64,000 bases of DNA from Poritiphilus flavus (GTDB lineage: Bacteria; Bacteroidota; Bacteroidia; Flavobacteriales; Flavobacteriaceae): assembly GCF_009901585.1 (NCBI RefSeq), contig NZ_WXYO01000002.1, forward strand, positions 714,769 to 778,768, given 5' to 3'. Shown here in pieces: positions 1 to 64,000 of the stretch (the stretch's first letter is position 1; every line of letters starts with the position of its first letter). The position numbers were made by a program, and so were the translations under genes. Under the pieces are notes generated by a model. The model ran no database searches, was not told the DNA's origin, and worked only from the letters and a program-made list of their open reading frames with translations.

Positions 1-1565
1 AAAATGGCAAAGTTGCAGGGGGTCGTATTGATTACATATACCTATTTTCAGCAATCGCTTTATTCACCCTCATTATCGCCTGTATAAATTTTATGAACCT
101 TACTACTGCCAACGCTACACGAAGGCTGAAAGAAATAGGGGTAAAGAAGGCCCTGGGATCCAGGAGAAAAACGCTTGTCGGGCAGTATTTCGGCGAGGCA
201 CTGCTTACGGCTATAATTGCCTTGCTTATTGCCTTAGTCCTTATCCAGTTGGTATTGCCGCAATTTAATCTGATAACTGGTAAGGAGCTATCTATTCCTT
301 TTAATGTTAGTACAATTGCGACGGTTCTTGGCGTAACACTCTTCGCAGGACTACTTGCAGGAAGTTACCCTGCGCTTTACCTGGCACGTTTCAACCCAAT
401 TGCGGTATTGCGTGGCAAGTTGAAAAAGAGCCTTAATGAAGTCCGTGTACGTAAAAGCTTAGTTGTTTTTCAGTTTAGTTTGTCCATTATTCTGATCGTT
501 GCAGTATTGGTAGTCTACCAACAGGTCAATTATATACAAAGCCGTAACCTTGGAATGGATAAGGACAATGTCGTTTACTTTCAGAAAGAAGGCTTGTTAC
601 AGCAGAATTCCGAAGCCTTTCTTACAGAGGTTAGAGAGATACCTGGAGTACGAAATGCAACTACTGCAGTTCAGAGCTTCATTGGCAACCAGCTAAACAA
701 TACTATGGGTGTACGATGGCCAGGCTTTGAGGAAGGCAACGAAGTCGATTTTACCGATATGAGCAGCACTATGGGGCTCATCGAGACACTTAACTTGGAA
801 ATGAAAGAGGGGAGAAGTTTTTCGAAAACCTATGCTTCAGACAGTACCCAGGCCATCATCTTTAATGAAACTGCCGTAGAAGCAATGGGATTGGAAGACG
901 CTGTAGGAAAAACAGTCCAGCTTTGGGGCCAGGATAGAAAGGTAATCGGTGTGGTAAAAGATTTTCACTTTCAGTCTTTCAAGGAAACCATCAAACCATC
1001 CTTCCTTCGTCTGGTTCCGGATCATCGAACGTTTTTGTTCATTGCCAGCATTGAATCTGGCAGGGAAAAGGAAGTACTTGCGCAACTGGAAAATGCCTAT
1101 GCCAAATTTAATCCTGGGTTTACCTTTGAATACAGGTTCCTGGATGAAGATTATCAGGTGCTGTATGAGTCTGAGCAGCGGGTATCCGTGCTTTCGGGTT
1201 ATTTCGCCGGACTGGCCATATTGATCTCTTGTTTGGGCTTGTTTGGCCTGGCCATGTTCACCGCGGAGCGAAAAAGGAAAGAGATAAGTATACGGAAAGT
1301 GCTTGGGCAATCGGCCACTCAGGTTGCTGTAATGCTTTCTGCCGAATTCGGGAAACTCGTACTTTTGGCGATCGTCATAGGTTTGCCCCTTGCATACCTG
1401 CTAACTGATGATTGGCTAAAGGACTATGCTTATGGAATTTCGCTTAAATGGAGTTATTTCCTGGGTGCCGGACTATTGGCTATGTTCATCGCATTGCTAA
1501 CCGTTGGAAGTCAGGCTTTAAAGGCCGCTGCCGCTAATCCGGTCAACGCGCTGAAGGAAGAATAA
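1..1565 (+). CDS. ABC transporter permease, FtsX/MacB type (5' truncated by window edge)
   Basis: This is the C-terminal 520 codons of an inner-membrane permease of the MacB/FtsX superfamily. The frame is open from base 3 with no start, so the gene begins outside the window. Visible in order are a TM helix (YIYLFSAIALFTLIIACIN) followed by the FtsX-type loop with KEIGVKKALGS, two more TM helices, a further TM (about codons 150-170) opening a periplasmic MacB_PCD-like domain, then a second FtsX block with KEISIRKVLGQ and three TM helices. The repeated KEIG/KEIS-RKxLG loops indicate the two-FtsX flavobacterial type, usually about 800 residues, so roughly 280 residues are missing. The protein ends in the typical NPVNALKEE tail. 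The ATPase gene follows 111 bp downstream. Such pairs act in export or lipoprotein and peptide efflux; the substrate is unknown. Confidence 0.9.
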   Translation, partial: NGKVAGGRIDYIYLFSAIALFTLIIACINFMNLTTANATRRLKEIGVKKALGSRRKTLVGQYFGEALLTAIIALLIALVLIQLVLPQFNLITGKELSIPFNVSTIATVLGVTLFAGLLAGSYPALYLARFNPIAVLRGKLKKSLNEVRVRKSLVVFQFSLSIILIVAVLVVYQQVNYIQSRNLGMDKDNVVYFQKEGLLQQNSEAFLTEVREIPGVRNATTAVQSFIGNQLNNTMGVRWPGFEEGNEVDFTDMSSTMGLIETLNLEMKEGRSFSKTYASDSTQAIIFNETAVEAMGLEDAVGKTVQLWGQDRKVIGVVKDFHFQSFKETIKPSFLRLVPDHRTFLFIASIESGREKEVLAQLENAYAKFNPGFTFEYRFLDEDYQVLYESEQRVSVLSGYFAGLAILISCLGLFGLAMFTAERKRKEISIRKVLGQSATQVAVMLSAEFGKLVLLAIVIGLPLAYLLTDDWLKDYAYGISLKWSYFLGAGLLAMFIALLTVGSQALKAAAANPVNALKEE

Positions 1566-1676
1566 AGAAAACAGTGATTGAATAGCCCTTGTATTCAAAG
1601 GGGTAATATAATTTACGGTCTAAGCGCTATTCCTGAACGGTAAGGATGGTGCAGATTGAAGAACTTTAAATGAAAT

Positions 1677-2342
1677 ATGATGTTATTACAATTAAACAAC
1701 CTTTTTAAATGGGTGCAGTCCGGCGGACAGCGGATCTTTCTGTTAAAAGATATCAATTTAGACGTGGAAGAAGGGGAGTTCATCTCCATTATGGGTCCTT
1801 CCGGATCCGGAAAATCCACCTTATTGAATGTTATTGGAATGCTGGACAATTTTGACGAAGGTGAATATCACTTTCTGGGAGAATCGGTTCACAACTTAAA
1901 AGAAAAATACCGGGCCAATTTGTATAAGGAATATATTGGCTTTGTTTTTCAGAGCTATCATTTGCTGGACGACCTGACCGTAAAGGAAAACCTGGAAATG
2001 CCCTTACTTTATAAAAAGTTCAAGGCGTCTGAACGCAAAGCTATGGTAGCCGATATGCTGGACCGTTTCAATATTGTGGGAAAAAAAGACCTTTTTCCAG
2101 TTCAGTTAAGCGGAGGCCAGCAACAGCTTGTGGGGATCGCAAGGGCCCTGATCTCAAATCCTAAATTGCTACTTGCAGATGAACCCACAGGGAACCTGAA
2201 TTCCCAGCAGGGTGAGGAGATTATGGATCTGTTCAAACAGCTCAATAACGAGGGAGTCACAATAATCCAGGTAACGCATTCTGAAAAAAATGCCGCCTAT
2301 GGTTCCAGAATAATTAATTTGCTTGACGGACGGATGATTTAA
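1677..2342 (+). CDS. ABC transporter ATP-binding protein, MacB/LolD-like
   Basis: This is a cytoplasmic ATPase of 221 residues, the usual length for stand-alone MacB/LolD-type subunits, and the likely partner of the permease just upstream. Walker A is GPSGSGKST at residues 40-48, the Q-loop Gln is residue 92, the signature LSGGQ is at 144-148, and Walker B with the catalytic Glu is LLLADEPTG at about 164-172. After the signature the usual Arg of LSGGQQQR is Leu151 (LSGGQQQLVGIARAL), a mild deviation. Two ATG codons are in tandem at 1677 and 1680, and either may be used. The gene is followed by a convergent anti-sigma gene 10 bp away with no obvious terminator hairpin between them. Confidence 0.93.
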   Translation: MMLLQLNNLFKWVQSGGQRIFLLKDINLDVEEGEFISIMGPSGSGKSTLLNVIGMLDNFDEGEYHFLGESVHNLKEKYRANLYKEYIGFVFQSYHLLDDLTVKENLEMPLLYKKFKASERKAMVADMLDRFNIVGKKDLFPVQLSGGQQQLVGIARALISNPKLLLADEPTGNLNSQQGEEIMDLFKQLNNEGVTIIQVTHSEKNAAYGSRIINLLDGRMI

Positions 2343-2352
2343 GAAGTTTGGC

Positions 2353-3156
2353 TCAGGAGGCCTCTAACTGACCCAGTGTGTATAATTGTTCCATGGTCGG
2401 AGTATCACTTCCCCCTTCAGGCTCCAGGGTTATTCCAAAGGCTTGGGATTCATTGGGATTAGACAGCTCAAAGATCTTGTCTCCGTCTGATGCAAAGGAA
2501 TCCAGGATCCCGATGCTTGTAGGGCTCAGCGGGTTGAGTGTCAGTGACCAAACCTGGTAAACTTTGCCTTCAGGAGGTTCGGGGAGGCCAAGTGCATCAA
2601 TGTAGACTTTCTGTTCGTTTTTACTCCAATAGACCCTGGCGTAGGACGAAGGTGCAACTTCCTGGCCTTCGAGGGGCGTGAAAATGACGTCCTTATCCCT
2701 GAACGCGTTCATGATCTCTTCTGTGCTATTTAGCGAGCTCCTGGCCTCAAAGATCTCTTGTCGCAGCACGGTGTTCTCTTTGTAAATAACATCGAATTCT
2801 GATTGCAACCTGGAATTCTCGTAGAAGAACCAGCTCAGTCCAGCTCCCAGTAAAACGGCCGCGGCCCATCCGATTCTTGCGCTCCAATTCCGTTTTGGCC
2901 TGGGAAGTTGTACCACGGTGGTATCCCGTCTCTGACCTATCCGAACTTTGAGATCATCAAAACCTTTTTTTCTGGCAATGTTTGGGGTAACGGTCTTACT
3001 TAGGGCCAGGACCGAAGCTTCAATTGCCTGGATCTCCTCCTTGATCTTTGGGTATAACTGAGCATTGCGGAATACTTCCATGTTTTCCTCTTCAGAAAGT
3101 TCTCCAGCTACGTATAGCTCAAGTATACCAGACGCTATGTACTTTTCTATGTCCAT
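2353..3156 (-). CDS. RskA-like anti-sigma factor
   Basis: This is a membrane-anchored anti-sigma factor of about 267 residues. The N-terminal cytoplasmic part (MDIEKYIASGILELYVAGEL) resembles the anti-sigma helix bundle. One TM helix (GWAAAVLLGAGLSWFFY) lies about 95 residues in, followed by a short coiled stretch and a C-terminal RskA-type domain with the QVWSLTLNP and GxxxLEPEGGS features. I chose the ATG at 3156 rather than the in-frame ATG at 3192 because it overlaps the end of the sigma gene by 10 bp, has GGGAGAA about 10 bases upstream, and gives the family N-terminus. By family knowledge it should hold the adjacent ECF sigma factor inactive. The signal it senses is not evident. Confidence 0.88.
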   Translation of the reverse strand: MDIEKYIASGILELYVAGELSEEENMEVFRNAQLYPKIKEEIQAIEASVLALSKTVTPNIARKKGFDDLKVRIGQRRDTTVVQLPRPKRNWSARIGWAAAVLLGAGLSWFFYENSRLQSEFDVIYKENTVLRQEIFEARSSLNSTEEIMNAFRDKDVIFTPLEGQEVAPSSYARVYWSKNEQKVYIDALGLPEPPEGKVYQVWSLTLNPLSPTSIGILDSFASDGDKIFELSNPNESQAFGITLEPEGGSDTPTMEQLYTLGQLEAS

Positions 3157-3683
3157 TCTAAAGTAATGTTCTCCCGCAATTGGGAAATACAACTTCTGTT
3201 TCTCGTCTTAACAGTACCTAGTGGAATGTCTAATTGTTCAGACGCTTCCTTTTGGGTGTATCCTTTAAAATATAATAACTCTATTAGTTCAATGCACTTC
3301 CGGCTCAGGTTTTTGACCAGTTTTTTAAGGCCTATATGATCTGAAATACGGGAAATATCCTGTTTGTCAGCTATATCTACGAAATAGTTTAGGGACAGGT
3401 TCTTTTTTTGATTTTTATAGGATTTTGATCGCAGTTCGTCGATAGCCGCGTTACGGGCAATATTCAGGACCCAGGTAAAAAAACGTCCTTTACCCGGATT
3501 ATAGCTTTCCGAGTTATTCCATGCCTTGGCAAAAACATCCTGGGAGATCTCTTCCGCCCTTTCCCTGTCCTTTACAATGGTGTAAACAACGCCACAGATA
3601 TTGTCCCAATACATTCCGTATAGCTTTTCAAAAGCTATGATATCTTTTTTCTGAAAACGTCTGACCAATCCGTCGAGTTCCAT
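3147..3683 (-). CDS. ECF RNA polymerase sigma factor, SigK-like
   Basis: This is a 178-residue sigma-70 family factor lacking regions 1 and 3, as in ECF sigma factors. Region 2 spans about residues 15-82 and includes DRERAEEISQDVFAKAW and the core-binding and -10 recognition part FFTWVLNIARNAAIDELR. Region 4 spans about 120-170, with the helix-turn-helix YTQKEASEQLDIPLGTVKTR. It overlaps the RskA-like anti-sigma gene, the standard pairing for SigK/RskA modules. sodC lies 65 bp upstream on the same strand, so the three genes may share transcripts. A spaced inverted repeat TACCAA-N5-TTGGTA lies at 3707-3723, 24 bp before the start. The oxidative-stress neighbour suggests, but does not prove, a redox role. 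Confidence 0.92.
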   Translation of the reverse strand: MELDGLVRRFQKKDIIAFEKLYGMYWDNICGVVYTIVKDRERAEEISQDVFAKAWNNSESYNPGKGRFFTWVLNIARNAAIDELRSKSYKNQKKNLSLNYFVDIADKQDISRISDHIGLKKLVKNLSRKCIELIELLYFKGYTQKEASEQLDIPLGTVKTRNRSCISQLRENITLEWT

Positions 3684-3748
3684 AAGTAGAATTTATGGGA
3701 GAACCTTACCAAATAAGTTGGTATATCGCTATATACGGAAATGGTGAA

Positions 3749-4327
3749 TTACTGGATTATTCCTGTACAGCTAATTCGAGCCCCGGCAGCTCCGCTGGGT
3801 TGAGAGGTGAAGTCGTCTACCCCCTGATGTACAATTACTGCTTTACCAATAATGTTTTTGTTTGGATCATCGCATCCCATACACCATTGATCGGTGTCAA
3901 ACTCCACTGTGGCATAACCTTCGGCATTGGCAACAAAGTTTCCTATGTCTCCTTTGTGGTAACCCTCTGCTGCACCCCATTTTCCATGAGGTTCATGAGT
4001 TGGATTCCAATGCCCTCCCGTAGATTTGCCGTCTGCGGAAGAACAATCCGCTTTTTCGTGTATGTGAATAGCGTGTTCTCCTTCGGAAAGTCCGCTTAAT
4101 CTGGCTACCATTTTAACTCTACCGTCCTTCTCGGTAAAGAGGACTTCCCCTGTAACTTCGCTGTCGCTTTTAGGTTCCATGGTGAACTTAACGCTCTCTA
4201 CCACGACCTCTTTTTTTACCTCTTCCACAGCCTCTTCCGTATTTTCTTTGACCTCCTTTTTGGCCTCTTTGCAGTTATATGATGCCAGGAGAACTAGTCC
4301 TAGGGCCACTAGTTTTATCTTTTTCAT
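3749..4327 (-). CDS. sodC: Superoxide dismutase, Cu-Zn family, lipoprotein
   Basis: This is a 192-residue periplasmic or surface-anchored Cu,Zn superoxide dismutase that converts superoxide to peroxide and oxygen. The N-terminus is a signal peptide ending at Cys19, a probable lipobox although the preceding residues SYN are atypical. A charged EAKKEVKENTEEAVEEVKKE spacer follows, then the SOD fold. Metal ligands by family alignment are His88 and His90 (HAIHIHE), the bridging His106 (GGHWNP), His114, His124 and Asp127 (YHKGDIGN), and His167 (VIVHQGVDD). Cys95 and Cys187 are placed for the structural disulfide. A Cys-rich loop, QWCMGCDDP, replaces the electrostatic-loop region. The gene precedes an ECF sigma/anti-sigma pair on the same strand. 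Confidence 0.94.
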   Translation of the reverse strand: MKKIKLVALGLVLLASYNCKEAKKEVKENTEEAVEEVKKEVVVESVKFTMEPKSDSEVTGEVLFTEKDGRVKMVARLSGLSEGEHAIHIHEKADCSSADGKSTGGHWNPTHEPHGKWGAAEGYHKGDIGNFVANAEGYATVEFDTDQWCMGCDDPNKNIIGKAVIVHQGVDDFTSQPSGAAGARISCTGIIQ

Positions 4328-4389
4328 CTTCTTAGGTTTTATGTTTAGCGAGAAAGTTACACAATATTCAATGGCAAGTCAACTCTAGG

Positions 4390-4872
4390 TCAGAATGATT
4401 TTAACAGAAGCCTGGGGTCGCGGATCCCCCGTTTAAGATTTTCACATAACAACAGTGATTTATCAATTCTGGTCTGGGAATTCTTGTACCTGGCAATCAT
4501 ATAAATAATCCCTCTCTTTTTTCCGTCGGTAAGGGATTCAAAGGCCTGATATGCTTCGTGATCACTAAAAAGGACGGCTTCAAACTCCTCAGATAGCTCT
4601 ACACCATACTTTGTGGTATCTTCAAACAACTGAAGCTCAAAATAATCGTTTGGAAAAATACCAAGGGCTTTCTGATTGTTTTTGCTAAACATGATATAGT
4701 AATTGCCATGTCTTTTCATCAAAGCCGCATAAATCTCAACATTTCGCCCCTCAAAAGTAGCCACGACACGTACACGCTTTTGATCTTTATCTATAAAAGG
4801 TTGTACCGCAGGCTTCGGAAGCAATATGCTGTGTGTCCCTAAAATGGTAACTTCAAAAGGATGGCTTTTCAT
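4390..4872 (-). CDS. YdeI/OmpD-associated, DUF1905-type protein
   Basis: This is a 160-residue soluble protein with no signal peptide. The N-terminal half resembles DUF1905 (KRVRVVATFEGRNVEIYAALM followed by a YYIMFSKNNQKALG strand pair). The C-terminal half has the helical YdeI/OmpD-associated pattern (FESLTDGKKRGIIYMIARYK, then RIDKSLLLCENLKRGI). The family is often annotated as bacteriocin-protection protein, but its biochemical role is not established. A second YdeI-type protein is encoded at 17398-17964, without the DUF1905 part. The product is confident only at family level. Confidence 0.75.
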   Translation of the reverse strand: MKSHPFEVTILGTHSILLPKPAVQPFIDKDQKRVRVVATFEGRNVEIYAALMKRHGNYYIMFSKNNQKALGIFPNDYFELQLFEDTTKYGVELSEEFEAVLFSDHEAYQAFESLTDGKKRGIIYMIARYKNSQTRIDKSLLLCENLKRGIRDPRLLLKSF

Positions 4873-4897
4873 ACAGAAAATGGACGGAATACTAGAT

Positions 4898-4928
4898 CTT
4901 AAACTTGATCTTAAACTTATACTTAATC
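4898..4928 (-). repeat. AAGTATAAG/AAGTTTAAG tract downstream of the OsmC-fusion gene
   Basis: A 31-base tract of overlapping AAGTATAAG, AAGTTTAAG and AAGATCAAG words (as read on the minus strand). By eye it is base-for-base identical to 11150-11180. It begins 21 bp past the stop codon of the 4950-6164 gene; the other copy begins 3 bp past the stop of the 11184-11801 gene, in the same orientation relative to transcription. Confidence 0.85.
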
Positions 4929-4949
4929 TTAATTTTACCTAAACTTCAA

Positions 4950-6164
4950 TCATTCTATTAAGGTGGAGATCACCTGAGTCTCACTATGCAGTGTTCTGTG
5001 TACAGGACATTTATCGGCAATTTCCATGATACGCGCTTTCTGCTTGTCATCGAGATCCCCAATTAATCTGATCTCCCGGTTAAATGTATCAATTTTGGAA
5101 GAATCAGATTCACATGCTTCACAATCCTGTGCGTGTTCTTTGCCGTACGAGGTATGTACTTCCACATTGCGAACATCCCATCCTTTTCTGCGTGCATACA
5201 TCTGAATGGTCATGGCAGTACACGCGGATAGCCCGGCGGAAACCAGCTCGTAAGGTGAAGGCCCAAAATCATTCCCACCAAAGGAAGTTGGTTCATCGGC
5301 AGTCATATAATGATTACCCACACGCATTTGCGTAGTATAGCCGTCTTCGGCATCTAAGCTGGCCACCACATGATGATCCGTTCTCAAAGCTTCTTCTTCC
5401 GTGATCTCCAAATAGCGCTGTGCCCATCCGGCAATTACTCGCCCCGCGTAGGCAGAATCTTCTTTTTTAGACAAAAGATGATCCGCACCGTCTAAGGACA
5501 CGAAACTTTTGGGGTGCCTTGCCGCGACATAGATCTCCTCTGCATTTTTGATCTCTACCGTCGCATCCTGCGGTGAATGCATGATCAGCAATGGTTTTCT
5601 TAGTTTCTGAGCCACATCTGCTAATGATTGGGTTTCCAGGTCGTCCAGGAACTGCTTTTTGATGGTAAAATCCCTTCCACTAAGATTCACCACCGCTTTC
5701 CCTTCGGCCTGGATCTGCTCTATTCCGGATCTAAGCAGGTGTTTAACATGCGTCGGGTTAGAAGGTGCTCCAATAGTAGCCAGAGCTCGCACAGACGTAA
5801 TTTCAGCCGCTGCAAAGATCACCGCTGCACCTCCCAGGGAATGACCGATCAATAATGATGGCGCCTCAAAATTTTCGCTGAGGTAATCGGCCGCTGCTAC
5901 AAGATCTTCAACATTTCCCGAAAAATTAGTGTCAGCAAAATCCCCATCACTTTCACCCAATCCGGTAAAATCAAAACGCAATACCCCAAAACCCTGTGAA
6001 GTAAGGGCCTTTCCAATATTCCTGACAGCTTGCAGGTTTTTGTTACAGGTAAAGCAGTGCGCGAAAAGTGCGTAATTATGAGGATGGCGATCTGCCGGAA
6101 GCTCTAATCTTCCCACCAATTCCTGACCTTGCTTGTTCTTAAAGCGTATTTTTTGAAGATTCAT
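4950..6164 (-). CDS. Alpha/beta hydrolase fused to OsmC-family peroxidase domain
   Basis: This is a two-domain cytoplasmic protein of 404 residues. Residues 1-255 form an alpha/beta hydrolase with the nucleophile elbow GHSLGG (Ser109), a probable acid at Asp200 (HSPQDATV) and His228 (GADHLL). Residues 265-404 form an OsmC/Ohr-like domain with the two redox cysteines Cys315 (GLSACTAM) and Cys386 (DKCPVHRTL). OsmC proteins reduce organic hydroperoxides. The fused hydrolase may release or process an acyl or peroxide substrate, but that is inference. The fusion is a known architecture in Bacteroidota and Proteobacteria. An additional Cys pair (DCEACES, 348 and 351) lies within the OsmC domain. 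No membrane segment or signal peptide is visible. Confidence 0.92.
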   Translation of the reverse strand: MNLQKIRFKNKQGQELVGRLELPADRHPHNYALFAHCFTCNKNLQAVRNIGKALTSQGFGVLRFDFTGLGESDGDFADTNFSGNVEDLVAAADYLSENFEAPSLLIGHSLGGAAVIFAAAEITSVRALATIGAPSNPTHVKHLLRSGIEQIQAEGKAVVNLSGRDFTIKKQFLDDLETQSLADVAQKLRKPLLIMHSPQDATVEIKNAEEIYVAARHPKSFVSLDGADHLLSKKEDSAYAGRVIAGWAQRYLEITEEEALRTDHHVVASLDAEDGYTTQMRVGNHYMTADEPTSFGGNDFGPSPYELVSAGLSACTAMTIQMYARRKGWDVRNVEVHTSYGKEHAQDCEACESDSSKIDTFNREIRLIGDLDDKQKARIMEIADKCPVHRTLHSETQVISTLIE

Positions 6165-6279
6165 CCCTAAGCGGTTCTTAATTATAGTCTGTTGCTTGAT
6201 TCCAACCCATGTCGGTTTCTACTCACCTAAACCTATAATTCCTGGATCTGACAACCGCCAGGTTGATCTGTTCCCGGGA

Positions 6280-6981
6280 TCAATTAGGTGTAGGATTAGC
6301 TTTTTTAAAGATACCTCTTAAGTCGGGGTTATAAAAGATTCCTATCTGAAAACGATCAAAGTCAATCGCGTTGAAGTGATTTTTTAAATACCCGATCTGA
6401 ACACTGCTGTTTTCGGTCACATTCAAACCAACTGCTCCGTACAAACGGTTCTGCCCGAATATCTCATCCTGCAGGTTTATAAATACTTCATCGTAAAAAT
6501 TAAGAAAGAAAATATCTGTAAGAGGTAAGGTAACCTGTAAGCGATATCGAGCTCTGTGCTGGGTTTCAGATCTTGGTCCAAAGTCAATAAAACGTTGTTC
6601 CAGTCTATACCGGTGTTCAAACAGGAACTCTCCAACCTTATTTTTCAATATGAACTGTTGAAAGATCCTGTGTTCTTCGGAATCTATGGCACCCGGAGGT
6701 TCTTCAAAGGTACCGTCTGTACCTATGAACGCATATCCAAGTGTGGCAATGGCATTTGGATTTAAGTGATAGTTTGCCCCGGTACGCAGCAAGATCTGAT
6801 TAAAATTGCCGGTGGTTTCGTAATAACGGAACTGGGCTTCTGTATGGATGCTCCACTTTTCAGAGACCCTGTTCATCCCGAAGTACATATACCAGGCTCC
6901 CCATACATTTTCGCCCGTATTTTGCGCCATTCCGGAACTTATGCCGAAAAAGACCAGCAAGAGAACGATACTTTTCTTCAC
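6280..6981 (-). CDS. DUF2490 outer-membrane-like protein
   Basis: This is a 233-residue secreted protein. A signal peptide covers about residues 1-19 (cleavage near GMAQ), followed by alternating hydrophobic/polar strands typical of a small beta-barrel (WGAWYMYFGMNRVSEKW, YRLQVTLPL, LNFYDEVFINL). It matches the DUF2490 pattern common in Bacteroidota, and its function is unknown. It begins 37 bp after the end of the large propeller gene on the same strand and may be cotranscribed with it. Outer-membrane location is inferred from strand pattern and family membership, not from a defined C-terminal barrel signal. Confidence 0.85.
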   Translation of the reverse strand: MKKSIVLLLVFFGISSGMAQNTGENVWGAWYMYFGMNRVSEKWSIHTEAQFRYYETTGNFNQILLRTGANYHLNPNAIATLGYAFIGTDGTFEEPPGAIDSEEHRIFQQFILKNKVGEFLFEHRYRLEQRFIDFGPRSETQHRARYRLQVTLPLTDIFFLNFYDEVFINLQDEIFGQNRLYGAVGLNVTENSSVQIGYLKNHFNAIDFDRFQIGIFYNPDLRGIFKKANPTPN

Positions 6982-7018
6982 TTTAGTATTGGTGTATTGA
7001 TTAGATCAAATATTTGGT

Positions 7019-10000
7019 TTAGTCCAGACTAAAAACCTCTACTTCTTTGAAAGGTGAGATCTCAAGTTGCTCTATTTCTTCCTGATATTCCTTCCAGCTG
7101 TCATTAAAAAAAGCGTTGGTCTTGCTCAGTGCACCCTTTAATTCTTCTTCCGCGAATCGGATCAACTTCCTTTCGGTATCTGTTATTCCGGTTTTTCTTG
7201 AAGCTACATAAAATCTGGCAGTATTTAGTCTTCGAACAACAGTAGGTTCAGGATTTCTTGTGATTCCCTGTCTTTTGTCCTCTTTACCAACAAAAATGGC
7301 CACTACGGAATCAATCTTTTTGGAGATCAATTCAGAGGCTTTGATCTGATCTTTGAATTTCTCTTTATCCAAAGTCTTCAGTTCTTTGCCGTACTTGTTA
7401 GCGATATTCTTGCTCTTAACCAATTGCTTAACCGCATCTGCGGCTTTTTGCTGGTAGTCCTGAAGCCTCTTACCGATGTCATAGACTTCATTGATCGACG
7501 CGATGGATGGATTTAGCCTTGGGTCCGTTTTGACTTCAATTACAGTTTCATCGGTCTGTTCCCCGTAGTGGACTTTAATCCGGTAACTACCTGGCTTAAC
7601 ATCTATGCCTCCGGGCTCTTTCTTGCTTTTAGAGATTTTACGTGATGGTGTTTCGGCTCCTTTTTCATCCATTTCCCAGTAAATGCGATGGAAACCTGCT
7701 TTTTTTGGTGTTTTGTATTTCAATGTTCGAATGAGTCTTTCCCCATCAAAGAATTCAAAAACAAGGGAGTCTTTGGTTTTTTTGGATTTAGCCTTTTCAC
7801 CTTCTGTATCCGTAGTTTCATCAGTCTTTTCCTCTTTTTTCGTTTTAGGGACGTTGTCCTTTTTCAGGAAATAAGTGATCATGGCACCGGACTTACGGTT
7901 TTCCGCATTGTATAGCGCATCTCCACCGAACCTGCTTCCGGAAGGCTGTTGATAGGCTGCCTGATAAGCCACTGGTGGTGAGAACAACGCGATATCTTTT
8001 TCCAGTATCCCTTGGTCCGAAGCAATCGCCCTCAGTGGCCGAATATCATCGAGAACCCAGGCTGCCCGCCCAAAAGTTCCTATGATGAGATCGTGTTCTC
8101 TGGGATGTATGGCCAGATCTTTGGTAGAAACTGTAGGGAAACCCTCGGTCCACTTTTGCCATTTTACTCCTGCATTAAAAGATATGTAAAGCCCATCGTC
8201 CGTACCCAAAAACATCAGATCCCGGTTTTCAGGATCTTCCAGTATGGATAAGGTATAACTTTGTACATCCTCAGCATCCACGATGCGCTCCCATGATTTG
8301 CCGTAATCCTTAGTCCGATAAGCATAAGGGGTGTAGTTAAATCTCCGGTAATCATTTGCGATGAGCAGTGCTTCTCCGGCATTGGTTTTAGAAGCCCTGA
8401 TCTGAGGTATCCAGCTTCCTTCAGGCAGTCCCTTAATATTCCCTGATACCTCCGTCCAGTTTGCTCCACCATCACGGGTGTAATGTACTCTGCCGTCATC
8501 AGTACTAACCCAAAGCATGTCCTTTTCAACCGTGGAGGGTTCTATGACCAAAATGGTACAGTAGTTCTCCGCGCCTGTGGCATCCATGGTAAGGCCACCG
8601 CTTTCGCTTTGTTTTTGCTTTTCGGGATCGTTGGTAGTGAGGTCTGGGGATATGATGGTCCAGGTAAGACCCTTGTCTGTGCTTTTGTGAACAAACTGGC
8701 TGCCAAAATATACCGTGCTATTGTCAAAAGGATCCTGACCAATTCCGGCATTCCAGTTAAAACGAAGTTTGGTCTCCCGATCCGGCGGAGTGGGTCTCAC
8801 GGTATAATTATTCCCTGTCATCCAGTCGTACCGGCGGACAAATCCCTGTTGACTCATGGCATATCCGTATCGGGAATCATCCGGATCCGGGACCACATCA
8901 AAACCGTCGCCAAAGGCGATCTCCTGCCAATAACTATTTCGTATTCCCTGGGCGCGCCATACATATGCCGGACCTCTCCAGGAGCCATTGTCCTGCATCC
9001 CTCCGTATACGTTATACGGGAATTCATTGTCTACACTAATGTGATAGAATTGGGCCACCGGTAAATTCCCGATGAAACGCCAGGAAGTACCACCGTCCTT
9101 GGTGATGTTTAGTCCACCGTCGTTTCCATCTATCATAAATTGTCCGTTTTCAGGATGTATCCACCAGGCATGATGGTCCGGATGCACGCCGTTATTGGCA
9201 TTATATGCCGGCATCAGTTGCTTAAAGCTTTTGCCGCCGTCCTCCGAGACATTGACATAAGTGAATATAGAGTAGAGGCGATTCTCATTTTGAGGATCAA
9301 CATAGATTTCGGAGTAATAAAAAGGGCGGTTACCTATATCGTTCTTGTCATTGACCTTATCCCATTTAGCTCCTCCATCCACAGATTTGTAAAGGGCATT
9401 TTTCTTAGCCTCAACAAGGGCATAGACCACATTGGGTTTACTTTTAGCTATTGCAACCCCGATCCTTCCAAGTTCTCCTTTAGGAAAGCCCTCTTCCTCT
9501 GTAACCTTTTTCCAATTTTTACCCCCGTCATAGGTAATATATAATCCGCTGCCTTTTCCACCGGACTTAAAGAACCAGGGGTCCCTTTTGTGTTCCCATA
9601 GGGCAGCGAACAATTTATTCGGATTGGTAGGATCCATAACCAGGTCTGCTACTCCGCTTTGGTTGTTAACAAAGAGGATCTTTTCCCAGTTTTCGCCACC
9701 GTCGGTGCTCTTAAATACCCCTCTCTCAGGGTGCGCTCCCCAGGGGGAACCTATAGCCCCGACATATATGGTCTGAGGGTCTGTCGGGTCTATGATAATA
9801 CGATGTATGTGCCTTGTCTTTTCCAGGCCCATGGATTGCCAGGTCTTTCCCCCGTCAAGAGATCTGTAGATCCCGTAACCACCATTTAGGCTATTCCTGG
9901 GGTTACCCTCTCCAGTGCCCACCCAGATCGCAGAAGGGTTGGATTGTTGTATGGCCACGGCACCGATAGAAGCAGTTACCTCCTTATCAAAGATGGGCTT

Positions 10001-10228
10001 CCAACTGACGCCTCCGGAAGTAGATTTCCAAAGTCCTCCGGATGCGGTACCTGCGTAAATAATGTCAGGATCCTTATGAACTACATCTATTGCGGTAACC
10101 CGGCCACTCATTCCGCCAGGGCCTATATTTCTGGGTTTAAGGTCTTGTAAAAGCTTCATATTGAAGTCCTGGGCAGTAAGCGATAGGAAACTAAAAATAA
10201 GGAATAGCAGCGGTAGAGATTTTTTCAA
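7019..10228 (-). CDS. Secreted sortilin/VPS10-like BNR-propeller protein
   Basis: This is a 1069-residue exported protein of the type usually named glycosyl hydrolase or WD40/YVTN/BNR-like in flavobacteria. A signal peptide is at 1-19 (LSLTAQ). Residues about 25-760 hold many BNR/Asp-box repeats of the form S-x-D-G-G-x-x-W (STSGGVSW, SLDGGKTW, STDGGENW, TYDGGKNW, TRDGGANW), which build one or two beta-propellers resembling the VPS10/sortilin fold. A Lys/Glu-rich low-complexity segment follows (KKTKKEEKTDETTDTEGEK, about 790-810), then an all-beta domain around 830-900 and a helical tail. No glycosidase catalytic residues can be assigned, so enzymatic activity is not supported by the sequence. 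The repeat spacer 10229-11183 lies upstream. Confidence 0.85.
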   Translation of the reverse strand: MKKSLPLLFLIFSFLSLTAQDFNMKLLQDLKPRNIGPGGMSGRVTAIDVVHKDPDIIYAGTASGGLWKSTSGGVSWKPIFDKEVTASIGAVAIQQSNPSAIWVGTGEGNPRNSLNGGYGIYRSLDGGKTWQSMGLEKTRHIHRIIIDPTDPQTIYVGAIGSPWGAHPERGVFKSTDGGENWEKILFVNNQSGVADLVMDPTNPNKLFAALWEHKRDPWFFKSGGKGSGLYITYDGGKNWKKVTEEEGFPKGELGRIGVAIAKSKPNVVYALVEAKKNALYKSVDGGAKWDKVNDKNDIGNRPFYYSEIYVDPQNENRLYSIFTYVNVSEDGGKSFKQLMPAYNANNGVHPDHHAWWIHPENGQFMIDGNDGGLNITKDGGTSWRFIGNLPVAQFYHISVDNEFPYNVYGGMQDNGSWRGPAYVWRAQGIRNSYWQEIAFGDGFDVVPDPDDSRYGYAMSQQGFVRRYDWMTGNNYTVRPTPPDRETKLRFNWNAGIGQDPFDNSTVYFGSQFVHKSTDKGLTWTIISPDLTTNDPEKQKQSESGGLTMDATGAENYCTILVIEPSTVEKDMLWVSTDDGRVHYTRDGGANWTEVSGNIKGLPEGSWIPQIRASKTNAGEALLIANDYRRFNYTPYAYRTKDYGKSWERIVDAEDVQSYTLSILEDPENRDLMFLGTDDGLYISFNAGVKWQKWTEGFPTVSTKDLAIHPREHDLIIGTFGRAAWVLDDIRPLRAIASDQGILEKDIALFSPPVAYQAAYQQPSGSRFGGDALYNAENRKSGAMITYFLKKDNVPKTKKEEKTDETTDTEGEKAKSKKTKDSLVFEFFDGERLIRTLKYKTPKKAGFHRIYWEMDEKGAETPSRKISKSKKEPGGIDVKPGSYRIKVHYGEQTDETVIEVKTDPRLNPSIASINEVYDIGKRLQDYQQKAADAVKQLVKSKNIANKYGKELKTLDKEKFKDQIKASELISKKIDSVVAIFVGKEDKRQGITRNPEPTVVRRLNTARFYVASRKTGITDTERKLIRFAEEELKGALSKTNAFFNDSWKEYQEEIEQLEISPFKEVEVFSLD

Positions 10229-10363
10229 GTTGCATTAGTTTAAGAGGTAGAGGACCTGAGATTCCACACAGGGAAATATCCTCTCCGAATTAGCCGCCTA
10301 AAGATACCAAAATCCCTAACGGGATTTCTTAAAGGGGTGTTAAGGTGGTTTTCAGTTGGCAGC

Positions 10364-10387
10364 CCTCCTTCGCTAAAGCTACGGAGG
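10364..10387. repeat. CTTCGCT near-palindrome, copy 1
   Basis: This 24-base element starts CCTCC, ends GGAGG, and has GCT-AA-AGC in its centre, so it can fold into an imperfect hairpin. An exact copy is at 10843-10866. Variants on the other strand are at 63228-63251 and 63270-63293. Confidence 0.8.
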
Positions 10388-10576
10388 ATGAGGTCAGTTG
10401 GCAGTTGGCAGTTAGCAGTTGGCAGTAATCAGTAATCAGTAAACAGTGAACAGTGAACGGTACCCATCACTTAACACTCAACATTTAAAACTTATAAACT
10501 TAGACTTAAACTTATACTTAATCTTTGATTTCTCTGCTTTTAAGTTGCAGCATGAATGATTAACTTGATATAGGGG

Positions 10577-10592
10577 AGGGGTTTAGACCCCT
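10577..10592. repeat. GGGGTYTRGACCCC hairpin, copy 1
   Basis: This is AGGGGTTTAGACCCCT, a near-perfect 16-base inverted repeat. It is preceded on the plus strand by the conserved block CTGCTTTTAA ... GATTAACTT and followed by TGGTCAGT, as are the other copies. Confidence 0.8.
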
Positions 10593-10791
10593 GGTCAGTT
10601 AGCAGTTGGCGGTTGCCAGTTAGCAGTTGGCAGTAATCAGTAAACAGTGAACAGTGAACAGTGAACAGTGAACGGCACCCCTCACTTAACACTCAAAACT
10701 TAAAACCTTTAAACTTAAGCTTATACTTAAACTTGAACTTTGTCTTTTCTGCTTTTAAAATGCGGTATGACCGATTAACTTAATATCGGGG

Positions 10792-10807
10792 AGGGGTCTG
10801 GACCCCT
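10792..10807. repeat. GGGGTYTRGACCCC hairpin, copy 2
   Basis: This is AGGGGTCTGGACCCCT with the same flanks as copy 1. It differs from copy 1 only in the two central variable positions. Confidence 0.8.
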
Positions 10808-10842
10808 GGTCAGTTGGCAGTTGCCAGTTGGCGGTAATCAGT

Positions 10843-10866
10843 CCTCCTTCGCTAAAGCTACGGAGG
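10843..10866. repeat. CTTCGCT near-palindrome, copy 2
   Basis: This is an exact copy of 10364-10387. The identity continues rightward to 10939, giving a 97-base direct repeat. Confidence 0.8.
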
Positions 10867-11055
10867 ATGAGGTCAGTTGGCAGTTGGCAGTTAGCAGTTG
10901 GCAGTAATCAGTAATCAGTAAACAGTGAACAGTGAACGGCACCTCTCACTTAACACTCAAAACTTAAAACCTTTAAACTTAAGCTTATACTTAAACTTGA
11001 ACTTTGTCTTTTCTGCTTTTAAAATGCGGTATGACCGATTAACTTGAATTTGGGG

Positions 11056-11071
11056 AGGGGTTTGGACCCCC
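11056..11071. repeat. GGGGTYTRGACCCC hairpin, copy 3
   Basis: This is AGGGGTTTGGACCCCC. The 14-base core is kept while the outer A/C pair is broken. It has the same left flank as copies 1 and 2. Confidence 0.75.
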
Positions 11072-11149
11072 GGTCAGTAAGCAGTAATCAGTTTTCCTTA
11101 TCCAAAACTTAAAACTCAAAACTCAACACTTAAAACCTCTAAACTTATA

Positions 11150-11180
11150 CTTAAACTTGATCTTAAACTTATACTTAATC
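11150..11180 (-). repeat. AAGTATAAG/AAGTTTAAG tract downstream of the F420-type reductase gene
   Basis: This 31-base tract is identical to 4898-4928. It starts 3 bp after the stop codon of the 11184-11801 gene and reads as AAGTATAAG, AAGTTTAAG, AAGATCAAG in the direction of that gene. Confidence 0.85.
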
Positions 11181-11183
11181 CCA

Positions 11184-11801
11184 TTACCGCCTCATCAACT
11201 TAAATCCGATTTCCCTTCCCTGACCCTGGAAAATAGCCAGATTGATCCAAAACCAGGCGAATTGCTCCATAAGCTCAAATTTGTCATTCCCCCCAACATC
11301 ATAACATTCACCAAATCCGGCATCCTTAGCTAGAATAGCGGCGATTTTCTTCCCCTTTGCGCTATCACCACACACAAACATATCTGTAGCAACACCCTGA
11401 TAAACCGGGTCTTCCATATTATTAGAGCCAGTGGTGTTAAAACACTTTACCACCTCTTTGGTATTGGTGCTGGCTAAAACGGCGTCCGAGGTGTTGGAAA
11501 AACCCTCGGGACCCCGCCCCATAACAATATTCATAGCGTCAATGATGACCTTTCCTGCAGTATTTCCAAGGCTCTCACTTACAGTAACGGCTGCTGTGGC
11601 AGGAGTGGCTAGCAAAATGACCTCTGAGAGCTCCACGGCCTGACTAATTTCGAATACCTCAGTATTAGGGTTTTCCAGCAGCTCATCTCCTTTAAAACTA
11701 CTCTTGTCCCTTACCCCTAAACGTATATGATGCCCGGATTTGGACCATTTGGTAGCCAGGGCGCTTCCTACATTTCCCGTCCCAACAATAGCAATATTCA
11801 T
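11184..11801 (-). CDS. NADP-dependent F420-type oxidoreductase (NAD(P)-binding)
   Basis: This is a 205-residue cytoplasmic Rossmann protein of the NADP oxidoreductase coenzyme F420-dependent (FNO-like) family. The dinucleotide fold begins at residue 1 with IAIVGTGNVGSALA (Gly-rich loop 7-13), followed by a GVRD second strand where an Arg favours NADP. The FNO-like central part ATPATAAVTVSESLG and the C-terminal NDKFELMEQFAWFWINL are visible. Flavobacteria do not usually use F420, so the true substrate is probably another small molecule. It lies 42 bp downstream of the DJ-1/PfpI gene on the same strand, probably one operon divergent from an HxlR regulator. That context suggests a role in electrophile or redox stress. 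Confidence 0.88.
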   Translation of the reverse strand: MNIAIVGTGNVGSALATKWSKSGHHIRLGVRDKSSFKGDELLENPNTEVFEISQAVELSEVILLATPATAAVTVSESLGNTAGKVIIDAMNIVMGRGPEGFSNTSDAVLASTNTKEVVKCFNTTGSNNMEDPVYQGVATDMFVCGDSAKGKKIAAILAKDAGFGECYDVGGNDKFELMEQFAWFWINLAIFQGQGREIGFKLMRR

Positions 11802-11843
11802 CTTACAATATTTTAATTCTACATTTTTTTGAGTAATTCGATT

Positions 11844-12614
11844 TCAGCGATAAGATAGAAGGTCTACGACCATATGAGCTGCAGCGGCACCTGAGTTTTG
11901 CTGTTGTCCGGTAACCAGATTCCCGTCCCTTATAGCAAAGGACGAAAAGGCATCGGCTACCTTGAATTTGGTATCCCGTATCTTCCTGGCTTCATCTTCA
12001 ATACGATAAGGCTGGATCTTTTGTCCTACCGCCTGGTCCGCATAATCTTCTTCTGCATTGGCGAAACCTGTCCAGGTCTTTCCCTTTACCAACAATTCTC
12101 CATCAGTCCGCCTGGTTTCCAAAAGCAGTGTTGTAGAATGACAAACCGCTGCACTGGGTTTTCCGGAGTCATAAAATGAAGCGAAAAGCTCTTGCAACTC
12201 CTTATTGTCCTTAAAGGTATACATGGGTCCCTGGCCACCAACCAGGAAAATAGCATCGTGATCCGCCGGATCCAGATGGCTTATTTTTTTGGTATTTCCC
12301 AGAAGTTGCCTAAACCAATCGTATTGCATATATCCCAAAGATATCACATCGTCGGCGGCATAGCCACTGGAATCAGTGGGGTCTGACCAGGCGTCCATTA
12401 AGATCTCGCCGCCTTCGGTTGAGGCTATATCGACTTCGTATCCCGCCTCCTGAAATACCCGTAGAGGATGAGTAAGTTCGGCAGCCCAAAAACCGATTGG
12501 CCAACCCGTTTGTTGAGAAACTGACGGACTGCTGGCCACCATCAAAATCCGCCCTTTCAAAGGCATACCATGTGCATGTACATATTGCTGTTGCTCAATT
12601 ATTTCTTTTTTCAT
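11844..12614 (-). CDS. DJ-1/PfpI-family class I glutamine amidotransferase-like protein
   Basis: This is a 256-residue cytoplasmic protein of the DJ-1/PfpI superfamily, Hsp31-like subgroup. The nucleophile elbow is AAVCHST with Cys158 and the adjacent His159. The conserved acidic residue preceding it is Glu47 (WAAELTHP), and the oxyanion-loop GGQGPM is at 126-131. Relatives act as glyoxalase III, protein deglycase or stress chaperones; which of these applies here cannot be read from the sequence. It starts 123 bp from the divergent HxlR gene, and a probable promoter with TGTCAA repeats lies between them. It is likely cotranscribed with the NADP oxidoreductase downstream. Confidence 0.9.
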   Translation of the reverse strand: MKKEIIEQQQYVHAHGMPLKGRILMVASSPSVSQQTGWPIGFWAAELTHPLRVFQEAGYEVDIASTEGGEILMDAWSDPTDSSGYAADDVISLGYMQYDWFRQLLGNTKKISHLDPADHDAIFLVGGQGPMYTFKDNKELQELFASFYDSGKPSAAVCHSTTLLLETRRTDGELLVKGKTWTGFANAEEDYADQAVGQKIQPYRIEDEARKIRDTKFKVADAFSSFAIRDGNLVTGQQQNSGAAAAHMVVDLLSYR

Positions 12615-12646
12615 ACCTGGTTACATTTGTCAATTCAGAGATGGTT

Positions 12647-12677
12647 TAAAATTATAGAAGTTACCTACTTTTGTCAA
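12647..12677 (-). promoter_or_regulatory. Candidate promoter of the DJ-1/oxidoreductase operon
   Basis: Read on the minus strand, TTG (12677-12675) is followed after 20 bases by TAATTTTA (12654-12647), a near match to the Bacteroidota TTTG/TAnnTTTG promoter. The start codon is at 12614, giving a leader of about 27 bases. Confidence 0.4.
12666..12673 (+). promoter_or_regulatory. -7 box TACTTTTG of the hxlR gene
   Basis: TACTTTTG fits the Bacteroidota -7 consensus TAnnTTTG and lies 64 bases before the ATG at 12738. No convincing -33 TTTG is seen at the expected distance. A TGTCAA copy starts inside it, which is consistent with autorepression. Confidence 0.5.
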
Positions 12678-12737
12678 TATACTGTCAACTAAGTACGATA
12701 CTAACTAAAATGAAAGTATACTGTAAATCAAAAAGTT

Positions 12738-13112
12738 ATGGGTGATTTTATGTACAACAACAAACTGTATTACAATCCTGTGGAGTTCGCGCTTGATAAA
12801 ATAGGGGGTACCTGGAAAATGCCGATCTTGTGGAGATTGAACAAAAAGGTGATGCGTTTTAGTGAGTTGAAACGTAGCATGCCACATATCTCTGATAAGA
12901 TGCTTACCTCACAACTCAGGGACCTGGAAGGTAACGGTTTCATTAAGCGCAAGGTTTATGCCGTGGTGCCGCCTAAAGTAGAATATTCGATCACAGAGGA
13001 TGGGAAGCGTGTAATACCTGTTTTGGAAACCCTTCGGAATTTTGGTTTGGAACTGATGAAAGAAGCCGGAATAGAGCTCAAGAAAGGCACTGCGGGAACA
13101 GCTAAGCCTTAA
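12738..13112 (+). CDS. HxlR-family transcriptional regulator
   Basis: This is a 124-residue winged helix-turn-helix regulator of the HxlR/MarR-like family. The family core is clear: ALDKIGGTWKMPILWRL (about 18-34), RFSELKRSMPHISDKMLTSQLRDLEGNGFI (recognition region about 39-70), and a wing, YAVVPPKVEYSITEDG. It contains no cysteine, so redox sensing of the YodB type through a conserved N-terminal Cys is not supported. It is divergent from the DJ-1/PfpI and NADP oxidoreductase genes, the usual arrangement for a local repressor of an aldehyde or electrophile response operon. Translation may start at 12738 or at the second ATG, 12750. Confidence 0.92.
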   Translation: MGDFMYNNKLYYNPVEFALDKIGGTWKMPILWRLNKKVMRFSELKRSMPHISDKMLTSQLRDLEGNGFIKRKVYAVVPPKVEYSITEDGKRVIPVLETLRNFGLELMKEAGIELKKGTAGTAKP

Positions 13113-13118
13113 ACGTCA

Positions 13119-13676
13119 ATGAGGAAGCCCGTTTACACATATCCTGATTTTGTAAGCAGGATCGCACTGTATCAACAACCCGGCAAACGGTATTGGTTGA
13201 CCCTGACCGTTTGTGAACATATGGAGGAGGAATTGTGTGTTATCTTAAAAAATCCAAGCAGGGCGAACAGGGAGGTTTCAGACAAAACCGTTTATAATGT
13301 GGCCAGCTATATATACAGGAATAAAGAAAGATATGAGGAACTGCGCAATGTAGGGAAGGTAACTATTCTCAACCTGATTCCCTTTTATCAGACCTATTCG
13401 GATCGACTTCAACTCCACAGAAATGGCATAGCAGACCATAAAAACCTTAGTTTTATTGATAAGTTCAGTAAAAACTGTGACAAGGTGATCCTCGCCTGGG
13501 GAAATCATCCAAAAGGACTTTACGAGGAATACGAGGCTTTGAAAGAGGAGGTGAAAAACATATTGAGAAATAATGGGAATTCTCTCTTTTATGTGGATCG
13601 GCTGAGTTTGAGCGGAAACCCCAAACACGGGCAAGTGTGGGGATATCAGGATTCATTTTGCAAAATTTGGGTTTAG
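13119..13676 (+). CDS. DUF1643 domain protein
   Basis: This is a 185-residue soluble protein matching the DUF1643 pattern: CVILKNPSRANREVSDKTV (about 46-64), VTILNLIPFYQT (about 86-97), a conserved ILAWGNHPKG motif (about 125-134) and a C-terminal LSLSGNPKHG segment. The ORF starts 6 bp after the HxlR gene and is probably cotranscribed with it. The family has no established biochemical function; members are often encoded near phage or accessory genes, which is weak support for treating 12.7-16.0 kb as accessory. A 246-bp AT-rich gap (13677-13922) follows, in which I see no gene or clear promoter. Confidence 0.8.
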   Translation: MRKPVYTYPDFVSRIALYQQPGKRYWLTLTVCEHMEEELCVILKNPSRANREVSDKTVYNVASYIYRNKERYEELRNVGKVTILNLIPFYQTYSDRLQLHRNGIADHKNLSFIDKFSKNCDKVILAWGNHPKGLYEEYEALKEEVKNILRNNGNSLFYVDRLSLSGNPKHGQVWGYQDSFCKIWV

Positions 13677-13922
13677 ACTATTCTTTAAATAGCTAAAAAT
13701 TCTGCTGACTTTTTCAAAATCAACTCAATATTCCAATTGATTTACTATCCATTTCTCGTATTGGCCTAAGAAAAATCCATTTTTATTTTAGGAAAATATG
13801 TAATAGATTTATAGTAAGCAGATTAAGACGACATAACTTGAATTGTGGCATCAAATATGTCAAAGTCGTTATCTGTATTCCTGGTTCCCCCTTCACTCTT
13901 GGTACTCATTTAAATCAAAGTA

Positions 13923-15599
13923 ATGAGAATAAATATCTTGTCTGATAAGAAGGCGGAAGAAAAGAAAGACGCGCTGATAGTTTTTGTACATGGCTTTACA
14001 GGAGGGTCTGATACCTGGATTAGAAAGGATAATCTAAAGTCGATTTTAGATCACCTTCGAGATGATGAGGAGCTTTCAAAGAGTTATGACTTTGCTGTGG
14101 CCGAATACTTCACGAAAATCACCGACCTACTCGAAAAACCCTCCTGGATACTGGCAAAGTTATCCGGTCGTAAGAAGAAGCTACATAAGAATATAGACAT
14201 CAATGGGATTTCCCAAATGCTACAGTCCGAAATAAGGTACCGTTGTAAAGAATACAAAACAATCGTACTGGTGGCCCATAGCATGGGAGGATTAGTTTCA
14301 AAGTCCTATATATTAGGTGAGATCGACGCTTTCGAAAGGGGCAAGATAAACACCGCCTTGCCAATACAACTCTTTATTTCGCTTGCTGTTCCTCATCGTG
14401 GAGCTACTTTAGCTTCCTTTGGAAAGATGGTCGCCGGAAACCCTCAAATCAGGGACCTTGATCCTTTATCATCAATTGTTACCGAAATGAACGACAAATG
14501 GGTTGAATTCTCCCGATTCGTACCTGAAACCCTATATTTTCAAGGGAAACAAGATCAAATTGTGCCCGATACGGCAACGGTAGGTAATGAAGGCAGAAAT
14601 CCTGAAGTTATATATACTAATGACGACCATTTCTCAATTGTTACAACCGGAATTGACGATATTGTGGTTGAGGTGATAAAGGACCGTTGTAAGTCTCTTC
14701 TACAGCAAAACAGTAGTAGCACATCAACTAAGCAATCCCAAACCGTAGCCAATAAAACACAACTAAAAGATCCTGCCAAACCTGGTTCCGATACGAAGGA
14801 AAAACCTAGTGAAACGACATATGATTTTGTCTTTGACTTTAACTCCCGATTCAAAGCAAATGGAATTACCGTGGCGGACGTTATAAATAAGTTGGATAGC
14901 AAAAACCTTGACAAGGATTTTTTAATTCAGTGGTCTCCGGAATTATGGGAAGCCAAAAAAGCCTGTGAATCGGTCTATGAGGAGGTTAAGAATCACCTAA
15001 AAGAAAGTTCAATATTCTTTAATCAAAAAGAAGAAACAATAGAAAGTCTGGTAAGTTATATCCCCAGTGCACTCAGGGGTGCCGAAAGTATTATGGAAGG
15101 GGCTGCTGAAAGAATTCCAAAACTTATCAAGGGGATGAGCTTCGAAAGGCAGGGAACTCTGGGATGTAAGGTCTCGTTGATAAATTTCCTTAGCCATTGC
15201 AATATTAAGGCCCTTGAAACTTTATGCTATCCACTTACCTTTAATTTGCTCGAAAATACGGACTACCATTACAAGAGTATTGTGGCTCAATTCCCTGATG
15301 AGATCTTTAGTACGGTTGGATTTTATCATTATGTATACAACTTGGATAAAGAGGCTATGGAGTCAGTTTCTCTTTACTCCCTAAAAGATCCGGAAGGAGT
15401 GGCACTTGCGAATGTCAAATATGGACTAACTGTAGTGGGTAACAAAGCATCCTTGGATAATAAAGACCACAACTATAAGTTCTACGATCAGGTGTTTGTT
15501 CCTCAAATAGAATTTCAAATGATAGGCAAACCTGAAACGGTTAAATACGATCTGGATCGTAAAATTTACATGAAGGAACATAGATCACCTTGTTATTAG
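13923..15599 (+). CDS. Lipase-like alpha/beta hydrolase with uncharacterised C-terminal domain
   Basis: This is a 558-residue soluble protein. Residues 15-255 form a PGAP1/SERAC1-like (DUF676 group) alpha/beta hydrolase: oxyanion segment FVHGFTGG at 21-28, nucleophile elbow AHSMGG with Ser120, PHRG at 157-160, likely acid Asp211 (QDQIVP) and His236 (DDHFSIV). A Ser/Thr/Lys-rich linker runs from about 262 to 300. Residues 300-558 begin YDFVFDFNSRFKANGITV, continue through helical segments, and match nothing I recognise. There is no signal peptide or TM helix, so it should act in the cytoplasm. It stands alone between AT-rich gaps. Similar hydrolase plus sensor-like C-terminus layouts occur in conflict systems, but no partner gene is present, so that role is only a possibility. 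Confidence 0.85.
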   Translation: MRINILSDKKAEEKKDALIVFVHGFTGGSDTWIRKDNLKSILDHLRDDEELSKSYDFAVAEYFTKITDLLEKPSWILAKLSGRKKKLHKNIDINGISQMLQSEIRYRCKEYKTIVLVAHSMGGLVSKSYILGEIDAFERGKINTALPIQLFISLAVPHRGATLASFGKMVAGNPQIRDLDPLSSIVTEMNDKWVEFSRFVPETLYFQGKQDQIVPDTATVGNEGRNPEVIYTNDDHFSIVTTGIDDIVVEVIKDRCKSLLQQNSSSTSTKQSQTVANKTQLKDPAKPGSDTKEKPSETTYDFVFDFNSRFKANGITVADVINKLDSKNLDKDFLIQWSPELWEAKKACESVYEEVKNHLKESSIFFNQKEETIESLVSYIPSALRGAESIMEGAAERIPKLIKGMSFERQGTLGCKVSLINFLSHCNIKALETLCYPLTFNLLENTDYHYKSIVAQFPDEIFSTVGFYHYVYNLDKEAMESVSLYSLKDPEGVALANVKYGLTVVGNKASLDNKDHNYKFYDQVFVPQIEFQMIGKPETVKYDLDRKIYMKEHRSPCY

Positions 15600-15745
15600 G
15601 GCTTACCTTAATAAGGAAATCTTTGTATACAATTTTATTTGCTTCAATTAAAATTTGTACTTTTATCTACCTGATTTGCTTCCCCGAACAGTAGAAACGG
15701 CCCTGGCCCCTGGCTAGTTGGGACCTTTAAAATTGTGTTTGCCCT

Positions 15746-15970
15746 ATGAAGAATACATATTTTAATACCCTGTATCTGCTTGCTCTGATCCTTTTAGGAT
15801 TACTCTTTTTTCTCAGTATTTCGCGGGATGCTGCAGCAGAGGGAACTTATTCCGATATCGGTTATACCATAAGCCCCTGGGGGGTTGTCATTGGTGGTTT
15901 GCTGATAATTATGTTACTGATGTACTTCCAGGTTCGCAAAAAGTTCAGAAACCGATTCCCCAAATCCTGA
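15746..15970 (+). CDS. Small membrane protein, two TM helices
   Basis: This is a 74-residue protein with an N-terminal hydrophobic helix (YLLALILLGLLFFLSI, about 10-25), a short extracytoplasmic loop containing EGTYSDIGYTISPWG, a second helix (VVIGGLLIIMLLMYFQ, about 51-66) and a basic cytoplasmic tail RKKFRNRFPK. I do not recognise a named family. The basic tail and clean two-helix topology support a real gene. Upstream DNA contains TTTG (15648) and TACTTTTA (15660), a weak promoter match. It converges with the amidohydrolase gene 36 bp away. Confidence 0.65.
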   Translation: MKNTYFNTLYLLALILLGLLFFLSISRDAAAEGTYSDIGYTISPWGVVIGGLLIIMLLMYFQVRKKFRNRFPKS

Positions 15971-16006
15971 AGACCCCTTCAGATATCCCCTGGGATACCG
16001 GATGGC

Positions 16007-17380
16007 CTAATTCTTTTCAGCATTTTTGGCGATTTGAGCCAGTTTCGAGTCTATATGTGATCTACTGAGCCAGGTACCCCTTACCATTACACCTATGGGT
16101 TCTTTGAGTGCAGAAAGATCAGTCAAAGGGTTACTATTGATTATGAATAGGTCGGCAGACTGTCCAACGCCAATCTCTCCGAATTCCCCTTCCTTCTCAA
16201 AGAAGATAGCTGGATTAATGGTCCCGGACTGCAATATCTGCAATGGTGTTAGACCCGCATCCAGCATTCCCTGAATTTCGTGATGTATGGAAAAACCTGG
16301 AACATTAAAGAGTTGTGGGGCATCAGAACCCAAAAGCATGCCGTAGCCGTTTTCCTGAAGTCGGTTGATCAGCCGTTTTCTTATTTCATCAAATTTCTTC
16401 CATTGTTCTGGACTAAAATTTTCATCCGCCATATACTCCCGTTTAACGCGTTCCCAATTAGCAAGGGTGGTCTTGGGCATGTACTTCATTTCGGGTTGTG
16501 CTAATAATTCTTCAACCCCAACCGGGGCGAACCATCGTTCAAAAAGACTTTGGGTAGGGACTATCCAGACTTTATTGGCCTTGGTCATGGCTACCAATTC
16601 GTCAATTTTCTCCGGATCCGCCAAAGGGGTGAAGTTGTATCCGAAAAACCCGTTTGCTGCCGGGTTCACATTCTCGGACTCTGGTACCAGACCCTCCAGA
16701 TAACCATCCACATGATCGATAGAGGCGTATTGACTCTCAAGAGCATGCCTTATACCAACAGCCACAGGAACGTGTCCGGAGAATCTAATTCCTACTTCGT
16801 TAGCTGTGGCAACTAATTCGTCAAAGACATTCAAAAGAATGCCAGGATGTATTTTTAAAAAGTCATAGCCGTCCTTTTGAAATGCGGTTACTTTGGTTCT
16901 TGCCTCTTCTGGTGTGCGGACGGTTAATCCGTTAAGCGACGGACTGGAAGTAAAGATCCGTGGGCTTAGCAATTCCCCTGCTGCTGCCTTAGAACGCATC
17001 TCAAGATGAGAAGGGTGTCCAAGCATTCCTCTAATAGTAGTTACTCCGTTAGATAGGTAAAGGAAAAGTACCTCTTCAATACGCTCTTGGGAGGTGTTGG
17101 GAGATGGAATATGCGCGTGCATTTCAGCAAGCCCGGGGACCGCAAATTTACCTGTCCCGTCTATGGTCTCCTTAAATTTTGTCGCGTCCTCAACGGACTG
17201 TTCTATGGCCATGATCTTACCGGAATCTATAATAATATTCCTGTTTTCCCGTATTACACCATTCCTGACATCAACAATATTGATATTAGATATTAGAATT
17301 CCTTTTGGGTTCGATTTTTCCTGGGCCTGATTACAAGAAATGACTATCAGCCCGATGAATAAGAGTGCTAACTTTTTCAT
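16007..17380 (-). CDS. Amidohydrolase-family lipoprotein
   Basis: This is a 457-residue metal-dependent hydrolase of the amidohydrolase superfamily (imidazolonepropionase/prolidase-like group). The signal peptide has a lipobox ending at Cys16 (LIVISC), so the enzyme is lipid-anchored outside the cytoplasmic membrane. Superfamily metal motifs are AEMHAHIP, followed later by a probable bridging Lys (FLKIHPG), His in SGHVPV, His in IDHVDG and Asp in LLGSDAPQ. The composite domain strands flank the barrel (ISNINIVDVRNGVI at the N-terminus and GVGQSADLFIINSNPL at the C-terminus). The substrate is unknown; relatives hydrolyse Xaa-Pro peptides or cyclic amides. It lies 17 bp downstream of the YdeI-like gene on the same strand. 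Confidence 0.9.
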   Translation of the reverse strand: MKKLALLFIGLIVISCNQAQEKSNPKGILISNINIVDVRNGVIRENRNIIIDSGKIMAIEQSVEDATKFKETIDGTGKFAVPGLAEMHAHIPSPNTSQERIEEVLFLYLSNGVTTIRGMLGHPSHLEMRSKAAAGELLSPRIFTSSPSLNGLTVRTPEEARTKVTAFQKDGYDFLKIHPGILLNVFDELVATANEVGIRFSGHVPVAVGIRHALESQYASIDHVDGYLEGLVPESENVNPAANGFFGYNFTPLADPEKIDELVAMTKANKVWIVPTQSLFERWFAPVGVEELLAQPEMKYMPKTTLANWERVKREYMADENFSPEQWKKFDEIRKRLINRLQENGYGMLLGSDAPQLFNVPGFSIHHEIQGMLDAGLTPLQILQSGTINPAIFFEKEGEFGEIGVGQSADLFIINSNPLTDLSALKEPIGVMVRGTWLSRSHIDSKLAQIAKNAEKN

Positions 17381-17397
17381 GCCTCGGTTGTTTGTAG

Positions 17398-17964
17398 TTA
17401 TCTTGAGAACCTGTCTTTGATATTATCCTGACAGAGTTGAACGATCTCTTTGATCCTTTTATTCCTGGTCTCCTGCCGTTTAGCCTGATTTAGCCAATAT
17501 AAATAGCTCTTTCGTTGTCCACGCGTAAATGCATTATAATTCTCAAAGGCAATCGTATTTTGGTCAAAGGCCAATTGCAGGTCCTTTGGGATCACGCCGT
17601 TCTCTACGTCATCCAGGGCGGTCCAGGAGCCGTCCTTTTTCGCTGAAGCAATTTTTTTTAATCCACTCTCGTGCATCAGGCCTTTGGAAATAAGATCCTT
17701 TATATGGGTCTTGTTCACCTTGCTCCATACGCTTTTGGGCTTTCTGGGGCAGAAGTATTGCCTTCTTCTTCCATTTCCAAGACTTTTTACAGTGCTATCA
17801 ATCCAACCATAACACAAGGCTACTTTAACAGCCTCTTCCCAGCGCATGCTTTCCTTTTTATGGGCCACGGCATAAAAGATAAGGTAAATGCCGCCGGATT
17901 TATCGTGATTCAAGTGAAGCCACTCCCTCCACTCCTGGTCATTTTTGAAATAAATTTCTTCCAA
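17398..17964 (-). CDS. YdeI/OmpD-associated family protein
   Basis: This is a 188-residue soluble protein of the YdeI family (often called bacteriocin-protection protein). Diagnostic segments are NDQEWREWLHLNH near the N-terminus, KVALCYGWIDSTVKSL in the first third, FCPRKPKSVWSKVNK, and the C-terminal AFTRGQRKSYLYWLNQAKRQ followed by an Arg/Lys-rich helix. Biochemical function is not established. It probably forms a two-gene unit with the amidohydrolase downstream, and its start faces the divergent ThuA gene across 118 bp. It is distinct from the DUF1905-containing relative at 4390-4872. Confidence 0.88.
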   Translation of the reverse strand: MEEIYFKNDQEWREWLHLNHDKSGGIYLIFYAVAHKKESMRWEEAVKVALCYGWIDSTVKSLGNGRRRQYFCPRKPKSVWSKVNKTHIKDLISKGLMHESGLKKIASAKKDGSWTALDDVENGVIPKDLQLAFDQNTIAFENYNAFTRGQRKSYLYWLNQAKRQETRNKRIKEIVQLCQDNIKDRFSR

Positions 17965-18017
17965 AGCGTTAAATTTTGTTGATCTATTGGAAAAAGATGT
18001 ACCGTACGCACGGAATG

Positions 18018-18050
18018 TTTGGTTTTTAACAACAACAATACATATCTTTA
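18018..18050 (+). promoter_or_regulatory. Candidate promoter of the ThuA fusion gene
   Basis: TTTG (18018-18021) and TATCTTTA (18043-18050) are separated by 21 bases, close to the Bacteroidota TTTG-N19-TAnnTTTG pattern with one mismatch. The start codon is at 18083. Confidence 0.45.
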
Positions 18051-18082
18051 AAAACGAGTGAACTTAAAGGTAATATTTTATA

Positions 18083-21000
18083 ATGAAAAATTCGTTTTGG
18101 ATGACAGCTCTTGTGTGCTGTCTTTTTTTAATTGGTTGCAGTAAGAAAAGGGAAGGTAACCCAAAGGTTTTAGTTTTTTCCAAGACCATGGGATTTAAGC
18201 ATTCCTCTATTCCCAATGGAATTGCCGCCATCCAGAAATTAGGGGCTGAGAATAACTTTGAAGTGGATACAACGAAAAACGCTGATCTTTTTGAAGACGA
18301 TATCCTCAAGCAATATTCTGCCATCATTTTCCTTAGTACTACAGGAAATGTGCTCGATAACAAACAAGAGGCGGCCTTTGAACGTTACATTCAATCCGGT
18401 GGCGGATATGTGGGGATACATGCCGCTACGGACACCGAATACGATTGGGGATGGTATGGAAAACTTGTAGGAGCTTATTTTCAGAGTCACCCTTCCGGGA
18501 CACCAGAGGCGGACTTCATCATAAAAAGCAAGACATTCCCGGCCACCTCTTTCTTTACCGATAGTATCTGGCACCGCACGGATGAGATGTATAATTTCAA
18601 GAAAATGAATCCGGAGGTCAATGTGGTGATGACCATAGACGAAAGCACCTATGAAGGGGGCACCAATGGAGATTATCACCCCATGAGCTGGTATCATGAA
18701 TACGACGGCGGACGCGCATTCTACACCGCTCTGGGGCATACTGAGGAGAGTTATACCGAAGAAAAGTTTCTCAAACATGTATTAGGGGGGATCCAATATG
18801 CCATTGGGGATAATCTGATGTTGGATTATGCCAAGGCCACCTCACAAATTCCACCAGATGCGGATAGGTTTACCAAAGCGCCCCTGGTAGGGGGGGAATT
18901 TTTTGAACCTACGGAAATGGCGGTTCTCCCGAATGATGATATCCTGATCTCACAAAGACGGGGTGAGATCCTGCATTATAGTGCAAGTACCAATGAAATG
19001 AAACAGGTCGCATTTTTGGATGTGTATTATAAGACCCTGAATACCCCTGGTGTAAATGCGGAGGAAGGCCTGATGGGAATCCAAAAAGATCCCAACTATG
19101 CGCAGAATAATTGGATCTATGTATTCTATTCCCCGTCCGGGGACGAATGGGTTAACAGGCTCTCCAGGTTCAAGTTTGTAGATGGTAATTTCGACATGAG
19201 TTCCGAGCAGGTAATTCTAGATGTGGAAAGTCAACGAGAGATTTGTTGTCATACCGGAGGTTCCATTGCATTCGGACCCGGGGATCTGCTTTATCTTTCA
19301 ACAGGTGATAATTCCACACCATTTAATGAAAAAGGAGTCAAATACGTAAACAACGGATATGCACCTCTAAATGATGTTCCCGGGCATGAGCAGTACGATG
19401 CAAGGAGATCTTCGGGCAATACCAATGACCTTAGAGGTAAAATACTAAGGATTAAAGTGAATGAAGATGGTACGTATGATATCCCTGAAGGGAATTTGTT
19501 CCCTCCGGGTACCGAGAAAACCCGTCCGGAGATCTATACTATGGGGCATAGGAATCCATACAGGATATCTGTTGATCCTAAGAACGGGTATCTGTATTGG
19601 GGAGATGTAGGTCCCGATTCCAGAATAGACAGTCTGGCAACCCGTGGACCTATGGGTTACGACGAGGTAGGGCAGGCCAGGGAAGCCGGAAACTTTGGCT
19701 GGCCGTTGTTCATCGCGGATAACAAGGCCTATGTGGACTACGACTATGTGACAGGCGAAAGCGGTACTGCCTTTGATCCGGAAAAACCGATCAACGACTC
19801 CCGAAACAATACGGGACTACGGGAACTCCCTAAAGCCATGCCGGCAATGATCTATTATCCTTATGTGGATTCGTCAGACTTTCCACAGACCAGTACCGGA
19901 GGGCGGAACGCTATGGCCGGTCCTGTTTATTACGCCGATATGTATTCTGGCGAATCGAAATTGCCGGATTATTACGATGGGAAAGTAATCGTCTATGACT
20001 GGATGCGAGGCTGGATGATGGCTTTAAGCCTCTTTGAAGACGGCTCGCTGAACAAAATGGAGCCCTTTGCTCCGGAAATTGAAGTCAATAATCTTATAGA
20101 TATGGAAATGGGCCAGGATGGCCGGGTCTACCTGCTGGAATACGGCAGTGGATGGTTCTCACAGAATGAGGATTCCGGGCTGAGTTACATTGATTATAAT
20201 GGAGGTAACAGACCACCACTGATCGATCAGCTCATTGTGGATAAAACTTCAGGACCCCTGCCGCTAAAGATTGCGGCTGAAGTAAGTGCGGTAGATCGTG
20301 AAAAAGATGGTATTAGCTATGTCTGGAGCACTGGAAATGGAACAACCATGGTAACCGCCGAACCCAAGGCTGAATTCAGCTTTGACGAAGCCGGAGAATA
20401 TAAGATCTCCGTGGAAGTAAAAGATGACAAAGGAGCTTCGGCAAGCAGTGAGACCATCTCCGTGGTAGCCGGGAACTCCCGACCCGAAGTTAGTATAGAC
20501 CTAAGCGGAGGAAACTCCTCATTCTTCATGGCAGGTGTTCCTGTTAATTACAGCGTTTCTGTAAAGGATCCGGATGGAGGCTCCGAGATAGATTCGGATA
20601 ATATCTTTGTTTCGGTGGATTACAGGGAAAGTATGGATGAGGTTAATATGTCCCTTGGTCACCAGGAAGTCTCTGCCGCTGTTACCGGTAAAGCTTTGGC
20701 CCTGGCCATGGATTGTAAAACCTGCCATAAAGAGAAGGAAGCTTCTATTGGGCCAAACTATATAGACATCGCCGAGAAATACAAGGATAATCCAAAAGCA
20801 CAGGGTTATATACAAAAAAAGATCGTTGAAGGAGGTTCCGGAGTATGGGGTGAAGTGACCATGCCGGCTCATCCTAATGTTACTGCAGACGAGTCCAGGC
20901 AACTGGCGCTATATATCATGTCCCTGGCCGGAGGTCAGGCAAAAAAAGAGTCCTTGCCTCCTAGAGGAACTGTAGTGCCGCAACCCACGCAGGGTGCGAA

Positions 21001-21493
21001 CGTAATGGTGCTTACGGCCAGCTATACCGACGGTGGTGTAGGATCTGCTAAACCGCTAACCGGGGTGAAAACTGTAACCCTTATGGGTAGCACCGTACCA
21101 TTTACCCCCGCAACCAAAGCCGAAGGAATGATGTCTATTGCCTTTAACGGAATGGATCTGCTGGTAGTTCCACCACAGGAATGCTGGTTCGCCCTGGAGG
21201 AAATCGATCTGAAAGGAGTAAAGACCGCCATGATCACCGCAGGCTGGCAGGAACCACCTAAAACCGGCCTGGATTTTGAAATGCGTCTAAACGCTCCTGA
21301 CGGAGAGTTGGTCGGTAAAGGAAGTATGCCAAAACCTGTGGAAGGTCAGCCGGGAGGTATGGTCCCGATCAAACTAAACCGGAAAGTCGATGGTAAGGCA
21401 GACGAGATCTACTTCGTGTACAAACCTCGGGAAGGTGAAGATAGGGGAGCAAACCCAGTCGCACTTATGAATGTGCGATTCGAAAGCAGATAA
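18083..21493 (+). CDS. ThuA / sorbosone dehydrogenase-like / PKD / cytochrome c multidomain lipoprotein
   Basis: This is a 1136-residue exported lipoprotein with lipobox Cys19 (LIGC). Domains in order are: ThuA-like at about 27-245 (GGGYVGIHAATDTEYDWGWYG); a PQQ-type glucose/sorbosone dehydrogenase propeller at about 265-700 (EEGLMGIQKDPNY, GHRNPYRISVDP); a PKD domain at about 715-800 (FSFDEAGEYKISVEV); a monohaem cytochrome c at about 865-955 with CKTCH at 878-882 and a candidate distal Met in VTMPAH; and a C-terminal beta domain at about 965-1136 resembling a CBM6-type module. The layout suggests a periplasmic or surface sugar dehydrogenase passing electrons to its own haem. No PQQ synthesis genes are in the window. 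A strong terminator follows. It is a stand-alone gene. Confidence 0.92.
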   Translation: MKNSFWMTALVCCLFLIGCSKKREGNPKVLVFSKTMGFKHSSIPNGIAAIQKLGAENNFEVDTTKNADLFEDDILKQYSAIIFLSTTGNVLDNKQEAAFERYIQSGGGYVGIHAATDTEYDWGWYGKLVGAYFQSHPSGTPEADFIIKSKTFPATSFFTDSIWHRTDEMYNFKKMNPEVNVVMTIDESTYEGGTNGDYHPMSWYHEYDGGRAFYTALGHTEESYTEEKFLKHVLGGIQYAIGDNLMLDYAKATSQIPPDADRFTKAPLVGGEFFEPTEMAVLPNDDILISQRRGEILHYSASTNEMKQVAFLDVYYKTLNTPGVNAEEGLMGIQKDPNYAQNNWIYVFYSPSGDEWVNRLSRFKFVDGNFDMSSEQVILDVESQREICCHTGGSIAFGPGDLLYLSTGDNSTPFNEKGVKYVNNGYAPLNDVPGHEQYDARRSSGNTNDLRGKILRIKVNEDGTYDIPEGNLFPPGTEKTRPEIYTMGHRNPYRISVDPKNGYLYWGDVGPDSRIDSLATRGPMGYDEVGQAREAGNFGWPLFIADNKAYVDYDYVTGESGTAFDPEKPINDSRNNTGLRELPKAMPAMIYYPYVDSSDFPQTSTGGRNAMAGPVYYADMYSGESKLPDYYDGKVIVYDWMRGWMMALSLFEDGSLNKMEPFAPEIEVNNLIDMEMGQDGRVYLLEYGSGWFSQNEDSGLSYIDYNGGNRPPLIDQLIVDKTSGPLPLKIAAEVSAVDREKDGISYVWSTGNGTTMVTAEPKAEFSFDEAGEYKISVEVKDDKGASASSETISVVAGNSRPEVSIDLSGGNSSFFMAGVPVNYSVSVKDPDGGSEIDSDNIFVSVDYRESMDEVNMSLGHQEVSAAVTGKALALAMDCKTCHKEKEASIGPNYIDIAEKYKDNPKAQGYIQKKIVEGGSGVWGEVTMPAHPNVTADESRQLALYIMSLAGGQAKKESLPPRGTVVPQPTQGANVMVLTASYTDGGVGSAKPLTGVKTVTLMGSTVPFTPATKAEGMMSIAFNGMDLLVVPPQECWFALEEIDLKGVKTAMITAGWQEPPKTGLDFEMRLNAPDGELVGKGSMPKPVEGQPGGMVPIKLNRKVDGKADEIYFVYKPREGEDRGANPVALMNVRFESR

Positions 21494-21502
21494 AAAGCAT
21501 TG

Positions 21503-21533
21503 ACCCCGTCCGTTCTTCACGACGGGGTTTTTT
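21503..21533 (+). terminator. Rho-independent terminator after the ThuA fusion gene
   Basis: The stem ACCCCGTC / GACGGGGT with a 10-base loop is followed by six T. It lies 10 bp after the plus-strand stop. The convergent minus gene stops at its edge (21532). Confidence 0.9.
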
Positions 21534-23151
21534 ACAATTGGCGGACTTCAATGTAGAAGTTCTTGTCGAACTGTGGAGGGGTAGTGGTTCCTAAATCGGT
21601 CGTTTTCCACTCCGAGGACGGAAACAACCACTTTTCAGATTCACCTGCGAATACGCGAACCGGCATATCAAAATCCGCTACTACATCGGCATAACGGAAT
21701 TTTATAGAATTACCCGCCATTTCATATTCCAAAACAGGAATTTTAGTCGTTCGCAGGTACTGATTAAAGAAGGCTGTAAGGTCTTTTTTTGTGTGTTTAC
21801 TCAAATAAGACTCCACTTGTTCTGTGGTCACGGTCTGATGGTAGAATTCCTTGTTGAGACCTCTTAGGATCTCCCGCCATTTTTCATCGTCTTCAATCAG
21901 TTGGCGTAAGGTATGCAACATATTCGCCCCTTTGTAATACATATCTCCGGAACCTCGCTTATTTACGCCGTAGGGTCCAATAATCGGCTTGTCATTCTTA
22001 ATATTCCGTCTGGTTCCGACAACGTATTCAGAGGCGGCTTTAGTACCGTAGTGATAATCCAGGTACAGGTTTTCAGAATAAGCTGTAAAACCTTCATGGA
22101 TCCACATATCCGCGATGTCCTTGTATGTGATATTGTTCGCAAACCACTCATGCCCTGCTTCGTGAATGATAATAAAGTCAAATTCCAATCCCCAGCCACT
22201 TCCTGAGAGGTCGTTGCCGAGGTAGCCGTTCTGGTACATATTGCCATAGGTAATGGAACTTTGATGTTCCATACCCAGGTAAGGAACTTCCACCAGTTTA
22301 AAGGAATCCTCGTAAAAGGGATAGGGCCCAAACCAATGCTCAAAGGCCTGAAGCATCAATGGTACCTGCTTAAATTGCTCCTTCGCTTTTTCCTGGTTGT
22401 TTCTAAGCACGTAGTAGTCCAATTGTAATTCGCCTTTCTCCCCCTCATAGGTCTCTCCAAAGTGGACGTAGTCTCCAATATTGACATTCACCCCGTAGTT
22501 GTTGATCGGGTTTTGTACATACCAGTGGAAAGTCTTAGTGCTGTCCTGTTCACTTATCCCCTTTAACCTGCCGTTTCCAACGGCTATAAGGTCTTTAGGT
22601 GCGGTAATGCTTATGGCCATACTGTCTACCTCGTCGTACATATGGTCCTTATTGGGCCACCATACGCTTGCGCCAAGGCCCTGGCAGGATGTGGCTACGA
22701 AGGGTTTGCCATTGGTGTCCATTTTCCAGGAAAAGCCCCCGTCCCAGGGTGCCCGAACCGCCTCTTTGGGTTTGCCGGAATAGGTGACCACCAATTCGTT
22801 CAGATCTCCTTTATTTTGGGGCTTTTGGAGGTACACAAAATGTGCGTTCCCATTGGAATCAAAACTGAGCTCTTTCCCGTCCTGGCTAACACTTTCAATC
22901 TCTAATGGCGGTTGCAGGTCTATCTGCATGACATGATTCTCGTTAAGGACCTCATACCTGATGGTGTTGCTTCCGCTAATGAACTTTTCATAGGGCTTTA
23001 CATCAATTTCCAGGTCGTAAAATACCAGATCCCACCATTCCCTTTCCATGGTAATACTGCCTCTCAGGGTATCCTGCGAGGTGAACAGGTCCTGTTGGGC
23101 GTAAGTACTTAATATCCCACCTAGTGCAAAAATTAAAAGTCTGGTTCTCAT
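21532..23151 (-). CDS. M1-family metallopeptidase, secreted
   Basis: This is a 539-residue zinc peptidase of the M1 (aminopeptidase N-like) family. A signal peptide is at about 1-19. The zinc site is HEAGH at 330-334 with the third ligand Glu353 (WIHEGF), the spacing expected for M1. The substrate-binding exopeptidase motif is present as GMEHQSS at 293-299, in place of GAMEN. The N-terminal beta domain (about 35-215) precedes the thermolysin-like domain; the long C-terminal helical domain of typical aminopeptidase N is missing, as in short bacteroidetal M1 enzymes. It follows the DUF2268 protease gene by 6 bp and is probably last in a run of peptidase genes. Confidence 0.94.
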   Translation of the reverse strand: MRTRLLIFALGGILSTYAQQDLFTSQDTLRGSITMEREWWDLVFYDLEIDVKPYEKFISGSNTIRYEVLNENHVMQIDLQPPLEIESVSQDGKELSFDSNGNAHFVYLQKPQNKGDLNELVVTYSGKPKEAVRAPWDGGFSWKMDTNGKPFVATSCQGLGASVWWPNKDHMYDEVDSMAISITAPKDLIAVGNGRLKGISEQDSTKTFHWYVQNPINNYGVNVNIGDYVHFGETYEGEKGELQLDYYVLRNNQEKAKEQFKQVPLMLQAFEHWFGPYPFYEDSFKLVEVPYLGMEHQSSITYGNMYQNGYLGNDLSGSGWGLEFDFIIIHEAGHEWFANNITYKDIADMWIHEGFTAYSENLYLDYHYGTKAASEYVVGTRRNIKNDKPIIGPYGVNKRGSGDMYYKGANMLHTLRQLIEDDEKWREILRGLNKEFYHQTVTTEQVESYLSKHTKKDLTAFFNQYLRTTKIPVLEYEMAGNSIKFRYADVVADFDMPVRVFAGESEKWLFPSSEWKTTDLGTTTPPQFDKNFYIEVRQL

Positions 23152-23157
23152 TACGTT

Positions 23158-24492
23158 TCAATTACTTTCCTGATTTAACAGATAGGCATATTCACTTTCC
23201 TCTACGATCATTGTAAAATCATCGGTGTTTAGCAACTCATATATTGCCGCTTTTTTGTCGGGCTGCAAATTGTAGTACGATTTTGTGATCAGGTAGCCAA
23301 CCGTATATCCCAGATCGTGAGGGCGATCTTCTATAGCCCCGCCATTGTAAAGCCACCTGGAAAGATCGTTCGTATAGAGGTCCTGTTTGAGGTCGTTCAT
23401 AATATTTTCCAGTTTTCCCGGTTTCTCAAGATAGCTTAAATTCTTATTCTTTAAGGGCTTTTGGGAGGATAACTCCAGCAGAAAATCACAAACCCCTTCT
23501 TCAATTACGCCGCGTAAAACATTGTTTGTATTCAGCGTATCTCGATAGCTTTGTTGAAAATGCATCAATTCGTGAATCGTGAGGCCGGGAAGTTCGGAAA
23601 ACTTCATAATGGCACCTTTCTGCCAGTCGTTCAACCCTTCGGTGGGCATATTATCGGACCGTCCGTACATATCTCCGCCAATAAACAAACCCATTTCAGT
23701 TGCCGTACCCCCGGAATTTAGGATTCCGGGAACCACATAAACTTTAGGAAAAACCGCTTGAGGATACAATTGTTTGAAACGACTCATCCATTTTTTTGTC
23801 TGAGCCTTTAATGCATTCATACTATCCGGACTGAACTGATGTTTTAAATACCTATAATAACCAGGCGCCGCATTGATCATTTGGCCGTACATATTGTCTA
23901 TGCTGGAATATCGTACCACATAAAAATCCCTTAATTCTTTGGGTCCGTCAAAAATAAACTCTTTAAAAGCGGTTTTAGCCTTAGCGCTATCGGCTACAGC
24001 TATTTCAAAATAATCCCAAAAGCGATTCATAGACTCCATTTCCAGATCGAAATGCGAAAGCTCCTGCACCTCTTGTTGTAAAGAATCCAGGCGAATCTTA
24101 AGTCTTTTCCACGATTCCGAATTCTCAGAAGGCTTCAGGTTTGGGAATTTTGAAAGCAGCTTCGGGTTCGCCATGCCCTGGTCTATCGCTAAGTTCAAAA
24201 GAGGGGCGACTTCATCGGATTTCCCGGCCTGATGATACAGCATGGCCGCCTGTACGTACATTTCAGAGGATCTGAGGTCTCGGTTTGCTTCGACCAGTTG
24301 CTCGGCAAAGTCACTGTAGTTTTTTGTACTGTCCAGTAGATCGTAGTTCTCAAAAACACGATCCATATTTGGCAGGTAAAGGGCTTCAACACCTTTGGCC
24401 ATTTTCTTGTCCTCCCGGCAGCTCACTAAATTTAAAAGGAAGCCGGCAAGTAGAACTAAGGTGAGGTATCGACTTAGGGTTTTCACGATCAT
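23158..24492 (-). CDS. DUF2268-type putative zinc protease, lipoprotein
   Basis: This is a lipoprotein of about 444 residues with a C-terminal DUF2268-like metallopeptidase region. The ATG at 24492 is chosen over the longer in-frame ATG at 24528: it lies 4 bp after the upstream stop, follows AGAGAG, and gives a clean signal peptide with lipobox Cys25 (NLVSC). The middle is helical, followed by TEMGLFIGGDMYG and the zinc motif HELMH (about 307-311, TIHELMHFQQ), with EEGVCDFL as the probable third-ligand helix. It sits between M28 and M1 peptidase genes, suggesting concerted degradation of peptides in the cell envelope. Proteolytic activity is inferred from the motif. Confidence 0.83.
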   Translation of the reverse strand: MIVKTLSRYLTLVLLAGFLLNLVSCREDKKMAKGVEALYLPNMDRVFENYDLLDSTKNYSDFAEQLVEANRDLRSSEMYVQAAMLYHQAGKSDEVAPLLNLAIDQGMANPKLLSKFPNLKPSENSESWKRLKIRLDSLQQEVQELSHFDLEMESMNRFWDYFEIAVADSAKAKTAFKEFIFDGPKELRDFYVVRYSSIDNMYGQMINAAPGYYRYLKHQFSPDSMNALKAQTKKWMSRFKQLYPQAVFPKVYVVPGILNSGGTATEMGLFIGGDMYGRSDNMPTEGLNDWQKGAIMKFSELPGLTIHELMHFQQSYRDTLNTNNVLRGVIEEGVCDFLLELSSQKPLKNKNLSYLEKPGKLENIMNDLKQDLYTNDLSRWLYNGGAIEDRPHDLGYTVGYLITKSYYNLQPDKKAAIYELLNTDDFTMIVEESEYAYLLNQESN

Positions 24493-24496
24493 AATT

Positions 24497-25825
24497 TCAC
24501 TCTCTAATAATGCCATTTGGAAAAACAACTACACTTTCATGCCCATCCGCTCCTATGGCGGCCAGTCCGAAGAAATAATTGTCAACGACAATACCCTCAA
24601 GGGTATACTCGTCCACATCGCCAACATAGCGGTGGTGATCCCAGGTAGGAGAGGTGGTTTCCCTCCAGTAAATCTTATATCCCGCCGCGCCTTCAACTTT
24701 ACTCCATTTAAACTTGGCTGCCGGTTGTACAATTCCTCCTATCCTCACTTCCTCGGGTGCGGCTGGAGCCCATGCCAGGGAGGCAAGGTTAATAGCATTA
24801 ACCGCCGTCAGTTTTCGTGCATATTCAAAGTTGACATGTTCCAGGACATCTCCATAAACTATTCCATCCTCCACCCGGATGTCCTGATGCTGTTGCGTAT
24901 AATTTTCATGGGATTCCATAATCCGTATCCCTGCGAAGCCTGCATCGTTGAAAGGCCGGTGATGTCCACCCCTGCCAAAACGATCGAGCCTGTATATCAT
25001 GGTTGGGTTCATTTCAGGCATGTAGGTCCTGGTGGTTTTGTGAACATAACGTGCCAGTTGCCTCGATATCCCATCTACTTCACCACCGAAAAACCGCCGG
25101 CCCCTGCGCTGCTGGTCGGTTTCAGTTGGAGGTACAGGTTCGGAGAAGATCCTGAAATCCGTATTGCTGATAATGCCGTCCACCCCCTTAATGTTCCCTA
25201 TCATATCGTTGTTAAAAATACCCACAATGTCCCAGCCCTGGGTTTTTGCGTAAGCCGCCAGCCCTTTACCTCCAAAGAGACCCTGTTCTTCGCCGGATAA
25301 GCCAACATACATGATACTGCTTTCAAATTGGTATTTAGAAAGCACTCTAGCTGCTTCTATGGTCCCGGCCATACCACTGGCATTGTCGTTAGCCCCTGGG
25401 GCATCCGAAGTAAAATTATTGGGGTCGCTGACCCTTGAATCGATATCACCGCTCATGATCACAAATCTGTTCGGGTATTTACTCCCCCGTTGAATGGCCA
25501 CCACGTTTACCACCCACACATCGTGAACGATCCTTTGATTTTCTCCTTTTTTCACCAGATCTTTCTGATAGAACACTTCCAAACAACCCTGGCAGTCTGC
25601 TGAAACATTCTCAAACTCTGCCTTGATCCACCGTCGTGCGGCTCCTATACCCCTGGTTTGTGATAGGGTGTCGCTAAGGGTATGCCTGGTGCCAAAATTC
25701 GCCAGGGTGGTAATGTCCGCCTTCAATCTTTCTGAAGAAACGGAATCTATAATGTTATAGAGACGGCTGTCTGTCTGACAGAGACCCCATAACGGAAGCA
25801 GTAACAAGATCCAAAGACTCCTCAT
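24497..25825 (-). CDS. M28-family metallopeptidase with C-terminal FnIII-like domain
   Basis: This is a 442-residue secreted di-zinc peptidase (signal peptide 1-17). M28 landmarks are Asp129 (DIDSR), bridging Asp147 (GANDNASG), the catalytic/ligand pair Glu179-Glu180 (GEEQG), Asp207 (NNDMIGN) and His289 (GGHHRPF). At the position where the family normally has the first zinc-ligand His, two residues before Asp129, the sequence reads Asp127 (MSGDIDSR). A C-terminal fibronectin III-like domain (about 368-435, WSKVEGAAGYKIYWRE) follows. The start overlaps the stop of the upstream TMEM175-like gene by ATGA, so the genes are translationally coupled. Its downstream partners are two other peptidase genes. 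Confidence 0.93.
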   Translation of the reverse strand: MRSLWILLLLPLWGLCQTDSRLYNIIDSVSSERLKADITTLANFGTRHTLSDTLSQTRGIGAARRWIKAEFENVSADCQGCLEVFYQKDLVKKGENQRIVHDVWVVNVVAIQRGSKYPNRFVIMSGDIDSRVSDPNNFTSDAPGANDNASGMAGTIEAARVLSKYQFESSIMYVGLSGEEQGLFGGKGLAAYAKTQGWDIVGIFNNDMIGNIKGVDGIISNTDFRIFSEPVPPTETDQQRRGRRFFGGEVDGISRQLARYVHKTTRTYMPEMNPTMIYRLDRFGRGGHHRPFNDAGFAGIRIMESHENYTQQHQDIRVEDGIVYGDVLEHVNFEYARKLTAVNAINLASLAWAPAAPEEVRIGGIVQPAAKFKWSKVEGAAGYKIYWRETTSPTWDHHRYVGDVDEYTLEGIVVDNYFFGLAAIGADGHESVVVFPNGIIRE

Positions 25826-26493
25826 AAATCTGTTTGGTATTTTCGATTAAACAATTTGCCATGTGCATAACACAATGGCCCCAGAAGGCCATAGATGATC
25901 CCCGGTAGGGCAAATTTTAAGCCTACTTGAAATTTAGATAGTAATATGGATAATATGGCAACCCCCACGTAGATTCCAAAGTGCCTGGTATAGAAAAGCA
26001 GTTGAATGTTTGGTTTGGTACTTTTTGTCTTAACGTAAACCCGGTAATACATTAACGACAGACATCCAAAGATCAGGAAGAATCCAAGGCTGTATAACTG
26101 GAACAGGGTTCCCAGGTCTTCCATAGTTCGCATGGCGACCTTCCCGGTCATGGAGTTTATCAGTGATTTTAAGGGAAAGACATAATACAGGACCACAAAC
26201 AGTAGAACAGCATTTATAGCAATGATCCAATTATCCATATAGTCCGTTCTCCGGAAAAAATTGTAATGTAACCACCAAAGGGAAACCAGCACAAAAAAGC
26301 TTACGCTAAAACTGAGAAAAACAACCCAATCAATCCGAAGTATGGAAGTGCCACTTTCACTTCCAACAGAAACAACCAGCAAGGTCGCAGCAAACGCAAA
26401 AACAGCGTCGCTAAAGGCTTCAACCCTACTTACATTATGCAAATACTTCACTTTGAATGGTCTGTGTTGGTTATTAAGAAGTACAGCAAACAA
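25822..26493 (-). CDS. TMEM175-like (DUF1211) membrane protein
   Basis: This is a 223-residue integral membrane protein of about six TM helices. The first helix carries the family RxxxFSD signature (RVEAFSDAVFAF, Arg23 to Asp29). Bacterial TMEM175 homologues are tetrameric potassium-permeable channels with one six-helix repeat per subunit, which fits this length. Its stop overlaps the start of the M28 peptidase gene (ATGA), so it is in the same transcript, although no functional link between channel and peptidases is evident. The first 15 residues before the signature contain no TM segment. A start at an internal codon is possible but would shorten the conserved helix. Confidence 0.88.
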   Translation of the reverse strand: MFAVLLNNQHRPFKVKYLHNVSRVEAFSDAVFAFAATLLVVSVGSESGTSILRIDWVVFLSFSVSFFVLVSLWWLHYNFFRRTDYMDNWIIAINAVLLFVVLYYVFPLKSLINSMTGKVAMRTMEDLGTLFQLYSLGFFLIFGCLSLMYYRVYVKTKSTKPNIQLLFYTRHFGIYVGVAILSILLSKFQVGLKFALPGIIYGLLGPLCYAHGKLFNRKYQTDL

Positions 26494-26522
26494 ACAATTT
26501 CTTTAGATTACAATGTATAAAA

Positions 26523-27689
26523 TTAATGCAACTTTCTCCGGAATAATTGCCATAATCCTAGCAATGGGCCAGGTACTAAAACCAGAAAGAGAAGTTGCCC
26601 GTCAATTTTATCGATAAGGGCCGAAAGCAGTTCAATGCTAACAATGCTGATGGCAAAACCTATAGAGTTCACCATAGTTAGCCCGGTACCTTTCAGCTCA
26701 GGTACCACGGAATTGGCAACAAGCGAAGAGAACTGTGGGGAATCTGCAGTAACCGCCATCCCCCAAATTGAAAAGCAGAACAGGAAACCGGCCGGAGCTA
26801 ATTCAAAAAACAAGGGAGATAACAGACAGCATAACCCGGAAAGGGCAAGGGCAGTCCTGGCCACTCTAAGGCTTCCGAACCTCAGGGAAAAATAACCTCC
26901 GAGAATGCAGGATATACCTCCCAGGGCTATGATAATAAAAGTCCAGACAGGAACCGATACCTTCTCAACCTGACCTTCGTTAAAGACATATAAGGCGTAA
27001 GCTAAAAAGCCCCAGAAGGCGTAAAGTTCCCACATATGCCCAAAATAGCCAATAGCGGCTTTCCTGAATCCGCTGATCCTGAATAGCGCGGGGCCAGCCT
27101 CCAGCCGCAGTTTTATACTCGGCCTTCGGTATGGGCCATCTTTTACAAGTATCCAAAGCAGTATTCCACCAAAGACGGCCATTGCCGAGGCTGCCAAAAT
27201 TACGATTTCGTAATCCCGACCGAATTCTGCGCCTTTTATAAAGTAGGGAAAGGACTTTCCTAGTACTAATGCCCCTACTAATAGTCCAAGTGCTTTTCCA
27301 AGGCCCGATTCAAAATAATCCGCTGCGATCTTCATACCTACCGGATATATACCTGCCAGGAAGAATCCGGTCCCGAATCTCGCTGTTAGCAGCAGCAGCT
27401 TGGAATCACCGGTAAAGAGGACCGCCAGATTGCAGAAGGCGGCAAGAAAGGCAGAAAACATAAATACCCTGGATGGAGAAAACCGATCGGCGATCATCAA
27501 CAACGCGAACACCAGGGTGCCTATAATGAAACCCAATTGTACCGAAGACAGTATGTAACCTATGATCTCATTTCCAAACCCAGCTTTGGCACCCAACTCA
27601 TCCACCACCGCATTTCCGGCAAACCAGACCGTGGTGCAGGCGAACTGGGAAAATATTATGGTAGGGAGGATATGCGGCTTCGGTTTCAA
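26523..27689 (-). CDS. MFS transporter
   Basis: This is a 388-residue major facilitator superfamily permease with 12 predicted TM helices in two halves. It begins HILPTIIFSQFACTTVWFAGN, and the inter-helix 2-3 loop motif is ADRFSPSRVFMF, the position of the canonical MFS A-motif. The central loop is short (about 190-200, PYRRPSIKLR). The substrate cannot be deduced. It lies 29 bp upstream of the TMEM175-like gene and 9 bp downstream of the propeller-NTF2 gene, so all may belong to one long transcript from 28880 to 21532. Confidence 0.88.
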   Translation of the reverse strand: MKPKPHILPTIIFSQFACTTVWFAGNAVVDELGAKAGFGNEIIGYILSSVQLGFIIGTLVFALLMIADRFSPSRVFMFSAFLAAFCNLAVLFTGDSKLLLLTARFGTGFFLAGIYPVGMKIAADYFESGLGKALGLLVGALVLGKSFPYFIKGAEFGRDYEIVILAASAMAVFGGILLWILVKDGPYRRPSIKLRLEAGPALFRISGFRKAAIGYFGHMWELYAFWGFLAYALYVFNEGQVEKVSVPVWTFIIIALGGISCILGGYFSLRFGSLRVARTALALSGLCCLLSPLFFELAPAGFLFCFSIWGMAVTADSPQFSSLVANSVVPELKGTGLTMVNSIGFAISIVSIELLSALIDKIDGQLLFLVLVPGPLLGLWQLFRRKLH

Positions 27690-27698
27690 ACTCAGCGA

Positions 27699-28880
27699 TT
27701 ATTGAATAAAAGTGACCCTGGCGATCTTTCCGTTTTCTACCTCATAGATTGCAACAGCAGTAAACTGTTGACCATTTACTGTAACCAATTCCTGATCTAT
27801 GACCTTTTGGCCGATAACAATGCGATTCAGGATCTCGGCCTTTAGATCCGGTGTTGAGGCGAAAAACCCACCGTATTGTTCCTTGAGCTTTTCTATACCC
27901 TCAGACCTTAAGGTATTGGGAAATGAAAATAGTTTGACCTTATCTGAATAAGTATCTGCAAAAGCTTCGATATCCCGGGAGTTGTAAGCATCCAACTGTT
28001 GCTGGACAATAAATTCAGGAGATCCCTCCGCGACCAGGGCCAGTTTAGTTCCAGTGTCGTTAATGGCTAATCTGCTTATACTGTAAAGTTCTTTATTTTC
28101 GAATGTTTTGATAGTTTCCCATTCCTGCCCGCTAGCCGGATTGTACAAAAGGAGTTTGTTGCCCTCTCCGGCAAGGATGCTGCCATTTTTCATCCAACAT
28201 ATGTCCTGAATACCTGCTGGCATTTTGACGATCAGGTCGGTAGCCCCACTGATCGGATCAAGGGATCTTAACTCAGCAGAGCCATTTTCATAACTAATGT
28301 AACTAATGCGATCAGAATCCGGAATGTTTTGTAAAGAACGTCCTATGTTTTTCTGAACCGTATAATTAGAGCCGTCCTTAAAATTAGAGTTAACCAGGTC
28401 CATTCGTTCTTCGGTCAAAACCGCGGAAAGGACTTGCTGCTTAGAGACCCAGACATGATAACCGACCTTTAGATCTTCCAGAAGCAGATCCGGCTTTCCG
28501 TCGGAAAGCTTGTAAGAATACAGCAATTGGGTACCGTCTTTATCCAGACGAATAGCTGAAACCGCTTTTTTTCCGGGTATTTTTAAGGGGGAATACTCAC
28601 TTCCTTCCGTAGTAGCTGAAACCCATGAAATACCACCCGAATTAAGATCGTACTTGGCAATATCCGTCTGTCCATCCCTGGTAGACGAGAAAAGGACAGA
28701 CCCATCTTCGTAAAATGAAGGTTGATTGTCATAGCCCGGATTGTTGGAAATGTTCCTCAGGTTCTTAAATTCAAAACCGTCCGATGCAGGTATCAGATCC
28801 AATAAATAAACTTCAGTATCTGGCTGCCCAAAGAGATAAGATCCTGACAGGCATGCCAGGAAGAAGAAACAGTTCTTCAT
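27699..28880 (-). CDS. TolB-like propeller protein fused to SnoaL/NTF2-like domain
   Basis: This is a 393-residue exported protein (signal peptide about 1-18, SGSYLFGQ). Residues about 35-270 contain WD40-like/PD40 repeats of a TolB-type propeller (PSFYEDGSVLFSSTRDGQTDIAKYD, split here by position: residues 54-78). Residues about 280-393 form a SnoaL/NTF2-like cone domain (QQQLDAYNSRDIEAFADTY, then VNGQQFTAVAIYEVENGKI). The fusion is uncommon in my experience but both halves are clear. Catalytic function is not indicated; such proteins are often periplasmic binding or scaffold factors. It is the first gene of the run that continues through the MFS and peptidase genes. Confidence 0.8.
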   Translation of the reverse strand: MKNCFFFLACLSGSYLFGQPDTEVYLLDLIPASDGFEFKNLRNISNNPGYDNQPSFYEDGSVLFSSTRDGQTDIAKYDLNSGGISWVSATTEGSEYSPLKIPGKKAVSAIRLDKDGTQLLYSYKLSDGKPDLLLEDLKVGYHVWVSKQQVLSAVLTEERMDLVNSNFKDGSNYTVQKNIGRSLQNIPDSDRISYISYENGSAELRSLDPISGATDLIVKMPAGIQDICWMKNGSILAGEGNKLLLYNPASGQEWETIKTFENKELYSISRLAINDTGTKLALVAEGSPEFIVQQQLDAYNSRDIEAFADTYSDKVKLFSFPNTLRSEGIEKLKEQYGGFFASTPDLKAEILNRIVIGQKVIDQELVTVNGQQFTAVAIYEVENGKIARVTFIQ

Positions 28881-28907
28881 AACTTAAAGGTATTTGGAAA
28901 GATGTTA

Positions 28908-31118
28908 TTAATTCGTCACAAATTTTTGAAGAAGCGCACGTACCCTTGCCGTGTTCTCTACAAAGTACTGGGCCTGAGTCTTTTGACGCCCTACTTTTAC
29001 GGTAATACTATCATTGGGTAATTCCTGGAACATAAACTCATCCGTCCAGTCGTCTCCTATGGCAAAGATAAAATCGTACTCCTTTTCAGATATCATTCGC
29101 ATCGCGGCCCGTCCTTTGTTTACATTACTGCTCTTGATCTCCAGTACCTTATTCCCGGAGAGCACGCTGATATCGTCAGTACCGATAAGACTTGTAAGCA
29201 CGGTGGTAAGTTCTGTCGCCCTAAGGTTCCCAAAATCCGGATCCGTATTGCGGTAGTGCCAGGCAAGGGAGTAATTCTTTTCCTCGATAAATGAGCCGGG
29301 GGTACGGTCTACAAAGGACTCCAAAACAGGTCTTATTTTTTCCATCCAGTCATTCTTTACTTGTTCCAGCAAACTAAAAGGCTCACCGTCCCTGGAAATC
29401 CAAACCCCGTGCTCTACGATCATATTGTACTTCTTTTTGAGAAACCAGCGTTCAAAAGTGTCCTTGTCCCTGCCGCTTATCAAAAAAACTGTAGTGTCCG
29501 GCTGTTTGTTCAGCTCATCCAGCAGTTTGTACAATTCTTTATCCGGACTGGCTTTTTGGGGGTCGGACTGAAAGCCCGCCAGGGTACCATCATAGTCAAG
29601 GAATAGGATCTTTTCGTCAGCTTTCCCGAATTTCTCTACCAGGGAATTTTGAAGGCTTTCCGTGATTCTCCTGGAAATGTTTATGGCATCGAGCTCTCTT
29701 TGTTCTCTTAGAGAAGTCATGAAATCATTGGCCCATTTTTCCACATTGTAACGCTCAAGACGTTTCTGAAGCTGAGAATTTCGTTCTTTCTGCTCTTCTA
29801 CAGGCATATTGATAGCCCGGTAGAGCGATTCGGATATCTGTTCAAAATTATTGGGATTAATAAGCAAGGCTTCATTCATTTCGTTGGCAGATCCGGCCAT
29901 CTCGCTCAGGATCAAAACCCCTGTTTTATCTGTCCTGGTAGCAATGTATTCCTTAGCCACCAGATTCATACCATCGCGAATAGGAGTAAGCCATGCGATA
30001 TCGCTGGAAGTGTACAGGTCAATGAGGTTCTCAAAGGGTAGCGACCTGTAAAAGTACCAGATGGGTGTCCAACTGACCGTTGCCAATTCTCCATTGATCC
30101 GCCCCACGAGTTCATCCACTTCTCTTTTAAGGAGTTGATATTGAGGCACGTTGGAACGGGAAGGAACAGCCAGGATGATTAGTCGGACTTTTTCCTTGTA
30201 TTCCGGGTATTTTTTGAGGAAATACTCAAAGGCATTCAATCGTTTAGCGATCCCTTTGGTATAATCCAGCCGGTCTATGGAAAGGATGAATTTGGCATCC
30301 GGTGTAGATTCTTTGTGCTTGTTTAACCTTCGTTGAAGATCAGATTGCTCACTAGCCTTATTGTTGCCATGATTTTTGGCAGCTGTACTGAATTTCTTGT
30401 AATCAATACCCATGGGGAAAGAATCCACTTTAACCAATCTATTGCTAACATCTATTTCATTGAAATGCACTTCCAGTCCCAGCAATCTTCTAACGGAACT
30501 CAGAAAGTGCCTTTCGTAGTCGTAAGTGTGAAACCCGATCAGATCCGATCCGAGCAGGCCCTCTAATACTTCTTCCCTCCAGGGCAGGGTACGGAAAATC
30601 TCGTAAGATGGAAAAGGAATATGCAAGAAGAAACCAATGGCGATGTTGGGCCTTTGTTTTCTAACCATCTGCGGAACCAACATCAATTGGTAGTCATGTA
30701 TCCATATAGTGTCTTCCTCATCAGAACTGGCAAGGACGGCATCCGCGAATTTTTGATTTACATTTTTGTAGGTATTCCAACTGTCGAGTTCAAACTCCGA
30801 ATATTCCAAAAAGTAGTGAAATAATGGCCAGATGGTCCGGTTACTGAAACCGAAATAAAACCCGTCCACTTCTTCCTGGCTGAGGTTTACCTTGGAGGAG
30901 CCGTGTTCTGCAAGGGCTTTATCTATCTGCGGAGCAAGCTCTTTTGGAATTTCCTCATCTGTGAGTCCACTCCAACCTATCCAAAGACTGTCTCCACCGG
31001 AATGAACGGATTTCATGCCTGTCGCCAATCCTCCCACGCTGGGTACAGCGGTAATGCTTCCATTGCTAATTTGTAGCTGTACGGGGAGTCTATTTGAGAT
31101 TATGATAGTTTTGCCCAT
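28908..31118 (-). CDS. otsAB: Bifunctional trehalose-6-phosphate synthase/phosphatase
   Basis: This is a 736-residue fusion that makes trehalose from UDP-glucose (or another NDP-glucose) and glucose-6-phosphate. Residues 1-480 form the GT20 synthase, with HDYQLMLVP at 141-149, RLDYTKG at 283-289 and the donor-binding RDGMNLVAKE at 381-390. Residues 500-736 form the HAD phosphatase, with the nucleophile motif DYDGT at 508-512, SGRD, and the late motif GDDWTDEFMF. The order synthase-phosphatase resembles yeast and plant fusions and is common in Bacteroidota. It is divergent from the GH15 gene, which probably degrades trehalose or related glucosides, with 101 bp between the starts. Confidence 0.96.
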   Translation of the reverse strand: MGKTIIISNRLPVQLQISNGSITAVPSVGGLATGMKSVHSGGDSLWIGWSGLTDEEIPKELAPQIDKALAEHGSSKVNLSQEEVDGFYFGFSNRTIWPLFHYFLEYSEFELDSWNTYKNVNQKFADAVLASSDEEDTIWIHDYQLMLVPQMVRKQRPNIAIGFFLHIPFPSYEIFRTLPWREEVLEGLLGSDLIGFHTYDYERHFLSSVRRLLGLEVHFNEIDVSNRLVKVDSFPMGIDYKKFSTAAKNHGNNKASEQSDLQRRLNKHKESTPDAKFILSIDRLDYTKGIAKRLNAFEYFLKKYPEYKEKVRLIILAVPSRSNVPQYQLLKREVDELVGRINGELATVSWTPIWYFYRSLPFENLIDLYTSSDIAWLTPIRDGMNLVAKEYIATRTDKTGVLILSEMAGSANEMNEALLINPNNFEQISESLYRAINMPVEEQKERNSQLQKRLERYNVEKWANDFMTSLREQRELDAINISRRITESLQNSLVEKFGKADEKILFLDYDGTLAGFQSDPQKASPDKELYKLLDELNKQPDTTVFLISGRDKDTFERWFLKKKYNMIVEHGVWISRDGEPFSLLEQVKNDWMEKIRPVLESFVDRTPGSFIEEKNYSLAWHYRNTDPDFGNLRATELTTVLTSLIGTDDISVLSGNKVLEIKSSNVNKGRAAMRMISEKEYDFIFAIGDDWTDEFMFQELPNDSITVKVGRQKTQAQYFVENTARVRALLQKFVTN

Positions 31119-31219
31119 AAAAAGGAGGTTTTTGGCGGGAATTGCTTTTAATTTCTCTAAATTTCGTCAAATTGCACGGCAAAACCAACTTGTAAAAAAC
31201 ATTTAGCGGATATTTAAAA

Positions 31220-33022
31220 ATGGACAATCTGGATTACGGAATTATCGGAAATTGCAGAAGTGCGGCATTAATTTCCAAAACTGGTTCATTAGAGTGGTGT
31301 TGCCTTCCTGAATTTGACTCTTCTTCTGTCTTTGCCAAGCTACTGGATACTGAGAAGGGGGGTAGTTTTGAGATCCTGGTTGACGATTCCTACGAGATCA
31401 GCCAACGGTATAAAAAAAATACCGCAGTACTGATCACGAAGTTCTCTGATGGGGACAACATCTTTGAAGTGCATGATTTCATGCCGCGTTATTACACTGA
31501 GAGCGGTAAGTATCACGCACCACCGGAAGTAGCCAGGCATATAAGACATATACAGGGCAAACCAAAGTTTCGGGTGCACTATGATCCGAAACTGGAGTAC
31601 GCGCTGGGAAAAACCAAGACCTATGTCAAAAAGAATTTTGTAGTCAGCCTTACCACCAAGGAAAAATTCGACACAATTTTCCTGTATACCTCATTTAACA
31701 AAAATGCCGTGGTTGAAGGCCGGGAACTGGAGGTTACCAAAAACGGCTACTTTCTTTTAGGATATAATGAAAAGATATTACAACCCACTTCAAGGAAAAT
31801 ATATCTGGACCTTGAGCGCACCAAGGTCTATTGGCTAAACTGGACCAACCGTACCCCCACTTATAACAAATACAACAAAGAGATCACCAGGAGCGCTATT
31901 ACCTTGAAATTGCTCAGCTATGACAAGACCGGGGCGGTTCTTGCAGCAGCCACAACTTCCTTACCTGAAACTATTGGGGAGGTACGCAATTGGGATTATC
32001 GCTTTTGCTGGATCCGTGATGCCTCCATGGTTATAAAGGTTATGGCCAATTTGGGGCACAAGAATGTTGCCCGAAGGTATTTACAGTTCATAATTGACCT
32101 TATTCCGGATAAGGACGAGAAGCTGCAGATAATGTACGGGATCAATAAGGAAAAGACCCTCACGGAAGAAACGCTGGACCATTTAAGCGGTTATAAGGGA
32201 TCTAAACCGGTTCGAATAGGAAACGCCGCCTATGCGCAAAAGCAGAATGATATCTATGGGATATTGATGGATGTAATGCACGCTCAATTGGTCCGATTCA
32301 GTACCGATATTGAAAACGGGGAGGAACTTTGGGGGATAACCAAAGGTATCGTCTGGATCGTTACCAGGCACTGGCGTGAACCAGATAAAGGAATTTGGGA
32401 ATTCCGGACAGAAGACCGACACTTTACTTTCTCAAAAGTGTTGTGCTGGGTGGCCATAGACCGGGCTATCAAAGTAGCGCGTATCCTTAAGAAAACCCGT
32501 AAACTGGATCAGTGGGTTCCCCTGGAGCAGGAGATCAAACAGGATATTCTTGAAAACTCATGGAACAAAAAGGTCAATGCCTTTACGCAATCCTATGGCT
32601 CAGACCACCTGGACGCATCGGTATTGCTCATGGAATCTTACGGTTTTATTCACGCAAGGGACCCTAAATTTGTGAGTACGGTAAAAGCTATTGGAAAAGA
32701 TCTTAACAACGGCGGCTTACTCTATCGTTATAAGAACGAAGATGATTTCGGTCTTCCTTCATCTTCATTTACTATCTGTACATTTTGGTACATCAATAGC
32801 CTGTTCAAAATAGGGGAGGAAGACGAGGCAATGAAACTCTTTGATCAGATCCTGGGCTATAGTAATCACCTGGGGCTGTTTAGTGAGGACATCGATTTCA
32901 AAACCAAAAGGCTATTGGGTAATTTTCCACAGGCCTATTCCCACCTTGCGCTTATAGAATGCGCGGTCAACTTTGCCAACAAAGCAGGGGAGGAAAAGGT
33001 TTTGGAATCCATGCGCGAATAG
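31220..33022 (+). CDS. GH15 glycoside hydrolase (trehalase/glucoamylase-like)
   Basis: This is a 600-residue cytoplasmic (no signal peptide) glycoside hydrolase family 15 protein. Residues 1-230 form the N-terminal beta domain with the hallmark DYGIIGNCRSAALISKTGS (5-23) and LEWCCLPEFDSSSVFAKLL. The (alpha/alpha)6 barrel begins at about 235 and contains NWDYRFCWIRDAS (257-269), ELWGITKGIVW and, near the end, the family's GNFPQAYSHLALIE. Actinobacterial proteins of this layout are trehalases; others are glucoamylase-like. Its divergent placement next to the trehalose synthase/phosphatase fusion favours trehalase, but this is inference. No helper gene lies downstream. Confidence 0.93.
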   Translation: MDNLDYGIIGNCRSAALISKTGSLEWCCLPEFDSSSVFAKLLDTEKGGSFEILVDDSYEISQRYKKNTAVLITKFSDGDNIFEVHDFMPRYYTESGKYHAPPEVARHIRHIQGKPKFRVHYDPKLEYALGKTKTYVKKNFVVSLTTKEKFDTIFLYTSFNKNAVVEGRELEVTKNGYFLLGYNEKILQPTSRKIYLDLERTKVYWLNWTNRTPTYNKYNKEITRSAITLKLLSYDKTGAVLAAATTSLPETIGEVRNWDYRFCWIRDASMVIKVMANLGHKNVARRYLQFIIDLIPDKDEKLQIMYGINKEKTLTEETLDHLSGYKGSKPVRIGNAAYAQKQNDIYGILMDVMHAQLVRFSTDIENGEELWGITKGIVWIVTRHWREPDKGIWEFRTEDRHFTFSKVLCWVAIDRAIKVARILKKTRKLDQWVPLEQEIKQDILENSWNKKVNAFTQSYGSDHLDASVLLMESYGFIHARDPKFVSTVKAIGKDLNNGGLLYRYKNEDDFGLPSSSFTICTFWYINSLFKIGEEDEAMKLFDQILGYSNHLGLFSEDIDFKTKRLLGNFPQAYSHLALIECAVNFANKAGEEKVLESMRE

Positions 33023-33034
33023 GACTGCCAAACA

Positions 33035-34474
33035 CTAATTTCTAGGACTTAATTGCTCAGCTTTTTGTTTAATGTTTTCTAATAGCCCTCTAAAGTGTTC
33101 CGCGGTAGTAAACGGATTCATTATCGTTGTTCGCAAATAGTGTTTTCCCCTGAGTTTTGTTTGTACGATATAGAAGGTACCTTCTTCCAGGATCTGTTGC
33201 CTGATCTTTTGGTTAATACGATTTAAGGCTTCCTCATCATGGTTCTTATCCCGGTACCTGAAGCATAAAATGTTGGTCATTGGCCTTACGGCAAGCTCAA
33301 AATCGGGATGCTGATCAATGAGATCGGCAAATTGATGGCCCAGATCGTAAAGGGTACTAACAAAAGTGTCAAATATTACAGGGCCGTATTGCTTCAGCAG
33401 CATATACCAGTGCAAACTCATCATATGTTTGGTACATTCAAATGTTCGCTTGGCCAGGTTGTACCAGTCTTCTTCCCTGGAGGCCTCTAAAAGATAGTCT
33501 GCTTTCTGCCTGAAGGTTGTATGGGAATTGGTTCCGTCCCGGAACAGTAGGGCAGTGGTAATGCCGGGCATCATCATCATCTTATGTCCGTCAATAACCA
33601 CGGAATCAGACATAGCCGCACCGGATAAAAGGTGTTTGTATTTTTCCGAAAAGAAAGCCCCTCCGCCATGGGCCGCGTCGACATGGAACCACAGGCCATT
33701 TTCTTGTGCGAATCGCGCCAGGGATTCAAGGTTGTCATGGATCCCGGTTGCTGTCGCGGGAGCACTGCCAACTATGGCAAAGACTTCCAGGCCGTTTTCT
33801 TTTGCTTGCTGATAAGCTTCTTCCAGTTTATCCGTCCTTATGCTGAAATCGGCATTGGTCGGGATTTTGATGATCCCATTTTCTCCCAGTCCCATGATCC
33901 TGACCGCCCGATCTATACAATAATGCGCTTCCTCAGAAACCATTACCGCCAGATTGGTTTTGGTTCCCTCGTTCCACACATCATGAGAAGCTTTATTTTT
34001 TCTTGCACTTAAGAGTGCGGTGAGGTTAGCCAGGGTACCGCCGGAGGTAAGAAAACCGTTGGCGCCTTCCGGATAACCCACAGTACTACACAACATGTCT
34101 GTAACCACCCTTTCCATTGCGGTAGGTGCTGCGCCCATTTCATAGATCCCCATGCCGTTATTCATAAAGGCGCTTAGCAGCCCGCTTAGCCCCGTGATCG
34201 GCGCGGCCGGACTTATCTGATGCCCCATGTATTTAGGATGGTGAATGTGAATGGTATGTTCAAGCATTCGCTCGAGGAAATCGTCCGGATCGCCTTCCTT
34301 GAAGAACCGCTTCCAAAACTTATGCTCTTCTACCGGTATTTTCCAATCGATTACTTTGGAGTTTTCCCCTTTAAGTGACTCCTCCAAATGGTCTGCCAGT
34401 TTATCTATGAGTTGGTGCCCCTGATGCCTGAAATCAGATGGTGAATATACCTCACCTAATAAATCTTTACCCAT
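33035..34474 (-). CDS. Group II PLP-dependent amino-acid decarboxylase
   Basis: This is a 479-residue fold-type I PLP enzyme of the DOPA/glutamate/aspartate decarboxylase group. The PLP site includes the phosphate-binding TSGGTLAN (143-150), the ring-stacking His184 (VSEEAHY), Asp266 in DAAHGG and the Schiff-base Lys298 in DGHKMMMMPG. The substrate (glutamate, aspartate, diaminobutyrate or aromatic amino acid) cannot be fixed from sequence alone. The gene is monocistronic: it converges with GH15 on one side, and upstream it is separated from the fad operon by a strong terminator. Confidence 0.92.
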   Translation of the reverse strand: MGKDLLGEVYSPSDFRHQGHQLIDKLADHLEESLKGENSKVIDWKIPVEEHKFWKRFFKEGDPDDFLERMLEHTIHIHHPKYMGHQISPAAPITGLSGLLSAFMNNGMGIYEMGAAPTAMERVVTDMLCSTVGYPEGANGFLTSGGTLANLTALLSARKNKASHDVWNEGTKTNLAVMVSEEAHYCIDRAVRIMGLGENGIIKIPTNADFSIRTDKLEEAYQQAKENGLEVFAIVGSAPATATGIHDNLESLARFAQENGLWFHVDAAHGGGAFFSEKYKHLLSGAAMSDSVVIDGHKMMMMPGITTALLFRDGTNSHTTFRQKADYLLEASREEDWYNLAKRTFECTKHMMSLHWYMLLKQYGPVIFDTFVSTLYDLGHQFADLIDQHPDFELAVRPMTNILCFRYRDKNHDEEALNRINQKIRQQILEEGTFYIVQTKLRGKHYLRTTIMNPFTTAEHFRGLLENIKQKAEQLSPRN

Positions 34475-34511
34475 AACGTAAATGTAAGGGTATTTGCCTT
34501 CCTAACAATCC

Positions 34512-34550
34512 TTGTAAAAACAAAAACCATCCTCATTCGGAGGATGGTTT
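34512..34550 (-). terminator. Rho-independent terminator of the fad operon
   Basis: An 11-bp perfect stem (AAACCATCCTC / GAGGATGGTTT) with a 5-base loop is followed on the minus strand by TTTGTTTTTA-like U-rich sequence. It lies 33 bp after the fadE-like stop. Confidence 0.92.
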
Positions 34551-34582
34551 CAACTTCTGTCTCACAAAAGTTTTGATTTGAA

Positions 34583-36394
34583 TTAGTCAAAGGTATATCC
34601 GCCGTCAGCGGCTATTTTGTCTGCTATTTGAGTGCGAAGCGCAACTACATTGGGTTGATTGGTATACTTGGTAAATCGCTTCAGACCCATAAGCATGATA
34701 CGTTGCTCATCTCCTTCGGCAAATGATACTATCGCTTCTTTGCCTTTTTGAATGGTGGTATCTACCGCCTCGTAGAGGTACAATTTGGCCATGGCTATCT
34801 GGGCTGCCTGAGAATCCTCTCCAAACCTTTTGGCGTTCTTTTCGGTTCTTAGTAGCGTTGATTCTGCCATATAGATCTCGATCAGGATATCGGAAGCAGC
34901 CATTAGCAGTTGCTGGTGCTTGTCCAATTCAGTACCGTATTTCTGGACGGCACTTCCCGCCACCATGAGGAACACTTTTTTGAGTCTGGCCAGCAATTCC
35001 TTTTCTTCTGAGAAGAGTTCTGAAAAGTCAGGCGTTTCAAAAGAAGGGATCCCCATCAGTTCCTCTCCAACCGCCGTTGCGGGTCCCAGCAGATCTACAT
35101 GACCTCTCATCGCCTTCTTTACCAGCATTCCTACTGCGAGCATGCGGTTGATCTCGTTTGTTCCTTCGTATATTCTTGAGATCCTGGCGTCTCTCCAGGC
35201 AGATTCCATGGGAGTGTCCGCGCTGAAGCCCATGCCACCAAAGATCTGTATTCCCTCATCTGTGGTGTCTTGTACATCTTCGGACACCGCAACCTTCAGT
35301 ATGGAACATTCAATAGCGTATTCCTCAACCCCTTTGAGCTCGGCCTCCTGATGCGAATTGCCTTCGGCTTCACGGATAGCGATACGATCTTCAATATCCT
35401 TGGCTGCCCTGTAGCAAGCAGATTCACCTGCATAGGCGTTGGTAGCCATACGAGCGATCTTAACCTTTATAGCCCCGAAATTAGCAATAGGGGTTTTGAA
35501 CTGAATGCGTTCGTTGGCATATTTCACGGCCTCGCCGGTTACCCTCCTTTGTGCATCCAGGCATGCGGCTGCCAGTTTGATCCTTCCGATATTCAAAGCA
35601 TTCATGGCTATTTTAAAACCGTTTCCTCGTTCGGAAAGCATGTTTTCAACAGGTACCTTGGTTTCATTAAAGAATACCTGCCGGGTAGAGGAGGAGTGAA
35701 TTCCCAGCTTTTTTTCCTCGTCCCCAAGGCTAATACCGTTATCAGGATCATTCTCTACTATAAAACCTGTAATATTCTTATCATCCTCTATACGGGCAAA
35801 TACAATGAACAGTTTGCAAAAACCAGCATTAGAGATCCACATTTTCTGTCCACTGATACTGTAGTACTTCCCATCTTTGGAGCGTACAGCTTTGGTCTTT
35901 CCTGAATTTGCATCAGAACCAGCTCCGGGTTCGGTAAGGCAATAGGCTCCGAACCACTCGCCGGAAGCTAGTTTCGGCACATATTTTTGTTTCTGCTCTT
36001 CGGTACCATACAAAGTGATCGGCATAGTTCCAATTCCCGTATGCGCCCCGAATGCGGTGCTAAAGGATCCGGTGGCACCGGAAATGTAGTCGCACACCAG
36101 CATGGTTGACACAAAACCCATACCCATTCCTCCACAGGATTCAGGAACAGCAACGCTGAGCAGTCCAAGCTCACCGGCCTTTTTCATGCATTCCTCTGTA
36201 TAGGCATAGTCTTTTTGCTCAAAGCGCTCCCAATGGGCCCATAACTCGCGGTCGACAAACTCCTTAGTGCTTTCACGCATCATCTTTTGTTCTTCAGACA
36301 GGTCTTCGAGCGTAAAAACATCCTCGCATTTGGTTTCCTTTACCAAAAACTGCCCGCCTCTCAGCAATTCTTTATTTAAGGTTTCTGTACTCAT
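34583..36394 (-). CDS. fadE: Acyl-CoA dehydrogenase, FadE-like
   Basis: This is a 603-residue flavoenzyme that introduces the trans-2 double bond in acyl-CoA, the first step of beta-oxidation. FAD-binding YCLTEPGAGSD is at 151-161, the second signature NERIQFKTPIANF is at about 294-306, and RIYEGTNEINR is at 407-417. It has a C-terminal extension of about 170 residues beyond the 380-residue core, as in very-long-chain enzymes and the B. subtilis FadE type. The gene order FadN-FadA-FadE matches the B. subtilis operon. It lies 160 bp downstream of the thiolase gene, with no clear promoter between, and ends at a strong terminator. Confidence 0.94.
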   Translation of the reverse strand: MSTETLNKELLRGGQFLVKETKCEDVFTLEDLSEEQKMMRESTKEFVDRELWAHWERFEQKDYAYTEECMKKAGELGLLSVAVPESCGGMGMGFVSTMLVCDYISGATGSFSTAFGAHTGIGTMPITLYGTEEQKQKYVPKLASGEWFGAYCLTEPGAGSDANSGKTKAVRSKDGKYYSISGQKMWISNAGFCKLFIVFARIEDDKNITGFIVENDPDNGISLGDEEKKLGIHSSSTRQVFFNETKVPVENMLSERGNGFKIAMNALNIGRIKLAAACLDAQRRVTGEAVKYANERIQFKTPIANFGAIKVKIARMATNAYAGESACYRAAKDIEDRIAIREAEGNSHQEAELKGVEEYAIECSILKVAVSEDVQDTTDEGIQIFGGMGFSADTPMESAWRDARISRIYEGTNEINRMLAVGMLVKKAMRGHVDLLGPATAVGEELMGIPSFETPDFSELFSEEKELLARLKKVFLMVAGSAVQKYGTELDKHQQLLMAASDILIEIYMAESTLLRTEKNAKRFGEDSQAAQIAMAKLYLYEAVDTTIQKGKEAIVSFAEGDEQRIMLMGLKRFTKYTNQPNVVALRTQIADKIAADGGYTFD

Positions 36395-36554
36395 AGATAT
36401 TTGATTTGAGAAAAAAGAGGAAAGAAAAGAGCTAAAAGATTTCTATTTTAAGACCATTTTGAAAGCTCATGGTCATTCTTTGCCATTCTTCTATGTTATC
36501 TTCCAGTTTTTTCAGGGTGTTATTGTTTATGTACTTTCACAGGATTTATCCTTT

Positions 36555-37748
36555 TTAATTCAAAAACTCATAGATGCCTGCTGCGCCCTGGCCTGTTCCA
36601 ACACACATAGTCACCATGCCGTATTTCCCCTTCATGTCCCTTTTCCGCATTTCGTCAAACAGTTGCACGGACAATTTAGCTCCTGTACAGCCGAGGGGAT
36701 GACCTAAAGCGATAGCACCTCCATTGACATTGATAATATCAGGATTAAGGTCTAGTTCCCGTATCACGGCCAGGGATTGGGAAGCAAAGGCCTCATTGAG
36801 CTCAATCAGCTCAACCTCAGATTGTTTCATCCCAGCTTGTTTAAGGGCTTTTGGCACTGCTTTTACCGGCCCGATCCCCATGATCCTGGGCTCCACCCCG
36901 GCAGCTGCATAATTAACAAGACGGGCGATGGGCTCCAGATTGAGTTCTTTCACCATTTCCTCACTCATTACCAATACGAAGGCAGCTCCGTCACTCATCT
37001 GTGAAGAATTACCAGCGGTTACACTTCCGCCAGCCGCAAATACCGGACGCAGTTTAGCCAGGACTTCTTTAGAAGTGTCCGCCCTGGGTCCTTCATCCAC
37101 GCCAACGGTATAGTTTTTCGTCTCTTTTTTGCCAACTGTATTAATAAAAGTGTGTTCAACTTCAATAGGAACAATTTGTTCTTTGAAACGGTCTCCTTCC
37201 TGTGCCTTTAAGGCCTTCATATGGGAGTTGTAAGCAAATTCATCCTGATCTTCCCGGGATACATTGAATTGTTGGGCCACCGCTTCCGCAGTAAGTCCCA
37301 TTCCCCAGTAGTAGTCCTCATTACCCTCCTTGGCTACCTCGTAGTCCGGAGTGGGTTTGTACCCTCCCATAGGAATGTAACTCATGCTTTCCGCTCCTCC
37401 GGCGATAATACAGTCTGCCATTCCGGCCTGTATCTTTGCCGTAGCGATACCAATGGTTTCAAGTCCCGAAGCGCAATAGCGATTCACTGTTACCCCGGGT
37501 ACATCCTCTATCTCAAGGCCCATAAGGGATATGAGTCGAGCCATATTCAGACCCTGCTCGGCTTCTGGCATTGCATTTCCAACAATGACATCGTCGATGC
37601 GCTTTTTATCCAATTGGGGCACCTCTTTCATCATGTGTTCTATGGTCTCCGCTGCCAGTTCATCCGGCCTTTTGAAACGGAATAATCCTCTTGGGGCTTT
37701 GCCTACAGCCGTTCTATAGGCTTTTACGATATATGCTGTTTTATTCAT
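36555..37748 (-). CDS. fadA: Acetyl-CoA C-acyltransferase (thiolase)
   Basis: This is a 397-residue 3-ketoacyl-CoA thiolase, the last step of beta-oxidation, which releases acetyl-CoA. The nucleophile is Cys92 (VNRYCASGLE), and the acid/base pair is His350 (GGAIALGHPLG) and Cys382 (MCVGTGQGAA). The length is normal for the family. In the transcript it follows the FadN-like gene, from which it is separated by an inserted four-helix-bundle gene (37794-38168), and precedes fadE. No signal peptide is present. Confidence 0.96.
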   Translation of the reverse strand: MNKTAYIVKAYRTAVGKAPRGLFRFKRPDELAAETIEHMMKEVPQLDKKRIDDVIVGNAMPEAEQGLNMARLISLMGLEIEDVPGVTVNRYCASGLETIGIATAKIQAGMADCIIAGGAESMSYIPMGGYKPTPDYEVAKEGNEDYYWGMGLTAEAVAQQFNVSREDQDEFAYNSHMKALKAQEGDRFKEQIVPIEVEHTFINTVGKKETKNYTVGVDEGPRADTSKEVLAKLRPVFAAGGSVTAGNSSQMSDGAAFVLVMSEEMVKELNLEPIARLVNYAAAGVEPRIMGIGPVKAVPKALKQAGMKQSEVELIELNEAFASQSLAVIRELDLNPDIINVNGGAIALGHPLGCTGAKLSVQLFDEMRKRDMKGKYGMVTMCVGTGQGAAGIYEFLN

Positions 37749-37793
37749 TGCTCATTTATATTGTGATGGTTCAAGTAACTGGACGTTCAGAGC

Positions 37794-38168
37794 CTAGATG
37801 CTGGACTTCTTGTCACTAAGGTTATCTATGAACGATCCTATCATTTTTTGAATCTGTAATACTTTAGTTTCCAATTCTTTAAATAAGCCATCATTTAGAT
37901 ATGATTGACTATGCGCTACTATTAGCTGTGTTTCCCATTCAAATGCCGATCCCAGGCTGTTTTCCAGAAAGATCTTAAAATGCCTATTCGTACTTTTGCT
38001 TGAGCCTTCTACAATATTAGATGGTATAGAAACTGCAGATCTGTTCATTTGACTCGCAAGATTAAATCTTTCGAAATCAGGAAAGTTTCTGGTGATTCCA
38101 TAACTTTCTTTCACCAGTTCAATTCCCTCTTGCCAGATCTTAAGTTTTTTAAAATTGTGTCTACTCAT
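37794..38168 (-). CDS. Four-helix-bundle protein, 23S rRNA intervening-sequence type
   Basis: This is a 124-residue protein of the S23/IVP family, small pentameric four-helix bundles first found inside 23S rRNA genes and also as free genes. Family features are visible: FKKLKIWQEGIELV near the N-terminus, LASQMNRSAVSIPSNIVEGSS in the middle, and FLENSLGSAFEWETQL. It lies inside the fad operon, 26 bp after the fadN stop and 45 bp before the fadA start. No rRNA sequence or inverted repeats were seen around it. A similar protein is thought to bind nucleic acid, but its role is unknown. Confidence 0.92.
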   Translation of the reverse strand: MSRHNFKKLKIWQEGIELVKESYGITRNFPDFERFNLASQMNRSAVSIPSNIVEGSSKSTNRHFKIFLENSLGSAFEWETQLIVAHSQSYLNDGLFKELETKVLQIQKMIGSFIDNLSDKKSSI

Positions 38169-38194
38169 CTGTCTAGGCTCTATTATCTACACAT

Positions 38195-40600
38195 CTAATT
38201 TCTTAATGGTTTACCTGTCTTCAACATATGCTGTATTCTTTCCAGCGTTTTTCTTTCTGTACAAAGCGAAAGGAAGGCTTCTCTTTCCAGGTCCAGCAAG
38301 TATTGTTCGCTTACGTAACTGGCTTCTGAAAGATCACCTCCGGCCATGACGTAGGCCAGCTTGTTGGCAATTTTCTTGTCGTGTTCGGAAATATAGTGTC
38401 CGGCCTCCATGGAATCTGTTCCAACCAGGAACATTCCCAGGGCCTGTTTACCGAGCACCTTTACATCTTTTCGCTTAACCGGCCTGGTATAACCAGACTC
38501 AGCCATAAGTTTGGCATAAGCCTTGGCGGTGGCAATCTGCCTGTCCTTGTTTACCACAACGATATCTTTTCCTTTCTGGAGGATGCCCAGATCGTAGGCC
38601 TCATAGGCGGAAGTAGAGACTTTGGCCATCCCTATGGTTAAAAAGTATTCCTGAAGAACATTCAGTTCCACATCATTTTTCCTAAAGGTATCTGAAGCCC
38701 TGAGCGCCATTTCCTTGGAACCTCCGCCACCCGGGATAACGCCCACTCCGAATTCTACCAATCCGATATAGGATTCGGCCGCGGCAACAACCTTGTCCGC
38801 ATGCAGGGTAAGCTCGCAACCACCTCCAAGACACATTCCATGCGGGGCGGAAACCGTTGGGATAGAGGAGTAACGCATTCGCATTACGGTATCCTGGAAC
38901 ATTTTAATGGCCAGGTTCAGTTCGTCATACTCCTGTTCAACGGCCATCATAAAGATCATCGCGATATTGGCCCCAACTGAAAAATTGGCTGCCTGATTTC
39001 CTACAACCAATCCCTGGAAGTCCTTTTCCGCCAGGTCTATAGCCTTATTGAGGCCGGCAATGACATCTCCTCCTATGGTATTCATCTTGGATTGGAACTC
39101 CACATTGAGAATACCGTCTCCCAGGTCTTCCACTACAACGCCGCTATTCTTGAAAACTTCGTTGGATTTGCGAATGTTGTCCAATATGATAAAGGCGTCC
39201 TGGCCCGGCACCTTCTCCATGGCTTTCTTAGGAATGTCATAGTAATAAGTGGCCCCTTCTTTTACGGAATAGAACGAAGATATTCCCGCATCCTTCATTT
39301 CGGTAACCCAAGAAGCTACTTCCTGCCCCTCGGCCTTAATTAGTTCCAGACCTTTCTCCAGGCCAATAGCATCCCATACCTGGAACGGCCCGTGTTCCCA
39401 ACCGAAGCCGGCTTTCATCGCGTCATCTATCTTGTAGAGTTCGTCGCTGATTTCCGGAATCCTGTGAGATACATAGGCAAAAAGGGCTCCGAAGCTTTTG
39501 CGATAGAACTCTCCGGCCTTGTCCTTGCCGTTCACTAAGATCTCAAAGCGATCAATAACCTTGTCTACCGTTTTGGTGAGTTCAAGTGTGGCGAACTTGG
39601 CACTTTTCTTAGACCTGTAGTCCATAGTACCCAGGTCCAGGGTAAGTATTTCGCTCTTGCCCTTGTCTCCCTTTACTTTTTTATAAAATCCCTGACCAGA
39701 CTTACTTCCCAACCACTTGTTTTCCACCATGGTTTGGATAAAATCCGGAAGGCTAAACAGCTGGTGTCGTTCGTCATCCTTACAATTCTCGCTTATCCCG
39801 TTGGCCACATGAACCAGGGTGTCAAGGCCTACCACATCTACTGTTCTGAAGGTTGCGGATTTAGGCCTGCCGATTACCGGACCGGTAAGTTTATCCACTT
39901 CCTCAACGGTCATACCCAGTTCATTAACCATATGGAAGAGACTCTGAATACTGAAAATTCCAATACGGTTTCCTATAAAGGCAGGTGTGTCCTTGGCAAG
40001 CACGGAGGTCTTACCCAGGAATTTTTCCCCATAGGCGTTCAGAAATTCCAGGACTTCCGGTTTGGTCTTGGGACCCGGAATGATCTCAAACAGTTTTAAA
40101 TATCTGGCAGGATTGAAGAAGTGTGTTCCGCAAAAATGAACCTGAAAGTCTTCACTACGGCCCTCACTCATAAACTGAATAGGGATTCCCGAAGTGTTCG
40201 ATGTGATCAGAGTGCCAGGCGTTCTGTACTTTTCAAGATTCTCGAACACCTGTTTTTTAATATCCAGACGCTCCACAACCACTTCAATGATCCAATCAAC
40301 CTCTGAAATTTTGCTTATATCGTCTTCCAGGTTGCCTGTGGTAATGCGTTTCGAAAAACTCTTGTGATATATCGGGGAGGGTTTGGATTTCAATGCCCCA
40401 TTGAGCGAATCATTAACCAGCCTGTTTCGGACTACACGGTCATCCAGTGACAGGCCTTTCGCTTTTTCTTTTTCAGTAAGTTCTCGGGGTACAATGTCCA
40501 GAAGCAGTACTTCCACTCCTATATTGGCAAAATGACAGGCAATACCGCTCCCCATTATTCCGGAGCCGATGACAGCCACTTTATTAATGTGCTTGTTCAT
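38195..40600 (-). CDS. fadN: 3-hydroxyacyl-CoA dehydrogenase/enoyl-CoA hydratase, FadN-like
   Basis: This is an 801-residue bifunctional beta-oxidation enzyme. The NAD-binding dehydrogenase comes first (VIGSGIMGSGIACHFA, Gly12-Gly19), followed by its helical domains (FIGNRIGIFSI, GFGWEHGPFQVWDAIG). The enoyl-CoA hydratase/crotonase-type domain lies at about 505-690 (SVGANIAMI, CLGGGCELTLHADKVV, GVIPGGGG). This order is the reverse of E. coli FadB and matches B. subtilis FadN in layout and length. The start lies 4 bp after the marR stop, so it is cotranscribed with its probable regulator. The operon continues into the four-helix-bundle gene, fadA and fadE. Confidence 0.95.
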   Translation of the reverse strand: MNKHINKVAVIGSGIMGSGIACHFANIGVEVLLLDIVPRELTEKEKAKGLSLDDRVVRNRLVNDSLNGALKSKPSPIYHKSFSKRITTGNLEDDISKISEVDWIIEVVVERLDIKKQVFENLEKYRTPGTLITSNTSGIPIQFMSEGRSEDFQVHFCGTHFFNPARYLKLFEIIPGPKTKPEVLEFLNAYGEKFLGKTSVLAKDTPAFIGNRIGIFSIQSLFHMVNELGMTVEEVDKLTGPVIGRPKSATFRTVDVVGLDTLVHVANGISENCKDDERHQLFSLPDFIQTMVENKWLGSKSGQGFYKKVKGDKGKSEILTLDLGTMDYRSKKSAKFATLELTKTVDKVIDRFEILVNGKDKAGEFYRKSFGALFAYVSHRIPEISDELYKIDDAMKAGFGWEHGPFQVWDAIGLEKGLELIKAEGQEVASWVTEMKDAGISSFYSVKEGATYYYDIPKKAMEKVPGQDAFIILDNIRKSNEVFKNSGVVVEDLGDGILNVEFQSKMNTIGGDVIAGLNKAIDLAEKDFQGLVVGNQAANFSVGANIAMIFMMAVEQEYDELNLAIKMFQDTVMRMRYSSIPTVSAPHGMCLGGGCELTLHADKVVAAAESYIGLVEFGVGVIPGGGGSKEMALRASDTFRKNDVELNVLQEYFLTIGMAKVSTSAYEAYDLGILQKGKDIVVVNKDRQIATAKAYAKLMAESGYTRPVKRKDVKVLGKQALGMFLVGTDSMEAGHYISEHDKKIANKLAYVMAGGDLSEASYVSEQYLLDLEREAFLSLCTERKTLERIQHMLKTGKPLRN

Positions 40601-40604
40601 AGGT

Positions 40605-41057
40605 TTAGTTCGTTGCAGAATTTTTGCTGTAGATCTTCTTATCTGTTATTAGCTGATTAATGATTTCTATTACTTCAAAAAAGTGATCCAGTTTCTCTTT
40701 GCTCACATTTTCCCTTACTACGTCGTTGAATCTGATGACAACGTCTTTAGAATCTCCTCGTTTTTCAAGCCCAAAAGGGGTCAGGTGGATCAATACGCCG
40801 CGCCCGTCTTCAGGGTTTGGCCTTCTTTCGATGAGGCCCTTTTCTTCCATGCTCTTCAGTATCCTGGAAAGGCTGGTGGCTTCCATGCCCATTTTAGGAC
40901 CCAGAGCGGTAGAAGGGGTGCCGGTTTTAGGATCAATGCTCAAAAGCGTAAAGCCAACGGCCATTGTAGTGCCGAAATGCTTGGCCTCTTCGTTGTACAT
41001 TCTGGCTACCGCTTGCCAGGTAGCGCGTAGGGCATAATCTATTGTTATTTCCTTCAT
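40605..41057 (-). CDS. MarR-family transcriptional regulator
   Basis: This is a winged-helix regulator of about 150 residues. I place the start at the ATG at 41057 rather than the in-frame ATG at 41078 because a good -7 box lies at 41076-41083, which the longer start would overlap. The DNA-binding core is MGMEATSLSRILKSMEEKGLIERRPNPEDGR, with the family's DGR wing tip (split here: recognition helix about 57-74, wing about 78-92). It heads the beta-oxidation operon and faces a 26-bp perfect palindrome. It is probably an autorepressor relieved by an acyl-CoA, by analogy with other fatty-acid MarR/TetR regulators. Confidence 0.92.
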   Translation of the reverse strand: MKEITIDYALRATWQAVARMYNEEAKHFGTTMAVGFTLLSIDPKTGTPSTALGPKMGMEATSLSRILKSMEEKGLIERRPNPEDGRGVLIHLTPFGLEKRGDSKDVVIRFNDVVRENVSKEKLDHFFEVIEIINQLITDKKIYSKNSATN

Positions 41058-41075
41058 AAGGTAAAATGTGGTTAT

Positions 41076-41083
41076 CAAAGATA
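41076..41083 (-). promoter_or_regulatory. -7 box TATCTTTG of the marR-fadN-fadA-fadE operon
   Basis: The minus strand reads TATCTTTG, an exact match to TAnnTTTG. The predicted start of transcription is near 41069, giving a leader of about 12 bases to the ATG at 41057. The adjacent palindrome covers the -33 region. Confidence 0.7.
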
Positions 41084-41087
41084 TAAA

Positions 41088-41113
41088 AATTTATTATGCA
41101 TGCATAATAAATT
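41088..41113. promoter_or_regulatory. 26-bp perfect palindrome, candidate MarR operator
   Basis: Every base from 41088 to 41113 pairs with its partner around the centre TGCA|TGCA. The half-site is AATTTATTATGCA. It lies 4 bp upstream of the -7 box, where it would cover the -33 element, and 31 bp upstream of marR. This placement fits direct repression by the MarR protein, although binding is not proven. Confidence 0.8.
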
Positions 41114-41181
41114 GCATTAAAATATTAACAAATAAGTCGACTTTCAGTTGGGGGGATGTTGAAAGGGGGGTAGCCCGGATC

Positions 41182-42960
41182 TTAGGTCCGACGGCCGTAG
41201 ATGTCGTTATAGAGTGCTATATATTTCTCTTTAATGATCTTCCTTCTAAGCTTCATAGTGGGTGTGAGATGACCATCGTCAACTGACCAAACGTCCGGGG
41301 TGAGCCTGAACTGTTTTACCTTTTCCCACTTCGCAAAACTCTCATTTGCAAGATCTACTTCTTCCTGGTACTTGGCTAGTATCTGATCATTAACCACAAT
41401 ATCAGAGTTTTCTCCGAAAGTAATATTGTTCTTATCGGCCCAGTCATAAAGAAACTCATAGTTGGGTTGTATTATAGCTGCCGGCATTTTTTCGCCTTCT
41501 CCAACTACCATGATCTGTTCTATGAATTGTGATTGTTTGAATCTGTTTTCCAGCAACTGAGGTGCTACGTATTTACCTCCGGAGGTCTTGAACATCTGCT
41601 TTTTCCTGTCCGTAATTTTAAGGAAACCGTCAGCATCTAACTCGCCTATGTCGCCGGTATGGAAATATCCATCTTTGATCACTTCGGCAGTTTTTTCCGG
41701 ATCCTTGTAATAGCCCAGCATAACCTGTGGTCCCTTTATACAGATCTCGCCATCCTCCGCGATCTTTACATCTGTCCTGCCGATTGGTCTGCCAACGGTT
41801 CCAATTTTGAATCCACCGTTGCGCATATCGTTTACAGAAATAACGGGCGAAGTCTCGGTAAGCCCATAACCTTCCATAACGCCCATTTCAGCCGCATTGA
41901 ATATTCGTGCCAGTCTGGGTTGCAAAGCGGCACTACCGGATGCTATCAACGCAAGATTTCCTCCCAAACCGGCTTTCCATTTACTGAAAATAAGCTTTCT
42001 GGCCCATTTTAGCTGCTGTTCGTACCACCATCCGTTCTGTCCATAGGGCTCAAAACGCAATCCGACCTTTACCGCCCAAAAGAAGAGTTTCTTTTTTATT
42101 CCGCTGAGATCGTTTCCTTTTGCGATTATCTTGTCATATACTTTTTCCAACAGTCTTGGCACGGCGGTCATTACATGCGGTTCGGTTTCTTTGAGGTTAT
42201 CACTGATGGTCTCCAGGGATTCTGCAAAATAGATCGCCACGCTCCTGTATTGATAGAGATACATCAACATACGCTCATAAACATGGCAAACTGGTAAGAA
42301 GCTCAACGCTCTTACGGAACCATCCGCTATGGGCAGCCGTTCCGAACTTTCCAGGGCATTGCTTACAATATTCATATGCGATAGCATAACGCCCTTAGGC
42401 TTACCTGTAGTTCCGGAAGTATAGATCAGGGTGGCCAGATCGTCTGCTTTAACGACCTCTTTTAGTTTTTCTACTTCGTTTTGGTTGGAATTGTCCGCTC
42501 CAAGTTCCAGTACCTCCTCCCAGTTTTTACAGCCTGGAACCTCATCAAAAGAATATACTTCAATCAGTGAAGGAACCTGCGCTTTTATCGCTTTTACCTT
42601 TTCATAGACTTCTGCACAGGAAACAAAGCAATACTTGGATTCGGAATGATTAAGTACATAGGCATAATCTTCTTCCGAAATAGTAGGGTAGATGGGAACG
42701 TTCTGTGCACCTAACTGAAGTACTCCGATATCCATGATATTCCATTCAGTCCTATTGGTCATGGATATCAACGCTATCTTGTCATTCGCCCCAATGCCCA
42801 TTCGCAGTAGTGCCCGGCTAATGGCATTTGCCTTGTCCACGTACTCCTGAGTGGAAGTTGTTACCCATTCGCCATTGTATTTGGTAACTAAAGCATTGTC
42901 CAATGGGAATTTCTCCAGTTGGAAATATGGAAAATCGAAAAGTCTGGTAATCTCTTGCAT
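41182..42960 (-). CDS. Long-chain fatty-acid-CoA ligase (AMP-forming)
   Basis: This is an AMP-dependent synthetase of about 592 residues that activates long-chain fatty acids to acyl-CoA and so feeds the beta-oxidation operon downstream. ATP-binding YTSGTTGKPKGV is at 180-191, the adenylation motif GYGLTETSP is in the middle, and HTGDIGELDADGFLKITDRK is in the C-terminal part, followed by the catalytic Lys region RRKIIKEKY. The start is placed at the ATG at 42960, which matches the family start MQEITRLFDF; 17 further in-frame codons to 43011 look non-coding. The gene precedes the marR promoter by about 70 bp on the same strand. Confidence 0.94.
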   Translation of the reverse strand: MQEITRLFDFPYFQLEKFPLDNALVTKYNGEWVTTSTQEYVDKANAISRALLRMGIGANDKIALISMTNRTEWNIMDIGVLQLGAQNVPIYPTISEEDYAYVLNHSESKYCFVSCAEVYEKVKAIKAQVPSLIEVYSFDEVPGCKNWEEVLELGADNSNQNEVEKLKEVVKADDLATLIYTSGTTGKPKGVMLSHMNIVSNALESSERLPIADGSVRALSFLPVCHVYERMLMYLYQYRSVAIYFAESLETISDNLKETEPHVMTAVPRLLEKVYDKIIAKGNDLSGIKKKLFFWAVKVGLRFEPYGQNGWWYEQQLKWARKLIFSKWKAGLGGNLALIASGSAALQPRLARIFNAAEMGVMEGYGLTETSPVISVNDMRNGGFKIGTVGRPIGRTDVKIAEDGEICIKGPQVMLGYYKDPEKTAEVIKDGYFHTGDIGELDADGFLKITDRKKQMFKTSGGKYVAPQLLENRFKQSQFIEQIMVVGEGEKMPAAIIQPNYEFLYDWADKNNITFGENSDIVVNDQILAKYQEEVDLANESFAKWEKVKQFRLTPDVWSVDDGHLTPTMKLRRKIIKEKYIALYNDIYGRRT

Positions 42961-43077
42961 ACTAAGTTTCTCTATGGTAATCGCAAAATAGGAAAAGGAA
43001 ACCGGATTCAAAAATCGGACTTTCTAAATCCCTGATTAGCGGTAACTTTAACGAATACTAAGTTGGAGCAACGGTCC

Positions 43078-43545
43078 TTAAGTGAAATGTAACTTCATAC
43101 CCTCATGACTCGCAGTGAAACCGAGCTTTTGATAAAAGTTCAACGCATCGGGCCTTTTTTTGTCGGTAGTGAGTTGAACCAAATGGGCTCCACGCTCCTC
43201 AGCCCTTGAAATTGCCCATTCAAAGAGCTTTTGTCCTATTCCCTGCCCGCGATAAGATTTATGTACCCTAACCGCTTCTATTTGTGCTCTGACCCCGCCC
43301 TGATAGGTGAGGTATTGAATGAAACTTAACTGAAGGGTGCCTATTATATCACCCGAATCGTTTTCCAGGACCATTAATTCCTGGTTTGGATCTGAGATGA
43401 TGTTATTAAACGCTTCGACATAAACCGCAGGCAGAGGTTCTGTAAAGCGCTCTCTTTTTTGTCCCAACGGGTCATCTGCCAGCATTTTTACGATTTTAGG
43501 GAGGTCTTTTAGTTCTGCCCTTCGTGGAATATTGGAGGAAATCAT
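43078..43545 (-). CDS. GNAT-family N-acetyltransferase
   Basis: This is an acetyltransferase of about 155 residues. The N-terminus is RRAELKDLPKIVKML, and the acetyl-CoA binding motif A is VHKSYRGQGIGQKLFEWAI (RGQGIG loop), followed by NFYQKLGF near the C-terminus. I prefer the ATG at 43545 to the one at 43578 because an inverted repeat (43562-43581) covers the longer start. The acceptor substrate is unknown. It is a single gene between purL and the acyl-CoA ligase. Confidence 0.9.
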   Translation of the reverse strand: MISSNIPRRAELKDLPKIVKMLADDPLGQKRERFTEPLPAVYVEAFNNIISDPNQELMVLENDSGDIIGTLQLSFIQYLTYQGGVRAQIEAVRVHKSYRGQGIGQKLFEWAISRAEERGAHLVQLTTDKKRPDALNFYQKLGFTASHEGMKLHFT

Positions 43546-43561
43546 AAGTTCATTTGGTTTT

Positions 43562-43581
43562 ATAATGCCTTCAGGCATTAT
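43562..43581. repeat. Inverted repeat in the GNAT leader
   Basis: ATAATGCCT-TC-AGGCATTAT is a 9-bp perfect inverted repeat with a 2-base spacer, ending 17 bp upstream of the ATG at 43545. It may be an operator or an RNA hairpin. Confidence 0.7.
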
Positions 43582-43657
43582 CCCTTGTGTTGACCTTGAA
43601 AAGTAAGCAAGATTTTTGTAAAATTTGGTTAATCGAGATTAGCCTATCAGTACTTTA

Positions 43658-46600
43658 TTAGGAAGAGACAGCGGCTTTTTCCAAAATCCAATTACGCGCA
43701 TTCACAAACGCCTCCAGCCAGGGTGATACCTGATCTTCCCTGCCATCTGGGTAATAGGCCCAGTTCCATGGGAAGGTAGAACGCTCAATATGCGGCATGG
43801 TAACGAGATGCCTTCCGGTACTGTCGCAGAGCATGGCGGTATTGTAATCACTTCCGTTTGGATTGGCAGGATAGGACTCATAACCGTATTTGGCTACAAT
43901 TTCATAGGTTTCTTCCTCATGGGGGAGCTTAAACTTTCCCTCCCCATGTGAGATCCAAACCCCCAGGGTGCAACCTTCGAGGGTGGAAAGCATTACCGAA
44001 TTGTTTTTTTGGATCTTGACTGATGTAAAATTGCTCTCGTGTTTTCCGGAATCATTGTAGGTCAATTTACCATGGATCTCGTGATCCGGGTTGATGAGGT
44101 CTAATTCCATAAACAGCTGACAGCCGTTACAGATCCCAACAGAAAGGGTATCAGGGCGCGCGAAGAAGTCTTTTATTACCGCATTGGCCTTTTCATTGTA
44201 TTTGATCGCCCCGGCCCAGCCCTTGGCGCTTCCCAATACATCTGAATTGGAAAATCCTCCTACGGCTCCCAGGAATTGCACATCCTCAAGAGTCTCCCTA
44301 CCGGAAATGAGGTCAGTCATATGGACGTCTTTAACATCGAAGCCCGCCAGGAACATGGCGTTGGCCATTTCCCGTTCAGAATTGCTCCCTTTTTCCCTGA
44401 GAATGGCCGCTTTTGGTCTTGGTCCATGATTTGAAAAGGCCTCCGACTTTCCGGTAAAATGGGTTGGAAAACTGTAGCTTAGGGGTTGCGATTTGTAGTT
44501 TGTAAATCGCGCCTTAGCCAGTCCATTGGCAGTTTGCTTATCGTCCAGCAAATACGAAGTATAATACCATTTATCACGAAGTGCAGAAACGTCCAGGTCC
44601 AATGCTGCCTCATGGTTTCTAATATTAAGTACGGATCTATCAGTGACTTGCCCTATTTTTCTGTAGTCTATCCCGGCTTCCTTCAGCACCTCCTCAATGC
44701 TATCATCTTTGGATTGGAAAACCAATCCGGCATTTTCAGCAAAAAGTAGTTTTACCGTATCCGGCTCTCCCAGATCACTAAGATCAATATCTGCTCCAAG
44801 GTTTAGGTCAGAAAAACACATTTCCAAAAGGCTCGTGATCAGACCACCTGAAGCGACATCGTGGCCGGCAAGGATCTGTCCCTGTCTTATAAGCTGTTGT
44901 ATGCTGTTAAAGACCTTACGGACATATTCCGCATCCTTAATGTCCGGAACCTGGTTCCCGAGTTTGTTCAATATCTGGGCAAATGAAGAGCCACCAAGTT
45001 TATACGAATCTTGAGATATGTTGATGTAGTAAACCGCACCGCCTCCTTTTTGCAATACCGGTTCCACAACATTGGCAATCTCATCGCAGTGTGCTGCTGC
45101 TGAGATGATCACGGTTCCGGGGGCGATAACTTCCCCGTCAGGGTACTTTTGTTTCATAGAAAGGGAGTCCTTTCCGGTAGGTACATTGATACCGAGGGTA
45201 ATGGCAAAATCAGAAACCGCCTGAACTGCCTCATATAATCGGGCATCTTCTCCTTCATTTCGGCAGGGCCACATCCAATTTGCCGAAAGAGAAACAGATT
45301 TTAGGCCTTCTGTCAACGGAGCCCAGACAATATTCGTCAATGCTTCTGCAATGCTGTTCCTGCTCCCTGCTCCCGGATCTACCAAAGCAGAAATTGGCGA
45401 ATGGCCCACAGAGGTGGCGATGCCTTCCTTCCCTTTATAATCCAATGCCATTACGCCGCAATTGTTCAATGGGAGTTGTAGCGGGCCGGCACACTGCTGT
45501 TTAGCCACCAGGCCTCCCACACAACGGTCCACTTTGTTGGTAAGCCAGTCTTTGCATGCTACGGCCTCGAGTTGTAAAACGCTCTCCAGGTAAGTATTGA
45601 AATTGCTCAGGGTATAATCCAATGAAGCGTAATTCCTGTTTAGACTTTGGTCTGACATCACAGTTTTGGGTGAACTTCCAAACATATCAGCCAATTCCAG
45701 ATTCATAGGGATTTCTCCGCTTTTCTCGGATTCAAAAACAAAGCGATGGTCCCCGGTTACTTCACCTACTTCATACAAAGGTGATCTTTCACGGGATGCG
45801 ATCCGCTCTAAAAGCTTGATATCCTTTTCACTGATTACCAGACCCATTCGTTCCTGGGATTCATTACCGATAATCTCCTTTGCGGAAAGGGTGGGGTCTC
45901 CTATTGGAAGTGCGTCCAGTTGTATCTTCCCCCCGGTTTCTTCCACCAGTTCGGAAAGACAATTGAGATGGCCGCCGGCCCCGTGGTCGTGTATGGAAAC
46001 GATCAGGTTCTCCTGGCTCTCAACCATTCCTCGTATGGCGTTGGCTGCTCTTTTCTGCATTTCCGGATTAGATCGCTGAACGGCGTTCAGTTCAATCAGT
46101 GATCCAAATTCTCCGGTATCTGCACTGGAAACGGCTGCACCACCCATTCCGATACGGTAGTTGTCTCCACCCAATATCACGATCTTGTCTCCCTTAGCCG
46201 GAGTATCTTTTAGTGCCTGGTCTGCTTTGCCATATCCAATGCCTCCCGCAAGCATGATCACCTTGTCATAACCAAGTCTGCGACTATTTTCCTCGTGCTC
46301 AAAGGTGAGAAGCGAACCGCAGATAAGGGGCTGCCCGAACTTATTGCCAAAATCCGACGCCCCGTTAGAGGCTTTGATCAGTATATCCATTGGGGTCTGA
46401 TACAGCCAATCGCGCTCCTGCATACCGTTTTCCCAGTCGCGGTTCTCAGCCAATCGCGAATAGGAGGTCATATATATAGCTGTTCCCGCAAGCGGAATAG
46501 ACCCTTTTCCACCAGCCAGCCGGTCTCGGATCTCACCTCCGGAACCTGTAGCAGCTCCATTGAAGGGTTCTACGGTTGTAGGAAAGTTGTGGGTTTCAGC

Positions 46601-47335
46601 TTTGAGCGAAATCACCGATTCAAAGGGCTTTTCCGCGTAAAAGTCGGGTTCATCCGCCTTCTTAGGGGCGAATTGTACAACTTCCGGACCTTTGATGAAA
46701 GCCACATTGTCTTTGTAGGCAGAAACAATGGAATTTGGGTTGGTTTCCGAGGTCTTTTTGATCAATTTAAAAAGGGAAAGTGGCTTTTCTTTGCCATCAA
46801 TTACAAAAGTCCCGTTGAAGATCTTATGCCTGCAGTGTTCAGAGTTTACCTGGCTGAATCCGAAAACCTCAGAATCTGTTAGTTTTCTTCCCAACCTTCC
46901 CGCAAGTTCTTCAAGATAGCTTACCTCTTCCTCGCTCAAAGCAAGTCCTTCCTGTTCATTGTATCGTCCGATATCTTCAATTTCCAAAACAGGCTCCGGC
47001 TTCATATCAATCGTAAAGATATCTTGCCCCAGATTGGGATATTTCTGAAAGAGCATGGGATCAAAGTCATTGAAGGAATCAGTGACGGCTGTGAATTCTT
47101 CTATCCGCTCAATACCTGAAATTCCCATGTTTTGGGTTATCTCTGTGGCATTGGTACTCCATGGTGTGATCATAGCCGCTCTTGGGCCAACAAAAAAGGC
47201 GTCGAGAGACGCCAGGTTGATTTTAGGTTGGTTGCCGAATAACCATGTAAGTTTTTGGATGGTTTCCTTAGAAAATTCTTTGGTGGACTGGACGGCAAAA
47301 ACCTTTTTGGTCTTCTCCCCGAAAAAATGGATCAT
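43658..47335 (-). CDS. purL: Phosphoribosylformylglycinamidine synthase (large single-chain)
   Basis: This is a 1225-residue enzyme of purine synthesis that converts FGAR and glutamine to FGAM. The order is an N-terminal PurS-like domain (about 1-150), a linker, FGAM synthase core domains with SLKAETHNFPTTVEPFNGAATG and SIHDHGAGG, and a C-terminal class I glutamine amidotransferase. The GATase triad is Cys1069 (GICNGCQ), His1182 and Glu1184 (PHIERS). Single-chain PurL of this size is typical of Proteobacteria and Bacteroidota, as opposed to the PurS/Q/L split. The gene is monocistronic with a candidate -7 box at 47367-47374. Confidence 0.97.
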   Translation of the reverse strand: MIHFFGEKTKKVFAVQSTKEFSKETIQKLTWLFGNQPKINLASLDAFFVGPRAAMITPWSTNATEITQNMGISGIERIEEFTAVTDSFNDFDPMLFQKYPNLGQDIFTIDMKPEPVLEIEDIGRYNEQEGLALSEEEVSYLEELAGRLGRKLTDSEVFGFSQVNSEHCRHKIFNGTFVIDGKEKPLSLFKLIKKTSETNPNSIVSAYKDNVAFIKGPEVVQFAPKKADEPDFYAEKPFESVISLKAETHNFPTTVEPFNGAATGSGGEIRDRLAGGKGSIPLAGTAIYMTSYSRLAENRDWENGMQERDWLYQTPMDILIKASNGASDFGNKFGQPLICGSLLTFEHEENSRRLGYDKVIMLAGGIGYGKADQALKDTPAKGDKIVILGGDNYRIGMGGAAVSSADTGEFGSLIELNAVQRSNPEMQKRAANAIRGMVESQENLIVSIHDHGAGGHLNCLSELVEETGGKIQLDALPIGDPTLSAKEIIGNESQERMGLVISEKDIKLLERIASRERSPLYEVGEVTGDHRFVFESEKSGEIPMNLELADMFGSSPKTVMSDQSLNRNYASLDYTLSNFNTYLESVLQLEAVACKDWLTNKVDRCVGGLVAKQQCAGPLQLPLNNCGVMALDYKGKEGIATSVGHSPISALVDPGAGSRNSIAEALTNIVWAPLTEGLKSVSLSANWMWPCRNEGEDARLYEAVQAVSDFAITLGINVPTGKDSLSMKQKYPDGEVIAPGTVIISAAAHCDEIANVVEPVLQKGGGAVYYINISQDSYKLGGSSFAQILNKLGNQVPDIKDAEYVRKVFNSIQQLIRQGQILAGHDVASGGLITSLLEMCFSDLNLGADIDLSDLGEPDTVKLLFAENAGLVFQSKDDSIEEVLKEAGIDYRKIGQVTDRSVLNIRNHEAALDLDVSALRDKWYYTSYLLDDKQTANGLAKARFTNYKSQPLSYSFPTHFTGKSEAFSNHGPRPKAAILREKGSNSEREMANAMFLAGFDVKDVHMTDLISGRETLEDVQFLGAVGGFSNSDVLGSAKGWAGAIKYNEKANAVIKDFFARPDTLSVGICNGCQLFMELDLINPDHEIHGKLTYNDSGKHESNFTSVKIQKNNSVMLSTLEGCTLGVWISHGEGKFKLPHEEETYEIVAKYGYESYPANPNGSDYNTAMLCDSTGRHLVTMPHIERSTFPWNWAYYPDGREDQVSPWLEAFVNARNWILEKAAVSS

Positions 47336-47366
47336 GGACTAAGAGGTTGATAGTTTTAAGAAAGTC

Positions 47367-47374
47367 CAAATTTA
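47367..47374 (-). promoter_or_regulatory. -7 box TAAATTTG of purL
   Basis: The minus strand reads TAAATTTG, an exact TAnnTTTG match 32 bp upstream of the purL ATG. No clear -33 TTTG is found. Confidence 0.5.
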
Positions 47375-47433
47375 CGGCTTTTTAACTAAAGATGGAGTTG
47401 TCTCAGGAACAGTTTTCAAGAATAAGTTGTTGA

Positions 47434-48645
47434 TTACTTTCGCTTGAGTCGCGCCATATAAAAACCATCAAATCCGGCTTCTGAGGCGAAGATGGACTGT
47501 TCCTCTTCCAGGCTGAATTCCTCGCCGGCATCCGATTGAAGAAATTCCTGAACCTGATCGGAATTCTCCTGCCGGAGGATGGAGCAAGTAGCATATACCA
47601 TAGTGCCCCCTTTTTTTACCATCTTGCTGTAATCCCGTAATATGGTCTTCTGGGTTTGGATTACCCTATCCAGAAACTCAGGTTGTAGTTTCCATTTGGC
47701 GTCCGGATTTCTTCTTAGGACCCCTGTGCCGGTACAAGGAACGTCTAGCAGCAGTTTGTCTGCACGTTGTGTTAATTTTTTGATGACCTTCTGGGAATCA
47801 ATATGCCTTGTTTCCGTGTTGTGTACCCCATTCCTTCTCGCCCTGCGTTTTAACTCCTTTAATTTGCCAGGATAGATATCGAGCGCAAGGAGTTGGCCTT
47901 TGTTTTCCATCAAGGCTGCCAGGTGTAGGCTTTTGCCTCCGGCTCCCGCACAGGCGTCAATGACAAAATCCCCCGGACTTATCTGAAGAAAGGGAGCCAC
48001 AAGTTGAGAGGCCGCGTCCTGTACCTCAAAAAGTCCGGCTTTAAAAGTCGGGGAGGCAAAAACATTAGCGCGTTTTTTCAGCCTTAAGGCATTGGGATAT
48101 CCTTTAATCGTTTCTGTCTCTAATTTGTCCGCAGCCAGCAGTTGCTGCAGCTCGGATCTTGTGGTTTTTAAGGTATTTACCCTTAGAATGACCTCCGCTT
48201 GTTGGTTTAAAGCGGCTATTTCTGCCGTCCAGAGTTCTTCTCCCAGTGTTTTGGCGCCCAGGCTATCCAGCCAGTCCGGAATGGACTCCCGGTATTTTCT
48301 AATCCTGGAAAGTTCATCAAATTTTCCCTTTATCCTTCTCACCGGGGTGCCTGAAAACTGTTTCCAGTCCGGCAAGCTAATTCCCCTGAGAACCGCCCAT
48401 ACTGCAAATACCCGGAAAAGATCTTCTCTGGAATAGGGAGGCCGTACACCGGCGATTTTAGCATAGAGCCTTTTCCATCGAACGATATCGTATGTAGTTT
48501 CAGCGATAAACCCTCTATCCCGGGATCCCCAGCGTTTGTCTTGTTTTAAAACCCGTTCAACAGTTTTATCCGCCAGTTGCCCTTGGTTGAATATGTCTTC
48601 CAGTGCACTTATCGTGGCAAAAACCAGGTTCTTGTGTAGTCTCAT
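47434..48645 (-). CDS. RsmB/NOP-family SAM-dependent RNA m5C methyltransferase
   Basis: This is a 403-residue cytosine-5 RNA methyltransferase. SAM-binding motif I is DACAGAGGKS (about 230-239). Motif IV has the Cys of PCTGTG (Cys304), and motif VI has the catalytic Cys of YATCS (Cys354), the two-cysteine arrangement of the RsmB/NOP2 family. The N-terminal 150 residues are helical (NusB-like or RsmF-like) and less conserved. The ATG at 48645 is preceded by TTG at 48648. The target is probably rRNA or tRNA, but the exact site cannot be assigned. It is divergent from the sigma factor gene. Confidence 0.93.
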   Translation of the reverse strand: MRLHKNLVFATISALEDIFNQGQLADKTVERVLKQDKRWGSRDRGFIAETTYDIVRWKRLYAKIAGVRPPYSREDLFRVFAVWAVLRGISLPDWKQFSGTPVRRIKGKFDELSRIRKYRESIPDWLDSLGAKTLGEELWTAEIAALNQQAEVILRVNTLKTTRSELQQLLAADKLETETIKGYPNALRLKKRANVFASPTFKAGLFEVQDAASQLVAPFLQISPGDFVIDACAGAGGKSLHLAALMENKGQLLALDIYPGKLKELKRRARRNGVHNTETRHIDSQKVIKKLTQRADKLLLDVPCTGTGVLRRNPDAKWKLQPEFLDRVIQTQKTILRDYSKMVKKGGTMVYATCSILRQENSDQVQEFLQSDAGEEFSLEEEQSIFASEAGFDGFYMARLKRK

Positions 48646-48661
48646 CAAAAGAATTAAAGGG

Positions 48662-48669
48662 CAAAGGTA
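48662..48669 (-). promoter_or_regulatory. -7 box TACCTTTG of the methyltransferase gene
   Basis: The minus strand reads TACCTTTG, an exact TAnnTTTG match placed 17 bp before the ATG at 48645. Confidence 0.55.
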
Positions 48670-48718
48670 CGGTTTTGGAATCGCTTAAAATATGTAATTT
48701 GTTGTCCAAAGCTATCCA

Positions 48719-49300
48719 TTGAAAGAACGGGATCTTATCGAAGCTTTGCGCACCGGAGACAGCCTGGCTTACAGCCAATTGCTTGATGAGTATCAGCAGA
48801 AAGTCTTTAGTACCTGCCTTTCTTTCGTTCCTAACCGGGAGGACGCCGAGGACATCAGTCAGGAGGTATTCGTTGAGGTCTTTAACTCAGTAGGCAAATT
48901 TAATGGTAGATCTAAGCTTGGCACCTGGATCTATAGGATCGCTGTAAATAAAAGCCTGGAGTTTATCCGTAAAAAAAATACCAAAAAACGATTTGGTTTC
49001 ATGCAATCCCTATCAGGAAATGTAGTCCCTGTTGATAGAAGCTCCTACTTTACGGAATTTAATCATCCCGGAATACAGTTGGAAAATAAAGAACGAACTG
49101 AGTTATTATTCCGGGCAATAGACCAACTACCGGAAGCTCAAAAAGTTGTTTTCACCCTGCACAGGATTGATGGCATGAGCCATAAGGAGGTGGCCGAAAT
49201 CACTAAAAAGAGTATCTCATCCGTGGAATCAATAATGTTCAGGGCCAAGAAGAACCTGCAGAAAATATTGTACAATTATTACAAAAACGAAGATGCTTAG
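48719..49300 (+). CDS. ECF RNA polymerase sigma factor (triad 1)
   Basis: This is a 193-residue ECF sigma factor. Region 2 (about 20-85) has NREDAEDISQEVFVEVFNSV and LGTWIYRIAVNKSLEFIR, and region 4 (about 130-185) has VVFTLHRIDGMSHKEVAEI and ISSVESIMFRAKKNLQK. The only in-frame start compatible with the family N-terminus is TTG at 48719; no ATG or GTG is seen nearby. It heads the gene set anti-sigma-like membrane protein, Spy-like sensor, EF-hand, YHYH, MORN-type and SCO proteins. By analogy with CnrYXH it may respond to metal, but the metal is not shown. Confidence 0.92.
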   Translation: MKERDLIEALRTGDSLAYSQLLDEYQQKVFSTCLSFVPNREDAEDISQEVFVEVFNSVGKFNGRSKLGTWIYRIAVNKSLEFIRKKNTKKRFGFMQSLSGNVVPVDRSSYFTEFNHPGIQLENKERTELLFRAIDQLPEAQKVVFTLHRIDGMSHKEVAEITKKSISSVESIMFRAKKNLQKILYNYYKNEDA

Positions 49301-49347
49301 CGCAAGTTTTTTTTGTTAATGGCATCTTAAATTATGAATAGCAAATT

Positions 49348-49671
49348 ATGAAGGATAAGGAAAAAATTCAATCCAGGGTAGATCAAACCCTTGACGTCTC
49401 TTCTCAAATGAAAGAAGTTAGGATATCTCCTTTTTTTAAAGAAAAGGTACTCAGGAGATTGAATGAAAAAGCGGAACCAGAAACTCAGACTTTGGTATTG
49501 GCGTGGTTCAGGCCGGAATACCAGCTTGCCGCATTGATATGCATCATTATTGTCAATGCCTACCTATTACTGAAATATTCTGAGAATAATTACAGTGAGA
49601 ATCTTGAAAGTTTTGCTTGGACCTACGGAATAGAGGTAGGGGAGGACGAAAATTACTATGATTGGAATTGA
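49348..49671 (+). CDS. Small membrane protein, probable anti-sigma factor (triad 1)
   Basis: This is a 107-residue protein with a polar N-terminal cytoplasmic half, MKEVRISPFFKEKVLRRL at about 21-38, one TM helix (YQLAALICIIIVNAYLLL, about 58-75) and a short acidic extracytoplasmic tail. I do not recognise a named family. The position right after the sigma gene and right before a Spy/CnrX-like sensor, together with its one-TM topology, make it the likely anti-sigma factor (CnrY-like). The stop codon lies one base before the next ATG. Confidence 0.72.
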   Translation: MKDKEKIQSRVDQTLDVSSQMKEVRISPFFKEKVLRRLNEKAEPETQTLVLAWFRPEYQLAALICIIIVNAYLLLKYSENNYSENLESFAWTYGIEVGEDENYYDWN

Positions 49672-49672
49672 C

Positions 49673-50176
49673 ATGAAGAAAAATCTACTACTAACTGTAT
49701 TACTGGTATTCCTGATTGCCATGAATGCGGTATTGTTATTCCTGTTGTTCAACAAATCCGATAATAAACAGGGGCCGCCTCACGAATTTGTGGTACGGCA
49801 GCTGAATTTTTCGGACGAGCAAACAGAACAATATCACCTTTTGGAGCAAAGATTTCGGGAACGTATGCGACCTGTTCACCATCGTACCAGGGAGCTCAAA
49901 GACGCCCTATTCAATTCCGTAACTGATGAAAACACTTCTCAAGTTATTGTCGATTCACTTACTACCCTTATAGGGAATTTAGAAAAGGCCCGGGATACCG
50001 AAGTTTTTAATCATTTCAGGGCTATTTATGATTTATGCGATAGCGAACAAAAACAGCGATTTCAGAAGTTGATAGGAAATGTGATGCAGCGCCGCGGACC
50101 AGGCGGTCCACCACCACCTGAAGGGCGCCACCATCCGCCGCCACCAGGAGGACGGCAAGGACCTCCACCAAGGTAA
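49673..50176 (+). CDS. Spy/CnrX-like periplasmic heavy-metal sensor (triad 1)
   Basis: This protein of about 167 residues has an N-terminal membrane anchor (LLLTVLLVFLIAMNAVLLFLL), followed by helices resembling the Spy/CpxP/CnrX fold: LNFSDEQTEQYHLLEQRF, RPVHHRTRELKDAL, and FNHFRAIYDLCDSEQKQRF. The last 25 residues are Pro/Gly-rich with His pairs (GRHHPPPPGG), which could bind metal. The ATG at 49673 is one base after the stop of the previous gene; an upstream in-frame ATG (49658) would overlap it and spoil the signal anchor. Its role as input to the sigma/anti-sigma pair is inferred from gene order. Confidence 0.85.
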   Translation: MKKNLLLTVLLVFLIAMNAVLLFLLFNKSDNKQGPPHEFVVRQLNFSDEQTEQYHLLEQRFRERMRPVHHRTRELKDALFNSVTDENTSQVIVDSLTTLIGNLEKARDTEVFNHFRAIYDLCDSEQKQRFQKLIGNVMQRRGPGGPPPPEGRHHPPPPGGRQGPPPR

Positions 50177-50198
50177 ATTCTAACGCTTTACAAAACTA

Positions 50199-50229
50199 AA
50201 ACCTCAAGTATTTGAGGTTTTTTTTTTTT
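50199..50229 (+). terminator. Rho-independent terminator after the sensor gene
   Basis: The 9-bp stem AAACCTCAA / TTGAGGTTT with a 4-base loop is followed by a run of nine T. It separates the sigma triad from the EF-hand gene, so the latter either has its own promoter or is reached by readthrough. Confidence 0.93.
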
Positions 50230-50296
50230 GATCCGGCGCAAGATTTCCAGAGAAAACTAATCTAAAGTTTAAAGAAATCATTTAAAACAATACAGA

Positions 50297-50593
50297 ATGA
50301 AAAGAAATAAGCTAAAGTATTTCACGATTGTTGCCCTAATGCTGGCCACTGCTATGGCGCATGCGCAGTCTACGGAAGGCGAGAGGCAAAATAACAGAAG
50401 GCCATCGCTTGATCAGCTATTTGCAGACCTGGATGAGAATGAAGACGGCAAACTCTCCAAAGCGGAGATAAAGGGCCCTTTGAAGCGGGATTTTGACAAG
50501 TTTGACACTGATGAAGACGGGTATCTTACCCGGGAGGAATTGAAGAAAGCGCCTAAGCCGGAAGGAAGAAGGCCTAGAAACAGGGATAATTAA
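50297..50593 (+). CDS. Secreted EF-hand protein
   Basis: This is a 98-residue exported protein with a signal peptide (about 1-24, ending AMAHAQ) and two EF-hand loops: DLDENEDGKLSKAE at about 44-57 and DTDEDGYLTREE at about 71-82. These should bind calcium. The C-terminus is basic and Pro-rich (PKPEGRRPRNR). It lies between the terminator of the sigma triad and the YHYH lipoprotein gene (12 bp downstream), and the pairing with a YHYH gene is seen in other flavobacteria. The molecular target is unknown. Confidence 0.88.
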   Translation: MKRNKLKYFTIVALMLATAMAHAQSTEGERQNNRRPSLDQLFADLDENEDGKLSKAEIKGPLKRDFDKFDTDEDGYLTREELKKAPKPEGRRPRNRDN

Positions 50594-50604
50594 CAAAATA
50601 ATCG

Positions 50605-51411
50605 ATGATGAAAAGAACGATCAAAACTTTGACCATGCTAAGCATTATGCTTGGTATTTCCGCATTAGCCTTTATGGCGTGCAGTTCAGATAGCGATGAG
50701 GTAGCCGAAGACATCATAGGTAATGAGGATGGAGAAGATGCAGCGGATGAGGACGGTGATTCCAGCGCTGAACTACACGCCGCTTTTCTGGAGTTCGATG
50801 AAGACAATACAGACATATACTTGGATGGCTCCAATGTGGTTATTGAGACCAACGGACTCCCCAATCATTCCACGGTATATTGGGGTGAGGGAAATGCTCT
50901 ATACGAAGACGAACCCGACGTTGCCCTTACACCTTCGATCATTCCAAATTTTGATGGTTCTGCTGTGTTGACAGTCTCCGCCAATCCGGAGCTTGCCAGC
51001 AGTTCTACTTCTACCCAATTGGGCAGCATAGGGATCGCGATTAGCGGAGCTGCAATATTTAACGATCAGGAAGGCAATGGACCACTAAGTGGTGCCATTG
51101 GGAGTTTGGATTATACCGGCGGACATATCGGTCCTTCGGTGTATCACTACCACCTGGAACCCAAAGCATGGTCTGATGACGATGATAGCCTTATAGGTAT
51201 CCTGGCTGACGGCTTCTTTATATACGGAAGGAAGTGCAACTCTACCGGGGATTATCCAACGGATCTTGATGCTTCCGGAGGCCATACCCATACCACACAA
51301 CATTCTACAGAGCCGGAATATCATTATCACATCATCAATGAATTATACTTTAGTCAATATTATGTTCTTTTCGCAGGTGATTACCAGGGAACTCCGAGTA
51401 GAATCAATTAA
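50605..51411 (+). CDS. YHYH-domain lipoprotein
   Basis: This is a 268-residue surface lipoprotein. The lipobox is FMAC with Cys26, followed by an acidic spacer (EDIIGNEDGEDAADEDGD). The YHYH domain includes VYHYHLEP, ADGFFIYGRKC, and YHYHI near the end, and His-rich GGHTHTTQHS. The domain's function is not established; the His clusters suggest metal binding. Start codons are at 50605 and 50608. The 3' end overlaps the start of the next gene by about 50 bp in another frame. Confidence 0.88.
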   Translation: MMKRTIKTLTMLSIMLGISALAFMACSSDSDEVAEDIIGNEDGEDAADEDGDSSAELHAAFLEFDEDNTDIYLDGSNVVIETNGLPNHSTVYWGEGNALYEDEPDVALTPSIIPNFDGSAVLTVSANPELASSSTSTQLGSIGIAISGAAIFNDQEGNGPLSGAIGSLDYTGGHIGPSVYHYHLEPKAWSDDDDSLIGILADGFFIYGRKCNSTGDYPTDLDASGGHTHTTQHSTEPEYHYHIINELYFSQYYVLFAGDYQGTPSRIN

Positions 51412-51997
51412 AATACCGCTTCTTGGTATAGCGGTATTAGTTTCTGCCTGTGCTCATAATAAACAGCGATCTGAAGTAGCACCTAATGTTGTGGAAATTC
51501 CTGAGATAGAGGTTAAAAAGGAAGATTTAGAGCTTCGGCCTATGGAGGGAAAGTGGTACCGGAACAACGAGCCCTTTAACGGATACGCCATGAGATGCTA
51601 CCCGGACGGGAGTCCTGCTGAACGAACAACGTATCGCGATGGTAAAAAAGAAGGAGAGGCCACAAAGTGGTATCAGGACGGGGTACTTAAGAAAAAGGCC
51701 TTTTACAAAGCGAATAAGTTGCATGGGGAGATCCATACCTGGTGGCCAGACGGGTCTCCCGCATCCGCCCTGAATTACCAAAATGGCTCAAAAGACGGGG
51801 AGCAGATGAGATGGTACCCCAACGGACAGATTTCCCGTAAAACCAACTTTAGTATGGGGAAGGAGGAAGGCATGCAGCAAGCCTGGTTGAAGAATGGAAA
51901 GATATATGTCAATTACGAGTCAAAGAACGGGCGCACTTTTGGTCTGAGAAAAGCGAAATTGTGTTACGAGTTAAAAGATGAGATCGTACAGCGTTAG
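51362..51997 (+). CDS. MORN/YwqK-type repeat lipoprotein
   Basis: This lipoprotein of about 211 residues has a probable lipobox ending in VSAC. The signal segment is SIKIPLLGIAVLVSAC, so the start is near ATG 51362 or GTG 51377 rather than the far-upstream ATG 51266, which would run through the YHYH coding sequence. The body is built of about six MORN-like repeats of the form YPDGSPAERTTYRDGKKEGE (here about residues 83-102 of the protein), as in the YwqK family. The YwqK antitoxin name is historical and toxin-antitoxin function is not supported here. The stop overlaps the SCO gene by 20 bp. Confidence 0.82.
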   Translation: MFFSQVITRELRVESIKIPLLGIAVLVSACAHNKQRSEVAPNVVEIPEIEVKKEDLELRPMEGKWYRNNEPFNGYAMRCYPDGSPAERTTYRDGKKEGEATKWYQDGVLKKKAFYKANKLHGEIHTWWPDGSPASALNYQNGSKDGEQMRWYPNGQISRKTNFSMGKEEGMQQAWLKNGKIYVNYESKNGRTFGLRKAKLCYELKDEIVQR

Positions 51998-52640
51998 TTT
52001 ACTAGGGATATTAATGCTTCTTTTCCTTGCCAGATGTGAGGAAAAGCCGAAAAAAGGAAGCAGGGTAGCCTCGCTTCCATACTACAATGACTCCCGGTTT
52101 ACTCCCAGGTGGTTGGAAGCCGGGAGCGAAATACTGAAGGAATTTCACCGTATCCCGGAATTTGATCTGGTCAATCAGGATGGTGAAACAATAACCCAAC
52201 AGACCTTTAATGATAAGATCTATGTAGCTGATTTCATATTTACCACCTGTCCTGGTATTTGCCCCAGGATGACAGCAAATATGGCGTTGCTGCAGGAAGC
52301 TTATATTAATGACACTGATGTTCTGTTACTCTCACATTCCGTTACTCCGGAAATAGATTCTGTCCCTGTCCTGAAAAGTTTTGCTCAATCCAAAGGTATA
52401 CAAAGTGGCAAGTGGCATTTGGCTACGGGAGACAGAACGCAGATATACGACCTGGGAAGGAATTATTACTTCGCCGAGGAAGACCTTGGAGCAGTGAAGA
52501 CAGCAAACGATTTTTTGCATACGGAGAATTTTGTTCTGGTGGATAAGAACAGACATATCAGAGGAATTTACAACGGATTGAACAAAACTTCCGTCCGCCA
52601 GTTGATGGCGGATATTGAAACCCTTAAACGGGAAAACTGA
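51978..52640 (+). CDS. SCO1/SenC-family protein, lipoprotein
   Basis: This is a 220-residue thioredoxin-fold lipoprotein (lipobox FLARC, Cys20). The copper-binding motif is CPGIC (Cys91, Cys95) and the third ligand His is His181 (HTENFVLVD). SCO proteins deliver copper to the CuA site of cytochrome c oxidase or act in thiol redox control. It is the last gene of the group that begins with the ECF triad, and it makes copper homeostasis the most likely theme. A terminator follows 36 bp after the stop. The ORF begins inside the preceding gene. Confidence 0.94.
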   Translation: MRSYSVSLLGILMLLFLARCEEKPKKGSRVASLPYYNDSRFTPRWLEAGSEILKEFHRIPEFDLVNQDGETITQQTFNDKIYVADFIFTTCPGICPRMTANMALLQEAYINDTDVLLLSHSVTPEIDSVPVLKSFAQSKGIQSGKWHLATGDRTQIYDLGRNYYFAEEDLGAVKTANDFLHTENFVLVDKNRHIRGIYNGLNKTSVRQLMADIETLKREN

Positions 52641-52675
52641 TTTTTGTTGAGGATTGTTTTTAGCGTTTGTTTGTC

Positions 52676-52706
52676 AAGGGAAGTGTACTTGTACTACTTC
52701 CCTTTT
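52676..52706 (+). terminator. Terminator after the SCO gene (also one arm of an inverted repeat)
   Basis: AAGGGAAGT / ACTTCCCTT form a 9-bp stem around an 11-base loop, followed by TTTTG. The loop region is the same 24-base element that is inverted at 53792-53815. Confidence 0.75.
52678..52701 (+). repeat. 24-bp inverted repeat, left arm
   Basis: The element reads GGGAAGTGTACTTGTACT and then ACTTCC. Its exact reverse complement is at 53792-53815, and the 1.1 kb between the two holds one gene (52757-53785). Confidence 0.85.
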
Positions 52707-52756
52707 GATTTTTAATCCCTTCTCCTGTCTTAACTTATTCTATGTACTTTTAGAGC

Positions 52757-53785
52757 ATGCGAAATTTTTGTATTCTGGCGATCTGCATGTTGATTTTGTC
52801 TTGTTCCGGGAAAAGACAAAGTCACCGGTACGCCGAGCTAGAGATCGATATTATCTGGGAAGATTCCGTAAGTATACGCGCTATTGAAATTATGCCGGGA
52901 AGCCTGGCTTTTGCAGCTGACCAGGGGATCTTTGGCTCGGTAGACCTTCAAACACATAAAGTAAGGACCAGTGTTCAGCGCTACGATTCCATACTACCGC
53001 ACTTCAGAGCTGTAGCTCATACGGATACGGACTTTTTTATGCTATCCATAGCCAGTCCAGCCTTGTTGTATAAGACGGGTAATGAAGGGCGAATGGAATT
53101 GGTTTATAAAGAAGAGGATCCGAAGGTTTTCTACGACGCCATGACTTTTTGGGATAATAAGGAGGGGATCGCGGTTGGGGATGCTATGAACGGTTGCCTT
53201 TCCATTTTGATTACCAGGGACGGCGGAACTCAATGGGAAAAGTTGGATTGTTCAAAATTACCAAAAGCCCTACCCGAGGAAGGAGCCTTTGCCGCTAGTA
53301 ACAGCAATATTGCCGTCATTGGGGATAAGACCTGGGTGGCCACCTCCAAAGGAAGGGTGCTGTATTCTGATGACAGAGGCAAAAGCTGGGAAGTATTTCA
53401 AACTCCTGTAAATGGGGTAGAAGCAACCCATGGCATTTATAGTCTGTCTTTCTGGGATAATAAACTTGGGGTGGCTTTTGGCGGAGATTACACCAAACCC
53501 GATCGGAATACCGCCAATAAGGCCATTACCTTAGATGGGGGTAAAAGTTGGGAATTGCTTGCGGAAGGGCTACCTCCGGGATATAAGAGCTGTGTGCAAT
53601 TCATTCCGGGAGGGGGAGGGGAAGACCTGGTTGCCTTGGGCTTTACTGGCATAGCCTATTCCACTGACCAGGGTAAAAGCTGGGAGGAACTATCCGATGA
53701 ACCTTTTTACACCCTTCGTTTCCTGAATGATTCTATCGCATATGCGGCCGGCAAGAACCGTATCGCCCGATTAAGGTTTAAATAG
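52757..53785 (+). CDS. BNR/Ycf48-like propeller lipoprotein
   Basis: This is a 342-residue lipoprotein (lipobox ILSC, Cys16) with BNR/Asp-box repeats typical of Ycf48/photosystem-II-stability-like or VPS10-like propellers: TRDGGTQWEKL, SDDRGKSWEVF, TLDGGKSWELL, STDQGKSWEEL. Relatives in non-photosynthetic bacteria are often misnamed oxidoreductases. It is flanked by a 24-bp inverted repeat (52678-52701 and 53792-53815) that lies just outside both ends. The close relative by motif is the giant propeller protein at 7019-10228, though the two are very different in size. Confidence 0.85.
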   Translation: MRNFCILAICMLILSCSGKRQSHRYAELEIDIIWEDSVSIRAIEIMPGSLAFAADQGIFGSVDLQTHKVRTSVQRYDSILPHFRAVAHTDTDFFMLSIASPALLYKTGNEGRMELVYKEEDPKVFYDAMTFWDNKEGIAVGDAMNGCLSILITRDGGTQWEKLDCSKLPKALPEEGAFAASNSNIAVIGDKTWVATSKGRVLYSDDRGKSWEVFQTPVNGVEATHGIYSLSFWDNKLGVAFGGDYTKPDRNTANKAITLDGGKSWELLAEGLPPGYKSCVQFIPGGGGEDLVALGFTGIAYSTDQGKSWEELSDEPFYTLRFLNDSIAYAAGKNRIARLRFK

Positions 53786-53791
53786 AAAGGA

Positions 53792-53815
53792 GGAAGTAGT
53801 ACAAGTACACTTCCC
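53792..53815 (-). repeat. 24-bp inverted repeat, right arm
   Basis: This is the exact reverse complement of 52678-52701. It starts 6 bp after the stop of the propeller gene. The GGAAGT / ACTTCC ends can also form a hairpin, but no T run follows. Confidence 0.85.
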
Positions 53816-53869
53816 CCCATTACAACTAAGGCTGCCGGGAGGCAGCCAACCCAAACCAACTAAACTGAA

Positions 53870-54220
53870 TTATGCGTATACTACTCGGTAGTTTCTTCCT
53901 CGTTTGGCGTACAATACTCCCCGATATTTGAAGTATCTCTTACCTTTTATGAAAACCACTCTATGACCTCTTGGCAAAGTACGGATCTTAATACCTGCCG
54001 GAGCTGCACATACTACGAACCTATTGCCTCTTGCCCTGTACCAAACCCCTCCGGCCAGGTGAAATCTTACTCCACCGTGAACATAGACTTTGGGTTTGTT
54101 TAAAGTAGTGACTACGGTTCCATATCTGGGATATACCTTCACAACAGTCCGCTGTCCGTAAACAGCTCCCAAACTTCCCAGAAGGATTATCCCTATCAAA
54201 AGTAATTTCAAGCTTTTCAT
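53870..54220 (-). CDS. DUF6515-like secreted basic protein
   Basis: This is a 116-residue exported protein with a signal peptide (about 1-22, ending AVYGQ) and a Tyr/Arg/Val-rich mature part of short strands (VVKVYPRYGTVVT, VYVHGGVRFHLAGGVWYRARG, RYFKYRGVLYAKRG at 95-108). The pattern matches DUF6515, a small family of unknown function in Bacteroidota. It is alone, converging with the propeller gene, and its upstream side is the terminator of the sensor gene. Confidence 0.75.
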   Translation of the reverse strand: MKSLKLLLIGIILLGSLGAVYGQRTVVKVYPRYGTVVTTLNKPKVYVHGGVRFHLAGGVWYRARGNRFVVCAAPAGIKIRTLPRGHRVVFIKGKRYFKYRGVLYAKRGRNYRVVYA

Positions 54221-54318
54221 AACATTTATTTTAATGGGTTTACTACTTAGACCTCCTGGAATCCTCAGGGTTTAATCTCCAATTGTGCAATTCGTCGAAT
54301 TTGGAGTAGTTTTTACCC

Positions 54319-54354
54319 AAAAAAAAGTCTGCCTGGTGATATTCCAGGCAGACT
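54319..54354 (-). terminator. Rho-independent terminator of ECF triad 2
   Basis: An 11-bp perfect stem (AGTCTGCCTGG / CCAGGCAGACT) with a 7-base loop is followed on the minus strand by eight T. It ends the 54379-55936 operon. Confidence 0.95.
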
Positions 54355-54378
54355 AACTAATCCGAACCTTTTTTAAAT

Positions 54379-54831
54379 CTAATTTCTGTTCATTCTTCGT
54401 TCCTGTATACGTTTTAGCAGGCGCCTGTTAAAATCCTCTTCCGCCTTGATCAGCAGGAAAGTCTTCTTGGGAGAGACTGCCTCACTGATTTTTCGCAAAT
54501 ATTCCACATTCAGGCGGTGTTTTTCTTGTTCCAGGGCAATGAGTTGGCTTAAGAGTTTATTGGCTTCATTTTCAGACAGCCCTTCAAAATCTACAAGTTT
54601 GCTTCGGATCTCCCTTCTTTCCTTTTGGTTTAAGGCAGCCTTTTTTTCTTCGTGCTCATTGTAAAGCGGCCAAAATACTTGTGCTTCCTGGGAAGTGAGT
54701 CCAAGGCGCTCTGTTATAAAAGCTACTTTTAGGGTTTTAATCCGTTCTTTTCCCGGCCTGTTCTGTCCGTAAAAAACTGTTGCGCTACATAAGAACAACA
54801 GCAATACCCCTATTTTGCTGTATTTACTCAT
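54379..54831 (-). CDS. Periplasmic sensor of ECF sigma factor, Spy-like (triad 2)
   Basis: This is a 150-residue exported helical protein: signal peptide about 1-22 (VFYGQ), then TERLGLTSQEAQVFWPLYNEHEEKKAALNQ and further charged helices resembling the Spy/LTXXQ fold, here at about residues 40-70. It is named sensor of ECF-type sigma factor in flavobacterial annotation. The ORF overlaps the upstream anti-sigma-like gene by 8 bp. Together with 54824-55360 and 55394-55936 it forms a sigma/anti-sigma/sensor triad. The signal it detects is unknown; it lacks the His/Pro-rich tail of the triad-1 sensor. Confidence 0.85.
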   Translation of the reverse strand: MSKYSKIGVLLLFLCSATVFYGQNRPGKERIKTLKVAFITERLGLTSQEAQVFWPLYNEHEEKKAALNQKERREIRSKLVDFEGLSENEANKLLSQLIALEQEKHRLNVEYLRKISEAVSPKKTFLLIKAEEDFNRRLLKRIQERRMNRN

Positions 54832-55360
54832 CGCTGTCTAAATTTAGTTCACCAAAATCCCCATCCAAATCATCAAAATCTTGCAGGTTCTCGTCTAAAT
54901 ATTCGATTATGTTTTCTTCGTCTATGGTAGATTCTAAAAAGTCGTCTATTTCCAATTCGTCCACCGAGACCATTTCTGCGAGTTCATAGGAATTCAATCC
55001 CAACTCCGTCTGTTCAAAATAGGCCTCGATTTCCGTCCCGGCCAAATCGTCAAAGGTCAGACTTTCACCGGAATTCCATGTTAACCCAAAAAACAGTAAC
55101 AGGGCTGCGGCGACTGAAGCCGCTGCAAAGTAGTACTTTCTGTAAGTCCTAAGCTTAATAACTTTCGGATCCTTTTCCTCCTCCAGTTTGTCCAATAAAC
55201 TTTTATCCAGCTTGTCAAAATAACCTTCAGGCACGGCAAACCCCTCCTTTTCCGGAAGTTTTGGTCCTTCAGCCCCCATCTTCTTCATCAAGCGGGCGTT
55301 GAAGTCCTCAAAGTACCCGTCCGGGGTTTTAAATTGCTGCTTTTTGTATTTCTTGTCCAT
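54824..55360 (-). CDS. Acidic membrane protein, probable anti-sigma factor (triad 2)
   Basis: This is a 178-residue protein. The cytoplasmic part has two repeated motifs of the form PDGYFEDFNARLMKK and PEGYFDKLDKSLLDKLE, one TM helix (YYFAAASVAAALLLFFGL, about 75-93), and a strongly acidic periplasmic tail ending DDFDDLDGDFGELNLDSDE. I do not recognise a named domain. Position between an ECF sigma gene and a sensor gene, and the GYFxxF repeats seen in bacteroidetal anti-sigma-like proteins, make an anti-sigma role likely. The two GYF motifs may contact sigma. Confidence 0.75.
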   Translation of the reverse strand: MDKKYKKQQFKTPDGYFEDFNARLMKKMGAEGPKLPEKEGFAVPEGYFDKLDKSLLDKLEEEKDPKVIKLRTYRKYYFAAASVAAALLLFFGLTWNSGESLTFDDLAGTEIEAYFEQTELGLNSYELAEMVSVDELEIDDFLESTIDEENIIEYLDENLQDFDDLDGDFGELNLDSDE

Positions 55361-55393
55361 GCTTTAAGTTTGACTATCAAAACCTTAAAAGGT

Positions 55394-55936
55394 TTACTCT
55401 TCCTTTAAAAAACCCTCAATCTTTTTAACCGCGAGATGGTAAGAGGCCTTTAGTCCACCTACCGAGGTATCCAAAATTTCGGAGATTTCCTCGTACTTCA
55501 TCTCCTCAAAATACTTCATATTGAACACCAGTTTCTGTTTTTCAGGCAATGAGGCAATGGCTTTTTGCAATTTCAATTGGATGTCGTCCCCTTCAAAATA
55601 GACATCAGCCTTCAGGTTCTCAGTCATTCGTTGTTGTAACTCTTCGTTACTAACCCCTAATTTCCTCGATTTAGCCTTGAGGAAACTGAGGGCCTCATTG
55701 GTCCCGATACGGTACATCCACGAATATAACTTACTTTCACCTTTAAACCCCTCAATGCTTTTGAAAACCTTAATAAACGTATTCTGCAATACATCATCTG
55801 CATCATCGTGATCCAGGACTATTCTACGAATATGCCAGTAAAGTCGCTCTTTATAGGTATTTATGAGCACTTCAAAAGCCCTCGCCTGGGTCTCTTTTTG
55901 CTTTAACTGTTGTACTAAGGTCTCTTCAGCGATCAA
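55394..55936 (-). CDS. ECF RNA polymerase sigma factor (triad 2)
   Basis: This is a 180-residue ECF sigma factor. Region 2 includes LDHDDADDVLQNTFIKVFKSI and LYSWMYRIGTNEALSFLK (about 38-90), and region 4 includes SLPEKQKLVFNMKYFEEMKYEEI and SVGGLKASYHLAVKKIE (about 120-175). It heads the second triad, which lies on the opposite strand from the first (48719-50176) with the BNR, SCO and other genes between. The order sigma, one-TM protein, exported helical protein is the same in both triads. Confidence 0.93.
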   Translation of the reverse strand: MIAEETLVQQLKQKETQARAFEVLINTYKERLYWHIRRIVLDHDDADDVLQNTFIKVFKSIEGFKGESKLYSWMYRIGTNEALSFLKAKSRKLGVSNEELQQRMTENLKADVYFEGDDIQLKLQKAIASLPEKQKLVFNMKYFEEMKYEEISEILDTSVGGLKASYHLAVKKIEGFLKEE

Positions 55937-56040
55937 AATCAGCTTGTTAGGTTAACATAAGACCCTTTTTTGTAGAAAAGGTTTAATTCTTATCCCGTTT
56001 TAACCCTGAAGTTTAACCTGCAAGTCTCACAAACAGGGGT

Positions 56041-57867
56041 TTAGGAGGCCAAAGATTGCATTTCTACCAGCTTTTTGTACGGCCCCTTTTGTGCCATAAG
56101 CTCAGCATGTCCTCCCTGCTCCACAATTTTCCCTTTTTGGAGCACCACTATGATATCGGCATTTTGAATAGTACTCAGCCGGTGTGCAATCACCAATGAA
56201 GTGCGATTGCGCATCATCTTTTCCAGGGCATCCTGCACCAGGCGCTCGCTTTCCGTATCCAATGCTGAGGTGGCCTCGTCCAAAACCATAATTGGAGGGT
56301 TCTTCAGCACCGCCCTGGCAATGGACAGCCGCTGCTTCTGGCCCCCGCTTAATTTGGTTCCACCATCTCCTATATTATGGTCATAGCCTTCAGCAAGATC
56401 TGCTATGAATTCATGGGCGTTCGCGATCTTGGCCGCTGCAATGATCTCATCCTCCGTAGCATCTTCCTTCCCAAGGGCTATATTATTTCGAACGGAATCA
56501 TTGAACAAAATTGAGTCCTGGGTAACCAGGCCTGTCAGATCCCGAAGCGATTTTTTGGAAAGGTCTTTTATATCGATGCCATCAATGGAAATGACTCCTG
56601 CATTTACATCGTAAAAACGTGTAATAAGATTGGCAATAGTACTTTTCCCGCTTCCGGATTTCCCTACCAGGGCCACTGTGCTTCCTTTAGGGACTTCCAG
56701 GCTGAAGTCTTTGAGCACGTATTCATTATCGTACTTAAAGGAAACGTTCTTAATGGAAATACCGCTTTCAAAGGTTTCCTTTTCAATGGCATTTTCCTTT
56801 TCTACAATGGGGTTTTCGGTCTCAAGGATCTCCAACACACGTTCTGCCGCGGCATTGCCTTTGCGTACCCCATAGGATGCCTTGCTCAGTGCTTTGGCCG
56901 GTGTCAGTATATTATAAGCCAGCCCCATATAGGCAATGAAGGAAGAGGCATCCAGTGTTTTATCTACCAGGACCATCTTACCACCAAACCAAAGTAAAAC
57001 CCCAATGACCAGGATACCCAGGAACTCCCCGGTTGGAGAAGCGAGGTTCTGACGGTTCAGCAATTTGTTCGAGAAATGGAAGAAGCGTTCAGTAGAATTC
57101 TTGAATGTCTGATAGAACCTGGATTCCGCGTTAAAAGCCTTGATCACCCTGAGGCCACCAAGGGTCTCCTCAACAATTGAAAGAAACTTTCCCTGTTCTT
57201 TTTGTACCCTGTCCGACTTCCTCTTAAGCGACTTGCCGATGCGCGAAATAATGGCCCCGGCCAGCGGGATAAAAATAAAGACGAAGATCGTTAGCTTGGC
57301 GCTGATCAGGAACATCACGATTATGGTGAAAATAATGGTCAGTGGCTCGCGCACTATGAGCTCTAAAATGGAGAGGAACGAATGCTGGATTTCCAGTACG
57401 TCCGACGTAATACGGGCAATCACATCACCTTTCCGCTTTTCGGAATAAAAGGAGATCGGTAAAGCGTTGATCTTTTGGTACATCTCATTTCGGATGTCGC
57501 GTAATACCCCGTTTCTCAAAAAGGTGATGAAATACATCGCCAGGTAATTGAAGATGTTCTTCAGGAGGAATAGCACTAGAACAAGGCCTATTACCAGAAC
57601 CAGTCCCTTCATTTCGTCCTCACCGGAGTATTGCGTCACGCGATAATTCATATAATCCATGAAGTAATCCTTGAGATCCCCTATCCCGGTGTAGGCAGGT
57701 GCTGATGTCAATCGCTCGGCCTTATCAAAAAGGACGTTGAGCATGGGAATAAGAGCGGCAAATGAAAGGGCGCTAAATAAAGCGTAAAGTATGTTGAAAA
57801 ATATGTTCAGTAATCCATACCTCCTGTAAGGTATGGCATAACGAAGGATCTTTCTGAAATACTCCAT
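56041..57867 (-). CDS. ABC transporter, MsbA-like fused permease/ATPase
   Basis: This is a 608-residue half-transporter with an ABC_membrane domain of six TM helices (about 15-330) and a C-terminal ATPase. Walker A is GKSGSGKST at 402-410, and the signature LSGGQKQRLSIARA and the Walker B MVLDEATSALD follow. The nearest relatives are MsbA-like lipid exporters or multidrug exporters. The start codon overlaps the stop of the phosphohexomutase gene (TAATG), which argues for translational coupling. The substrate is unknown. Confidence 0.93.
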   Translation of the reverse strand: MEYFRKILRYAIPYRRYGLLNIFFNILYALFSALSFAALIPMLNVLFDKAERLTSAPAYTGIGDLKDYFMDYMNYRVTQYSGEDEMKGLVLVIGLVLVLFLLKNIFNYLAMYFITFLRNGVLRDIRNEMYQKINALPISFYSEKRKGDVIARITSDVLEIQHSFLSILELIVREPLTIIFTIIVMFLISAKLTIFVFIFIPLAGAIISRIGKSLKRKSDRVQKEQGKFLSIVEETLGGLRVIKAFNAESRFYQTFKNSTERFFHFSNKLLNRQNLASPTGEFLGILVIGVLLWFGGKMVLVDKTLDASSFIAYMGLAYNILTPAKALSKASYGVRKGNAAAERVLEILETENPIVEKENAIEKETFESGISIKNVSFKYDNEYVLKDFSLEVPKGSTVALVGKSGSGKSTIANLITRFYDVNAGVISIDGIDIKDLSKKSLRDLTGLVTQDSILFNDSVRNNIALGKEDATEDEIIAAAKIANAHEFIADLAEGYDHNIGDGGTKLSGGQKQRLSIARAVLKNPPIMVLDEATSALDTESERLVQDALEKMMRNRTSLVIAHRLSTIQNADIIVVLQKGKIVEQGGHAELMAQKGPYKKLVEMQSLAS

Positions 57868-59576
57868 TAACTCAGTTTCAGTTCTTCTATGATGCGGGTA
57901 ATTTTATCGTCCAGTTCCCGGCCAACCTTTTTAAAATCATCCGCATTCTGTAAATCGGTATTCACACTGAAGTAAAATTTAATCTTGGGTTCAGTGCCAC
58001 TGGGTCTTGCAGCCATACGCGTACCATCTTCCGTGGTGTAGATCAGCACATTGGATTTGGGAATATCAATAGTTTCTACTTCCCCTGTGGTCAAATCTGA
58101 AGAAGTAGAAGTGTTGTAATCGTCAATTCGTATAACCTTAGAGCCATCCAGTGTTTCTATGGGATTTTCTTTAAAATCCACCATCATCTGCTTGATCTCT
58201 TCTGCACCGCTGATCCCTTTTTTGGTCAGGGAGATCAGCTTCTCTTTGTAAAAGCCATAGTCCACATAGCAATCGATAAGATCCTTGTAGAAAGAACTTC
58301 CTTTTGCCTTGGCTTCCGAGCCGATCTCACAAGCCAGTAGGGTAGAGGTTACGGCATCTTTATCCCGGACAAAATCGCCCACCATGAAACCAAAACTTTC
58401 TTCGCCTCCTCCTACGAAATCCTCCTCCGGATAATCCTCAATCATCTTGGCAATCCATTTGAAACCGGTCAGGGCTGTCTTGAATCCCACTCCATAGGCC
58501 TCGGCAAGTCCCTCAAGCATAGGGGTGGATACAATCGTAGTGGCGATGAACTCATCTCCTTTTAACCCTGTTTTTTTGCGCTGATCTAGGAGGTACTTGG
58601 TCATCAGCAGCATGGTTTGGTTGCCGTTGAGCAATTCCATGTCACCTTCCAGGTTGCGGACCGCTATGCCAAGACGATCGCTATCCGGATCAGTCCCAAC
58701 AACCATATCCGCACCGATCTCCTCGGCTTTTTTCAGCGCGATTTCCAGTGCTTCCGGTTCCTCCGGATTCGGGGAATCTACCGTAGGAAAGCTACCATCC
58801 GGGGTGGCTTGTTCCTCAATTATGGTCACATTTTCGTAACCTGCCCGCTTTAGAACTTCAGGGATCGCTGTAATGGAAGTTCCGTGAAGAGAGGTAAATA
58901 CGATTTTAAAATTGGATTTTCCGTCGGCATCAAAATTTCCGTTTCGTACACTGGCCTCAATAAAGGCCTCATCCACATCCCGATCTATCTTTTGAATAAG
59001 GCTATTCTCGGGGGTGAATTTGATATCGTCGAAAGAAACTGTATTGATAGCCCCAATGATCTCGGCATCCTGTGGTGGAACAATTTGCCCTCCATCAGTC
59101 CAATAAACCTTGTATCCGTTGTATTCAGGCGGGTTGTGTGAGGCCGTAAGCACCACGCCGGCATGGCATTTTAAATGTCGGACTGCGAAAGATAATTCAG
59201 GTGTAGTTCGCAGTTCTGAAAACAAATACACCTTAATGCCATTTGCAGAGAATACCTCTGCCACAGTTTGCGCCAGGGTATCACTATTGTGTCTGCAATC
59301 GTAGGCAATAACCACTTTAAGACGCTCATCAGGGTATACTTTTTTGAGATAATTACTCAATCCCTGAGTACTTTTTCCAAGGGTATATTTATTGATTCGG
59401 TTCGTGCCAATTCCCATTATTCCGCGCATTCCTCCGGTACCGAATTCCAGGTCCTTATAGAAGCGTTCCTTTAATTCTTCAGGGTCATTATCTATAAGTC
59501 GTTGTACAACTTCTTGGGCATTGCTGTCAAAAGTATCGGTCAGCCAGCCTTTGGCGGTGGTGATAATATCGCGCAT
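57867..59576 (-). CDS. Phosphoglucomutase/phosphomannomutase family
   Basis: This is a 569-residue alpha-D-phosphohexomutase that interconverts hexose-1- and hexose-6-phosphate. The active-site Ser146 is in TASHNPPEYNGYK, the metal site DPDSDRLGIA is in the middle, and the sugar-binding GGGEESFGFM and the phosphate-binding RPSGTEPKIKFYF are in the C-terminal domain. It is of the eukaryote-like PGM2/PGM1 length class found in Bacteroidota. A candidate -7 box, TAATTTTG, is at 59602-59609. Overlap with the MsbA-like gene downstream suggests a link to envelope glycan or lipid assembly. Confidence 0.94.
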   Translation of the reverse strand: MRDIITTAKGWLTDTFDSNAQEVVQRLIDNDPEELKERFYKDLEFGTGGMRGIMGIGTNRINKYTLGKSTQGLSNYLKKVYPDERLKVVIAYDCRHNSDTLAQTVAEVFSANGIKVYLFSELRTTPELSFAVRHLKCHAGVVLTASHNPPEYNGYKVYWTDGGQIVPPQDAEIIGAINTVSFDDIKFTPENSLIQKIDRDVDEAFIEASVRNGNFDADGKSNFKIVFTSLHGTSITAIPEVLKRAGYENVTIIEEQATPDGSFPTVDSPNPEEPEALEIALKKAEEIGADMVVGTDPDSDRLGIAVRNLEGDMELLNGNQTMLLMTKYLLDQRKKTGLKGDEFIATTIVSTPMLEGLAEAYGVGFKTALTGFKWIAKMIEDYPEEDFVGGGEESFGFMVGDFVRDKDAVTSTLLACEIGSEAKAKGSSFYKDLIDCYVDYGFYKEKLISLTKKGISGAEEIKQMMVDFKENPIETLDGSKVIRIDDYNTSTSSDLTTGEVETIDIPKSNVLIYTTEDGTRMAARPSGTEPKIKFYFSVNTDLQNADDFKKVGRELDDKITRIIEELKLS

Positions 59577-59601
59577 AGAAAGGTTGTGATTTAAAACGGA
59601 T

Positions 59602-59609
59602 CAAAATTA
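59602..59609 (-). promoter_or_regulatory. -7 box TAATTTTG of the phosphohexomutase gene
   Basis: The minus strand reads TAATTTTG, an exact TAnnTTTG match located 26 bp before the ATG and overlapping the stop codon of the upstream GT2 gene. Confidence 0.5.
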
Positions 59610-60581
59610 CGAAGAATATTGGTTTTCAGCCTGGGAAAGATTGATTTCTTCGGATATGGTATAACGGGATTCACTTTTACGAGAGCGCACCATGATCTCG
59701 CCCAGGAAACCAGCCAGAAACAGCTGTGTACCGATGATCATGGCGGTCAGCGCGATGAAGAACTGCGGGCGGTCTGTCAGTAACCTTCCTGTGGGGTTAA
59801 TAAAGAGTTTATCAATACCAAGATAAAGTGCAAAACCGGATCCGATCACAAACATGAGAACCCCCAGGGCACCGAATAAGTGCATAGGCTGTTTCCCGAA
59901 TTTAGAAACAAACCAAATGGTAATGAGGTCTAAAAAACCTTTTATAAAGCGATCCATCCCAAATTTGGTCTTCCCGTATTTTCTGGCCTGATGCTGAACC
60001 ACTTTCTCCCCGATCTTATTGAAACCAGCACTTTTGGCCAATACAGGAATATAACGATGCATTTCTCCGGAAACCACAATAGTTTTTACAACCCTTTGCC
60101 TGAATGCCTTGAGTCCACAATTAAAATCGTGAAGCTTTACGCCAGAGGTTTTACGCGCAGCCCAATTGAAAAGTTTGGAAGGGATATTTTTCGCCAGGAT
60201 AGAATCATAGCGCTTTTTTTTCCATCCGGAGATCAGGTCGTACCCATCTTCACGGATCAGTTGGTAGAGTTCAGGGATTTCTTCAGGATTGTCCTGCAGA
60301 TCGGCATCCATAGTAATGACCACTTCGCCTTTGGCCGCTTTAAACCCCGCGTGCAGGGCCTGAGACTTCCCAAAATTCCTTTGGAAACGTATACCTTTCA
60401 CATTAGGGTTACGCACGGAAAGCTCTGAGATCACCTTCCAGGAATCGTCAGTACTGCCATCGTCAATAAAGAGGATCTCATACAAAAAACGATTGGACTG
60501 CATAACGTCTGCAATCCAATCATGGAGCTCTTTAAGTGATTCTTCCTCGTTCAGGAGGGGAATAACTATGGATATATTCAT
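59607..60581 (-). CDS. GT2 glycosyltransferase, polyprenyl-phosphate type
   Basis: This is a 324-residue membrane glycosyltransferase of family GT2 (DPM1/ArnC/GtrB-like). The nucleotide-sugar fold has VIPLLNEEESL at the N-terminus, FIDDGSTDDSW, the metal DXD-like MDADLQDNPEEI, and NCGLKAFRQRV. Two C-terminal TM helices are LFGALGVLMFVIGSGFALYLG and FFIALTAMIIGTQLFLAGFLG (21 residues each in the membrane, positions about 232-252 and 276-297). These enzymes transfer a sugar to undecaprenyl phosphate for envelope glycan synthesis. It has its own candidate -7 box. Confidence 0.93.
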   Translation of the reverse strand: MNISIVIPLLNEEESLKELHDWIADVMQSNRFLYEILFIDDGSTDDSWKVISELSVRNPNVKGIRFQRNFGKSQALHAGFKAAKGEVVITMDADLQDNPEEIPELYQLIREDGYDLISGWKKKRYDSILAKNIPSKLFNWAARKTSGVKLHDFNCGLKAFRQRVVKTIVVSGEMHRYIPVLAKSAGFNKIGEKVVQHQARKYGKTKFGMDRFIKGFLDLITIWFVSKFGKQPMHLFGALGVLMFVIGSGFALYLGIDKLFINPTGRLLTDRPQFFIALTAMIIGTQLFLAGFLGEIMVRSRKSESRYTISEEINLSQAENQYSS

Positions 60582-60603
60582 AGGTACGAAGGCGTTTTCC
60601 CTT

Positions 60604-60611
60604 CAAAAGTA
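60604..60611 (-). promoter_or_regulatory. -7 box TACTTTTG of the GT2 gene
   Basis: The minus strand reads TACTTTTG, an exact TAnnTTTG match 23 bp before the start codon, giving a leader of about 16 bases. Confidence 0.5.
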
Positions 60612-60627
60612 CCAATTTTTGGTTTTA

Positions 60628-61149
60628 CTATTGCTGTGGGGTCTTCTTCATGATCAGTCCGCCTATGAGCGAGATGATAAAACCGAAGAACAAACTCCCC
60701 ACAAGTGAGAAGATGATAATTGCGGTAGGTCCGCTGAACCTCTCCATCATTTCAACTGCCCCATCTACCTGTTCCTGGGTCATACCCGGGTTTTTAGCGA
60801 TCATCTCATTCTTCCTGATCTCCATTACGTTCGCCAGAAAATCCGGTTCTATTACGTTAATAAAGATCATCTGATAGATAATACTTACAACAGCGGCGAT
60901 CACGGCAATCCCAAGTCCTACTTTCAAAGCCTGAACCAGGGTCAGGAACCCCGCATTTGCTTTTTTGAACTGAAGGATACCGAAGACGATAACTGCGGCC
61001 ATAATCAGGAAGTTGACTATGCCTAGGGTCCATCCCTGCTCGTATTGCAGGTCCATGCTGTAAAGAATCAAACCGAATACAATCCCGATTGCACCCAGTA
61101 ATAAACCGAAATTCAGGGCGTACTTACCCGTTTTAGGTTGATTTTCCAT
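60628..61149 (-). CDS. DUF4199 membrane protein
   Basis: This is a 173-residue integral membrane protein with four TM helices: FGLLLGAIGIVFGLILYSM, LGIVNFLIMAAVIVFGIL, VGLGIAVIAAVVSIIYQMIF and AIIIFSLVGSLFFGFIISLI. Between the third and fourth is an extracytoplasmic segment with KNPGMTQEQVDGAVEMMERF. The pattern matches DUF4199, which is restricted largely to Bacteroidota and has no known function. It lies 46 bp upstream of the GT2 gene on the same strand. Confidence 0.9.
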   Translation of the reverse strand: MENQPKTGKYALNFGLLLGAIGIVFGLILYSMDLQYEQGWTLGIVNFLIMAAVIVFGILQFKKANAGFLTLVQALKVGLGIAVIAAVVSIIYQMIFINVIEPDFLANVMEIRKNEMIAKNPGMTQEQVDGAVEMMERFSGPTAIIIFSLVGSLFFGFIISLIGGLIMKKTPQQ

Positions 61150-61250
61150 TTTCTATTTGATTTAAGTTGCTAATTGGTTAGTTATCCTTCCTCAGGAATT
61201 GTTACATTATCAAGTTACGATTTTTTAGTATTCTTTTTTGAAAGGAAATA

Positions 61251-61281
61251 TTGTAGGTTGTTAGAAAAAGACCTAAATTTG
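61251..61281 (+). promoter_or_regulatory. Promoter of rpmE2
   Basis: TTG (61251-61253) is followed after 20 bases by TAAATTTG (61274-61281), an exact TAnnTTTG match. The predicted leader is about 28 bases before the ATG at 61316. Confidence 0.65.
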
Positions 61282-61315
61282 CAGCCGGAAAAATTCGGAA
61301 TTAACTTTTTAGACG

Positions 61316-61603
61316 ATGAGAAAAGGCATACATCCAGAGAATTACAGATTGGTGGCATTTAAAGATATGTCTAATGACGATGTTTTTATCACCAAGTCTA
61401 CTGCACAAACCAAAGAGACCATTACCGTAGACGGGCAGGAATACCCACTGGTAAAATTGGAGATCTCCAGAACTTCTCATCCTTATTATACCGGAAAAGC
61501 CAAATTGGTTGATACCGCCGGACGAATTGATAAGTTCAAGAGTAAGTACCAGAAATTCAAAAAAGAAGCACCCGCTGCAGATTCTAAAAAAGAAGAAAAG
61601 TAA
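61316..61603 (+). CDS. rpmE2: Type B 50S ribosomal protein L31
   Basis: This is a 95-residue L31 of the B type, lacking the Cys-x-x-Cys zinc ribbon of type A. Family features are RKGIHPENYRLVAFKDMSND at the N-terminus, ISRTSHPYYTGK, and the LVDTAGRIDKFKSKY C-terminal block followed by a Lys-rich tail. It is a component of the 50S central protuberance. The gene has its own promoter and a strong terminator, so it is monocistronic. The absence of cysteines is consistent with its role in zinc-independent ribosomes, but whether a type A paralog exists is outside this window. Confidence 0.97.
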   Translation: MRKGIHPENYRLVAFKDMSNDDVFITKSTAQTKETITVDGQEYPLVKLEISRTSHPYYTGKAKLVDTAGRIDKFKSKYQKFKKEAPAADSKKEEK

Positions 61604-61634
61604 TCAGGGAAATCTTTTCAAGAAAATATAAAGA

Positions 61635-61677
61635 AACGCCTCCGGAGCACATCGGGGGCGTTATTTTTTTATTTTTA
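61635..61677 (+). terminator. Rho-independent terminator of rpmE2
   Basis: The 9-bp stem AACGCCTCC / GGGGGCGTT (one T-G pair) with a 10-base loop is followed by ATTTTTTTATTTTT. Confidence 0.93.
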
Positions 61678-61694
61678 CCTTCAAACTTCGGGTT

Positions 61695-62867
61695 ATGAAT
61701 TATATCCTCTTCGACGGGCCAGAACGAGACTCCCTTTTACCATTTACTTTTACCCGGCCTGTAGCGGACATCAGAATTGGAATTCTCACCATCCGCGAAA
61801 AATGGGAAAGGACGCTCGGAATGCCTACTTCATCCAAAACCCAGGAGTACCTTTCCAAAAAATATCCTTTGACCGTAGCAGAGGCTAATGTACTAATCAA
61901 TGGTTCTGTGCTCCCAAATGAGGAACTTATTGATTTGGTGACAAATCTCCGTGTCGGAGATGCTGTTTTTTATGAAGATGATCTGATCGCATATTGTGTT
62001 GATACTATGGGGGATCACGATACTGCATCTTTCGAAAGAATAGACCTGGACGGGGAGCCTTTCCAGGTACTGAACACCTGGGATATCTTCTCCAGGAATG
62101 GAGAGGCTTTGGAGGCCGACTACAATTTGATCACTAAAGGTCGTACAAGTGCTCCGATATCTGAGACCAATAAGTTGATCCATCCTGAGCGGATCTTCCT
62201 GGAGGAAGGGGCCTCTGTTGAACACAGTATTCTCAATGCCAGTAAAGGCCCAATTTATCTGGGTAAAAACGCCCAGATTTGGGAAGGAAATCTAATTCGG
62301 GGAGGCTTTGCCCTTTGCGATTATGCCATAGTTAAAATGGGCGCCAAGATCTACGGGCCAACAACTGTGGGACCACATGGAAAGGTTTGCGGAGAGATCA
62401 ACAATTCCGTGATCTTCGGTTATTCCAGCAAGGGTCATGACGGCTACCTTGGGAATTCTGTATTAGGGGAATGGTGTAATATAGGAGCGGATTCCAATAA
62501 CTCCAACCTCAAGAATAATTACGCTAAGGTCAGGCTTTGGAATTACGCCACGGAAACCTTTGATCATACGGGCCTTCAGTTTTGTGGCCTTATGATGGGC
62601 GATCACAGCAAAACCGCGATCAATACCATGTTTAATACAGGAACGGTCATAGGGGTTAATTCCAACATTTACGTCCCCGGTTTTCCCAGGAATTTTATTC
62701 CCAGTTTCAGTTGGGGAGGAGCATCTGGTTTTAGCACTTATTTGCCCAGAAAAGCATTCGAGGCTGCCAAAGTAATGATGGCCAGGCGAGGAGTAACTTT
62801 CGACGAAACCGAAGCCGATATCCTGAACCACGTATTTGAGCTTACCAAAAAGTGGCGGAATTATTAG
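61695..62867 (+). CDS. GlmU-family sugar nucleotidyltransferase-like protein
   Basis: This is a 390-residue protein with an N-terminal nucleotidyltransferase-like domain (MNYILFDGPERDSLLPFTFTRPVADIR; the usual Rossmann-type signature is altered to LFDGPERDSLLPFTFTRP) and a left-handed beta-helix acyltransferase-like region at about 165-340 (GPIYLGKNAQIWEGNLIRGG, YGPTTVGPHGKVCGE). It is the GlmU family protein of Bacteroidota, distinct from true bifunctional GlmU. The exact sugar substrate is not known. It follows the rpmE2 terminator by 18 bp, and its 3' side is the second repeat-rich spacer. Confidence 0.9.
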   Translation: MNYILFDGPERDSLLPFTFTRPVADIRIGILTIREKWERTLGMPTSSKTQEYLSKKYPLTVAEANVLINGSVLPNEELIDLVTNLRVGDAVFYEDDLIAYCVDTMGDHDTASFERIDLDGEPFQVLNTWDIFSRNGEALEADYNLITKGRTSAPISETNKLIHPERIFLEEGASVEHSILNASKGPIYLGKNAQIWEGNLIRGGFALCDYAIVKMGAKIYGPTTVGPHGKVCGEINNSVIFGYSSKGHDGYLGNSVLGEWCNIGADSNNSNLKNNYAKVRLWNYATETFDHTGLQFCGLMMGDHSKTAINTMFNTGTVIGVNSNIYVPGFPRNFIPSFSWGGASGFSTYLPRKAFEAAKVMMARRGVTFDETEADILNHVFELTKKWRNY

Positions 62868-62940
62868 GGGTAGGTTCAAGTTGAAGTTTAAGTGCAAGCA
62901 CAAGTACAAGTTTAAGTTTAAGGGTTAGGTTGTAGGTGTT

Positions 62941-63070
62941 GGATTGTTGGATGGTTGGAGGTTTAGATGGTTAGACTGATAGACATTTGGATCGTTGGAC
63001 TGTTAGACGGTTGGATAGTTAGATGTTTAGACAGTTAGCCATTTGGATCGTCAGACATTTTAATGAGGGT
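62941..63070 (+). repeat. GTTGGA minisatellite, copy A of a long direct repeat
   Basis: This segment, with GGTTAGACTG, ACATTTGGATCG and CTGTTAGACGGTTGGAT in order, recurs at about 63530-63660. Both copies are followed by GAGGG(T/A)C(A)GACTTCTG and then CTGTTTACTG-type sequence. Confidence 0.75.
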
Positions 63071-63227
63071 CTGACTTCTGTTTACTTATTACTAATTACT
63101 GTTACCTGATTACTCCCGATAGCTATTGGGACAGTTTATGGCCTATCCTAAATTAGGTCTCGACTGCCCGTCCGAACGCCTTGGCCGGGCGGACGCTCGA
63201 CCTGACATAATGGCTCAATGCATTCAT

Positions 63228-63251
63228 CCTCCGAAGCTTCAGCGAAGGAGG
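63228..63251. repeat. CTTCGCT near-palindrome, copy 3 (other strand)
   Basis: This is a 24-base element CCTCC...GGAGG containing GAAGCTTCAGCGAAGG. It is a variant of 10364-10387 with compensating changes, and is read on the other strand. Confidence 0.75.
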
Positions 63252-63269
63252 ACTGCCCACTGATCTCGT

Positions 63270-63293
63270 CCTCTGCGGCTTTAGCGAAGGAGA
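63270..63293. repeat. CTTCGCT near-palindrome, copy 4 (other strand)
   Basis: This is a 24-base element CCTCTGCGGCTTTAGCGAAG ending GGAGA. It is a diverged copy and lies 18 bp after copy 3. Confidence 0.65.
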
Positions 63294-63316
63294 AGCGCCA
63301 CCTACCTCCTAAAAAC

Positions 63317-63332
63317 TGGGGTCTAGACCCCA
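63317..63332. repeat. GGGGTYTRGACCCC hairpin, copy 4
   Basis: TGGGGTCTAGACCCCA is a perfect 16-bp palindrome. The flank to its right (ACCCCAAAATTAAGTTAGCC ... AAAGCAGAATG) matches the reverse complement of the flank of copies 1-3. Confidence 0.85.
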
Positions 63333-63529
63333 CCCCAAAATTAAGTTAGCCGCTGGTACTGCAATTTCAAAGCAGAATGATGATTTGTCCATTTGAAGAT
63401 TTGAAAATTTGAAAATGGCTAGTCGGATCTTTGGAGGTATGGATTGTTAGAAGGATAGACGGTTGGATGACTAGATGTTTAGACTGTTGGACGGTTGGAT
63501 TGTTGGATGGTTGGATTGTTGGATGGTTG

Positions 63530-63660
63530 GATTGTTGGATGGTTGGATTGTTGGATGGTTGGAGGTTTAGATGGTTGGATGGTTAGACTGTTAGACATTT
63601 GGATCGTTGGACTGTTAGACGGTTGGATCTTTGGACATTTTAGTGAGGGACAGACTTCTG
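63530..63660 (+). repeat. GTTGGA minisatellite, copy B of a long direct repeat
   Basis: This repeats the pattern of 62941-63070 with an expanded run of GGATTGTTGGATGGTT units before it. Confidence 0.75.
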
Positions 63661-63760
63661 CTTACTGTTTACTGTTCACTGATTACTGTTTACTGCCCAC
63701 TGCCCACAGCCCACTGTTTACTGTTCACTGTTTACTGACTACTGATTCCCCCCAAAACAC

Positions 63761-63768
63761 TATCTTTG
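63761..63768 (+). promoter_or_regulatory. -7 box TATCTTTG of mtaB
   Basis: TATCTTTG is an exact TAnnTTTG match 22 bp before the ATG at 63791. No clear -33 motif is seen, because the sequence upstream is the repeat tract. Confidence 0.6.
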
Positions 63769-63790
63769 CAGCCTCAATAGCGTTTGATAG

Positions 63791-64000
63791 ATGCCAAATA
63801 AAGTAGCATTCCACACCTTAGGTTGCAAATTGAACTTTTCGGAAACCTCGACCATTGCGAGAGGTTTTGTTTCTGAAGGATTTCAGCGCGTGGAGTTTTC
63901 GGAACCTGCGGATATCTATGTTATCAATACCTGCTCCGTTACAGAGAATGCAGACAAGCGATTTAAGACGGTGGTCCGACAGGCGTTAAAACTAAACCCG
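63791..64000 (+). CDS. mtaB: tRNA t6A37 methylthiotransferase MtaB (3' truncated by window edge)
   Basis: Only the first 70 codons are present; the gene runs off the window. The UPF0004 N-terminal domain of the MiaB/MtaB family is clear: VAFHTLGCKLNFSETSTIA (residues 5-23, with Cys12), a YVINTCSVTENADKR motif (Cys50 at about residues 46-60) and the start of the third helix. TLGCKLN and NTCSVT mark the MtaB group, which adds the 2-methylthio group to t6A37 in some tRNAs. The third N-terminal Cys and the radical-SAM CxxxCxxC lie beyond the edge. Confidence 0.93.
   Translation, partial: MPNKVAFHTLGCKLNFSETSTIARGFVSEGFQRVEFSEPADIYVINTCSVTENADKRFKTVVRQALKLNP

Follow-up and report, generated by a model that had tools for sequence, protein, structure and literature searches.

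A Lamassu-type lipase-like hydrolase outside Lamassu, joined to an unrecognised C-terminal half, in Poritiphilus flavus

Lamassu effectors of the LmuA type consist of an N-terminal enzyme and a C-terminal domain that is thought to dock the SMC-like LmuB and LmuC. An alpha/beta hydrolase is listed among these effectors (PMC10586767), and activated LmuA is described as being freed, forming a homo-tetramer and switching on its Cap4 nuclease domain (PMC12409362, drawing on three preprints). The hydrolase itself and its joining to CTD8 (PF20284), to SAVED and to other control domains are already known; what is new here is a Lamassu-type effector that stands outside Lamassu and carries an unrecognised second half. 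No published description of a stand-alone LmuA was recognised in a limited literature search, outside which most subscription journals lay, and this is not proof that such a protein has gone unreported.

The window, by which we mean the whole stretch of 64,000 nucleotides of P. flavus DNA analysed, contains the gene as an intact open reading frame on the forward strand (13923-15599), with an ATG start and 558 codons plus a stop. The gene, its parts and its nearest surroundings are as follows.

13119-13676, + strand: DUF1643 gene, 246 bases apart from the gene and probably outside the system (PF07799, 2e-18)
13677-13922, + strand: AT-rich upstream gap, presumed promoter region (GC 0.297)
13923-15599, + strand: the complete gene for the 558-aa protein, hydrolase and unknown C-terminal half together (open reading frame list)
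13923-14720, + strand: LmuA-type lipase-like alpha/beta hydrolase, residues 1-266 (PADLOC LmuA, DUF676, pLDDT)
14280-14282, + strand: codon of Ser120, presumed nucleophile in HSMGG (invariant in 13 aligned rows)
14553-14555, + strand: codon of Asp211 (invariant in 13 aligned rows)
14628-14630, + strand: codon of His236 (invariant in 13 aligned rows)
14709-14822, + strand: Ser/Thr/Lys-rich linker, residues 263-300 (composition, low pLDDT)
14823-15596, + strand: C-terminal half without known relatives, residues 301-558 (family and relative searches, models)
15746-15970, + strand: 74-aa hydrophobic open reading frame of no family, 146 bases downstream (open reading frame list)

By sequence, this is an LmuA-type hydrolase. 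The PADLOC LmuA model matches it at 6.1e-25, with residues 14-280 lying on positions 7-205 of the 343 in the model, so that the match comprises the effector part of LmuA without the model's end. Identity is 40% with the LmuA of genome G257 over window residues 16-273 and 32-40% with 12 aligned LmuA rows, and the similarity stops at about residue 273. Columns invariant among LmuAs are kept, including the complete triad that an earlier note on this DNA had claimed: Ser120, Asp211 and His236 are all in place and invariant in 13 of 13 rows, the window protein plus 12 LmuA domains. That note had also placed the protein among hydrolases that are fused to sensor domains in conflict systems, which stands, docking domains being further partners of the group, but it had overlooked the kinship with LmuA. 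Pfam names DUF676 (9.4e-11, residues 13-164) and PGAP1 (6.5e-7), and the alpha/beta hydrolase fold and Ser-Asp-His triad typical of such lipase-like hydrolases are present. The predicted hydrolase has pLDDT blocks of 71-95, except for 47-59 at residues 61-90 and 57 at 161-170. Comparison of the full-length model by VIA-align retrieved the BlEst2 lipase (6wpx_A, Z 22.1, rmsd 2.8, 208 aligned), the phospholipase PlaB (6zth_B, Z 22.0, rmsd 2.6, 211 aligned) and Candida lipase B entries at 18-20, and a sequence-profile search of the PDB at 1e-3 gave two matches, the putative lipase 7x2p (3.4e-9) and BlEst2 (1.1e-6). DUF676/PGAP1 proteins, BlEst2- and PlaB-type lipases and phospholipases thus have the fold and triad in common with the window protein, whereas the matches to the BlEst2/PlaB type concern essentially the hydrolase (mainly residues 1-263 of a model whose tail is of low confidence) and say nothing of the tail. 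Its likeliest substrate would be a lipid or another ester, a choice that the structural matches to lipases leave unfixed.

Relatives of the hydrolase were drawn from whole genomes, plasmids (H1, H2, H3, H4, H6, H7, H8 and H10 examined, eight of 12 records), species genomes (at least 50 loci) and viral contigs (17 loci). When loci were scored against one pool of open reading frames, the top set, at 79 bits or more, held at least 23 loci, and among the matches listed 21 of the 23 were Lamassu/ABC-3C operons (L013-L019, L079-L090, G257/L009 and CP125156/L004), L005 and L100 being the exceptions. All 21 of these listed operons have LmuB and a CTD8-like domain, called by Pfam in L009 (3.5e-40) and elsewhere by similarity to L009, and 19 of them have LmuC, which the test used did not find in L087 and L090; near-copies occur among them (L079-L082 are alike, as are L083, L085, L088 and L089), and the LmuA frame is broken in L019 and L088. 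Seven of the at least 50 species-genome loci reached phmmer 5e-23 or better, each with CTD8-like, LmuC and LmuB genes, and LmuB with a CTD8-like domain was found in 12 of the 17 viral-contig loci, ten of those 12 having LmuC. In the Catenovulum operon (L019:3104-4352), LmuA is split over three frames and the LmuC and LmuB reading frames are full-length; the record of L004 (CP125156.1), a 'Klebsiella plasmid' of 5.37 Mb, is probably a mislabelled chromosome.

With the LmuA of Lamassu the window protein has in common the hydrolase domain, the triad and a similar domain boundary, its linker setting in near the point at which a true LmuA passes into CTD8 (263-389 in that of G257/L009), but it differs in having neither CTD8 nor adjacent LmuC and LmuB, and in possessing a linker of about 38 residues and another, longer C-terminal half. 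Pfam finds no ABC-3C C-terminal domain in it at E up to 10. The CTD8 model scores the window tail at -1.1 bits, a value that 115 of 156 reported shuffles (200 made) also reach, whereas two true CTD8 domains kept out of the model obtain 188.3 and 176.4; hhalign aligns CTD8 with the tail at a probability of 0.1%. In the organism's own genome, which comprises 19 contigs and is listed as 100% complete, the best protein match to LmuB has E 0.0235 with stops inside, and an LmuB family model that rings in 13 of 14 control genomes finds nothing at E 0.01. A neighbourhood search for LmuC drew no match in the ten genes around or in the DUF1643 gene, Pfam recognises neither SAVED (E up to 10) nor NACHT nor any further P-loop family in the window protein, and the neighbours include no cyclic nucleotide synthetase gene. 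None of ten genes picked around the locus has a PADLOC match at E 1e-3; the absence of a second component nearby, reported in the earlier note, is thereby borne out, and no recognised defence island was seen in the same ten.

Remoter relatives carry other control domains: SAVED in L072 (5e-28) and L073 (4e-30), CTD5 in L024, TPR in L076 and a NACHT-like stretch in L071 (23.3 bits, under the cut-off of 26.7), a variety that marks the hydrolase as a widely reused effector module. On the Priestia plasmids of L072 (1134-6452) and L073 (1010-6437), the hydrolase-SAVED gene is divergent from nucleotidyltransferase, ThiF and Mov34 genes, SMODS having been scored in L072 only, and these loci are CBASS-like with a lipase-like effector. 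They resemble the window gene in that such a hydrolase is followed by a control domain (a presumed one in the window protein), whereas the window protein has neither their SAVED domain nor nucleotidyltransferase, ThiF and Mov34 genes nearby. The L071 and L076 proteins, like that of the window, unite the hydrolase type and a second half in a single chain, but their second halves resemble known families. The L071 gene (5001-6416), on a Niallia plasmid, lies beside a Tn3 transposase and its end looks short, and L074 lies upstream of genes annotated as an ABC-three-component system. Elsewhere, a 733-aa protein of a relative (L008:652-2853) has a stretch ahead of the hydrolase that by eye resembles a caspase domain; L011:2929-6839 includes a bare hydrolase of 275 aa (PADLOC LmuA 5.9e-15), with upstream genes that by eye resemble those of a cytosine methyltransferase and a ParB-like protein; and in the 479-aa hydrolase of L101:1492-2931 the C-terminal half likewise goes unnamed by Pfam at 1e-3, though it differs from the window tail.

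Composition (18% S, 18% T and 16% K in residues 263-300) and entropy (the lowest-entropy 40-mers of the protein start at residues 257-261) both agree with the low-complexity linker that had been described earlier. The roughly 258 residues beyond it match no family, as had also been claimed: for residues 260-558, Pfam yields two matches, both under cut-off, and PADLOC and NCBIfam none, and residues 293-558 match no PHROG. One Pfam candidate on the tail, Wx5_PLAF3D7, was rejected at 17.9 bits against a cut-off of 25. Searches with the tail brought up no convincing relative among 296, 397 and 395 genomes drawn, with overlap, from the phylum, family and class, nor did searches of 60, 395 and 395 genomes with the full-length protein, of plasmids and phages, or of species genomes and viral contigs by peptide patterns, the last being a method that requires exact short peptides and may let distant relatives escape. 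Weak matches outside the own genome numbered one, five and two in phylum, family and class (E 4e-4 to 8e-3). They were judged from four reading frames, named by eye and each dismissed as a chance match: those in L003, L065, L064 and L077 resemble an M14 peptidase, a subtilase, exonuclease III and an ABC permease, respectively. The matched stretch of L066 and L067 is common with L064, in a frame of similar length, and that of L078 is common with L077. Plasmids gave ten matches at E 2-9, of which H13 and H18 were examined and both dismissed. Against six hydrolase proteins of L071-L076, blastp of the tail gave nothing better than E 0.14, and against PDB sequences a single row at E 1.9. The whole protein finds only itself in its own genome at E 1, and the tail occurs there only once at E up to 10, an argument against its being coupled to partners by a shared EAD-type domain in the manner described in PMC7159879.

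For residues 293-558, AlphaFold without relatives reached a pLDDT of 35. The full-length model, made with 13 rows, has blocks of 26-36 in the linker (residues 271-310), block means of 48-65 for residues 311-440, which are mostly helices, and 28-47 beyond residue 440, with helices to about 484 and strands thereafter. Neither prediction amounts to a usable model of the tail; the second offers no more than a hint of a helical bundle with a strand-rich end after it, and its structural comparison brought out no fold for this half. A lid or transport domain of known type, which would have told against the earlier reading, was not recognised in the tail.

Our preferred reading, to which we assign a probability of roughly 0.45, is that of a single protein that acts alone as an effector of defence or cell suicide, has the Lamassu (ABC-3C) effector domain as its base and is equipped with a private control domain; in it we infer descent from LmuA itself, enzymatic activity, the substrate, the role in defence and the role of the new half. 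The linker would tie a hydrolase of the LmuA kind, without CTD8 and partners, to a domain of its own, about 258 residues long, that presumably replaces docking. Most likely, this new half would either sense an infection cue or keep the hydrolase silent and assemble it upon a trigger, and the freed hydrolase would attack an ester or thioester of the cell, a membrane lipid being the most plausible target, whereupon the cell would be stopped or killed. The more elaborate version, by which a Lamassu effector parted from its SMC sensor and became fused to a new infection-sensing domain that switches on a membrane-attacking lipase as one-protein immunity, strikes us as doubtful. The main weakness of the case is that the tail is known from one genome, and the tail could be a lineage-specific extension without a sensing role.

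The main rival to a working one-protein effector is a functionless remnant, an orphaned or decaying Lamassu effector that lost LmuB and LmuC, whose C-terminus either gave way to unrelated coding sequence or drifted until it could no longer be recognised, and that has no present defence role. An LmuA-type hydrolase whose partners are missing, a tail from a single genome and an end branch of 1.02 against a median of 0.5 in the 24-row tree are all what decay would leave, but the reading frame is intact, and neither the triad nor any column invariant among LmuAs has been lost. The tail itself looks coding from its sequence: its frame is the sole one free of stops (none, against 9-28 in the other five), and it keeps a codon-position GC pattern (0.458/0.298/0.385). 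We therefore regard decay as unlikely.

Where the hydrolase came from was approached with trees from which L019, the broken LmuA, was absent and in which near-copies were used in part. In the 24-row tree the window protein stands beside the LmuAs of L009, which is from its own family, and of L013 and L014, both from Bacteroidota (support 96/92), and in the 20-row tree beside three LmuAs (97/94); L010, L011 and L005 were left out of both as long branches, and the SAVED rows also of the second. With all 25 rows the grouping of window and LmuAs has 92/15. In topology tests picked after the trees were seen, an LmuA clade without the window protein received p-AU 0.0298 with 20 rows and 0.0235 with 24, the constraint in the latter case keeping the SAVED rows outside as well. 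These results stand beside those from L005, on a Hymenobacter plasmid (112 bits), and L100, in a genome of the window's class (97.5 bits), hydrolases of 34-37% identity which, like that of the window, lack any LmuB, LmuC or CTD8-like match in their locus DNA. The two loci show a recurring pair (L005:616-2015, L100:1474-2842), a hydrolase of 343-352 aa followed directly by a small Cys-rich gene (122 aa in L005, 100 aa in L100, with similar beginnings), in which Pfam names the hydrolase alone. By eye, an ATPase-like gene lies upstream of the module in L100, and the start of the L005 plasmid carries, by annotation, genes for type I restriction and for a PDDEXK nuclease, together with a hypothetical gene.

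The window gene might accordingly belong with L005 and L100 to a separate line of stand-alone hydrolases that was never Lamassu, its tail being the counterpart of their short domain plus second gene. In a 22-row tree that includes both but leaves aside L010, L011 and the SAVED rows, topology tests, again picked after trees had been seen, do not reject any of three clades, namely the window protein with L005 and L100 (p-AU 0.354), LmuA alone (0.0927) and LmuA with the window protein (0.182), and this tree makes a weaker case for descent from LmuA. In the best tree, however, L005 and L100 group together (100/100) apart from the window protein, which again lies beside LmuAs (88/92); the two modules differ, moreover, in having a C-terminal domain of about 90 residues and the Cys-rich gene next to it, and no such gene was seen adjoining that of the window. 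We consider a separate line improbable, and on the sequence evidence the window hydrolase probably, though not certainly, descends from an LmuA.

The surroundings bear on whether the protein is instead an ordinary, lineage-specific metabolic lipase or esterase with a helper domain. Its neighbours are F420_oxidored, DJ-1, HxlR, DUF1643, the 74-aa unknown, an amidohydrolase and OmdA, those of named family looking metabolic or regulatory, and with the DUF676/PGAP1 kinship and lipase fold they would suit such an enzyme. Against it, Lamassu effectors make up 21 of the 23 best-scoring relatives among the matches listed, and the distribution is patchy: 59 of 60 genomes have no match at 1e-5, the one match being in the own genome, and, besides the own genome, three of 395 genomes match at 1e-6 and three of 395 at 1e-10 in a second sample, none of these matches reaching far into the tail. 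The fixed housekeeping context that would have spoken against the earlier note's suggestion was not seen in this survey, in which the own genome was the one match among 60 at 1e-5, and a metabolic lipase seems to us as improbable as the separate line. The locus is AT-rich and isolated, as that note had it, if mildly so: GC (0.397) and GC3 (0.394) of the gene are the lowest among 33 window genes compared, window GC being 0.445 and that of the upstream gap 0.297, and its codon-usage z of 3.0 is equalled or exceeded by three other genes. Scans of a kind ill suited to Bacteroidota found no sigma-70-type site in the upstream gap and no terminator within 13600-16050. Only one of 39 other relatives, G018, has the amidohydrolase at 1e-60; it keeps the right-hand genes at 65-74% identity, with other reading frames between two of them, and in the 18 kb compared neither HxlR nor DUF1643 nor the hydrolase has a match, which probably places the gene in a variable stretch.

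That the protein is a toxin with its antidote encoded next to it, by either the 74-aa hydrophobic frame or the DUF1643 gene (whose identity had been correctly called), is much less probable again: the 74-aa frame lies on the same strand 146 bases downstream, but gaps of 246 and 146 bases separate the gene from the two candidates, no toxin-antitoxin family was matched, and neither of the two recurs in the other loci compared, where there is a single weak match (E 0.0048) beyond the own-genome copies and the DUF1643 gene has no phmmer relative in L004-L095. That the protein is a genuine Lamassu LmuA working with LmuB and LmuC encoded elsewhere in the genome is hardly credible, since, for all its LmuA-type effector domain, it has no CTD8, and in its genome, listed as 100% complete, no LmuB was found by protein or family.

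A match to the LmuA model does not by itself mean that a Lamassu system is present. If the reading as a one-protein effector is right, Lamassu-type effectors would be able to function outside Lamassu, the P. flavus protein would offer a natural test of the role of the docking domain in keeping the enzyme silent, and its second half would point to an unrecognised sensor or control domain.
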